A stretch of 64,000 nt of DNA. It comes from Dipetalonema caudispina (Eukaryota; Nematoda; Chromadorea; Rhabditida; Onchocercidae). The stretch's first letter is position 1. The number at the start of each line of letters is the position of its first letter. Location: positions 124,001-188,000 of the forward strand of contig JABVXV010000023.1 in the NCBI GenBank assembly GCA_013365325.1. Direction: 5' to 3'. Below are positions 1 through 64,000 of the stretch, piece by piece. The translations under genes and the position numbers were made by a program. The notes under the pieces were generated by a model that worked only from the letters and a program-made list of their open reading frames with translations, made no database searches and was not told the DNA's origin.

Positions 1-1509
1 GGTAAACGATTTAAAAGAGTGTGATTTTAGTGGGTTAGTATTTCAGAATAAATTTGACATTAATTGATAATTGATATTTCAAAATTAATTTATTTTCTTT
101 TATTGTAAGCTATCTGATTCAGTAATTGATTTAGGCAATAATGGAATAAATAATTTTGCAAATTAAGGAAATGAAAGATTGAAAAGTCTGATTTGGAAGT
201 ATTAAAAACAAATATAAACAAAATCGACAGCACTATTTGGTGACCTGAATTACGTGAAACTTTCAGTCAGACGACTTCAGAAGGACTGCTGTTGATGTCA
301 GTCACAAGCGCTCAACTTTTCACAACTATGAATGTGACATGATTAATTAATTTTTTAATTTCAATCAGCACAAATGAATTCTGCAATAAGTCGGTAATAA
401 ATGGGAAATAATTAAATTTATAATTTTGTCTACAAAATTTTTTGTCACGTAACAGTTAGCTATAAATTCTTGTTTCTATTTGGAAACTAAACACCGATGA
501 GCAAACGTTTTTTCCAGAATGATTTAGAAACACAAAGTATTTCGATTGCATTTTTCATTTTAGCAGCAACTGATTAAATTTCAATAAAAAAATTTTAGTG
601 AGAAAAATTTGATAGAAAAGAAAAAACTCATGCAATCAGAAAAACGTATAAATAAGAAATTATCAAAAGGTTTTCGGGAAGGTATTTACTGGTATGAAGG
701 TAGGAAAGAGAGGAAATATTGAAACCAGTTGATTCGTTGCCATTATCATTTCACACTACGAATCAAAATAATCGATCGTGACATCACTTATCACAACCAC
801 AAAAGGGAATGATAAAACAGTTTGAGACATAGTTCATACAAATGGCATATTCGGAATCAGATCAACCACTGATAAGAAATCAAACAACAGCTTTTCGCAA
901 TTTCCGTTTGCACCGGATGATTTTTAGTTTCTCACAAACTAATTTTACAACAACGTCCAACAATACAGCAAATATAATTTTTGAAAAGGCAAAAATCAAC
1001 TAATACATTTAATTACAAGCAGTAATACTTCCAAGAATCGCAAATTTTACTGATCGAAGTTTTTTTTTTTGTAGCTACCGAAACCACTCATATCATATAA
1101 CACTCAAAAATTAATAGTACTACATCAAAAAGTCTTTACAACCATTTCCTTACCCACTCCTCTTCCGTAATATCATCGAAAATTCCTTTTTCCCCGATAT
1201 CATCATTACGCAAAGTCATAACGTAAATTTCCGCACATACCTCAGAATATTTCTAAACTAATCGACCAAAAAAGAATAATTAACGAAAAGAAAAATCCAT
1301 TTAAAATTAGAATTAGTTAAAATTGTTGAAAAGATCAAAACTTTTAAATAATTTAATAATAATTGATGAAATTGTACAAATTAAGCAAAAATTCCTAATC
1401 ATTTTGCGTACATTTTAGACAATAACAGTTGATCTATTAGCCATCAAAATTTATTCTTATGCTGTCATATTTTTTAATTTATCAAATTAATAGTAAAATT
1501 AACCATGGA
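1..1509. other. AT-rich stretch without a recognised gene
   Basis: No open frame with coding character, RNA gene or long repeat was recognised. The sequence is AT-rich with short homopolymer runs. It may be 3' flank or intron of a gene running off the left edge. Confidence 0.4.
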
Positions 1510-1772
1510 ATGATCGAGAATAGACGAGGAGCCGAGTGAACTCATGGAATCCATACTAATATCCATTGATTGTACCGTTGATCTTGTTGCTCCTGCTCCT
1601 GTTGACATTTCCATATCACTACCAGCAATTGCAGGAATTGCTGATCGTACTAATTTCTTCAAATAACATAAAATATAGCTCATTTCATGGAAGACTGAAG
1701 AATGATGAAATATACGGTCGGATAGGTAATATGTAACAGCAAAATTTAAGGAATATCCTTTCACCTTCTTTA
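1474..1772 (-). CDS. possible terminal exon of an unidentified protein
   Basis: A minus-strand open frame of about 97 codons ends in TAA at 1474. It is preceded by a weak acceptor-like AAGAAG near 1772. The C-terminal half is rich in Ser and Met (SMDISMDSMSSLGSSS) and looks more like protein than the flanking frames. The N-terminal half (SLNFAVTYYLSDRIFHH) may be spurious. I do not recognise a family, and no upstream exon in matching phase was found between here and the CAP-Gly exon at 4.8 kb. It could be the last exon of a minus-strand gene with long introns, or chance. Confidence 0.25.
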
Positions 1773-1799
1773 ATTAACCCATTAAATTCTCTCTCTTCC

Positions 1800-4560
1800 C
1801 TCCTCTAAAAACAAAAAAAAAAAAAAAAACAAAAAAACTGGAAAATTGCTTAATAAGATATTTTAATATCTGACAAATCAATACGTCATGCTATGATAAA
1901 CACACATCATACAAAGGAGGTAGAAAATTCATTTGGAAAAAAAAAGAGTAATTTAGTACTACCAGTTTGTGGAAGAGAATTTTTCGTAATAATGAATTAT
2001 ACTTTCAATATAGCTATTTTTGATAAAATTAGAAGAATTCTCTAGGAGAAGGAAGACTTAAATAGATCAGAATTGAAGGAGATAAATAGATCAAGCTGAA
2101 AATGTTATCACAAATAGAGTTTATAATGAAAATGGAAATAGCAATAAGAAATTTTGACCGGTATTTAAAACAAGTTTCAAATGAAACATATCTTTCCTTC
2201 TCTTTGTCTAACGAATTTCCACAAATGTGCTGCCTTTCGTTTTAAATATTCTAAAGCTATAATCATCTGAGGTCAAAAGCCTCAATTAGTTAAACTACCC
2301 TACTGAAGCTTCTTTGAGAAAACAAAAAATATTCATGAAATTGCGAATTATTAGAGAAACTTATTTGTAAGTTTGGCGAGCAAAAATTACGAAATATTTG
2401 GTTATGATATTGTCTCAAAATGTTATTCAATCGGAGGAGAGATAAAAAATTCTGGCCGAGAAAATTAATCATCAAACATAAATGGCAGTCTTTATTCAAG
2501 AAGTACTTTTAGAGTAAAGTTTCAAGAATAAAAAAAAGGTAAATTCTGAATTCTTAGTAAATTTGAAAATGATATTTTGATAAAAACTGAATATGATTTC
2601 GCATGATGTGGATTTACATTTAATTTTAACCTAACGACTTAATTTTGAATCTAAATTCATCTCTGATTTCAATTTCTCAAGGAATTTAATTTCAACGTTT
2701 AAAATGGCATGAGAAAGCCGGTATGAAGAAATTGAGGTACTTTAGAAAATTTAAAAAGTCGTTCCGTTCCATTCAGAATTAATGAGAAGCACAATTTTTC
2801 TAATCTTTCCAATTTTTTGAAATAAAATCCACCGATTTCAAACCAGTAACTTATGATAATGAAGGACTTGAATATTATATTTCCGATAAAATTAATAAGC
2901 AAATTGGAGAGGGAATGATTCTGACAACGGTCTGCCCTAAATTTGAAATTTTTTAATAATTTGCAATTGCTTAAAAACTTAAAATATTTATCATTATGAA
3001 GGGAATGTATCAAACAGTAATATAATATAATGTCTACTAATCATTTGAACAGCATGAATAAAAATTAGATGACAAAAATGGTTGATAGGTGATAGTGTGA
3101 TTAGCACTAATCAAGCTTTGATGAAGTTTCATTTTCAAACATTAAATGTGAATTAATAGAACAATTACTGTAGAAGTGATTACGGATTAATAGCGAAAGA
3201 AACAATTCCAAATCGAAACAAATCATTAACACTGTTAAAATTTTATTTAATTGTTATGAAAAGAGAAAAATTTATTTGAATGGGAAAAATTAAAAAAATC
3301 TCTTCGACAGTAATTTCATATATAGTGAGAGGAAAAAGGCACAATATTTACAGCAATAGTTTAAAGTATTGATAAAAAAAAAAGAATTTTTTTCGAAAAA
3401 GAACGAACATCGATACTTACAACTGATGAATGAGTTTTAAAAAACACTAAGATCCACCTAACTTTTTAGCTCAGATCTTCGGTTAGTTTTTGTTTTTTTA
3501 AAAAAATTAAAAACGTTATGTTGTACTTTTAAAATGTTTTGATAATAGATAACTTAATGGGATGAATGAATAGGTAGGAGGAGAAAATTTCTTGCTGTCT
3601 GCGCCGACTTTAATTCCCACAAATTTAACGATCGCTTATCAGCGAAAAATTATGCAAGATCGTTAGATGAATGGAAAGGAAAAAAGTACAATAGCTGTAC
3701 TTTGATCTCAATGATCCTATTTACAAAAGATAAAAGATCATTAAATTAGGTTTATATCTTTTAAATTGCGCAAATTCTTGAACTTAGAGTATAATTTCTT
3801 CAAGAAAACTAACTTCTTCTCGCCTTGATGAGATTGTCATTTGTTGTAACAATTCTACTTTGTAGGAAGGCGCAAATATGCCATGTTGTGGAGCACAGTG
3901 GAAATATGCAACACCTAAAAAGAACTTATTCTTGGAATGGGTTTTTTTTTCTTAACAACTTCATGGAATTACCTAAAAAAATAGGAGGAAATATCAGCAT
4001 TGAGTAATAGTTCCATGAGTAATAGTTTTCTAAAACAAACAGTGCTTTGAATTCGATTTAAATATAAGTATCAAACAAGCAGTGCTTCGGGTTCTATTTA
4101 AATATATATGAATATCAATGTTTATTCAGAGTACTTTGGGTTCGATTTAAATATAAGTATTTCATTAACTAATAACAATTATATCCGAAATAAAACTACT
4201 TAAACAAGAAGGTCGAATTTAGTTTCACTGTTTATATCAAACTGAATTATTCTACTCAACAAATAATTATACTCAAATCAATAAAAAGTAAAAAATAAAA
4301 AGTTCAAAACAGTCTTTTATATTTCACTTTCATGTCAGTATCGTTTACGCATTTTTTTCTTCCTTTTTATATTCCCCAAAGACATATTCAAAAATGTCGA
4401 AAATAGAAATTGGAAATGGATAATTTCTCGAAATATTTGGAAGAGAAAAAGTGGGAATTTCAGAGGAATAATTTTTTGATTCAATTAAGAAACTATTTTC
4501 TGAATTTAAGAATTCTAAAGGGATCATCCGCTTATTGATTCAATTTCGTGGGATAACAAA
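1800..4560. other. non-coding AT-rich region
   Basis: No exon could be supported on either strand. Notable content is an A run at 1808-1831 and a degenerate tandem repeat at 4040-4162, listed separately. Short open frames here have no splice context or family resemblance. Confidence 0.4.
4040..4162. repeat. degenerate 35-47 bp tandem repeat, three copies
   Basis: Three successive copies share a core of AGTGCTTTGAATTCGATTT or close variants followed by AAATATAAGTAT. They lie at about 4040-4079, 4080-4126 and 4128-4162. Just upstream, GAGTAATAGTT is also duplicated (4001-4028). Seen directly by eye; the copies differ by substitutions and a length change. Confidence 0.6.
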
Positions 4561-4561
4561 A

Positions 4562-4639
4562 TTACTTTGGGATTGGACGACCTGCTTGATCCAAATCGAA
4601 AGAATTTTCTCTCTCCAAAACTTCTAAAGATGGATTATC
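4562..4639 (-). CDS. possible C-terminal exon of the CAP-Gly gene
   Basis: After an acceptor-like TTGTTGATAG the minus strand reads 25 codons and then TAA at 4562: DNPSLEVLERENSF followed by DLDQAGRPIPK. Composition looks like real protein. A candidate 53-nt exon (about 4680-4732, encoding YIIFWQNQFGTMLTLDK) would join the CAP-Gly exon to this one in phase. However, both introns would be only about 40-45 nt, short for a nematode. Assignment to the CAP-Gly gene is therefore tentative. Confidence 0.35.
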   Translation of the reverse strand, partial: DNPSLEVLERENSFDLDQAGRPIPK

Positions 4640-4775
4640 CTATCAACAATGCAAATATACTGGACCTATGACCCCAAACCTTGTCAAGTGTAAGCATCGT
4701 TCCAAATTGATTTTGCCAAAATATTATGTAGTCTTAACGAATTAACTTATTTAAGTGTTGAAAATAACTGCAAAC

Positions 4776-4949
4776 CTTGATAGGTACCATCATGTTTCCC
4801 TTCGGGACGATCCAATTCTATGCCACAGAATATACCTGTCTTACCTTCCACTGGACCAACGTACATCAGTGTACCCGCACCTACTCGACCTACGATCACT
4901 TTTTTCCCCACATCCCTCTTACCGATCAATTCACCTTCGTTAGAGGCCT
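4776..4949 (-). CDS. CAP-Gly domain exon, CLIP-like microtubule-binding protein (partial)
   Basis: One clear exon between acceptor TGTTTCTAG (just above 4949) and donor CAAG|GTTTGC (below 4776). It encodes most of a CAP-Gly domain: GKKVIVGRVGAGTLMYVGPV, then GIFCGIELDRPEGKHDGTYQ. The GKHDG stretch is the family's GKNDG signature, which in known members binds the C-terminal EEY/F tails of alpha-tubulin and EB proteins. The protein is therefore probably a microtubule plus-end or tubulin-handling factor of the CLIP type; dynactin p150 and tubulin cofactors share the fold, so the exact family is open. The last strands of the domain should lie in a following exon that I could not fix. An acceptor near 4663 would give GPVYLHC and an immediate stop, resembling the family's GxxYFxC motif but truncating the domain. 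Upstream exons to the right were not identified. Confidence 0.75.
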
Positions 4950-7900
4950 AGAAACATGCAAATTTAAGAAACATTGCATAAAGGCTCTATTTTTTAATCA
5001 GTAAATTTCTTTGCAAATAACTATTTTATCTTTAACGGACCATTTCAAAAATATCATCATTTCTTCCGATCTCTAATATTGTGGAAATTTCAATTCACTT
5101 ACACAGCTTCTAAACATTTGCTTCTTTGTCAAAAAATTGGACTTCTTATTACCGTTACCTGTTGTTAAAAATATATGAAGATAAGAAATCTCGGGAATTT
5201 AGTTACTCTCATCAGAGATAGAATGAATCGTACAGTTATTTCGGGAACAAATGAAATAAATGTTAATTTTTTCGTCTCTTTCGCAGATCAATGAAATCCG
5301 GAAGAATGGATGTTTTTTGCACTGAAGTTGACACTGTTTTCTGATTTACTGAGAAGACAAGGAAGTGGGATACATGTGATGGTCATGTGAGTATACCGCG
5401 ATATTTCCTCCAAGAAACTTGTTGGCATTAATTTTATTTTTTTTTTAAACATATCAATGACGAAGAGATCATTGATGTATTGATTTATGCATTTTCTAAC
5501 ATTCCAAGATTTTAATTTACGTCTCGAAAATGACACTTATGGGCGTAAGTATTGGTGCAATAAATGGTAGTGATTCAAAAGGACTGACCGATCAACAACT
5601 TTGCAGATAATAGGATAACATCGATAACTTGAAGTGGACAGGTAATTACACTAACAGTTTTAGTCCATAGGCATCGAGGAAATTGGTGGACAGAGAGCCA
5701 AATAATTTATCTTGTTTAATTATTAAATCACGAAGTTTTTTTCTAGTCCTTCTACTCAGCAAAAAAAAAAACCTCCCCGAAAGATAATGAAGTGAGGTAC
5801 AACTTTGCCTTCTTTCTAGGCCAAAAGACCAAATTGTTGTAGTGATTTCACTAAATAAGCCAGTTTTATATACATAATCATTCAGAAGTCATTTCATCAC
5901 TTTTTTTTTTGTTTTAAAAATGAAAATAAAATAAATAAGCTATCAAAGAAGTGAAGTTCATCGCCATAGTTTCCGATACCTCGTATCTTCTCCCGATAGT
6001 GATATGAACGCATTGTCGTATCATTCATTATTGGTGAAAAAATGACAGACACTATAGAGTTTATGAACAGTAAGTAGTCTGATATTTTGATTGGGACTTG
6101 AATTTAATTAAGATAATAATACTACCTTATCACTGGTCGATTTATACATTGTTAGTTATCAATTCTTGGCCACTATAAAACACTGAAAATGTAAAAATAT
6201 AATCGACATATAATCGAAATTTTTGTTTTTCAAAAAACACGAAAACATCCAAATAGAATCGGAAAAAAAAAGGAAAAGGTCTTGCGAGGCACAATATTGA
6301 CAACAGATATTTAGACGAGATGAAAAGAATTCTTTTATTAGATAAGAAGTAATTAAAGTTTACCATACAAATAATGAAGTAAGTAAGTAAGTAAGTAAGG
6401 TAGGAAAGAAAGAAAGAAATGAACAATGAGAGATAAACAATTAGATCAAATAATTAAAAAGTATATTTTAATTATTTAAAATCATTGATCGAAAAATGTT
6501 AAATTTAAAAAAAAAAAAAAATGAATAACTAGTGGTTATTGCATCAAAGCATAATGATAATGTGGGAAGAGTTAAGCGGAAAATGGAAATCGATTTCGAA
6601 AGCAATACAATATTAGTACATCTGCGATGCAATGTGTTTGTTTGTTGCCGGCTGTCACAGAGGTATCCTAGGATGTTTTCACTGTTAAATTTTACTGAAA
6701 ATTAAAATTCGAGTAGGAAAAAGAAGAGTATATTTGAAAAATTAATTACTGAATGGACACCAAAAAATTTTAAATTAAATTTTGAAAAGAGATGAATTTT
6801 TGCGCGCAAAACTTTAATTTAATATTGTTGAAGATTTTTACACTGATTGAATAACCTGATGGTTTAGTTTATTTTTAATATTTTTTTTTAGGAAATGAAG
6901 GAAACTAATTATCTAACGAATTTTTCAGGCTAATTTCTACTATGTAGTGAAAGACTGCAAAGAAGAAAGAAGTCGAAAAAGGTCATTTGAAGGGTCAAGA
7001 AGTCTTGTGACAGTGGAAACGAATGCAACATGAAATGGGAAACTGTTTACCGGAATACAATCACCATTGTTCCTTGCATCCAGTTATTGAATTAACAGGA
7101 TCAGGAAATAGCTGGCGAAAGAGGAATAAATGTTTTCAGGTGCTGATCGATGGCACAATAATTGTAATATGTGTTGTTTAGTAAGCCATTCGATGATTAA
7201 CGCATGTGTTTGAAAATGAAACAAATAAGTGAAATAATATTTACAGTAAAAGTGATGCATTTTTCACAGGGAAAAAATTATTTCAGATTTAATTATTCGA
7301 ATGATCTCTAACTGTGACTCATATTTCTTGAGGTAAGACCGAAAAGTAGGTCAAGATTTCCAGAAAAAATTAAAACTGGAATTGAGGGATTAGGATGTCC
7401 GATTAAATTGTATAAAATTAACTGTTGCAACCAAAAATTGAACTGTTATTGTCATCAATTTAAAAACGTCATTTTTTTTTTTTGAATTTTAGTAATTGCT
7501 CAAGGATATCAATATGAGGAAAAGTACTAAAAATTTGAAGAAAATCAATCAATACATCATAACTAAACTTTTAAGGTAAAAAGGTCATTTCAAATTCTAG
7601 TGATTCCATTTTATAATTTAAAAAATATATTAATTTTAACTAAAACTTGGAAGAATTCAATGAAAGAATCAATGATAGTGAAGATATGAAGTCTAACAAA
7701 TTTAAGCATTATTATATGTAAAGCTCTGAAGGAAACTAAACAGATCGATCAGTGCCAGTTGAATAAAGACATTTTTATGGAAAGGAATAGACAGGAAAAT
7801 AAATTGATAGAAGATTGAAATTATAAACATATGGACTAAATATGTCTCTTTTTTTTCTTTAGGATTAAATTGTTATCAAAAATATTTCAAATAAAATGAA

Positions 7901-10549
7901 TATAGGAATGCGTAGGCAGTCACTTCCCTAAAATTTGGGAATTTTTTGCATTAAATTCACTTCAACAGGTAATAAGTAAGTCCCTGTACAAACATTTAAA
8001 AGTGTAATCAGTCTGTTTTCCTCACGAGTGGTTTCACATTCCTAAGTGATAGCTCCTTGACATTTCCGCTAGCAGTAAAAATATGAAAACATTACAGAAA
8101 TCACGGAACACGTCAAACGTGTTTTCAGAAATTCCACGCTTACAGAATATTTGCCATATGAAATGACGTTCATAATTCAAAGACTGATGTATGTCGTTTG
8201 TAATTGGTTTCCCGGAAAAAGAAAGGATAAGAATAATCTAAATAAAATCAGGAAAAAAGTTTTTCAAAATTCTAATAATTTTCTTGACATTGTGCTCTTT
8301 CTTTCTTCAATTGAAAGTTATTTTTTCTTCTCGGTAAAAAAAAAAACGAGGCTACCTTTTTTTCTTCAAATGATTTGTATTGAAAGTAAAATGATTCAAG
8401 GGTGATCTCAATCAATTTCATCAATATACGACAATCATTTAATAGTTTAATTTCGACATATTATAAAGATAAACATTGAATGGTAAAAGTGCAAATTTTG
8501 ATTTTGTTCTCAGAATTGAATCATTTGTAAGAGGCAAGTAAACAATATGATTGACTTGAAAGCGATCTTGTCAATTTTGCACTGTTTGCCAGAAATCAAA
8601 TGAGAAATGAAAAATAAGCTCTCAATGGTGCAATTAAATTGGAAAGGGATAGGAACACTCGTTCTATTTCCATCGGAAGATTTCTCGAGAGAATTCGCAA
8701 GTTTCACAATTGCTGGACAAACCAGCCAATGGATTGCATATCGAAATTTTCATGAAATTTTACTTCGCTGATATATCGATCCAATTTCTCAGTAATTCAT
8801 CTTCCTGTTCACGCTAGCATTACGAGAAGTGCTGAGAATATACCTATGAAATCGTAAGTAATATTCAAATCTTCCTAGCTTCTTTGCACAATAAATTTAT
8901 ACAAAGTAATAATAATTCAAGGATATTTGAAATTTTTCGAAATTTGGTAAGTCGAAATATTGAATTTTTCAACATCCTATTCAAATTTGACATATTACAC
9001 GTCGCAGCTATCATTTGTTTGAAATAATTTTTTCTTCGAGCAAAAATTCAAAAAAAAGAAAAAAAAATGAGAGTTGAAAAATCATAGATTGCTCAAAGAT
9101 GCGTGGTTCTTCTGATATAATTCGTGCGTGTTAACGTGATTTCACTCACTCTACGTAAGTAGTGAAAAACTCATTCAATAAATGCGCACAAGAAATAAGG
9201 TGAAGAATAAGATAAAATTTAATTTGAATTCCTTTGAGAAATTAGAACAGTTCCTCAGTCCTATAAGGTTGAATCAGAAAGATGTTGGGATAAAATTTTA
9301 TTAAATTCAAAAATTTATTTCTCGACAATGAAATGAGTACAAATTTTCTGATTTTAAACTACGAAAACGATACAATAACTGATAAAAGCATAGAAAAAAT
9401 TATAGAACTATATCACTTAGTCATAATATAAAGCACAAAACATCTAATTGAAGCACTACAAATATTCATCTGATCGAAGTGTTATCAAAGAGGAAGTAAA
9501 AGTATTTGATTGTTTAGGTATATTTTAATTTTAAGAATCAGAACCAGTATAACTAGAAATTATGAAGTATTTTCCTTCAATTATATGGAAGTGAAAAGAA
9601 CGACAGAAGTTTTTTCTTGAGGGAGAAACTTTAAACAGAGAAATTCTTTTTATCCGTTTTTTCTTTCACGAACGAATCCTACAAATGCACAAATCGATGA
9701 AGCCTTTAGCTTTTATTAAATTGATTTCGCTCCCATGTCCAGCTCAATTTATCGATTTCACAAGGCTCATTTCGATGGCCCAGCATGTCAACATTATGCA
9801 TGACCAAACGCATTAGCTCACATATTATTGCAAGCTTTTAATATAAGCATTCACAATTTCTGCAAATTATAAAATATTGTGAAATGACAACTACCGACTT
9901 TCTTCCGGAATAACTGAACGGACGGATGGCATGCAGAAATCATTCATCTTAAAGTTGTAATGTTTCAACTTCAGAAGATAAGTTGATGTATCCAACAAGG
10001 ATGCATAACGATCACTTTGTTATTAGAAAATGACAGCTATTGATTTTTTCGGTTGGTAACAGATCTTTATACTCTTTCTGATTTTTACCAGAAGTTTTAT
10101 CTGGAATAGCATCATAAAAAACGGGAATGATATAAAATTTGTTGAAGGAAATTACATCAATCATCTTTTGCTAAATATAACTCAATCGAATATATTCCTA
10201 CTGTTGGACAAGTTGAGTTTAAAGTCTTCGTCGGTGTGTAATGGATGGTTTTCTGATGAAATTGAGAAATATTTTTTAGCCACTGTTCCATTGTGAACAT
10301 GGAGATTGAAAATCCACTTCTTTATTTCGGTCTTAGTCGATAACAAGTTTTTGAATTTGAAATTTTCATTTCATTGTGAAAATCCACGAGAGATATAATT
10401 GACTATTCCTAAAGAAGGAATGCCATAATTTGAGATTTCAGATCTTAATTATTTCTGATGTGCATTTATTCAGGGAAAATTCTTTTGCTACATATCTAAC
10501 TGAACAATCTATTCATCTCCAAATAAAATTAACCTGTAAAAGTCAAACA
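4950..10549. other. 5.6 kb region, no gene supported
   Basis: This lies between the CAP-Gly exon and the 3' end of the TRPM2-like gene. It probably contains introns or upstream exons of the CAP-Gly gene, but no exon could be supported. An acceptor-like TTCTCAG near 5357 opens a short frame (NQKTVSTSVQKTSILPDF) that has no donor, so it is not called. It holds an AAGT/GAAA microsatellite at 6376-6420 and scattered A/T runs. A TTTATT at 10465-10470 is a plausible minus-strand AATAAA poly(A) signal for the TRPM2-like gene, about 80 bases past its stop. Confidence 0.4.
6376..6420. repeat. AAGT then GAAA microsatellite
   Basis: About six AAGT units run directly into about four GAAA units. Simple sequence repeat seen directly. 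Confidence 0.85.
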
Positions 10550-13500
10550 TTATGTGGTTTTACACTGTCGAATATCGGTGAAGAAATCTAAGGAAGCATT
10601 GAGGTATTCTCGATCTCGGGTTGATAAAATATCTTCACTACAACTTCGCCAATTCAATGTGCCATATGTTGATAATGTTTCAGGTGATCTGAAAATTCTT
10701 AATATGAATCTGTGAATGAAATGAACTAAAAAACATCGCTCACACATCGAAGTAATTAACAATGTGAATTTAGATATTTCTCATTTATGAGATAAATTTT
10801 GTTCCAAATTCAAATTTATAATATATTACGGTAAAAGTGGTATAAAGTTTTTAATAAGTGAATGAGAAATTACATTATTCATTCTAAAACAGGTCACTGA
10901 AATAACAAAAATACAAAAAGCTGGCAAATTACTCATACAATATCTGAATTCACTTTTGAGCTATATATCCGAGAATTACCAGAAAATATATACCCGAGAA
11001 AAATCGCCCAGATATCATGCTCCATCCATGCATTATCTGTATCACGTGTGTCCATTATTGGTACACGTTTCACGTGTGCTACGCCATTGTTTGTTTCGCC
11101 GACATTTAATAGATTCTGATTGGAGAAGATCTACAATATTTCCTGACAAATAAGACTGCTTGCATACTTTACTAAATTTCATTGTAATATTTGTAACATT
11201 AAAAAATCCTATTATCTATATTAAAGTTATTAAAAAGTGAAAATTAAAAAAAGGTAAGTTCTACCAATGATTACCGCATTTTTTAGCAATCACTTTTGAA
11301 AGCTCTGAGGGATATTGCGAAAATTAATTTAACTCGGATAGAGTGAAAGGTGGAAAAATCTTTTTCTGAAAGCTCAATGAACATATGCACATTATAATAG
11401 TTTATTTTAGACTGTATCCTAAATGAAGTTACTTATTACGTAAGGCCTATCATGGCGTAACGTTAAATTTTAGAATTGCAAATACTTTTATACACTTCTG
11501 CTATCAGAAAGAAGCCTCATAAAGTACAAGTAACGAACAATTTTTTGTAATGTGACGCATTACACGCGAAGAATTACTTAAATAACAATTAATCAGTGGC
11601 CCATTTTTATGGTATCAAATGAGGCTTGGATATAGTTTTGTAACAATACATTTTTAGCCTAGTGTTATTTTTTTTCCTAAGGTTGTTATTATTGTGAGTT
11701 TTGAGTGGGCGAGATTTGCATTTAGACCTAAATACAAGGTAGAGTTTACTTGTTTAAAGCATATTTGCTTATATCAAATTTTGAGAAATCAGTCGATTTA
11801 CTCCATACCAATCAATATCTCTTCGCTATTGAAAATATAAAAATGGCCCTAACTGAGATGAAAGTTCTGACAAAATAATAGCAACCAGAATTAGCCATTC
11901 TGCTGAGAGCTTTACAGAATTTCATGTCACTTCTGGATGTAAGCTGTCGAAGAACGTCAAATATTCTACTTCGTATGAGCTATGTTTTTACCGATAAATA
12001 AGTTTCATATTAATTTTTCTTTTTTATTGTAAAAACAAACATTTGCGTATTTTCAGCCATATAACTTAAAAATCATTCTTTGTCATTTTCGAACGTTAAT
12101 TTTATTTTTCAGATGTCACTGTCTATCACGTACAATTTTTTGGCGTATGATGTCGAAGAAATTACGTAGAAATAAATTTCCGAAATTCTAAATAATCTAA
12201 AATTCATGGTTTTCTCAGTCAAACAGTTAATTTTTTTTTTTGTTTTGCTCACGTGAATATCCGAATCGTTGAACAAATGGTTGCGCAAAATTTGCTGAAG
12301 TTCTTCGTCACAACGCCCATTGTTTAATCGCCAACGAGTTGGAAACGTATTTCTTTCTAGTAAAATCTGAAATTTATTCAACAGGATTAAAGAAATGTGT
12401 TCATCACTCAGCGATTTGAAATTGAACAATCACGCGGGAAAAATGACGTAGTCAAGTAACGCAAGAACCGTTACTGAATATCAAAAGATTTAAAATTAAA
12501 TACCGTTAAATGGTTATTACTGGTTCTTCGTATTAAGATGTAGACGCTTAATAAGTTAGCGCCAAACTTCAGATGATTTCCACGCCCGGCAATACCTTGT
12601 CGACCATTCGGATTCATGGGTAAACCGGATGCATCAACTGTAAACGGTAGTGAAAATGAAAACAATTCCAACATTTTATTTTGTTGCCATCGTTTCCAGC
12701 ATTTTCGTAGCAAATTCAAGTTCTGAAATTTAAGCTATGACCTTACTAAAGTTCACAGAAATCATTCCATATAAAGTAAAGCAGACCTAAGAAATGTTTG
12801 ATAAATTAGTTGACCCTAAATTCACTTATATCATGTTTTTAATCAGTCATTTAATTTAGTCGAACTATTAATTACCTCTGGCGTTGAAACATCGACGTAC
12901 TTTTGTACATCACTTGGAAAATCATCAATAGGTTTGCAATAAAATGGTGGACAATAGTTGGATATCAATGTATGATGAGGTCGGTATTTTTCCGCTACCA
13001 CTAATTTCCGAATATTTGCTATCCGATCATACGGAACGCTTTCGAATGAACTGTTCCAGGTATCATTTGCGTCTATAAATAAATGTGATTTTTTGAACAG
13101 TTTGGACGAATTAGTTAATTCTCATAAAAGTTCGATTAAAAAAGCGTCGAAATATACAGCGGCATGATGCCTTTGTTAAGATTCTTTTGACGTTGGTTAT
13201 ACTTTTAGAAGCTGTCGAAAAATACTGTGATACGGCTAATAATCGAATTTGTTCTTGTAATTGACGATTTTCATTGTCACTTTTAAAACTGATATCCGAA
13301 TTTGTCGATGTGATCATAGTATCACTCCATAGATTTATGGATTTCGTCTAAATAGACAGTTTGATTTTTCTGTAATTTGTTCAAACGATGAAAAAAGTCG
13401 TTGTGTAAACGAAATGGCAATGTACAAAATTTTTTGATACTAAGAATTTTAGAAGAAACAGAAATATTGGCAGAAGGATAGCAGAATGTAACTTTAGAGC

Positions 13501-16500
13501 CATCCAAATTGGATTACTTATGGAATGATCTTAAAATTTACTCTAAATTGGGAGTCCAAAAATGAACATCCAATCGGAAATATATTTCGGCTTATATTAT
13601 TAGCAAATCGATTTGTGGTAGTGCATAATTTTGAAGTTTGTTGATTGTAAACAATATCCGGATGATCCAAATTGACCATATTTGGACTATGACAAGAATT
13701 AAAGAAACAACCGTATGTTCGACAACATGAAGCACCGAGAAAGAAGACTGGTGTAAGTGGTGGCGGTAATGGAGGACGAAATCTGAATTGTATGATACAT
13801 ATAATGTAGTGATGGAAAGATATATGGATCGGATTCGGTAAAATTTAACGAAAAGCCTAGACAGAATTCTTTTTAGAAATGTTTCTTTCAGGAACAACGG
13901 GTGTAAAATTATTAGACTTCAAAAGTTTCAGTACAGCATAATCAAAATTCGACATTATTGAACATATCATTGAAAGTAATAAAAATATTATAAGTGTGAT
14001 TTGAATTAGCTTACCTCAAATCTTCAACCAATGAATAAAGTTGATACTTCCAAATTTTCTCTGCTTCATTGTCTACTTCTTTGGCTGTTTTGGAAAAGAA
14101 TGCAAAAAGGATTGGCCAACAGATTAGTTTCAAAACAATGAAATATTCTAATACCACTAAATGTCCTATCCAATTTTGAGTTGGACAACTGTAATCACCA
14201 AAACCACCAACTGCTACACAGCGATCGCGATTACGATAATCGCCGAGGTACGTCTTTTTACAATATTCCGAATCTTGAAGCTCTACAAGAAAGTTTTCTA
14301 GTTTTGAGAAAATTCTGCGAAATATTGCGGTATTATTTCAAAATTATTTATGCGCTTGAATCGTTCGTCTAGACATAGCTTTAGCATCAATTCATTGTCT
14401 TTGGATCCGGAAATTTGCCGCATATTGAGGTTTTTTTTTCATGTTTTAGGCGATTTTATACCTATATAGTCTAACTAATAGATAAGCAAGCATAAATATA
14501 TGTGTACTTTGAATTAAAGCGCATAAAAATGAAAATTATCATCACTATTTTTGGACAGAAATAGGTTACCATCATATTGAATTTGAAATAATGAAAGCCA
14601 AGCCCAAGAAAATGCCTTTGAAATTAATAACCAGGTTAAAGCTTGATCCGGATACAGTAATGAACGAACTGCTATCGCATTGCTGTAGTTTTGAAATTGT
14701 TATAAAACGAGAAGCTTCAATGTTATAGTTTTAACGATTACGATGATTAATAATTGCTCCTTGAAAAAAATTTCGGTAACTATTCTCATCCTTAAAAATC
14801 CTTGAAATTATCCGATACTACTCTTCCCTTAGTGATAATCTATTTTGTATAATTAGTATAAATCACCATTATTACAATAAATTTATTACATATAATAGAA
14901 ATATTTACAAACCTTCCAATGATTAAAGCGATGAGTATCAAAAAATTGAAAAAATCCCTGATAATCATAAGTTTAACCCGTACGACAAATGCGCCAAATG
15001 TTTGTGATAATGGGACAAAGTGAAATAATGTTGAGTAACATAAATAAATTAATAGAAATGCTGAGGAGATTCGAGTAGCATATGATGTATGGAATGGCTG
15101 AAGTAGAAAATTAAACAAAATTTCTTATTGTAAATTCTCAAAAGTTTATGACTTCGACATGTCCGTGACTTTTACAGTTGATAATTCCTCAATTCAACCG
15201 ACTTATTCAAATAACTTCAAGATTTCAATCACTAAATGTTAAGTTATGAAAGAAATAATTCTCAAATTTTTATTGCCATTTATCATCCCGGGAATACTAA
15301 AATATTTTACCTGTACTATTAATTTGAACAAAAAGGATGTAAAGAGATAAAAACAAACCATAGAACTGATTGGAACTGTTAAAGAAAGCACTTTTAGGAT
15401 GAGTATAATTAGAAGATGCAAAGCTATCACAATAATATCAAAAAAACGCCAACGAAGCTGGAAATTTTTTTATTTAGTTATTCGATTGCATTATATATCA
15501 TTTAATTATTCAGTTACGAAAAGTTCCAATACTTTTAACATGTCATCATTTGTATGATTCGGCTATTGAATTAGTTCATAAATTTTAAGAATTTGAAATT
15601 CTTATTATCTAAATTTAAATTTGAACAAATCATACCTGACGTAAAGGAGCACGTTGTATGCGATTCGAAAATACCCAAATCGATTCAACGAGCGATAGAA
15701 ATGTCCAAAGCCATATCATAGCATCCAAAATGAGGGATCCACAACCAGGCAGTGATATCTGATAATACGAATTTTAAGATATTCAATCGGAATAACTATG
15801 GCGATTCGAAATTTATTAAATCATAAGATTGGAACAAAAACGTAATGATTTTCATTACGCATATAAATATATTCCTGATAAGTTTTAAGCAATCCCAAAC
15901 GATACGTTACTATCTATCTGCTTAGAAAATCATCATTATCCTCCATTATTCCGTTTAATAGAATAATCGAGGATTCTGATGATAACGATGAAAATATTTT
16001 TGAAGGATTCTCGAACTAACTGTGTATGCAAACAAAATGATGTGAGTAAGTCGAAAAACAAGAGAAAGCCAATATTTAACAATTGGTGTAGAATAGAATG
16101 TTCCGATAGATATGGAAGAGATTCGTCGCTGAATTCGTCTTCGTTCCTGCTTTACCTTCGATGTCGGAGATACCGGATCGAATCCTCTCAGCATCAAACC
16201 TTCGAATGATTGATGACCTAAGGAAATTTCTACATCATCGTTGAACATATGAATTTATAAATGAGATTGATATTAACATTTAATGATCAAATGGAAGAGA
16301 TATCACAGGATATTCAAAATGAATAGCAAGCTTTACCTTCCATTAGAAGACAAGAACTTGTTGACGTTTCACCTGGTGATCGTTCACCACGGATAACTGG
16401 CATGATGAGTTCATCACGCTGCGTAGTTTTATTGGAAACACAACTAAAAATGCACCTTTTAAACTTTACTAAATTACCATTTTACTTTCTTTCGTATTTC

Positions 16501-19500
16501 TGCATGATCATTTGCATAGTTCGTGTTCAGAACATGCCAAATTGATTCTATTCGATACTACCTATGAACAGAATATTTCCTTTTAGTATTTTCCTGTCCG
16601 TGGAATTGTAGTAATGCTGCTGTGGGGCTAACAACTAAGTTTCGATCATGCAAATAACTTTCTGGTGCACGATATCGTATCCACCATTGAATTGGAATTA
16701 TCAATATCGATGCAAGCAAAATTTTCAACCATTGTGGTAGAAGTACAGAACCTTTTGAACAAGCAACCTATAAATTTTATGACATAACAAGGTACAAAAT
16801 AAATACAGTAATTAAAATTTAATTAATTTTGTAAGCATAAAGAGATCATATGTTTATTTATGTTCATTATCATTATAACAATATAAATAAATTAAATCAA
16901 ATGTGCAAGCATAATGAATATTTATCGATACCTGTAATTTACCATATAAAAGTCGATAAATCCATTTTTGACAACATTGATGAGCAACAAATTGTTTATT
17001 GTTGGTCTGAAAATTCTATTCCAAATAGTTCCAGCAAATAAAGAAACTATTTGAAATATTTGACAGTTGTTAGATTAGTTAAAAGAGTGCTACCTGAAGT
17101 GCAAGTTCTGTTAGTGTTAAACCACCAAATGATTCTAATGGCAAGCATAACAACCGATAAGTTTCCCGCGGTGATTCAATATTTGCAGCATCTAATACTG
17201 CACAAGCATGAGTACTGAACCATCGTGCTGCTTTTCTCAAATCATTCTCGTATAAAAGATAATCGTGTACCTGTAATGATCAGAAAATAATCGTACATTT
17301 GTGATGAAATTTTGAATAAATCCAAGGAAAAGACATAATTTCCAATTCTGTTATATTAGCATATATCAAAGCCATACTAATTAAGTTATTTGTTCGTTAA
17401 TCTAATTAAGTAAATAATGTTGAAATATACAAAATTGTTTAATAAAGATATCAATTGCAATTGACAGGAAAATGCATAAATTTCATGATACATTCTTAAA
17501 TTATTACAATTTATCAAACCTCAAAAGCAAGCGAATTACATATCCGTGCAAGAATCACTGCTAATGATATTGGTTCAAAAGAATATGCACATAAACATTT
17601 TGCTAATTCGAGACGATTCAACAATACCGACCATACTGCCAATATTTGAAGGCATTGATTATGATTACATATCTGCTGATGAAAATATGACGCTGGCAGC
17701 AAACTTTTAATACCACCGGATAAATAAATCTAGAATAATTTTTTAAAATTATTCTTTACTTCATATCATTCATTACTGATACTCAATTGCGATTTTCAAA
17801 TGTTTAAATTAATTCATCATTACCAGGAGTTGTTCCAGTTGTTCAATGAAAGTCATATCAATTTCGGCCACTGGCGCATTTCTTCCCAGGTAATGAGAAA
17901 CAATGATATTGTTAAAAAATGCCTAAAATTTAAGAAATCTAGCAAATATCATCTCATCTCAAATTTATTACTTCTCTAAATTGCATCCTTTTTTTTCCCT
18001 AAAATTATATCATCTCAAATTTCCGGATCATCCTGTCAAAATTAGATTATTCTCTAAATAATTACTTGATCTGAAGCATGTTGCATTAGTTTCGTTAATA
18101 GATGTAATGAAACTTTCAATGAAATATTTTGCTCCAATATGGCTGCTAAAATGACCAATCGGTTGTCTGATAGTAAAGCCTCTTCGAAAAGATCATTGAT
18201 ATCCTAAAGAATGCTAACATTTGGATTTATTTAATTGCATCGATTCTCTTGAAAGCTAAATTTCGATTTCTTGTTTGAATTTATTTCATCCGACAAAATC
18301 TACTATTTGTCACAAGCCAAAAATACTATATTCAATTTGTAATCGGAAAAAGTGTGCTTGTGAAATTCAGTGAAGAGATTAAGTGGTGAAATGGAGTTTT
18401 GGAAATAGATAGAGATTAGTTGGACTATTGTAATTTCAATATTTGAAAATTTGTCATTACCGTATTATTGTGAAGTGTAGTCAGATCGGTGGATGAAATA
18501 ATGGATGGGACATTGAGTTTTACTGCAAGTCGTAGCAAACGATGGATATCATTCGTATCAATGGCACTTTGCATGCATAACTTTAGCAAATGATCACGTA
18601 AGCTATCAACCTGAAATGTGAAATATGAAATAGAAATTTGGAGACGGGAGAAGATATTGTTTAGAGCAGGTTGTTGAAATTTTACAAATTCATATAACTT
18701 TTTACTTGTTGGACTCGACCTTTCCCGAGTCAGTTGTACTGTTACTCTCAGCATGACATTTCAAAAATTACCTGTTCAATAAGTATGCAAGCCAATAATG
18801 GTACTTCTCCGCAACCGGTAGCCAATGAAACAATAATATTTTCCTTAGCTTCTTCAATCAAATTATTCCCTTGCAGAAGACTATTTGGAGCTAAACTACG
18901 CAATTCCGAATCCAGCCATTCCAACCAACTTTCGAAATGAAATGCCGAACTACGATACAGTAACCAGGAACTGTTCAATATGGCACATAATTCACTACCG
19001 TCCTGAAATTCTTTTGGATTCGGAAAATTCTTTCCTTTATGGATTCGAACAGCATTAGTGCAGTTATCATTTCTACTTCAATGTAGCCTCAGATTAGCTA
19101 TCTGATGATCTCAAATCTTCATTGTGTGATTTGTTTACCTGCAAAATGACCACTGGTATGCCACATTGTAAATGCGCTCGAAGTTCAGTAAGTGATGACA
19201 GTTCACTTCCACAGAATAACGCTACTGGTACAGGTAAATTCTCATGCTCATTAGGCGATAACAATACAGTTTGCGATGGTGATCGACAAGTAGTACCGCT
19301 TTGTGGTACTCCGATTAGTAGTGCTGGAATGTTGTGACCGTTCCCTTTCGAAATTTTCGTAGAAACTATCTCTATGGCAAGAATTAATGATACAATCAAT
19401 AGCTCTCTCAGTGACATTTCGTTAAAATGGTTTTTTACACCGTTTTAATTCCCTAAATATTCTATGGAATCAAATTTCACTGTACACTCCTTAAAATTTT

Positions 19501-20834
19501 TTAGAGTTTACCGGGTGGCGGTATTGAGAGTTTCATAGTGATAAGACTTCTGAACAATGCTAGTCTCTTGGTCGGTAATAATTGCTCCATCCATAGTATC
19601 ATCATTGTTTTGCATTGTGTATCAACCATTGGCACGCGATGCGTTTGCTGTTGGTCGTTTACCACACAGCTAATATCATTTACAATTAGCAGTAGCGTTT
19701 CCACGCTTGTTGAATTCTGAATCAAACTTTAGAAATTGTTGCTTGCACTCAAATATTTCATAGTCTATTTGAATTTATCAATTATGCTAGACTCAATTTT
19801 ATATTCTACAAAAAAAAAGAATCGGGAATTTTTCAAACTGCCGCAAAATTATTCAACTTTGCTGTGCAAATATTCATAATTCACTTACCGAATATTCTTT
19901 AGCACGCACGGTATTAACAGCAGCATAAGCTAACGGATCACGTGCTTCACCAGATATTACAAGCCATGAATTACAGTTCAAGATAATTTGTGATAGAGCT
20001 TTTTCGATTTGCTTTTGTTTCTGCAACATCTATTACATCATTTTACAAATTCTAATGGGTCATTCAATTCCTCTCTAAAATTAGAGGACAGAAAAGGAAG
20101 TATCAACAAAAAGCAAAACGTAATGTGGAATGGACAAATTCACAAAATATTGTTAATGTAATATTCGACAATTTCTTTTTTTTGCCAATAAAATGGCTTC
20201 TTCTCCAACATTCCGTCTTATGAGCCTGAAGTTTTGAAAAATTGAATGCCATCAACTTAATTCCTTTTCATCGAAATGAAATCAAATTTTGCAAAATTAC
20301 TTTAAGCGCGTGAAAATCCGTTCAGATCAAAAACAACGAGAAGGCAACCTCTTATGCAAATCATTTCATTTTTAAACAGCAAAAGCCTAATATAAAGTGA
20401 TGAGCAAAAGTAAAAAATCGGAAGATACGGTGGCTAGATATAAGCAAAGTTTGTATTTTTGAATTATGAAAATAGAATATTTTTTTCTTGTATGAGTGTA
20501 AAGTCTAAATGAAAAGTAAAGGTAATGTTTTAAAGATTTGAAAAGGATTAATTACCTGTAGATCGATAATATTTTCACCGGAAATTAACGAAATGATGAT
20601 ATCAGGAATACCTTCATCGATGTAACAAGAAAATGCAGCCAAATGACTGTAAATATGTTTCACCACTTTGGGAATTGTTTTCTGAGATCGGATTAACAAT
20701 GCCGGACAAATTTGCTCTATCAAACCTCGACCATCTCTATACGTCGATTCCACATATAGTTTAACGTTAGTAGCATGTAATTCATCGTCACGTGAAACTT
20801 CCTCACCGTTTTCCATTAGCAACTGATAACGCAC
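10550..20834 (-). CDS. TRPM2-like cation channel with C-terminal NUDT9-homology domain
   Basis: Large plasma- or organelle-membrane cation channel gene of the TRPM family, about 1,490 residues. Exons, 5' to 3': 20834(or 20816)-20556, 20020-19889, 19716-19512, 19404-19139, 19002-18772, 18610-18461, 18203-18066, 17922-17824, 17729-17520, 17270-17094, 16767-16562, 16443-16337, 16217-16021, 15758-15636, 15457-15311, 15097-14913, 14682-14570, (14474-14462), 14314-14015, 13782-13542, 13347-13203, 13072-12876, 12722-12504, 12366-12253, 11130-10994, 10688-10550. All junctions keep phase. The N-terminal TRPM (SLOG/LSDAT) region contains [16 protein letters not shown] and [10 protein letters not shown]. 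Ankyrin-like helices follow ([27 protein letters not shown]). Membrane segments begin near residue 780 ([19 protein letters not shown]). S6 is followed by the TRPM-typical [17 protein letters not shown] and a proline run RPPLPPPL. The tail matches NUDT9-[32 protein letters not shown] and a C-terminal WRSC...YLNASLDFF. The first methionine is at 20816, and an upstream exon may be missing. C. elegans CED-11, a TRPM-like protein of dying cells, is the suspected ortholog. Confidence 0.88.
14462..14474 (-). CDS. putative 13-nt microexon of the TRPM2-like gene
   Basis: The upstream exon (14682-14570) ends in phase 1, and the next exon (14314-14015) starts one base before a codon, requiring phase 2. 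A 13-nt segment between acceptor CTATTAG and donor AG|GTATAA exactly bridges this phase gap, adding V-R-L-Y and the first two bases of R. Only this segment satisfied both splice sites and phase by eye. Without it the pore exons cannot be joined. Confidence 0.45.
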
Positions 20835-23018
20835 TTGTTTGTCAATAAATTTTTTCCAATATTGTGGTAACCGGAAAAGTTTTCTTTTTTTTAAAGTTAC
20901 AATATTTATGTAACTGACATAATTTTTATAACCCCTGCTGCATTAGGTTCATTTATTATTCTCTTAATACATCGTATCGTAACCAAGCTAGAATTCAATT
21001 GGAAGTTTCTTTATCACTTATTTATAACACTATAAGAATTAGGGTGCCTAGGCTGGAAAATTACCTTCAGGCTAACTTTTGCATATGAAAAATTATAGAC
21101 TAGAAATATCTATCGTAATAGAGTACCTATCAGACGAACTCTTTTTTGGTACATTTTCCCTGCTGTTTAGTAAGTAGATGATTTAATGGCTTTAGAATAT
21201 TCAAATATCAAATAAACTACACCAGGGATAGATTTGTTCCATTTAGTCAACCATTCCATTAGTTGCTAATACTACCTGATGAATTTCCGGTGGAAGGTGT
21301 AAATAGATGCGACAATCGAGGTGTCACGGTTACGGCCAATTGCAATAGAGAGATGAAAAGGGCAGGAAGTTGGAAAATGTGGGAGAGGGGAGAAAACGGG
21401 GAATGTTAGGGATGATGGATCAAAGCGGAAATGAGAAAGGAGTACAATGGGTACGGGGGAAAGACCGGGTATGACAATTTTTGATTAGAATGAAAGAAAG
21501 ATGTGCAAAAAAGAGGAAAAAAGAAACAAGAATGATAGGAAAACAGGGTTGACCTTATACAATCATTAATCAAAAAAAATTTTTTTTAAAGGAAATGTCA
21601 AATAAGCTGCGCAACGTTCGTGATAAAAAGGTTGATCAATAAAAAGTAACCAGATTGATAGACAAACATTGATTGTAATGTACCAAACGATACAACAGAT
21701 TTGATAATGAGTGTAGTAGCTGTGATATTTCATTTCCTTTGATATCAATGTATTTGGCAAATTTTCATCACCGGTCATTTTTGCATTAATATAAGATCGG
21801 TCTTAATCTTTTGATTTCGAATGCAATTTACATTTTGCCAAGAAATCACAACATTTTTCTATTTTCGATTAATGATGACTACGAAGCTTAAATTAAATTA
21901 AAGGTTTTAATTTGATAACTGAGTAAAAGTTTCCATTCATTATAATACTTCGTCCTTCAGCACTGAGTAAAACAACTATTTTGAGCAATATTACTACTTA
22001 AGTTAAAAACGGATCAAAATGTAATTTTGTTGAATTGTTCTTCTGTCTTGTAACTAAAGGGGATCAGTTGAAATAGAAGAATTGATGATCGATAGAATCA
22101 ATGTATGTAGAAAGCTTAAGAGGTGATAAGCAAAACCGAAGATCCGAGTACATAATTAAACCTTTAATTTACTTTTTTGTTTCTCAAATATTCTTCTTTA
22201 TTAGCTGAATAGAATTGAAATTATTAATTAAAGAGAAATAGACTTTCTAGGAGAAAATGAGACAAAGGTCATATTCAAATAACTATTAAAATGTCACTAC
22301 GCTGACCATTCAATTTGTCTTCCAGCAAGGCGCGCAATATCATTGCATAAATATTTGCCATTTATTGGTTCCTCATTTTAAATTTTCTTATGATGAAATT
22401 ACGCTGATTCTTTACTTTTTATTTCATATAATTAAAAATTCAAACTGAAGCATTTGAAGAAGTTACAATTTTAATTGGTAAATAAAATTTGAAGTTCTGT
22501 AATCTTTGCCAACGACCATCAGGAAAAATACCGTATGGAAAAACGGAAAATGCGCTGTAAATGACTAATAATGGAAAGGTAAAAGTTACCATGGAATGTT
22601 TTATAATTAGGTCATTGAAGAAATCCGGAAATAATACAAGTCACTCTGATTTAGAACTTTTACGTAACCTATTAGATATTCATATGAATTAGTGCCTGAG
22701 GGTTTTTCTTCTTTTATTGTTATGTTAACAATGTGGAAATTAAATCACAAATATGCTCGATGATTATGCTATTGTTTAAAATTTAAGATTAGACTTAATT
22801 AATACATTGCAAATTTAAATTTAAAAGTTTAAAATGAATCAAAATATTTGTAGAAATAATGGGTACTTTTCCTAATTGACCAATCGATTACTGATGTTTA
22901 AATGAAGCAAACGTTACAATTTTAATTAATAAATCAAATTCGTTCATTAATGGACATTCACATTAAGCCAGAGGTTTGATAGTTCTAATTTCATTTAACA
23001 AACAATACAATTATCATA
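20835..23018. other. intergenic region between sarcoglycan and TRPM2-like genes
   Basis: About 2.2 kb between the sarcoglycan stop and the first visible TRPM exon, both on the minus strand. It should contain the TRPM promoter and possibly a missing first exon. A G-rich, purine-biased stretch at about 21345-21470 (GGGAGAGGGGAGAAAACGGGG) stands out from the AT-rich surroundings. No coding exon was recognised. Confidence 0.45.
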
Positions 23019-25756
23019 TTATGTACAAAAACCTTGTGGTGCATAACATGGCTTATTACCAGCTACTGCATATAATTTAGGCTTTGATGTCATGCAAACA
23101 CAAACTCGTAAGGCATCTATCGAAGCAGTTAATGAAGGAGATGAACTCAATGGTAATGTTTTCAGGCTATTTCCAAAGTAGAGTTTTTTGGTCGAAAACA
23201 TTATTAGACCATCAGCCTGGAAAAAACAAAAAGTTGAAATTATCATGAAGAATAGTTATTTTCTAAGCAAAGTTATAGAGCCAAATCAAAAGTTCTTCAT
23301 CATTGTATTTGATAAATTTTCGAATAATGGACAACTTAAAATCAACAGAAATGCCAGTTTTCCCAAAATAGCATAAGATCTGAAAATTTTCGAAAAAATT
23401 TATATTTGCTGCAAAAATGAAAATCGAAACTGCAATAAAAACTAATGATAAGATCAATTAATATTGTTTTGACAAAATTTATCATTGCAGTGGATAAAAT
23501 TTTCTACATGGAATAAATTCACTGTAAGATGAACTTTAAAAGAGAAAAGATGGATGAGGATGCAGGTGAAAGGGAAGGAACGTTGAAGATAAGCAAATAT
23601 AAGCCAAGTCTATCTGTCCTAATTTCCATCAAGAGAAGACAAAATGAAGTAGATAAGAGTATTTTTTGTAGTTTAAATAAATTTAAATTATTAATTATCC
23701 AAACCGTTGTTCCCAGTGAAATACCATTTCTAGCGGTTAAATTCATTCGTTTTGCCTCCAAATGTATTCCCTCATTACCACGTAATCCCAAATTGACCAC
23801 GTCTACGTATAAATTATCATTGATCGGTGAACGTATCTGTAAAATCATTCAAAAAATTAATTTTTGTTTGATTGAATTCTACAGGTTGGCTACAAAGTTG
23901 AGTATAGGTAGTAGAATTTTACATGTTTGAGTGGATTCAATTCTATAATTAAATTGCTAAAAAAATTTAGATCTCTGTTAAACTCAGATTTAAATACTTT
24001 TCACCTTATCCGAGTTAAAATCATTAAAGTTGCACAAAATCATTCATTTGGACAAATTATTAAACATCTGAACTGTTTCAGTCTTAATAATTTCCTATTA
24101 TTATTTCGGATCATATCGCAATTCAAAGAAACAGAAAATTTTATTTTAGACCGAGCTATAAATTTCAATGATTTTGAACCTGAGATAAAGCTAAGAAGTA
24201 GAATGATGAATTTCAGCAATTTTGATAATTTGTTGAGTAATTAGTCCTTAAAATTTCAAAATTTCTTAGAAGCAAAGGACCTTATCTGTTACAATTTGGG
24301 CAGTAGATATTTTCTTAATTCTGTTGTCCACACGAAGCAATGGATGTTGGGCACTGAAGTATGGTCGAAATGCATTTTTTATCTGCAACATTTAAATCAT
24401 ACATCCTTAATTACTTGCTGATTTCTTTTTCTTCCTTTTTTTTTTCATATCGACTATAAATAAATTAACAAAATTTCTGTATTTTTGTTTCCTCAGATAA
24501 ATTAACACACTAAATTCAATCTTTTTAGCTCCCTAAAAATTCCTTTCAAATCATAAATGGTTGCAGTAACGAACGGTAAATTGGTCGCTGTTCTCAAAAC
24601 GACAAATGCCATCCTGTAGTACCAGACGACTTTGAGTTGAGGTACTGCTTATTATTACCTAAAAAATAATTTACAGCTTTTGCATTCACTTTTATGTTAG
24701 CTTCTAGGCGTAAATTTCTTCAGAACAACAAGAATGACGGACAATGAATGAGATTTATTCGAACTCTACGGAGAAATATCATCCATCAAAAATTAAAGAA
24801 ATCGTTAATGGAATAAAATTAGCATAGACGAAATGAAACAAAAGCAAGTAGAGAAAGCCTGGTGGAATTTTTCTTTGAAACAAGTCGAACATATATTATT
24901 TTATCATATAAGTCTATTTAGAAGTCAAATCTCAAATAAGCCATTGGATAATTAATTTGAAATGTCTTGAACTTGAAATTTTGAGTACTTTTTAAACCCT
25001 GGGAATTATTCTCAAATGAAAGTGAAACAGCTTACCCTGGAACCTACAATTGTCAAATCTTTCCCTGTACCTCCATAAACGAGACCACTTTTTGCGATCA
25101 CTTTACCCAGATGAATTTCATTAGCTGAGAATTGCAAAACGACATCCTCTTTACCGGTTTCCGGATCATATCGGTTATGAAATTGTAGGTGTTTCATACC
25201 TCTTGTTGATATACCCAGCATATGAATTATGAAAAGATTCACCTGAAGATATTCACAACGAATCCATAAATTATCAAATTTTATTACAAAAATAAAAAGA
25301 AGTGATAATAGTTTAGTTAATTGTCTTATTTCGATAAACAATAAAGGTTGTAAATTACCTGTCTCAACATTACTCCTCTATTGACCCTTCAGATTTCTAC
25401 ATGACATCTAATTCAGCTCAAGTAAACGGAAAGAAAAAGAAAAACGGAAAAATAAACTAATCGTGATTGGAAGAAAATACAATATAAAAGCTTACAATCA
25501 ATAAGATAAACGTAATAATCGTTAGTACCACTAAATATAACACCAAAATCCATAATCGTTTCTTGCGTAATCCAGTCACGTGTAATTTGTACTCAATATT
25601 ATCCGGAATAATAGGTGGTGGTGATTCTTTGAAATCCAGAAAACGTGAATTTTGCTGATCATCATCATCAGCGGTACTACGCAAATATATCGGTCCACCA
25701 GCTGGCATTACACATTCAAAACTAACATAGTTGTATTGCGTTAATTCTTCACTCAC
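23019..25756 (-). CDS. sgcb-1: beta-sarcoglycan-like protein
   Basis: Single-pass type II membrane protein of the dystrophin-associated sarcoglycan complex, expected at the muscle plasma membrane. Exons 5' to 3': about 25708 or 25756-25496, 25242-25036, 24658-24575, 24382-24281, 23836-23705, 23216-23019, all in phase. Predicted length is at least 311 residues, against about 318 for vertebrate beta-sarcoglycan. A short cytoplasmic N-terminus ends in basic TGLRKKR, followed by one membrane helix (LWILVLYLVVLTIITFILLI). The ectodomain has the family's beta-rich repeats, with RGNEGIHLEAKRMNLTARNG closest to the beta-type RGNEG motif. It ends in the cysteine cluster typical of beta, gamma and delta members: VCVCMTSK...KPCYAPQGFC. 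The open frame starts at GTG (25756); the first ATG is at 25708, so either translation starts there or a small upstream exon is missing. The gamma/delta subtype is the main alternative. Confidence 0.88.
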
Positions 25757-27117
25757 TTCTAGCTAGCTGCAACTATTCATTCTCTTTCACATAGCTTCAC
25801 AAATTGATCAATCAATCGATCCTTCTAGCAATATGTATAGATCTAGACATCACATCCAGCGATACTCTCATTCAAGGAGCATTGCTGTTTGATATCATAA
25901 AGATCGAAATATCTGTACAAGAATGCACTCATTTTGTTGCTATAAAATTTTTTTCAACAAACATTAGTGGCAGCAGCTTAATGCGCCAAAAAGTCCCAGC
26001 ATGATGTGTCCCTTCGCACTATAATAACAAATTTTTTTAATGCATTTTTATCCAACAGTTTCATCACAATACAACAATGATAGACAAAAATAAAATTAAA
26101 ATACAATTCACGAAGAGCTTTTTACCATTTTTCTTGAGTTTTAAACTCAATTTTAAGACTGCAGGACATAAAATGCTAGAATTTAAAATGTTGTAAAATA
26201 GCTGCAAGAAATGAAACAGTAAACAGCTCATAGTTAAGAAATCAACTTGAGGAAACAACTGAAAACCCATTATGATTATAGAGTGAACTCTTTAATTTAC
26301 TAAAACTTGATATTTGCTTCTCTACTATTTTGGAATAAAATTACATGATAAAGATTATTATTCATCTACAGATTTCAGAGAATATGCAAAAATCTACCCT
26401 TATCAACTAAAACATAGTAAGCTGAAACCGGAAATATTGAATCACTGCCGAAGGATTTCTTTAAAAATTTCAGAAAATTATTCCTCCAAATAAGAAAATC
26501 GATAAATATGTTTAGAAATCCAAGTATGAAAAAATATAATAATGTTAGTCGAGAATACTTATAACTTATGAAAACCATAAAAGAAATTAGAACAAATGAC
26601 CAATGACTATGAAAAAGTGTAAAACAAAGGTTAGCGAAAATTTTTACTGGGTTGCAAATTATCAGAATAGGATCGAAAGTAATGCAATTGGAAAACCCAT
26701 GAAACCTTCAAAAATAGTGATGAAATAGCATTTTTCTTGAAAAAAAGAGTGGGTTTTATGATGAAAATTGTACGTTTGCAATCATTTATCAGCATAACTG
26801 GGAATAAAAAACAGAAAGATATATTAGAAATCTAGAAGAAATTTGAAAGAGAAAGTCAAAAAAGATTCCCTTCATTACCAAAAGATCGACATGGTAGCTT
26901 TTGAGATGATATCAAATTTGACTGAACAGCATCCCGTTAAAAGCGTCTCTGAAATAAGAGAAGCATAATTTGTTAGAATGGTCTATAATAGCAATACGAG
27001 GAAAATCTATCTTACATAAAGCGCATTTCACCAAGCATAAACAAACAAGCAATAGTTACGGTCTCTTGCAGAGTCATACTTCTTTTAAATCTTGAAATGA
27101 ATTGAACATTTAGGCTA
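25757..27117. other. intergenic region between zinc-finger and sarcoglycan genes
   Basis: This holds the presumed promoter and perhaps a first exon of the sarcoglycan gene. No coding exon was recognised; open frames here are AT-rich and lack splice context. Confidence 0.4.
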
Positions 27118-30100
27118 TTAAAGCTGCGAAATAATTATCTACAATCAAACCTTCTTTTCCTTTCTTACCAAAAACAGGGCAAAGATAAGTCATAAATGAG
27201 AAATGCGAAATTTACCTTGTAGTCTCTAAGGCAGGACAGACAAATACGCGGACGATCTGTGTGATCAAATGGACATTCCTTTTTAACACATAACTTGTCA
27301 TAACGACAGTAACCATGAAAATAGTAGCATTTCTCGCCTGGACAGTTGGGGAAATTCCTGCAGATAAAAAACAGAAAGTTGAAATTTCCTTCAAATCTGC
27401 CTAAAACGTTTGAAAAGTGACAAAAACATTTTCTGCAAAAAAAATAGTTGCACAGAGAAAACACATACTTGCACTTCACCGGCGGTCCATGTGGACAGCG
27501 ACCTCGGCCGCGTTGGGCAACTCCAGCTGAACGACCTCGTTGACGATCAGCGAGATAGATCTTCTCTTTCAGACATTCCTGAAAATAAGGATGGTTTAAA
27601 AATACTATTTGGAATGAAAACTGATAGAGGATAATAGCAAATGATAACGGAAACTCGATAAAATTTAGATTTAATCTTAAAAAGAAGGACCTGAACAATG
27701 ATAAGCAACTTAATGACTTATCATAGTAACCTAATACCATACAGTCATCAGAATCAACAAAGTAGTTATGTCAATGAATCATCTGAGATGTTGAAAAACA
27801 AAAATAATACATCTGAGATGTTGAAAAACAAAAAAAAAACAAAAATAAGGAATATAAAAACATAAAAAATTACTTTATAGATATGATCCCGAAATTCTTC
27901 CCAATTTGAATCTTTTGCGCCACTTATTTTTCCACCGAAATCGTCTTTGCAAAAATCACATAGCAAACGGTAGTCGGAATGGCGTCGTTTCATATGTTCG
28001 CAAAGTTTTTGCACGCTTGATGCTTGCTTCTCACAGTGAGGGCATGGGAAGCAAGCACCATGGGCACGGATTTCGTGCTCACAGAGTTCACGAATGGTTT
28101 CGAAATCACGATCACATTTGCGGCAAGGATATTCATAAACCGGACGAGCAGGGCTGAAAATTCATGAAAATCAATAATGTTAGCAAACTTATTTCTGGAA
28201 TTCAATTAAAAACTTAGAAAATGTCTTGTCATGAAAAAGCAACAAATTATGGAGCAATGTTTTCAAAGCAACATGCGTTTTTTGTAATCCCTAAACGGAA
28301 TAAACCGACTGTATTTTTTTTGAAACTGTCATATTCGTCATAAAAACACTGACAGCAATGTCAATGATTTGCGGAATAATTCCTCTCAAATCTCTAGCGT
28401 CTTTAATGTATCTGACTTCTTCAAATGGCATTTCTCACCATTTAGAAGTGTAGAGTACTTGATATTTGGGCCTTCACAATTTAAAGTAATTCTCAAACAA
28501 ATTCCGCTGAAACTCAACGCCTTGAAACAGAACAGTAAAACATTCGTACAGACGTATATAATCGGTCCATAATTCGACTTTTCCAACAATCTGTTAGAAA
28601 ACTTTCCATAACCATTACTTTCTTGGTTAAAATTAAAATTTAGGAAACCGAAGAATTAAAAATTAATAGTTTCTAACGTGCTATCTACGCACAAAATATT
28701 GAACATATGCATAGTATTTCTAGACTACAACATAATTTCACCTGCGAATAATTTCAATAATAATGAGAATGGTAATAACAATAATGATAGCACCAGTGTG
28801 TTTGCTTGTATAGACGCTGCCATCATCATAAGACCGTTGGGATGGGTATGCCGAAGAACAATGATAATAATAATAATAAATAGTGAGGCTGGACTAACCG
28901 GATACAACTAACACCGTCAACACAACACTGCATTGAAAAAAAAGTTAAAATACTATGCAAATGAGAATCAACAGTACTGAGAAAATAAAATCAACTGAAA
29001 AACCAAATACAATTGTTCATACTCTAAGATTCACTAAAATATAAAAAACTGTAGAAAAAATAAATCGTTAAAATTAAAGCTGCTAGGAAACTGGTTTAGC
29101 TATGAACTGAAGTATTCTTATATCAGCCTTTAAAATAGCTTAAATCCTCCCTTACTGATCTAATCAAATAGTAGACAAAAGTTTCGTTGTCTCATCGTCC
29201 TGCGGAACTGATCTTAAAAATAACATTTTTTTGAAATAACTAAATATAATATTTGAGTAACTTAATGTTCTCATTTATAGATGATAAATCAATAAAATCT
29301 ACCTCATCGCTTTGAAAGAACCATAAGTGTCGCGACTTGAAGACGACGAACTACGCGTAGGACGACGTCTCGGGCTACGACTACGTGATACCTTGCGACG
29401 ACGCATCGGGCTACGACTGCGACTATATGAGCGCGAACTACGACGAGCCTTCTTCTTAGACGACTTGCGACGCGAGCGTGAACGTGAACGTGAGCTGGCG
29501 CGTCGTGGTGAACGAGAACGTGAGTGTGACTTAGTCCGTGATCTCGATCGGCTTCGCGAGCGCGACTTCGTGGAAGCTGTGTGTGTGCTTGAGCTTGAAG
29601 AACGCCGACGACGACGACGATGACGTCTTGATGAGGTGGAAGGTGATTTTGATCTTGATGCATGCTCTTTTTTTGCACGATTCCTAGGAAAAAGGCTGAT
29701 ATTATTTTTGGAGATGTTATATAATCCCAACAATGTAAAATTAACTTTATTTGTTAGTGTAGCTCTCACAGAGAGCAAGTTAAAGTATGATATTTCAGAC
29801 TATCTTTATCGTAACAACTGCTCCTTTTCTACGATTATCATGTCACAATAAATTTATGAGAAGCTTAAGGGATAAAAAATGTATACTTGTATTTCTATTT
29901 TAGAAAAAAAAAGGAAACTAACTCTCTAACAGAAGCGCCTTCTTTCCTAGCAGAATCATCTGACTTTATTGACTTGTCGCTTTCGACCGCATCATCTCCT
30001 TCTCCTTTGTTACTTCTGTTATCATCATATGCCAGTTTCGTTTCACCATTATTAACTTTACCGTCATCATCCAGATATTCTGACTTCTCATCACCATTCA

Positions 30101-30155
30101 TTTGACGGTATTGTTCGTTGTCCATACTTCCTACTGGATTTTCTACTTCCATCAT
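27118..30155 (-). CDS. RS-rich protein with C2H2 and Nab2/ZC3H14-type CCCH zinc fingers
   Basis: Probable nuclear RNA-binding protein of about 383 residues. Exons 5' to 3': 30155-29923, 29683-29303, 28153-27874, 27578-27469, 27357-27216, then a possible two-codon last exon at 27123-27118 (Leu-stop). The first five exons join in phase. The start ATGATG directly follows acceptor TTTTTGTGCAG. Domain order is an acidic N-terminus (about 1-77), then a long Arg/Ser domain (about 78-200; SRSRSRSRSRTKSHSRSRSP), then two C2H2 fingers (YPCRKCDRDF...H and FPCPHCEKQ...H) and a CDFC partial finger, then two tandem CX5CX4CX3H fingers (CKNFPNCPGEKCYYFH and CRYDKLCVKKECPFDH). The last pair closely resembles the poly(A)-binding fingers of ZC3H14/Nab2 and C. 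elegans SUT-2. RS domains are typical of splicing and export factors. Role in mRNA processing is inferred; I know no named ortholog with this exact architecture. The terminal exon is uncertain. Confidence 0.82.
27780..27834. repeat. 30-bp period tandem duplication in an intron
   Basis: CATCTGAGATGTTGAAAAAC followed by AAAAA occurs twice, at 27780-27804 and 27810-27834, inside the intron after the C2H2 exon of the RS/zinc-finger gene. The copies are identical, so the duplication is recent or the assembly is locally repetitive. Confidence 0.8.
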
Positions 30156-30790
30156 CTGCACAAAAAAACTCAAATAAAATTTCAAAAAATTAGTAACCCT
30201 AGATAATTTTACACTAAATAAAATTTAACTGATAGTTCCTATTATAAAAAATAAACTGCACAGAGATTGAATGGAAACAGATTCTAACCAGGCTTAATTC
30301 CTGAAATACGAGAATTCGAATCCTAAGAAGTTGAATAACATGAAAGAATATTTAGAACCGAAAAACCGAAAACCAACCGTTCAACGACTGCACAACCAGC
30401 GGTTAATGACAGGAGACAGGAAATGCTTAGCATTATGCGCAGCAAATTATGCAAAAATAAAGATAATATTTAAGGAAATCTAGGGCGCTATATAATCTTG
30501 CCAAAAAATCAGCGGAAGTTTATGCATAACGCTATTCTGAGCTTATCTGCAATTGTACCTTTATGTGTAGAAAGTCTGCTGTACAAGATCATTTTCCAGA
30601 ATTTATCATTCGTATTTTTTTAACTGAAATCTACTTATACTTAACTTAGTCTTAGAATTTAACAGGAGTGCACTAGTGATTCGATTACTTATTAAAAATG
30701 AAAAATAGCAGAATCAATCTCAATCAATCCTTTAAGAAAGATCGAGAACCTAGCTAAAGAAAATCTCATCTTGGGTAAAGGAAAATGGAA

Positions 30791-31260
30791 AAAGTGTCAT
30801 GGAGTGTATTCTTAAATATATCAATTGAATCTTTAAAATCGTTTAAAGTCTCTCCTTCCTAGAAAACTTGCTGAAAATAATCTCTTGACTATTTGTGCCC
30901 TAAAGCCCAGCATATGTTCGTTTCAAAATCATAACATTTTTGATCAGTGTAAAGACTGCTGATGACTCAGTATCATGAGCAAGTATGATAGGAATATGTA
31001 GAACAAACAAAGTGGGAATGTCATTCTCGTCGTCTCCATGGTAATCATTATCTGATTAAAATCTCTACATTTGCTTCATAGACATGTATGTATAGATTAA
31101 GCAAAGGACGACTGTTTTCTAATAGAACTTTTGGTACTTAATAAATAATTTTTTTGCAATCACAGCTGGTGGATTATTCAACATATTGTCGGAGCAGAAA
31201 GTAACGATGTCATGGAGTGTGTCTTTAACGTATTAATCAAATCGTTAAAATCGTCTAAAC
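30791..31260. repeat. diverged direct repeat pair about 413 bp apart
   Basis: About 57 bp at 30791-30849 (starting near GTGTCATGGAGTGTATTCTT) recurs imperfectly at 31204-31260 (ATGTCATGGAGTGTGTCTTT). Both continue to TTAAAATCGT. A shorter match (TTTTTGATC with downstream GATGAC versus AATGACG) occurs about 100-140 bp further on in both, suggesting an old duplicated segment of roughly 180 bp. It matches no element family I recognise. Confidence 0.55.
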
Positions 31261-31883
31261 TAGCAAAGCCATAACTTTAGACACTAAACAGATTTTCAAC
31301 AGGGAAGTAAAGTTACAGATAATTCAAACTTCTAAATTTTTGATCGATGCTAATGACGGTTGTAATAAAAGAAAAAAAGGTAAACTTCCATCCTTCAATC
31401 CTGTCATTAAGTGAGACTAGTTCATGCAGATTATGCTTGTATCGCCCGAATCAAACTAAACCGTCAGTTTGCTACAAATGGTTTCAAACCTTCTAGGCAA
31501 AGTTTACTTCAAATTCATTACTGGTCATTAAATGGTTGTTCAAATCAGGAAGGAATGAAATGACAATGAAGAAGTGAAATGATCAGCATTTACGAACTAA
31601 GTGATCAACATTTCGTACAGTTAAGAACCCCTACGATATTGTTTCTTGCATCCTATGCCAACAGCAGTAGCACGTTATTTAGCGCTAATCTTGATGGACA
31701 TTATTTGATTTGCACTTACTTTTGCAGATTCTATATTTTAGATAGTTGTGAGGAAATTGCTGATGAATTACGTAATAATGATAACGGTGATTGTAGATAA
31801 TTTAAAGCTTTGATAACAATAGGCATGATAGTGATAAACGATAATATAACGATATCTCTCTCGACAACTATAACATTTTCACG

Positions 31884-31930
31884 GTTGATGATGATGATAG
31901 TGGTGATGATGATGATGCTGATAACAATAA
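31884..31930. repeat. GAT-rich trinucleotide microsatellite
   Basis: Interrupted GAT/GAG-type triplets (TTGATGATGATGATAG followed by more GATGATGATG) make both strands look open. Simple sequence, not coding. Confidence 0.7.
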
Positions 31931-32735
31931 TACATATAATGATGATACATACATGGGATATATATAAATGTCGTGTGACAAGCCTGCAAGTTCTATTAAA
32001 TTACGATTGCCATGCAAGGTCATGTGTGAATGGGCTTTTTTTTGAAAATTTGGAAGGAACGGAAACTGAATTTTATGCTTTGTAAATTCGATAGTGAAGT
32101 ATTAAAATTTGACCTCTGATCTTTACTCATTAGTCGGAAATAAAAGAATTCAAACCGTGGAAACAAATAAATGGCCTCATCAACCGTTTTGGTTTCCAAC
32201 TCTGCTTTATGTATGATAACACTCTAAAACAAAAATTTTCAGTACAATTTCAACCGAGACAACACTGCCATATTGAACTTATACACTTAATGCCTAATTT
32301 CCTCATAAAGTAGGCGGGCATCTTAACAAATGAAGGACAGAAAAGCCTCTCGTTAGGGCCTATCTGTGAAGAGAGTTGAGAAAATAAGAAAGATTTCTTG
32401 ACGAATGGCCTTGAAAACTGAATAAACTGAAGCAAAAAATGAAAAATTACCTAAAATTGCGACAAAAATGATCAACTGCAGACGATATCTCAAATGATAA
32501 CAATGATATCACCACTGCTGAAATGATAACGATAATATCATCAATGTTCAACTTTTACGAAGTTTTGACAATCGACGCAGCAGTAATGTTTAAGAATGTG
32601 CTCTTAGATTCAATGTTAATATCCTGTAAGGTAAATATAAGACATACGTTTTATATTCACTACTTACTATCGATATGCAATAACGCAAGTTATGTCAGGA
32701 ATTCGCAACCAAGCGATCAATCATATCATATCGAC

Positions 32736-32965
32736 GGACAACTGAGCACTTTACGCATATCACATCAGCGTGTGCAAACTTAATATCAAAGTAACTTGAC
32801 ATATCACCAAGTATTCAGAGGTATCCACATCAGTATTCAGCTAATCAGTCATCCATGGGTAACTGAACACTTTGCGTCATATGTACGCATACCACGTCCA
32901 TATAATTTACGCATATATGCACGCAATAACATACATACGTCAATAATTTACGTATATTCCTATCA
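32736..32965. repeat. imperfect repeats with CGCATA/TACG motifs
   Basis: AACTGAGCACTTTACGCATA near 32739 recurs as AACTGAACACTTTGCGTCAT near 32861. Further TACGCATA, TTACGCATATATG and TTACGTATA motifs follow to 32960, and GTATTCAG occurs twice at about 32811 and 32832. This is a diverged local repeat cluster of unknown type. Confidence 0.45.
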
Positions 32966-33335
32966 CATTTTCAACTTGTAGGAAGCCATTCTGACTATTA
33001 ACACCAAATGAATCAATAATCATCGTGACATCGAAAAGTGTCGTAGTTAGATCGAAGAGCATAAAATGGAGGAGAAAAGTGTGTAGCACTATGGTGAAGA
33101 GATATGGAAAGATGACAGAGATGCAGCTAAATAAAATCTCCGCGAATACTCGAGACTTGATCGGGATTTACAGTATTATGTTTTATGCAGATGCATATAG
33201 ACATTATAATCAAAATTCTTGCACCACCATGTATTAGACGGAATGTGCAGAGCGATACATGCTAAAAATTGTTCTGAGAAACCGCGGGGGAGAGCAATGG
33301 ATGTGTATCAAATTATATGAGATATATTCCCCCAT

Positions 33336-33373
33336 CCCCTCCCTCCCCTCCCCTCCCCTCCCCTCCCCTCCCC
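33336..33373. repeat. (CCCTC)n pentamer array
   Basis: About seven CCCTC units in an otherwise AT-rich region. The minus strand reads GGGAG repeated, with more than four G-triplets at short spacing, the pattern required for an intramolecular G-quadruplex. It lies about 1.5 kb upstream of the cullin-1 start. Confidence 0.9.
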
Positions 33374-33529
33374 GATGATATTATCTAACAGAATATAGCT
33401 AGGGAATGATAGCCAGAACGGATATGTCCAGATGACCTGAGGTTCGACATAGTGAACTTTATCTGAGAATAGCAGTATGATGGTAAGCCAGTCATTCCTC
33501 GTTAGCTACCCTGCATATCAAAAGGTTAG

Positions 33530-33665
33530 CCCATCATGGAAACACTAGGCACTTTATGATTGGCCAATATTACCTATTGGGCGTGGATTCACTTTGAGAT
33601 AACTATTTCGCTTCATTTAAACATCTCGTTACGAGGAAAACAGTAGGTCACGTGGCAACTGGTAG
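33530..33665. promoter_or_regulatory. candidate promoter element cluster
   Basis: A locally GC-richer stretch contains GATTGGCCAAT, which carries CCAAT-box sequence on both strands, then ATTGGGCGTGG resembling a GC box, and a CACGTG E-box in GTCACGTGGC (about 33646-33655). It lies between the divergent RS/zinc-finger and cullin-1 genes. Motif clustering is seen; promoter function is inferred. Confidence 0.3.
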
Positions 33666-34820
33666 AAGGTAGACGTGATTGATTGATTGACTAAATGACG
33701 TGTAGTAGAATTATTGAAGTGAAGACGTGTTTGGATGAGAGTTAAATATTGTAATTTCTCACTGCAGTAATTCTGTTTGTTATAGTTGAAGGATGATGAG
33801 ACAAGCATCTGATTATCTTTTAATCATACAAGGTCATCTCCTCCTCCTCCTTCATTATCAATATTTTGTTTTGTGGGATACGACAGAAAAGCCTATGTTA
33901 TTTTAAGAATACTAAGGCATATTAGTTAGATTATATCATTTCATTTGTCTTACTAAATGTAAAGGAACAAATTCAAGTTATGTCGATATTCTCGTTTTCT
34001 TTTTTTTTCTAAATATATTTCTTTTATAGTGCAAATTTGATTTTTTCAACTTTATCAATTATCAGTTATATTGGAGTGGACACAAGTGTTATGCGATCTT
34101 AGGCTGCAACTATTGCTTGAATACTCGACCATTCATATCATATCGATCAATTTATCATCTAACATCATAACCATGTATTAATTGCTGTTTTGGATAATTT
34201 CGGTTTAGATGGATAATGAGCTGAATTTTGTCAATCATCTTAACAAAGTAATCATTTTCAGTGAATACGAATAGATTCATTTGTTCAAGCTCAATTATCG
34301 TCGTTGTACTGCAGGCGGTTCAGAAGGATAAGCAGCAGTGAGTAAGTTATAGTATATAATATTAACAAATAAGACAATATTTCTTGATTCAGTCCTTCAA
34401 TGCGAGGATTTTTATTTATGTTTATAGAAAGACTAACATTTGTAATTCAAGATTTTAAAGTAATTGGAGGTTATTTTCAATTTTTTTTTCTGGTTTAACT
34501 TTTCAAGATTGAGAATTTACATTTCGAATTATTCATCTGCTACTGTTCAAATGAATATAAGATAAGTATGGAGCTTTTCAGTATCATTCATTGGTATTTT
34601 TATGTCATTTGTATTTTTGCACTGATGGTATGCGGTTTACTTCTTCTAGGCTAACTGCTGGAAATACCATTTCTGTAGTATCTATATATTATCTGAATAC
34701 TGATGAAGTAGCTGACCTGTATTTTAAAATTCATCCTTCTAATAATACTACTTGCAGTGGTCCCATTTTATTGAAACTATAGAAAGCCTAAGTTTTGGCT
34801 TATCAAATTGTAGAAGTTTT

Positions 34821-34826
34821 TTTCAG
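34821..34826 (+). promoter_or_regulatory. acceptor before cullin-1 start, likely trans-splice site
   Basis: TTTCAG after a T-rich run, followed 25 nt later by the first ATG of cullin-1. No upstream coding exon was found, so a spliced leader is the likely partner; a non-coding 5' exon is the alternative. Confidence 0.5.
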
Positions 34827-34851
34827 GCCAACTGAAGAAACTATTTATTTA

Positions 34852-40382
<5,531 letters not shown>

Positions 40383-41749
40383 GCTGATTTTTCTAATATA
40401 TAGATTAAAGAAATTTTATATCTAATATAAAATACAGTCTTTGTATTCTCATTGCTGCTGTTGTGTATAACTACGTTCGTGTATTTTTTCGGTGTGATGC
40501 TTTGTTTTCTCATTGTCTTTTGCTGCCTGATATGTAGATCCTATATCAGTTCCTGACAGAGTTCCAGGTTTTTTCGCCCCGTGATTTTAGAAAAATTTTC
40601 AGGTCATGCTGTGAAAATACCGCCCTAATCAGGGTATTTTTCATGGGAGCACTTGGGATGCTCGTTTATATTATCTGAAGAAATAAAGACAAGTCGTGAA
40701 TGGTAATTGAGATGAAGTAGACGACGTTTTCGTTTTCTATAATGTTGGGAATTTTAATTCAGTTTAGCATTTGTCTTTCTTCTTTGACTGATCACAGATT
40801 GAGACTTCAGATGTTTGCTGGGTTTTTAGAAGAAATTTGGGTTTTATGCTACTATTGTTAAATTCTTTTTGGAGGAATATTTTGCACTCTTTGAACAAAG
40901 TAGCATGATTATATTTCCGGAGGCTCTATTGTGTTTTGTCGACTAATTTCGATAATTTGTTTTTGATAAGTTCAAGATTTATTTACCCAACAAATAAGGC
41001 TGAGGCGCATGCAGTCACTAGATGTGCTTAGTTTGTCATGCATTTGTTGACCGTATTTGGTAAAGCTTTTTTGGCCTTATTTCTCAGGTAATCAAATTCC
41101 CATCTAGCGCCCTGTTTTCGTCTTTTCATTTTTACTTGAAGAATTTTCACCCATTTCAATCAGCTCTGTAATTTTTTGTGTAGTGGGTATAAAACTCCCG
41201 ACTGATTGATTGGGATTTTTACTGCATCGGTGAAAAAAATTGAGGTTTCTGGTTGTATGGTGCCTTTGTGTTCATTCCCAAATTATTCTGGATTTGATTT
41301 CCGAAGTAAATTTAGTCTCGGGAAGCTTATGATCTTTTCCGAGACTTAATTATATAATACATTTTCTGGAATGTGTGCTGACTCTTTGTGGTGAATTTGT
41401 TTCAACGTATAAAAAGGTTTCCTGCTTTCAGACGTATGAGGATCAGAGAGGAAATTTGAGTTATATTTTGACTTTATATTCAATAAAAGCTTTGAGTTAC
41501 TTGATTTAGTTCTCACCTTTTGTTTTTCATCGTTAAACAAGGCTACATTTTTCGCAGGAGTAATATTTTGTTTGTTAATTTATTCGAATTAAGTTGACCT
41601 TGACAGAACTGCAATGACTTACTGTACTCTTTCCACCTCCAACGATACATTTATTCCATTTCGTTTTCGTTCAATTCTGCAATACATAAATTGGCAATCG
41701 ATTTCAACAAAAAGAAATTTCATCCGATCACCAATGTTCCTTATTCTAG
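40383..41749. other. intergenic, cullin-1 3' flank and collagen galactosyltransferase 5' flank
   Basis: 1,367 bases between two same-strand genes. AATAAA at 40682-40687 could end the cullin-1 transcript about 300 bases past the stop. No coding exon was recognised; a 64-codon minus frame at 41346-41540 lacks splice context. Confidence 0.5.
41741..41749 (+). promoter_or_regulatory. acceptor directly before start codon, likely trans-splice site
   Basis: TTATTCTAG abuts the ATG at 41750, leaving no leader of its own. This is typical of nematode spliced-leader addition; a spliced 5' UTR exon is the alternative. Confidence 0.5.
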
Positions 41750-44700
41750 ATGTATCATACTGCAGTAATATTAGCTATCGTTTTCACTTTTTCAACGGCG
41801 CAGAATGCATTCTTCCGGGAAGCGGACTATCGTCAACTCTATCCAATGTTATCAATAGCTATTCGCCTATATAATCATGCTCATGTATTGCCATATTTTT
41901 TTGGTTTATTAGAGAATCTTGACTATCCGAAGGATCAGATTCTAATTGATATATACATGGGAACACATATTGATGCAACTTTGCCCAAAACCAAACAGTC
42001 AGTTTTATTTATATAGCAAAGCGTGATACATTTATTGCAATTGCATGCCATAATGTTTGCATTAGATGATCATAACTTGCAGTTAAAGATCACTAGCAGT
42101 GATATTTAGTAACAATTTTTATGACTGTTTGCAAGTAAATTACAGATGGTCAGACGATGCAAGGAAGTATTATCGTTCCATTTTTCTTACTACTGATACG
42201 AAAAATTGGCAAGAAGAGGCATTAATGAAAGCAAGAAATAGTAGAGCAAGCTATGTGCTTTATCTAAAGGTACACATGATGTGTTGCTTCATATTTGGAT
42301 TTTGAATAGAAATTTCGAATCTGATACAAATATAGAATATTTTGAAGTTATGATACAATTCGCAAAGAGTTTTAAAGTGTTTAAAACTGAAATGTAAAAA
42401 CGATCAAAAATCATTTCTTTGCTTTTCTTAAATTACTATTTTGAAGAAAAAAATTCAGGGTGATCATTTGTTGACGGATCACAGGATTCTCCAAACATTG
42501 ATGCAAAAGAAGAAATTGGCCATTGCCCCTCTTCTTTTTACGCCGTACGGTGATCCGCCTACAATCTTCATATCTGAAGATTACAACAATCGAAAAGAAA
42601 TATCGACCATTGAAGTAAGTTTATACAGTTTTTTTATCATAAATTTCTAATTTTCATGAATTTGGCTGGAGTAGCATGTTTAGTAGCAATGGAATTTGGT
42701 GGGATGTTTGGTAGCAATGGATTTTTGACTATTGTCATGCATTTAAGGATTTCAACAGAAATGCGGAAGATGGATATCAGGATAATGCCAGTTAGTGTCA
42801 TTTTCTAAAATTATTCAAATGGGTCTATTATAGGTTAAAGTGATTCCAGAACCGTTGTTAATAGATTTGGCACATGGTGACTCATCATTTCTAACATTTT
42901 CCTCCGAAAATTTATACGGTTATTCTAAAAATGATTCTGAAGAGCCAAATGCTGTACTTGAGAATTCGGCATCTCGGATGAACATACCATTTTTCTTGGA
43001 TAATGAGCATTTTTATGGATATTTCTTCAATCATTCATTACATTCTCTGGATTCTCAACGAAAATTGGTTAGTTTATTTGAAGAGATATTTTGACTCGAT
43101 GTAATTTATTGTGTGACTCTGAATTTCCATCTGCACAGTCAAACATACGAAACGTTGATTTGAGAAATTAGTCAAAGAACTAAAGTTGTTGTCCTAAAAT
43201 GTAGTCATCGCTAAATTTATTTCGCATTTTTCATTATCGAGACTTGTGTTTTATAGTTTGAGCAGTGCGTAAGATATTTGGCAAAGGAGTTGTTATTCGA
43301 GATGGTGGAATCTATAATAATTTGAATAAAGTAACTTCTGTTACAGCTTCGTTATCTGTTAGCCGATTGGATTGCTGATAGTGGTGTGATGCCAATTGTA
43401 CACTCATCGTTCCTCAAAGTCACTTATCCGAGACCATCGCTTTTTGCGGTTGATAAAATCTATGTTATCAATCTCGAACGAAGAAGCGAAAGGTATTTGT
43501 AAAAGTTCTAAGTTAAATAAAAACGATTATATTTGACCATATTTTACCAACAGCATTATAAGGATGTCTTTTCTGCGTTTCAGTTTTCTATTATTCTCTA
43601 TGGTTTTATAGTGAACGCACATTTGTGGAGCAAATTTATTTTTTATTTGTTAATTCTTTTTTTTTTTTTTTTTGATAGTTTCTAGCCGAATTTTATGGAA
43701 ATAGTTCTTGAAAAGTAATTTTTTATACTCTAAAGCTGTTAAAACTGTTTAAGAAAAATTAAAATGATGGAATTATTAAAACTGATGGGATTTGAATATA
43801 CGTGGTGGAAAGCAACTGATGGTCATCACTTGGATTCGGAACCTCTGTACAGCGAAGTTAAATTTTTGCCTGGATATGAAGATCCATACTACAAAAGACC
43901 GATGAAAGCAGGAGAAGTAAGTAGAGTTTATGGAAACACAACATTAATGTAAAAATTGGTGGAATAATGGATGTTTTAGTTTTTTTTTTTTTTCGATGTA
44001 TCCTTCAGCTGCTTCACTAAAATAACAGCCATCGAATCGTATTTTAGGATGAAACTTAAATTTTTTGTTTTAAGGTTGGTTGTTTTTTGAGTCATTATCG
44101 CATATGGCAAGAAGTAGTCGAAAAAAAAATGGATCGTGTAATTATATTCGAAGATGATTTGCGCTTTATGGTTAATTCAACGGATCTTCTGAAAGAGCTC
44201 ATTGAAGATATTGATAGTTCGAGAATTGAATGGGATCTGGTATATTTGGGCAGAAAACGGCTGGAAGGTGCAAATGAAAACTGGGTGCCTGGTAAGTTAT
44301 CAGATGCAGACTTTGCAAACTCCATTGATTTTTGGTTAAGTTTTGAGGACTTTTATAAACATTTTACAGTATGGAGCTAATTATTTGTAATTCAGCCATT
44401 AATAGCGCTTTCAAAGAACTTTTTGGGCTAGACGTACGGTAAGCAGCTTCTATTTCGGAAGAACTCCATAATTCCAATTCTCTCTAAATGTGCAGGTTGG
44501 GCAGTGAGAACTTGGAAAAGATTACTTGGGTAATCTTTTCACTCAGTGAAACTTCATTACACCTTACTCAATTTACATCTATGCATCTTTGTAGGTCATC
44601 GACACCTAAGTACTGTTGATTATTCATATTGGACACTTGGTTATATGTTGTCATTGAATGGTGCCCGAAAACTGCTTGGTGGCAATCCTTTGAAAAAATT

Positions 44701-44932
44701 TTTACCAGTAGATGAATATATCCCAATTATGTTCAATAAGCATCCAAATACGACATGGATAAATGCATTTCCACATCGCGATTTAATTGCCTATGCGATT
44801 TATCCGACCATTGTTGTTCCAGAAAGGTACACCTATCAGCATGGTTACTTTAGTGATACAGAAGATTCGGATATTGTTGATGTAGAAAGTATAACACGGA
44901 TAACCAAAAAAACAGATAAAGATGAATTATGA
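41750..44932 (+). CDS. procollagen galactosyltransferase (GT25 family)
   Basis: ER-lumen enzyme of the COLGALT/GLT25D family, which adds galactose to hydroxylysine of collagens. Eight in-phase exons: 41750-41997, 42146-42269, 42459-42614, 42834-43067, 43347-43492, 43754-43916, 44075-44291, 44595-44932; 541 residues (human COLGALT1 has about 622). An N-terminal signal peptide (MYHTAVILAIVFTFSTAQNA) and C-terminal KDEL fit ER retention. The N-terminal GT domain is weakly conserved: where human has VDADNL this protein has LKGDHL, so the DxD is lost. The C-terminal GT25 domain is well kept: KIYVINLERRSER, FLPGYEDPYYKRPMKAGE, GCFLSHYRIW, IIFEDDLRF, DLVYLGRKR, YWTLGYMLSLNGARKLL, FLPVDEYIPIMFNKHP and HGYFSDTEDS. 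Probable substrates are cuticle and basement-membrane collagens. It lies on the same strand between cullin-1 and an STK16-like kinase. Confidence 0.92.
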
Positions 44933-45870
44933 AGTAATAAGATTTTCACCAATGCTCAGATTTCTGGTTGCGCGTTGTTTTCGAATAGGCAATAATATTT
45001 TAAGCTAATTACGAAGGCATGATTACTTGGTCTTATAGTTAAATTTTTATTTCCAGATCATTTTGTTGCTTTTTTTTTTTGAATAATTTAGTTGTTAGTC
45101 GTTCTATATTTCTTTAGCTGGAACTGCAGTCATTGTAATTAAACGAAATAAGCTTTTATGTTTATTTAGTTGTTCACTAACACATTTGCCCCTTTATCAC
45201 AAATAATATGGAAATTTGAAATATTTATTATTGCTGCAAGCTTTAATTTTCCTAGTCCAATGTTTTTCAAGCTTTATTTTGTAATTTAATATCATCTTTT
45301 TGTTGCGGTGCTATTTTGTTTAGGGATAGAACTACTGCCTTGTTTCTGATTGGCCATCTGTTGTTTTTTTTTTCTATATTTGTTGTCTTACTGCAACTGT
45401 AATAAGCGACAACTCATTTTAAAAATAAAAATCAATATAAAATTCTAATATTTCGTTGTCATTTATGTCTTACAGCTTGGAATTTGCTGATATTACTGTA
45501 ATAATATTCTTTATTATAATAGATCGTGCATAGCTTTATCTTAGTTTTTCTTGTTTGTTGAGTTCTAAAAGGTAGAGACCAGGACTCTGTAAAGTAAAAC
45601 ATATATCTTATGTACTGGTTATCAATTTTTAGAAGGGAACTAATTTTGTGATTGGCAATAGCACATGAAAAATGCTTGTTAGCAACAATTTTTATGTTGA
45701 TCGAGTCAAGCGTTAAAGTTTACTACACTGGAGTTTCCGTGGAATTCCAGTTTACAGTTCTATTGGCGAGGTTTGTTTTCATTTTTTTAAGTTGTTGCTA
45801 GAATGTTCCTGCCGAAACCTGATTGTTTATTGTTCCGTTCATCTCACATACACTTCTAGGGCTACGCAGA
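44933..45870. other. intergenic, galactosyltransferase 3' flank and kinase 5' flank
   Basis: 938 bases, T-rich, without coding signal. AATAAA at 45424-45429 is a possible poly(A) signal. An acceptor CACTTCTAG at 45851-45859 precedes the kinase ATG by 11 bases and is a likely trans-splice site. Confidence 0.5.
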
Positions 45871-47941
45871 ATGGGTTGCATTTGCGGTAAGCCAGATCTT
45901 GAAATTGGAATGCAACAATATCGAATACTGAAACCTTTCGCTAAAGGGTAAATTCTCGATTCGAGTATTTCAAAGTGAAAATAAAAGATCCATTTAGAAG
46001 ACGTTTATTTCACGTTAACAAATATGGAGCAACTTCTACAGCTCATACAACGATTAAATATTATGAAGTTTTTTGAAATGAAGTGGATTTGCAGATTTGT
46101 TCGATTTTGGTAAAAGGGTTGAAAATCACAAAGAAATATTATTTAAAAGTTTCCAGAGGCTTCAGTCAATTATTTCTGGTAGAAGAATGCAAAACTGGCC
46201 ATAAATGGGCCTTAAAGCGGATTGATTGTCATTCAAAGACAGATGTTGAACGTGTTCGGAATGAAATTGATGTACAACGACGGTTTGGAATGCATCCAAA
46301 CATCTTATCACTGGAATGTTTTACGGATGACGAAATTCCTCATGGCCTTCGATTTTCACTTATCTTCACTTTTTACAAGGTATATGATAATTTTCTTGTT
46401 TCTTGAAAAGTTTTAGTATTTAGAAAAAGGATGACTAATTTATGTTTTCGTAAAATCTGAAAAAATGTTAGTATTAAGGTAGAAGTTATGACTGTTCATT
46501 TAAGAAATGTAAATAAAAATTTACCTTCCTTGCACCGATTTTCTCGTCTCATCTTAGATCTACTGGATTACTAAATTTTTTTGGATTTTTAGGGCTATAA
46601 TGTATTTACTTGACATTTCAGCATGGTAGTCTTCAATATGAACTTACAAATCGCCGTTCATGTTGTGATTACATTGATGAAGAACGGGTGATACGTCTCT
46701 TTCTACAAATTGCTTCCGCTGTTAAGTTAATGCATTCATCTTCTCCTCCCATTGCTCATAGGTGAGTTTTTTCACTTCGGGCACATTTTGATAATCTTAG
46801 CAGGGTAACCCATGCAATTTTAGTCCCACTCTGATAGGAAAGCGAAAGTTAAATAATGATTTACATATTATTCCAGCAAATATTTGTATTTTCTAGCTTT
46901 TTGAGAAAAGGCCTTTTTCTAACCTTTATCGAATAAAAGAATTTTGATTTCATCTACACATTTTCTATACGTAACTTCTGGAATCTTTGCAAATTTTTGT
47001 CTGTTTTTTGAAAAAAATAGAACGTTTTTCAGAGACATAAAACCAGCTAATGTGTTGTTGTCAGACGATGATCGTCCAATACTGATGGATTTTGGTAGTT
47101 GTTTCGCGTGTCCCATAATAATTAATAACGGAAAAGAGTCAAGAATGCAGTTGGCTAGTTTTTCTTATGCTTTTGTACTATTGCTAATTATCTTCAGATT
47201 ATTTTTTCGAAGTAGCTTAGAAGTTTCACATTTTGATAGCACTTTAAGAAATATCGAAGAATAATAACTGTTACTTTGTCTATTGAGTACTATGCGACTC
47301 AACAAAATCACTTTTTGCAAGATATTCATAATGTCCTACTGTTTTAGGATGAAGCTGGTGAATTATGTTCAATGCCCTATCGCGCTCCAGAACTTTTTGT
47401 TTGTGAAGTCGGTTCAACAATCGATCAATCTGTAGATATTTGGGTTTGTGTTATTTTTAATAATCTTTTCACTGTAATTTAACTTCGACTTTCTAAATAT
47501 AATTGCCAACTTATCATTAATAGACCAAAAATGAAAGAAGAAAAAGATTAAATTTCAGTCACTTGGTTGCCTTTTATTTGCCTTATGCTTTTTTCGCTCA
47601 CCTTTTGATGATATCTACGAACGAGGTGATAGCATCGCACTTGCTGTTCAGTCAGGGAAAATTACTTATGTCGAAGGTCATCCGTAAGTTCACTTTGTAT
47701 TGTTTAGAATGGGAAATTAAAATTTTCGCTCCAAAATTTCCAATTTTACGGTTGGAGTGTAAGGAAGAGGAAACGCAGAAAGTCCCTAATTTGATTTCGC
47801 TTTTTTGTATTGGAATTTAAACTTTCATTTGTTTTCAGGTATAGTCAAAAAATCCTAGATGCAATTCATGCAATGATAGCTGTCGATCCAAAGAATCGAT
47901 CAAGCATTACTTCTATTTGTGAGCTGTTGCAAGAGTCCTAG
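45871..47941 (+). CDS. STK16/MPSK1-like Ser/Thr protein kinase
   Basis: Membrane-associated Ser/Thr kinase of the NAK/STK16 group; vertebrate STK16 works at the Golgi and secretory pathway. Exons: 45871-45947, 46157-46379, 46622-46761, 47033-about 47150, 47348-47443, 47559-47683, 47839-47941; about 295 residues (human about 305). The N-terminus MGCICG carries the Gly-2 myristoylation and nearby cysteine palmitoylation pattern of this family. Kinase motifs are the Gly-rich loop KGGFSQLFLVEE, VAIK-type HKWALKRID, IAHRDIKPANVLLSDD with the HRD aspartate, LMDFGSC, YRAPELF in place of the APE motif, DIWSLGCLLFALCF, and ERGDSIALAVQSGKITY specific to STK16. The junction between the fourth and fifth exons is unresolved. 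Family spacing calls for splicing after CAG at 47150, but canonical GT-AG sites there shift the frame; a weaker donor near 47175 would keep phase and add eight residues. Confidence 0.9.
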
Positions 47942-48567
47942 TTATATGAAAGATAATGTTAAAGAAAAATAGTAGTTAGTCTCTAAATTTTCTGTCAATC
48001 ATATATCTCTTGCTTTAAAAAATCAAGTTTTATGCACTCTTCATGATGATGTTTTGACATTAGAGTCAGTTTCGTTAAGTCAGCCTCCCTTCTCTTCTTT
48101 TTTTCTGTTTTAATTAAAATACGATAAGAAACAGAACTCAGAAATTCGGTCAGAATCCAGAATCTTAGGTGAATTCTAATTGAGTTTTCATTTTGTGAAC
48201 TCAAGTTAAATAGAGAGAAAATATATTCGTTTTTCCATTTCTTTCAAATTCAGAACTTTTATCTTGATCGTTATTACAGTAACGTACTTGTACTTTCATT
48301 TTATCACTTTTTGCCACCTTCAAACTTGTATAACTTAAAAAACAACTCAATTATTCAAGTTTAACGATAAAAAATCATTTTTAATGATGGTGGAGTGAAA
48401 CTTAGAAACTTCTTTGATTTCTCCGTTATGTTAATCCTTTAAATCATATCATTTGACTCTAAGGAATATATTCCAAACATTATTACAAATGTATGTTCTT
48501 TTACCGATTCTGTGATGTACATATTTTGAAATTCTGAACATCGAAAAGTTGTCTATGTCTATGTGTA

Positions 48568-48610
<43 letters not shown>

Positions 48611-49740
48611 TCTATCCATCTATTCATCTATCTATCTATCGATATAACAATTTATGAAAGTGATAATGTGGTGATATCGTGCTTGCTAGAATTATTTATC
48701 GCTTGAAATAATGCTGTAAGCTAGGATAGTTTTTTCAGTTGTGATGAATGCTGTGAAGTGGCATTATGAAGATCGTAAGCACAAAGGAAGATCAAGTTAA
48801 AATGAGAGTACATCGTTGAGGTTGAAGTGTTGTTTTGTTAAAACGTTTAAAAGAAGCGAAAATCGATATTCTTCTTGTATTGTCATATAAATTTACTCAA
48901 AGAGGAAGAAATTATAAGTTCTTGAAGTATCAATACTATAATATTGGTATTTCGTTTGGAAAGATTTCCGAAATTGTGTACTTGAAATAATTTTCATGTT
49001 TTTGTGGAGTCTTCCACAGATGTTTTTTGCAACCCACCAATGATGAATGCTTATATAAGATACGATAATGCAATGCTGGAAAGTACTAAAATATTTGGAG
49101 GACGATTAAAAAAGATGGTGTTAATTCAGCAAAGCTGTAGATCTCCCAGGTTATCTGCTTTTCTATACGTTACCCATGAAATTTCACTAAATCCACATTT
49201 CCGACGTTCCGACTGAAAGATAGCATGCAGTCATCATTATCATCACAAAATTCTCGGGTTTGAGAAGTTCGAGTTCTGGATTTTGCATTAAATTTAACTT
49301 TTTAAGAAATGTTCCAATTCTATAATCAATCAATGGAAAATTTTATTTTATCGAATGAACGAAAAAAAAAAATTGCCAAAGATTTCGAGGAAGAATATTA
49401 ATTGTTGTTGTGCTGGACGAGAAAGATGTCATAAGTCACTATTTATATGATTCAGAATTTGCATGACAAGTTATAATTAGCTCATTACCATTGGATAATG
49501 AAAATGATGAATGTGTACAGACGTGATCATGAAGAGAGTTTTGTGAACATCACAGTTTAAATTAGATTAGACTTTGGCTATATTTGTTCATACAAAATGA
49601 TTTCTGTGAAGGATTGATATTCCGGTATAACAACTGATCACGTTATCAGATAAAATCATTTAGCTAAGCTTGCATATCATCAATGACCATCAAAAATAAG
49701 TAGTTCATTAGGGTTTTTGTTGATGAACCAATTGAAATAA
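47942..49740. other. convergent intergenic region
   Basis: Lies between the 3' ends of the plus-strand kinase and the minus-strand ephrin. It holds the AT and TCTA microsatellites at 48.57-48.64 kb. A TTTATT at 49342-49347 could be a minus-strand poly(A) signal for the ephrin. A 70-codon plus frame at 49004-49216 begins at GTG and has no splice context, so it is not called. Confidence 0.5.
48571..48640. repeat. (AT)n followed by (TCTA)n microsatellite
   Basis: About 19 AT units (48571-48608), then TCTATCCATCTATTC and about four TCTA units to 48640. Confidence 0.9.
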
Positions 49741-52700
49741 TCACACGATGGCAGTGAAATACAGAAATATTAGAGCTATCGCCGTTAGTGATATATTCAA
49801 CTGATAATTGTAAGCCGCATCGCCTTCTGTAAAATTAATCAATGATTGATTTTAGAATGTTGAAAGCAAAAATTATTACTTCGATATGAATTTATCGGGA
49901 TGATTCATCCATTTCTTGTGCTCAAATTACAAGTGAAAAATATTCATACATTGAAATTTTGTTTATAATTTGAAAAAGGAATTAATTGTCTTTTCATTAA
50001 AAAAAAAAAGACAAAATGCAGTAGGATTCTGATTTTCTGTTTCTCATTTAATCCCAATATTTGAAGATGAAAATTCCACAGATATTTTAACGAAAATCCT
50101 TCCCATTAAATGATAATTTATTACCCATTAAAGTATTTTGTTCATTAAAGCTCTTCTATTGACCTAGCAGGTGTTGAATAATCGGTCATTATTTGAGTAT
50201 CATCTCCCATTACATTCATATTACAAAGGCGGTATTCCTTTCCTTTAGGGAATACCAAATTGTACTCTCTTTAATGACCGTTTTGCATCTGTCTCATTTG
50301 CATGCATTATTTTATCATTCATAAAAGGTACTTTATGATAATTAAAAATGGCACAAATATTTTGTATGTATTTTAAATGAAATGAAATTTCAAAACTAAC
50401 CATCTTCTGGTGCCACATATCCTTCAGCAGATGAATCACTAGTATGAATTATATACAACAATGGAGTTGACACTTCTGCTGAATTCCTGCAAATTCATTT
50501 TTATCGCTTAAATTTAAATTTCAATATTCGAACTTTATTTCGAACACATCATAGAAATTCAAAAACTTCGCAAATTTTGAAAAACTTTATGAATTTTGCA
50601 CGCTTCCTAAATCAGCGTTAATTTCCCCTTTATTTAGAGCATTTACTTTTTCTCTTAATTATCATTGATTTAGTACCTAATTAACATAGTAAATCAAATT
50701 ACCCATAACTCAACAGCACTAATTAACGTCGATGACGATAACTGTTGATGTACATACTTGAAAGGTATTTCATTTCAAACAGTACAAAAACGTAGTAAAA
50801 CCCCGGGATTTCCACGCGGAATATTTCATCATTCCGAAACAATTGTGCGGGATAACTTCAGCAGATGATTAACAATTCGAAAATATTTACTTTTAATTTA
50901 GAATTTATTTGGCAATCAAACTAAGATACGTTAAAAACTCACTGTAATCGATGCCTAAAATGAGCACTTGAAGGTTCAAAATAATCATTGACACTGTCAC
51001 CTCGATCTATAAAAGGATTTATTTGCATATCATTATTAAATTTTCGTAAATTATCACTATTTTAACTGATCTTCGAGCTTATCACTTTATTTGTTTCTTT
51101 TCTTCTTTGTAAACTTACATTAAATTTATAACTAATTTTTGTTTCTGTTAGTGATTCAATTTTTGATGAGATGTAATTTGAAAAATTATTACACTAAAAC
51201 TTCAATTAATAAATTAGTATTCATTTATAAATGTAGGATGCTGACAATGACGATGATAAAATCTCATCCAAAGACCTTGAAATTAGCATAATTTTCTAGA
51301 TTTTCATAGCACTTCTGATATTCAATGATCCTAAATTAATCCGTATAAGAAGATTTCATATTCACGACAGTAAAATCTTTCAAGATTAAAAATCGGAACT
51401 CAAAATCTCTTTTCGTTATCGTTTAAATAACGAATTAAGCTAACTGTTGACCTCTTTGAGTGGAATGAAATTACTGGTTTGTTAAGTATGTCTTTAGACT
51501 AAGACTAGTCTGATTCATATAAATTAGCTGTTAGATTTGAATTGTAGTAAAGTATGCTGTAGTGTACCCTCTAAGTATAATTTATTTAATTAAAGGATAG
51601 TGGGGAAAATTAAGGATGGAATAGAGTGAGTAATTAATTTATTATTGCTTTTAATTGGCTCATTATTTTTCCTAAACCATTATCACTTACATTTTGCTAA
51701 TTTTCAAATAATTTTCATCCAATGCATATTTATTGAAATAATTCCAGATATTTTGATTCTTTTCTCAAAAGTTTTCTTTTTTAAAATTAAATGAAATTTT
51801 CAACATAAGCTAAATTTTACAGCATTAATACATTTTTTCTTCTAATTGCAAAATTTTATTCAAATAATTTTCGAAATGTGAAATTTGAAGAATATGATAA
51901 TGCAACAGCTCATTCTTAATTAACATCCTTATTTACTTAACACATTACTTAATTTGACATTTTATTTATGTTTAAATTTTGCTTGCTTATATATATAAAT
52001 TATTTCCCCTAATTTTAAATGTATACCTTCCTTTCTTCTCAATCTGTTCAGTAATTCAGGACAAAAGGTTTCAATGCAACAACAATAACAACAACAACAT
52101 CATCACTACCACCAACAACGATAATAAGCAATAGTACATACATAAATAAATGATTGTCCTTGGTTTATAATGATGAATTGAAATTGAAGTGAATATTGAA
52201 GTGTGTGTCTGTCTGTCTGTCTATCTGTCTGTCTATGTTTGTTTATTCACATATTTAACAATATTAATGAATATATTGTCATTTAAACATTAGACAATAT
52301 TCGTTATTCCCTCCATTAACATTGTAGTATGGTAAATTAAAATTAATATTATACTATTATCCATGGTATTATATCAAATATCGTCTAATTGTTTGTTTCG
52401 TTGCATTTTTGAGAAATCTTATCGATCAATTGAAATGCTTTAATTTGATAATTCAATCTGGTTATCAAGTTTATTACCATTTCCAGTTTGATGAAAAAGA
52501 ACAAATGCTTTTATCAGTTACACCTGTTTACTTAGGTATTATTTGATTGGCAATAACGCATATGCTTGGTGCTATTCACTCATCAAATTATGACATTTCT
52601 ACAACATGACCTATTGATAAGAAGTCTACAGGTAATTTGATACCTAGGTAATCTCTTGTAACCTACTTAAATATCATGATAGTATAGATGAAGGAGAAGA

Positions 52701-55700
52701 AATTGATTTTAATGGAAACAATCAACTAAATTGAAAATTATACTTCAAAATTGCTCTTTTCTTGCAAGCATCTCTTTTCTTTCACAGAAACTTTGGAAAG
52801 TATTATTACCTGATTGAACTTCAAATTTGATTTTCATATGTTCACTAGCACATAGACCACCGGACCGCCTATCGATACCCTTTTCGGTACCATCTGAAGT
52901 GGCTGAAAAAGAAACAGCACTTTATTAATTTGAAAGATGACATCTTTTTATCTTTTCGATTTCGATTTCGATTCACGAAATTCTTTCAAAGCAAAATTTC
53001 TGTTTAACTTTCTTCAGCTAACGCCAAGTTTTAATGATTCAAATTTTTTTCGAATCTAAATTTTCCTAACTTTTTATTTAAATTGTTCAAATGATTAAAA
53101 TTAAAATGTATAAGAAGTAATTTCTCTTGCATCGATATCTTTGTCCACATTTTCCTAGGCTATCACATCCAACATATATATATTCTTCTGGGAAGTAGAA
53201 ATTAATTTAGGTTATTGACCAAATTATTTTATAAAATCTTTCATCCTCTCTCCTATGATGGACTACTTAAAACGAATGACGAAGAGAGAAATGGACAGGT
53301 ATGTCATCTTGTCACATATGTTGTCTGTTTTTTCTACATTTCACTTATGAGGAAATGTAAAGAATGCAAGAAATGGACATCATCAAGGTCAGTTATAGTG
53401 ATAAGAGGCATATGAAATGATTGATTCCTTTTTTTGACATTAAAAGAAAAGAATTTATTAGTCATTCAATGACAGTGAAGGATATTATTAATAAATTAAT
53501 TAATTTCCTTCCTCGTTTTAACGATTTTTTTTTTCCTACTAAGATAAGAAGATTGTCGAAAGTGAATTAATTGATCTCGAATTATTTTAAAATTGAATCC
53601 TTGACTCGTCCCTGTTTCATTTTTCGAAAAATGCAATATTGCTATTTAAGAGTCAATTTCTTTTTTTTTTTTTGTTTTTTTTTGATTACCGATTACCGAT
53701 AGTACTAAATTACAGGAGGATGATAGTTGCGCAATTGGTGCTACATCTGCTTTGAGTCTTACGTATATCTTGAGCGCAAGTGTAATGACACGTTAAATTC
53801 GACCACTTCCAAATAATATGCCAAATAGCATCATTAAAGGTGAATATCTCCTTTGATGAAAAAAAAAATGCTAGTTCGAGGCCGAATAATAATGAATTTT
53901 CTACATGTTGGATTTCGTACCATTTTGGAAATTTAAAATTTAATCCCAACTATTTAAATTTATTTGAAACTTTTTCTGCTTGTAGTCTATTAAAATTTAT
54001 GCTGTAATCTATCAAAGTTTGTAATTTTATCTGACATTTTGAACAATCGTGGATGAATTACATTTTTTTTTTTGAACGCTGTCTTAAAATCTGTTTTCTT
54101 TTTTTTTTTTTTTTTTTTGTGATTACATTAAAATTACATAACGTCCGTTTGTACATCCGATTTTGCCGAAATTTGCCAATTGTCTGATTTTATTGCTAAG
54201 ACATGTGAGTGAATGAAAAAACTCTATTTCATTAAAATTAAGGAATTAAATGGGCGAATTCTTTTCGCAGTTTTCAAGGCATTCTCCACCTTACCTAGAT
54301 TAGCTTACTTAAAAGTCAGGTCAAATTTTAACTAAGAATTATGTTGCAAAATTTTGAGTTCTAATCTGAAATGGTCGTTCCAGTTAGATTTCGAAATGGT
54401 AAAATGCAGAAAATTTGGAAAATTCAATCCTTATTTCGTACATTTTTACATTTTCAAAATTTTCATCCTCAATGTCAATTTTTAAAATCAAAGTTAGAAA
54501 AAAAAACTGTCATTATGTAGAGGATTTTGAAGAGAAAACGTTAATATCCATTTATAGAATAATACCTTTGCCAATGACAGCACCACAACTAACAAAAGAA
54601 AATTAAATGCGAATGACATTTCGTTGCATCGTCCTCCTACGATCGGATGATATTTCTTACTGAGAAGCGCATATTTCTCTTTTTAGTATCATTTCGTAAA
54701 ATAATTTTCATTTATTGTCAAAATTGACAAAAGTTTAAGGTGGGATAAGTTTCTTCTCTTCGAATCCATTAGGAATGTAATCGATGATACAATGAAACTT
54801 AGACAAGTAAGTGCTACAGGCCTATCATCCATCTTTCTGATTTGTTTTTTTGTATTTCTGTTGAAAAATACAGTTTATTGATATTTGAAATTTTGAAAAT
54901 GTAATAAAATTTAAACTTACTGATAAAATAATAGCTGTAACCTGGTTTGAATTCCAATGCACCGGGAAGTGGAGAGAAATCTCTGAAGACGATACTGATT
55001 GAAGATTGCCGTCCCGGAGTTTGACAGACTCCAATTAATCTTTCGTCTAATAATTGACAGTTCTCATAACCACCTTGGGATACCTGAAAAGTAGAATATG
55101 ATCCGGGTGGAACAAAATGGAACTAAATAATCATTTTTGTCTATTGTTAAGTTAATTTATTTTGTCTTCAATTCTTTGTTTTTCCTATTTACTCATCTGT
55201 TTGTTACTTTTTTTTGGATAAGGCAGATACGATGATATGTAATAATCATAAACTTAGACATGAAAGTTATTTCATATTACCCTTCTTTACCTCTTTTTCC
55301 CTTTCCCCTGAAATGATATTGTTCCTTGTCCTGTCCTCATGATCATTCCCTTTCCTGTACTTCAAACTAATAAATGTATGAAATGAAAGGTCAAGGAGAG
55401 GAAGTAAGTGATAAAAGTGCATGACCTTAACATTAACCCTCATCTTTAAACATTTAACAACAAGTTTACCGTGGTTTATTGACTACAGCAACTGGGCGGA
55501 ATAGTTTGTAGAGAGTGAATAAAATAGGAATGTATCGGGTAATTAATCCGAAGGATATACAAAGAAGCAGCAAGCCGTAATTTTGTTCATTTTATGAGCT
55601 CTTGATCGGTTTATGATATTACTACCAAAGTTTCCCATTCTCTTTCCTATCGTTCGAATTTTGCATTTACAGCCAAAGATTTTATTGAGACACAAAACAA

Positions 55701-57681
55701 AAGTTTGCCATAGTTATGATTTTTATGGATTGGGAAAACGAAATATGTATGTATTAAGCGTAATTGTCGGATATTTAAATTTTGAAAAGTTGAATTTAAG
55801 TGTCGCATTTCTAAGGATATCTCAATTTTGTAAATTTTGGAGAGCTTAAATCGAGGGATACCCTCTCTGCATTTCGGGAAAAGACAATTCCATCGCTTAC
55901 ACAACGATTTGATAGAGTCAATTTTAATTAATTTTATCATGCTTACTACTCTCCCAGTATTGTGAAGATGAGGTTAAAAAGAATTAGAAATTCCCAAAGC
56001 GATATTTTCCTCACATCCTATATCAAAAAAGCTTAATAAAAGGTTAAAAAAAAAAAAAAACTTTTGTAAATGATCAGTAACACATAATCACTGATTAGTT
56101 ATTATAGTACCCATGTTCTATGTCAAATAAATTTTACTTCCTTTACTTTAGCATTTCTTCTTCCAAAGCTCTTTTTAAGCATAAGGCTTAGAATAAGATG
56201 AACAGATGAACTGATAATTCAATCGTCCATCTTATTTAATTTCTTGGTTAATTAAACGTCAAATTGGGAGGGGTAAGACAAATTTTCCACAATTTTTCCA
56301 TCCTTCTATATCGGATTATATTTGTGATTTATATCTCATTTCGATATTATTTTACTTTTACCACTTACCGTGTATTCATTTATTTGCACAGTTATAAAGT
56401 ATATGAAGTTTAAGTTGACTAAGGTTGTTGTATTATGGACAGACAGATGTCGGATATTTGTTTTACAGTAGTACAAATAGAACTTTCAATTTGTGTATAT
56501 GCTCAACAATTGTAGTGTGGGACAATTGTTGCTATAGATTTAGGACTAGGCTCAATAAAGGGGCATTGAGGACAATGGGATGATATCTTTTATTATGTTT
56601 CGAGAAGTTTTATGAGCTATTTTATTTCCATATTTCCTTTCATTTTTACTCAAAAGCTTTCGTAACAGCATATTATTGGATGATCAGTTTCAAATATCTT
56701 TTTTTTTTTTTCTTTGTTTTTAATTTGAATAAAATAATAGCAAGATTAGCAGATTAGTATCATTCAAAGCCTTAAATGCTTATCAAATTATCTGCTTCAA
56801 TAAGATCAATGATACTAATAAATACAGCTAACAATACGAAGAAATAGTATACAATTAGTAAAGATAAAATGATTTTTGGCTAAAATGAAAAGTGTTAAAT
56901 CTGTCTGATTTACAGTGATAAAATCCAATTTCCATCAATTGCATTCTTATTTTAAATTATTTCCTTCTTTCAATTTACATACATTTACAATTTATCGAAT
57001 GACTGAGAAAGGCGTATTTACTACGTCTAATGCATTTGTTAATTTGGAACACAAATAAATGGTTCCATTTGAAGAGCCTAATGAGCAAACCATCCAGCGG
57101 AAATAATTATTTTTATTTTTTGAGAAAAAATAAAGTATTATTCTTTCTGTAAAATTTTTTCTGTTTTACAATTCAAATTAACACAAAGTTTTAAATTCAA
57201 TAGAATTTGTGACACACTGGAAATGCTGTCATTGTTTTAATTAAATACCGGAATATATTTTAAGCTATATATTCCATTATCATTGTTACGAAAAACTGCT
57301 TGCAAGTTTGCAATTTATAGTTGGCTTAAATCTTTTACTTGAAGCTTTCAAAATTAATCGAAATTTCGACAAATTAAAGAAACTAAAACTTAAAAAATTT
57401 CGATGTTTGTTGGGACACGGGAAAAAGAAATAAACTGAGGCTAAATTTTCTAAAATTTTCCATATTACATGAATAAAATTTGTTTTTGGTAAAATTGAAT
57501 TTTCTATTATTTAAATTTCTATTTTTCTCATCATTTCATACATTTGGGAAATAAACTTACAGCATATAATTTTGTATATTCATAAGATATTTTCGGATTA
57601 GTTGTTGGTTGTGGACAAACAATAGTTACGCGATCGAGCAGTTTGACTGACATCACGTGATCCGTATTACTTATATCAAAC
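49741..57681 (-). CDS. ephrin with GPI-anchor type tail (N-terminal exon not found)
   Basis: Ligand for Eph receptor tyrosine kinases, acting in cell guidance and epidermal or neural morphogenesis. Visible exons 5' to 3': 57681-57561, 55083-54921, 52902-52810, 51006-50943, 50486-50401, 49826-49741; all junctions keep phase. The ephrin fold is clear: FDISNTDHVMSVKLLDRV, TIVCPQP, YEYTKLYAVSQGGYENCQLL, GVCQTPGRQSSISIVFRDFS, PLPGALEFKPGYSYYFI, TTSDGTEKGIDRRSGGLCAS and MKIKFEVQS. Four cysteines sit where the family forms two disulfides. A stalk of about 50 residues contains RGDS. The protein ends in a hydrophobic stretch (LTAIALIFLYFTAIV, stop), the usual GPI-attachment signal, and has no cytoplasmic tail, like C. 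elegans ephrins. The signal peptide and the YWN-type first strand should lie in an upstream exon beyond 57681. I did not find it, and it may lie outside the window. Which of the nematode ephrins this is remains open. Confidence 0.92.
51007..52809 (-). other. long ephrin intron with simple repeats
   Basis: 1.8 kb intron, AT-rich. It contains an AAC/ACC triplet run at about 52077-52115 (CAACAACAATAACAACAACA) and a TCTG/TCTA array at 52201-52236. No nested gene was recognised. Confidence 0.6.
52077..52236. repeat. AAC-rich and TCTG microsatellites
   Basis: An imperfect AAC/ACC trinucleotide run (52077-52115) is followed about 85 bases later by GTGTGTCTGTCTGTCTGTCT and further TCTG/TCTA units (52201-52236). 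Confidence 0.8.
52903..54920 (-). other. long ephrin intron
   Basis: About 2.0 kb. T-rich with homopolymer runs (T runs near 53660-53690, 54064 and 54100-54118). Short open frames on both strands lack coding character. Nothing further seen. Confidence 0.5.
55084..57560 (-). other. long ephrin intron
   Basis: About 2.5 kb, AT-rich, with A runs near 56047-56060 and a T run near 56699-56711. Overlapping plus and minus frames at 55613-55940 mirror each other and look like chance. Nothing else supported. Confidence 0.5.
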
Positions 57682-60600
57682 CTGAAATTATATTTTTTAT
57701 AATTCTCAATTTATACTTGAAGTTTGCAGTACTATTTAATTTTAAATAATTCTGTGATTTTCTGATTTCTTTTGAGTTTTTTCTTTAAGTTTTCAGTATT
57801 TTTAGTTTTTTGATTGAACTTTTTGGCATATTTGACAATGTCCCAATCATTCCGAACCTTCATTCAAAAAACTTTGAAATTTAGTGTAATGGCAGATGTT
57901 GAAATGAATTTTGATATTTCGAAAGACATATCTTGTGGAAACATATTTTTCCTTGTAACTGTCAAGAATTTCTGCCCTAACATTTGTCTGAAATTTCATT
58001 TCCCGGTTTCTTACACATCAAAATTTTAAAAATTTCAAACAAATTAAAAAGAATATTGGGTGATGAAGCACAGTTGTAGATATTAGCTGACATATGTAAA
58101 TGTAAGATTTATTATTCTCTTCCAGTTTAACTTCAACCTTTTCCATTCGTTGAAAGCCAAAAGACGACAACAGTTGTTCCTATGTGAACAACAAAAGAAA
58201 GAAGTATTAGTGTTATCCTAACCAACTGCGCTTTTGGTCTCCTATCTAATCATCTTACATATCTCATTAATTTAATTTGAAAAGATTTTACAACGAGAAC
58301 TACATCAGCTTATCCGTGTATCATACTGACACAATGATCCATTTGGCAGAATGAATATTACCACCCGACGTCGTGCTAATTTTCGAGTATTCTAGAATTG
58401 CTTTAAAAAAAAAAAAAAAAAAAAATTTAAACGAATTACTCAAACTCTAATTAAAGATCTCAAAAAATGAATAGACATATGGATGAAATTTAAATAAGTT
58501 AACAAATAGATGAGATCGATTGTTTAATCTGCTGAGAAATAGGAAAGATTATAAAAATAACCTCTACTTGAGGAAATTTTCAGTTTGAGATCGCAAAACC
58601 ATAGTGATATTACCTTTTCTATTCATACCTAAGGTTTATCAATTTTTGAAATGACCAGACTTAACAAAAAGGTAATAGGAATGAAATGAACCTCTAATAA
58701 TTATACCGAACAATGAATTTTATACCGAACTTGAAATAAAAGACAAATTATACCGAAATTTGAGTAACTTATAATCTTAAGCCTAATTTTTTTAATATCA
58801 CAAATTGAAATTATAAGCTTCCAATAATTGTTTAACTATGGAAGTGTTTTTAAAATTAATTTGTCTATTTTGATTTGTTCCTTATTCCACTATTTCAAGC
58901 TAAGTTAATTTCTAGGAAAAAGCTTCTTTTTTTTTTTGTTAGTAAGATTTGACCCTTGCCAATATCGTTGAAAGAGTTTGATAAGTATGTATGTATGTGT
59001 GTGTGCAATGAACTGTTCATGACATCGAGAACAGATTATGAACGATGATAAATAATATTTGAAGGGCGGAGAGAGAATGCGGAAAGAAGGATCGATCACC
59101 GATTCTGTCATGCTCTTCTATAAATAAAGTAATTTGAAACAATGTGAAATAAGTTTGGAAAAAGCCGAAGATTGTTGTCTACTTTCCAAACTACCAATAA
59201 TTCACTGAATAAATCAATAATATATACCAAAATCATACATTTCAAATTTACCAAATTATAAGAAATAACATTTCTGCTTTTTGACGTCTGTTTAGCTTCA
59301 TATGCAGAAAGCATGCGGTGGTAATTATAAGGTTCCTAAAGTGTTTAATTAATGACTGTTTTATTAATTTAACCCGGATAGAGAGAGAGAGAGAGGGAGA
59401 GAGGTGACACTATTATTGGCTGGTTAGTTAGTAACCAAAGAGATTGGCAACAGTAGGTCACCGAGAGATATATATGCATAATTGACCATATAATTACCAA
59501 AGGTACATCTGAATTGCCGGATGAATGCACAAGACGACATAGGTTATATATTGATACTATGAGGATCGGCAAACAAATTGATCTGATCTGTTCAATCAAA
59601 AAGTGATTATGTAAGGTTAAAAGAGTATGTAACATTGAAGAAGTGTTTTAGAAATTAAATTAATTGTCCATTAAATACATTGGAAGCTAAAAAAGAAAAA
59701 ACATAATTAAATTTTGAAATCCGATGAATCATGAATTTAATTACATTACAATCTTGCTTAATTTCCGAGGTTTAACTATTGATCCTTGCTCTACTTTTTT
59801 TTTATCGAAATTCACATGAAATAATTAGTTATGCAGTGAATTAATAGATTTAAAATTGGGACCGGAAATTAATGAACCATAACAAAAAGTGATCGACAGC
59901 TTATCCAAATGGTAATTAACATATATGAACAAACAATGTAAAGCTCTTCCATACTGTAGAGAATTTTTACAAGATAATTTTTCTTTATGTCAAAAAACAA
60001 AATCTAATATCATGTATTTATCACTGTTATCATCAATCACTTTACTAATTTCAACACTGATATCGTTATCTTCCATTGTTGTCATCCTTAATCACTATTA
60101 TTCTAATTATCATCACCACAATGATCACCATTTGTTAATATAGTTATCATCATTAATTCAATAAAATATGGTTCACTTTAAAGCAACCAATTTCACTTCA
60201 ATTACAAAAAATAAAAAATGTCAAGGTTAAAGTCATATAACCAAACATATCCATTCACTCTTTCCATGCATTTAATTTATGTAACTGTCATAAAAATTGA
60301 ATTTTATTCGAAAAATGGTTCGGACAGAAAAGTACTGCAAAAAGATGTCGCAATTCACTCAAAATCTAATTTAATTCCCGTTTTTGAAGCACTTAAGTGA
60401 ATTTTTTCTAACCAAAAATTTTCTGATCAGCATAAAAACTGACTATAAATGTGGTTTGCTATTAATTTAAAAAATTTAAATAATAGTTAGGAATGAAATA
60501 TTCAAATTAACTTAGTCGAGATCAATAGCAAAACTTTTGCATCTATTTAATCTAATACTTTGAAATTTTCTGAATTACGTAGAATCTATGATGCATTTCA

Positions 60601-63600
60601 AAATTTTCATTATTTTATTTACCTTTTGCCCGAAAAAATATAATACCAAAGTAGTATATTTCTGTTTTTTTTGATAGCCATTGCTCTGATCATTTAATTT
60701 ATCTTTTACCCAATCGACCACTTCATTTACCCTTATTCAATCACTCTTTACTTCGCTGTAGTACTTCTGGTGTTAATTGAGTCAGTGTCAGTTAAGCGAT
60801 ATCTTATCATCATTTGGAAATAGTGCGAAAATGGAATGAAAGAGTGATAAATATGCTATTTGTGATGGTAAATGATGAAGAATTCTGCAATGATAACCTT
60901 GGTTGAGTAAGATGAAAGGAAGATCTCAGCATGATGTCTGAGCTAATAAATCATTCTACTACAGTATATTACAGGGATGAGGATCAAGTACCCATTGTCC
61001 AAGCGGATCTGTCATACCCTTTCTCATTATCTGATTGCAATCTATAGACTCACTATTAACTTCATGTTAAGTTCATCTTTCTTGTTACAAAAACCTAATC
61101 TGTCATTTTTTGAGATTAAATTAAATATCGCAATCTTCCAGCAGAGAACATTTCGGATAAATGTTAGCATAATGTTTTGAATCGTAAGCTTTATTTATAA
61201 ATATACTTAAATAATATTAATTAGTCTTAAACTAACCTGAAACAATTAAATCAGGTATATAATAAATGGCAGAAAGAAAATCCGGAAGATTGGTAAAATT
61301 TGTATAAATTTTCGGAATATTTATTTGATTGTTTACTTCGCAAATGTTTATATGTGTGTGTGTCTGAAAAAAAATAATCTTCGGACGATAGCTTTTGTGT
61401 AAGCCTTTATTTTCAGCTGAAAGAATTTCGACAAACGATATGTTTCCGGAATATGTATCAAAGTATCGCTCATCTCTTCACTTCAGCTATCGGCAAAATA
61501 AGATGGATGAGTGGAACACGCATATGACATGCGATAATCACCCGACAGCATTTGAAATGTCATAGATTTGAAGTAAAACCATAATAAGCTTGTGTAAAAT
61601 GTTGTGCTAATTAACTAATTAATCGTTTGGCTAATTATTCATCCTTAATATGACATTTGCTAATTAAGCTGCTATTGATTGTTCATTGCGGAAGTTTCTT
61701 CGTATAATAAATTTTTTTCTCCAACTAAAATATTGAAAGTTTTCAATGAATTTAATAAATATTAACAAAAATTTTCTTCAATAAAAAAATTCGAAGATTT
61801 TTTCTTTTGAAAATGGAATTTTTCTTTGGAACAAAAATATATTTAAATTAATTTTAACACAAATTATTTTAGGATGAAAGCATGAGAAATGACAAAAAGA
61901 TCTATAGTATCATCAAGGCGATATATAGGTTAGGAAGGGAAGGAGAAAGAGAATCTAATTTCAGAGAATTGTTGTTGTTCTAGCAATCAACCATTGAAAA
62001 AAGGCTATTTTCAACTAAATAAGGCTGGTAAAGAGATAAATAGGATGCTACAATGGCCCAATATATTTATATTTATCTTGAAATTTTTCAGAGGAAAAAA
62101 AATAAGCTTTGGCATACATTTAAAAAGCTTTAGTAGCATCGGATAATGTAACCGATCGGATGAAATGTCATATTAATAACATATAACTGCTTTCCTCAAA
62201 TGTAAGATTTTCTTGTATGTTGAAAATTTCTTATCTTAAAAGAATTCAAATACTTGTAATTTTTAAATTTTCAACCATTCCATTCTTATTTTGTTGTGAT
62301 AGAGGAGAAAGTGAACGGAAACTGTTCATTAAAATTATTAATTTTATTGGGTTTCCCTCAGCATTACGAGAAAAGAAAAGATTTGTAATGTGACTGTGAG
62401 GCCATCAGTTTGTGATTGAGCAGCTAGGCTTTCTTCATCTATAGCCAAGGGTTAATGATTTGCCTTTCTGCGTATAATTTGATATATCCCTTCCAGTCTA
62501 TCTTTCCCTTTCCTTACCAAACAAAGATTTGCTTCCCTTCTTATTTATGAATGCACTGCATAATGCATGCATACATGCAGCTAATTCTCTCGTTAAGTAT
62601 GCTATTGGGGAATAGAATGAGAAGCCGGAAAAGTTTATGCTTTCAGATTTTGCAATCCGGACATAATGCGAAAGGATCCACCTCTATTCCTCATCATGTC
62701 AATATAAAGCGATTTAGAATTTTTATCCAATTTTCATTTAATTCGGTTCAATCACAACTGCGTATTCGTAAACATTGTTGTCTGTGAGTTCCTCCTAAGT
62801 GACCTAAATGGTCATTCATAGGCTCTAATTATTTGATTTAGAAATTGCCTATAAGTTTAAATTTTAGTAGTTATAAGTGATGATGTAAACGTAGGAAGTA
62901 ATAATAGGACATTACTGGGAACTAAATCCTTCCTTTTATTTTACAAAATGAGGAATTGATGAGCTTAGTAAAGCCAAGTTTTACAAGCTAAAGACTAGTT
63001 CGGAAAGGGAATTTCCAAGTCATTAGCAAATTTGCACATCAATTGATCGTTAAAGAATGTGAAAAAGAAGGAGGGGAAAGAAAACAGAAACTTAAATCTA
63101 AAATGTAATTTTGCAAAAAAATGTAAAATTTTCATCATCCATTCTTTTCAATCTTCAAAATAATCGTAATTATTTATTTGATTTTACTATGCATTTGAAT
63201 TGCTTTAAAAATAGTATTTTGCTAAATTAGGCAAGAATGAAAAATGTTCAGTGACCAGAAAAAAATTTTTTTTTTTTAAAAAAAAATTAATCCTGATTTT
63301 TAATGAATAAGAAGAGCAATAAATAAATGGGTCAGAAGTTAACAATAATGAATCCAAAATAAATTAAATAATCTTAATCTTAATATCTATTTCCATTTAA
63401 TCCATGAAATATTTTCCTTGATCCCTTTTAAGTATTCCAATATCATTCATTTCTCTCTTTTTGGTAAATCTTATTGAAATGAGGAAAATTTGTCTAACCT
63501 AGGAAATTTTCACGGTTTACTTCACTCTAGTAATATCAAATTCTTGGTCCATTGAGCATGAAAAAGATAAATGCAAAATTACTGGAAGGTTATTTTTCAT

Positions 63601-64000
63601 CAACAATAATTAGAAAAGGAAAAAAAAAAAAACATCTGCCTTTGTTGCCATATTTATTTGTAATGTAAAAACTATCATTGTTTAATATCAAACAGCTCAA
63701 CAAAATTTTTTCATCAAAATTCTATGGCGAATTTCATGAGAGAATCTTAGGTACTCAACAAATTTTTAAATTCGAATTAAAACAGCACAAATCAAAAATT
63801 CAAAATTTCAATCTCTTTTGTGTCTATATAAGAGGAATTTCTCCCTGGTCAATCTCTTATCTGCAAATTGAGGCCAGTAGTTCGTTTTTTTTTTTCAAAA
63901 TTAAGTAGACAGATACCAATAGGCTAATTCCTATTTACTGGACTTCTAACCGATGAAAATTGGTGCTGAATAAAATTTAACAACTTTCTTGAAATTTATT
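57682..64000. other. 6.3 kb without a supported gene
   Basis: Presumably ephrin first intron, promoter and intergenic DNA. I looked on the minus strand for a signal peptide or a Tyr-Trp-Asn motif that would supply the missing ephrin exon and found none with an open frame and donor. Contents include an A run at about 58403-58424, a GTAT/GT repeat at about 58985-59005, a GA repeat at 59379-59404 and many short AT-rich frames. Confidence 0.45.
59379..59404. repeat. (GA)n microsatellite
   Basis: GAGAGAGAGAGAGAGGGAGA and a few more purines. A pure purine tract seen directly. Confidence 0.85.

What the first reader, a model, noticed from the sequence alone, without database searches (positions are those of the whole stretch)
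10550..13072. Nematode TRPM channel with a complete NUDT9-homology tail
Six in-phase exons downstream of the TRPM pore encode NCPPFYCKP-like sequence (read as SNYCPPFYCKP), NPNGRQGIAGRGNHLKFGAN, DTRDTDNAWME and a C-terminal WRSC...NASLDFF helix, in the same order as the NUDT9-H region of TRPM2. NUDT9-H binds ADP-ribose in TRPM2. This makes the gene a TRPM2-type (chanzyme-type) channel in a worm lineage, probably equivalent to C. elegans CED-11.
Basis: partly seen in the sequence, partly recalled or inferred. Interest (0 to 1): 0.75.

Follow-up and report, generated by a model that had tools for sequence, protein, structure and literature searches.

The report
Filarial CED-11 channel, inactive NUDT9-like tail
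This is a filarial worm's copy of a known nematode ion channel (CED-11), whose tail is shaped like an ADP-ribose-cutting enzyme but has lost the enzyme's active-site motif; the gene is essentially ordinary and already known from related worms.

Summary

'Chanzyme-type' does not hold: the Nudix core is found in 0 of 50 CED-11-type tails, while a separate NUDT9 gene in the same genome keeps it. CED-11 is published as TRPS (soromelastatin), sister family of TRPM, with a NUDT9-H lacking catalytic residues; a Loa loa TRPS is among the published sequences (PMC13143021). Brugia ced-11 has been studied physiologically (PMC7387335).

One thing I did not find in print: 10 of 10 readable filarial rows have [QE][IV]QY in the pore filter, 26 of 26 readable other nematode rows T[TVI][DE]. 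Verdict: new member of a known kind, low interest.

The parts
10550..20816 (-). whole coding span of the ced-11 (TRPS) ortholog, 26 exons, 1450 aa
   Evidence: 25 of 25 introns GT..AG, one open frame; 84.7% identical to Loa loa P0001 over residues 1-1450
20556..20816 (-). exon 1 (aa 1-87), start codon, beginning of MHR1/2
   Evidence: N-terminus agrees with orthologs P0001, P0003, P0004, P0007
19889..20020 (-). exon 2 (aa 88-131), MHR1/2
19512..19716 (-). exon 3 (aa 132-199), MHR1/2
   Evidence: recognised from orthologs
19139..19323 (-). exon 4 (aa 200-261), MHR1/2
18772..19002 (-). exon 5 (aa 262-338)
18461..18610 (-). exon 6 (aa 339-388)
18066..18203 (-). exon 7 (aa 389-434)
17824..17922 (-). 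exon 8 (aa 435-467)
17520..17729 (-). exon 9 (aa 468-537), TRPM2-like domain PF25508 begins
   Evidence: (draft protein)
17094..17270 (-). exon 10 (aa 538-596), TRPM2-like domain PF25508
   Evidence: (draft protein)
16932..17006 (-). exon 11 (aa 597-621)
16562..16767 (-). exon 12 (aa 622-689)
16337..16443 (-). exon 13 (aa 690-725), variable linker
16021..16217 (-). exon 14 (aa 726-791), linker and S1
   Evidence: segment names inferred from alignment to TRPM chains
15636..15758 (-). exon 15 (aa 792-832), S2 region
   Evidence: segment name inferred
15359..15457 (-). exon 16 (aa 833-865), S3 region
   Evidence: 3' end chosen from orthologs; no tblastn hit of its own
14913..15097 (-). exon 17 (aa 866-926), S4-S5
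   Evidence: segment names inferred
14570..14682 (-). exon 18 (aa 927-964), pore helix and filter
14571..14588 (-). selectivity-filter stretch FQIQYD (FTTDLS in most other nematodes)
14015..14282 (-). exon 19 (aa 965-1053), pore-loop cysteines, S6, TRP helix
13542..13782 (-). exon 20 (aa 1054-1134), after the TRP helix
13203..13347 (-). exon 21 (aa 1135-1182), stretch before NUDT9-H (coiled-coil-like by eye)
12876..13072 (-). exon 22 (aa 1183-1248), start of NUDT9-H, NYCPPFYCKP
12504..12722 (-). exon 23 (aa 1249-1321), NUDT9-H, GLPMNPNGRQGIAGRGNHLKFGAN
12253..12366 (-). exon 24 (aa 1322-1359), NUDT9-H; the place of the Nudix core REUxEE reads NHLFND
   Evidence: (register)
10994..11130 (-). 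exon 25 (aa 1360-1404), NUDT9-H, MDTRDTDNAWMEHDIWAIFLG
10550..10688 (-). exon 26 (aa 1405-1450 and stop), end of NUDT9-H
10465..10470 (-). AATAAA, candidate polyadenylation signal 80 bases after the stop
   Evidence: sequence match only

Best explanation
The gene is the filarial ortholog of nematode ced-11, a TRPS (soromelastatin) cation channel, apparently single-copy. It has an N-terminal melastatin region, six transmembrane segments with a pore loop, a TRP helix and a C-terminal NUDT9-homology domain (identity and architecture shown by sequence). The tail keeps the NUDT9 fold but has lost the Nudix core, so it should not hydrolyse ADP-ribose (motif loss shown; loss of activity inferred). 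Most likely it works as a pseudoenzyme: a folded cytoplasmic regulatory or assembly domain of the tetramer, placed as NUDT9-H is in TRPM2 (inferred), rather than a TRPM2-style ADP-ribose switch (inferred, the weakest step). In filariae the channel probably contributes to muscle TRP currents evoked by diethylcarbamazine, as reported for Brugia, where ced-11 and gon-2 were knocked down together (published, PMC7387335).
Against: No transcript or protein data for this species. As a single sequence the tail matches solved TRPM2 only at E 1e-4, and the Pfam copy here gives no Nudix or NUDT9 family for any of 9 tails. Arg1433 of human TRPM2 is kept in 12 of 12 filarial rows with the motif, and the place of Glu1409 is acidic in 6 of 8 readable filarial rows, Asp in the window gene, so nucleotide binding cannot be excluded; I lowered this confidence from 0.88 to 0.85 on seeing the latter. 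My tree does not show that CED-11 lies outside all TRPMs. The pseudoenzyme role is inference.
Confidence: 0.85

Rival explanations
1. The tail is catalytically dead but still binds ADP-ribose (or a related nucleotide) and gates the channel, as NUDT9-H does in vertebrate TRPM2.
For: Fold retained (on the Litomosoides ortholog). The Asp and Arg of DxRDTDNAW, the Arg equivalent to TRPM2 Arg1433 (its mutation cut the fraction of responding cells by 59%, PMC5473349), are kept in 12 of 12 filarial rows with the motif and in Thelazia, Toxocara and Anisakis. The place of Glu1409 is acidic in 6 of 8 readable filarial rows. Vertebrate TRPM2 is itself a dead enzyme that senses (PMC13143021).
Against: In the hhalign register the equivalents of Thr1347 and Tyr1349 are Leu and Val in the window gene. 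The place of Glu1409 is Gly in Loa and Asn in Brugia. Arg1433 is absent in 32 of 48 nematode rows with the motif, C. briggsae included. The TGG loops of the melastatin region are replaced (that these loops contact ADP-ribose in TRPM2 is recalled).
Confidence: 0.26
2. It is a true TRPM2-type chanzyme (TRPM-beta) that both opens on and hydrolyses ADP-ribose.
For: Same domain order as TRPM2; the best solved matches by sequence are TRPM2 chains. The unrooted tree puts human TRPM2 next to the CED-11 branch, but weakly (84/66).
Against: Nudix core 0 of 50, whereas invertebrate TRPM2s are reported to have canonical boxes (PMC6461439). Published trees put CED-11 in TRPS, sister to TRPM (PMC13143021).
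Confidence: 0.03
3. The tail exons are not part of the channel transcript (separate gene, alternative 3' end, or decaying remnant).
For: No RNA evidence was available; the intron before exon 25 is long (1122 bases).
Against: Phases and splice sites fit throughout. Database models of other filariae join the same parts and end at about the same residue (P0001, P0003, P0004). Tail identity to Loa is 84%, the channel core 92%.
Confidence: 0.03

Closest known systems
CED-11 of filariae (Loa loa LOAG_00938, Elaeophora, Acanthocheilonema, Dirofilaria immitis, Brugia malayi)
   Same: Same architecture and similar length; 74-85% identical over nearly the full length; no Nudix core; same filter type
   Different: Species differences only, as far as seen
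TRPS (soromelastatin) family, including C. elegans CED-11
   Same: Melastatin region, channel core, NUDT9-H without catalytic residues (as published, PMC13143021)
   Different: The filarial pore filter reads [QE][IV]QY; readable non-filarial nematode rows read T[TVI][DE]
TRPM2 (human, Nematostella, choanoflagellate chanzyme)
   Same: Domain order, NUDT9-H fold and its NPxGRxGxxGRG and TDNAW signatures
   Different: No Nudix core; Thr1347 and Tyr1349 replaced; the Litomosoides tail is 17-24% identical to TRPM2 chains in the structural alignments
NUDT9 ADP-ribose pyrophosphatase
   Different: No Nudix core; fused to a channel; the genome has its own separate NUDT9 with REFTEE
GON-2 / GTL-like (TRPM-alpha) channels
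   Same: Melastatin-type channels, two loci in the same genome (the names GON-2/GTL are my inference)
   Different: Separate, fully supported group in the tree; filter stretch GEVYA

Membership tests
TRPS / CED-11 | groups with CED-11 proteins, apart from other TRPMs | tested here: met
   13 CED-11 rows on one side of a branch, 100/100; nearest row Loa. No TRPS from outside nematodes was in the tree
TRPS / CED-11 | melastatin region plus channel core plus TRP helix | tested here: met
   PF25508 above cut-off; core aligned to TRPM2 and TRPM3; the MHR1/2 match is weak (10.7 bits to human TRPM2)
TRPS / CED-11 | C-terminal NUDT9-H | tested here: met
   and 53, 58 (fold from the Litomosoides ortholog)
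TRPS / CED-11 | catalytic Nudix residues not conserved | tested here: met
   0 of 50 rows with NPxGR (P0043 and P0045 do not cover the place); a looser E..EE occurs in 3 of 50 (P0045, P0066, P0071), none at the Nudix place; positive control in the same genome
TRPS / CED-11 | single gene per genome | tested here: met
   5 of 5 matches of the tail at E<=0.001 lie in this gene; the search is exon-wise and scores best candidates only
TRPS / CED-11 | lack of the N-terminal cysteine-rich domain said to be specific to TRPM | not tested
   feature read in PMC13143021, not examined here
TRPM2 (TRPM-beta) | position inside the TRPM2 / TRPM-beta clade | tested here: inconclusive
   CED-11 is one group apart from both TRPM2 rows, but there are only two TRPM2 rows, no outgroup, and human TRPM2 is adjacent with weak support (84/66); the published tree separates them
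TRPM2 (TRPM-beta) | canonical Nudix box, as reported for invertebrate TRPM2 | tested here: not met
TRPM2 (TRPM-beta) | gating by ADP-ribose | not testable with these tools
   needs electrophysiology
active ADP-ribose pyrophosphatase / chanzyme | Nudix core REUxEE | tested here: not met
   the place reads NHLFND

The most novel reading that the evidence does not exclude
In the filarial lineage CED-11 became a different channel: its selectivity filter changed from T-T-D-L-S to Q-I-Q-Y-(D/N/G), losing the acid at the third place (some species have one two places on), while its dead NUDT9-H kept the ligand-contacting Asp/Arg pair, and mostly an acid at the Glu1409 place, that rhabditid CED-11s lack. 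Filarial CED-11 may thus be a nucleotide-sensing channel with altered ion selectivity, which could bear on how filariae respond to diethylcarbamazine.
Probability: 0.16. Interest if true: 0.45.

Novelty: new member of a known kind. Interest (0 to 1): 0.18.

Why it matters
It corrects the label from 'worm TRPM2 chanzyme' to 'TRPS/CED-11 with a pseudoenzyme tail', so ADP-ribose hydrolysis, and probably ADP-ribose gating, should not be assumed for this gene. CED-11 is reported to support diethylcarbamazine responses in Brugia muscle (PMC7387335), so a filaria-specific pore filter is a concrete, testable difference in a channel tied to an anthelmintic. Otherwise the gene is ordinary.

Tried and rejected
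Rejected exon choices. Searches were run with that draft and not repeated with the final model; the tail exons 22-26 are the same in both.

As a single sequence the tail gives no Nudix or NUDT9 family in the Pfam copy here, for 9 of 9 tails; homology shows with profiles and the fold. A match of the C-terminal Tyr-x-Asn to TRPM2 residues near 1485 was dropped because the register does not support it. My first reading placed the Nudix core at QILRNH; the register places it at NHLFND, which brings an Asp to the place of Glu1409. That result is against my reading and raised the sensing rival from 0.22 to 0.26 and the novel case from 0.15 to 0.16.

A search meant to reach non-nematode TRPS, with the Plectus protein, returned 43 proteins, all nematode by their given names, so no mollusc or mite TRPS is in my tree. 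Weak CRASP-2 matches (one protein E 0.0077, six chains E 0.0099-0.029, one member E 0.17) were taken as chance. Lower-ranked fold matches are other Nudix domains (MUTYH, NrtR, MutT), as expected for the fold.

Literature seen: PMC13143021 abstract, passages and NUDT9H section; PMC7387335, PMC5473349 and PMC6461439 passages; others only as search listings. Himmel 2020 is not held. C. elegans CED-11 function in apoptotic cell shrinkage is recalled (Driscoll 2017). The filarial filter change did not show in the listings or in the passages opened. Supplementary Figure S6 of PMC13143021, which shows pore sequences, and PMC9242649 on TRP fingerprint residues were not opened.

Full report
What is there. 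On the minus strand of the window a single gene runs from 20816 (start) to 10550 (stop). Twenty-six exons, 25 of 25 introns with GT and AG ends, join in phase to an open frame of 1450 residues. tblastn hits 25 of 26 exons with the Loa, Acanthocheilonema and Brugia proteins, 22 with Toxocara and 17 with C. briggsae, with no off-model hit; five single-base shuffles of the window give 0 hits with the Loa protein.

What it belongs to. The full-length search (first-draft protein, 7980 best candidates scored) found 41 proteins, of which 36 are nematode proteins of the CED-11 type and 5 fish TRPM1. With the final model, Loa loa LOAG_00938 is 84.7% identical over residues 1-1450, Elaeophora 82.0%, Acanthocheilonema 81.5%, Brugia 73.8%, so the source is most likely a filarial nematode; the species is not known to me. 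In the genome (78.1 Mb, 764 contigs) 5 of 5 matches of the tail lie in this gene; there are two TRPM-alpha-like loci and a separate NUDT9. In a tree of 20 rows the window gene sits in the CED-11 group (13 rows, 100/100), apart from the TRPM-alpha group (5 rows, 100/100), which holds both of the genome's other loci. The two TRPM2 rows do not form a group, and human TRPM2 lies next to the CED-11 branch with weak support (84/66), so this tree does not by itself show that CED-11 is outside TRPM2. That rests on a published tree of, by its text, 267 sequences (PMC13143021, passages read).

Why it is not a chanzyme. Of 55 CED-11-type rows (window gene included; one, P0045, of unnamed source) 50 have NPxGR; the five without are short or partial models. 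None of the 50 has [RA]E-hydrophobic-x-EE in its last 400 residues; P0043 and P0045 do not cover the place. A looser E..EE occurs in 3 of 50, none at the Nudix place. In the hhalign register the place reads NHLFND in the window gene. The genome's own NUDT9 keeps REFTEE, which shows that the test can see one. Invertebrate TRPM2s are reported to have canonical boxes (PMC6461439, abstract and passages).

Could it still bind ADP-ribose? Of the contacts of human TRPM2 named in PMC5473349 (passages), Arg1433 is kept in 16 of 48 rows with a TDNAW-type motif: 12 of 12 filarial, Thelazia, Toxocara (two models) and Anisakis. Thr1347 and Tyr1349 are replaced by Leu and Val in the window gene in the register. 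The place of Glu1409 is Asp in the window gene and acidic in 6 of 8 readable filarial rows, but Gly in Loa and Asn in Brugia. Tyr1485 and His1488 could not be placed. The TGG loops of the melastatin region are changed; that they bind ADP-ribose in TRPM2 is recalled, not tested. Sensing without hydrolysis therefore stays possible (0.26).

Known already. PMC13143021 states that TRPS, called ced-11 in C. elegans, has a NUDT9-H whose hydrolysis residues are not conserved in any species examined (section read; its list includes C. elegans but not Loa), and lists a Loa loa TRPS among its sequences (methods passage). PMC7387335 reports ced-11 transcripts in Brugia adults, microfilariae and single muscle cells, and that knocking down gon-2 and ced-11 together reduces diethylcarbamazine responses (passages). 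The finding is therefore a new member of a known kind.

How it most likely works. Shown: gene structure, family, fold (by ortholog), lost Nudix core, constraint (against Loa the tail is 84% identical, folded domains 87-92%, linkers 69-73%). Inferred: a tetrameric cation channel whose tail is a pseudoenzyme used for assembly or regulation.

What may be new. The pore filter after SW-W-S-F reads QIQYD, QIQYN, QIQYG, QVQYD or EIQYN in 10 of 10 filarial rows with that stretch (9 species; 3 further filarial fragments lack it). It reads TTDLS or a close form (TVDLS, TTDVS, TTELS, TIDLS, TTDLK) in 26 of 26 other nematode rows with it; 16 other rows were not readable by the pattern (each match inspected). 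In the window the six residues FQIQYD lie inside one exon in a frame fixed by its flank (14588-14571). The listings did not show it in print. Its effect on ion selectivity is untested.

Noticed in passing
window 14571-14588 (-): Selectivity filter FQIQYD; 10 of 10 readable filarial CED-11 rows have [QE][IV]QY[DNG] where 26 of 26 readable non-filarial nematode rows have T[TVI][DE][LV][SK].
   Followed up: partly
L018-L020 (G000:C32:125148-126073): A separate NUDT9-like gene in the same genome with an intact REFTEE Nudix core, NPVGRTG and DDPRNTDNAWMET.
   Followed up: partly
L006-L017 (G000:C111 and C81): Two TRPM-alpha-like loci with filter stretches GEVYAGEID and GEVYAAEID.
   Followed up: partly
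P0046 (Trichuris suis): Best non-CED-11 match of the tail profile: a NUDT9-like protein without a Nudix Pfam domain and with a hydrophobic, membrane-like C-terminus.
   Followed up: no
P0007, P0010: Database models of Brugia and Thelazia ced-11 lack stretches of the channel core (Brugia S1 region, Thelazia S5-pore), probably gene-prediction errors.
   Followed up: no
window 27165-28161 (-) and 29299-29799 (-): Neighbouring minus-strand open frames with a C2H2 zinc finger (above Pfam cut-off), a CCCH-like one (below cut-off) and an arginine/serine-rich stretch.
   Followed up: no
window 44534-44929 (+): Open frame weakly like glycosyltransferase family 25 (below Pfam cut-off).
   Followed up: no
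window 25012-25377 (-): Open frame weakly like a sarcoglycan subunit (below Pfam cut-off).
   Followed up: no
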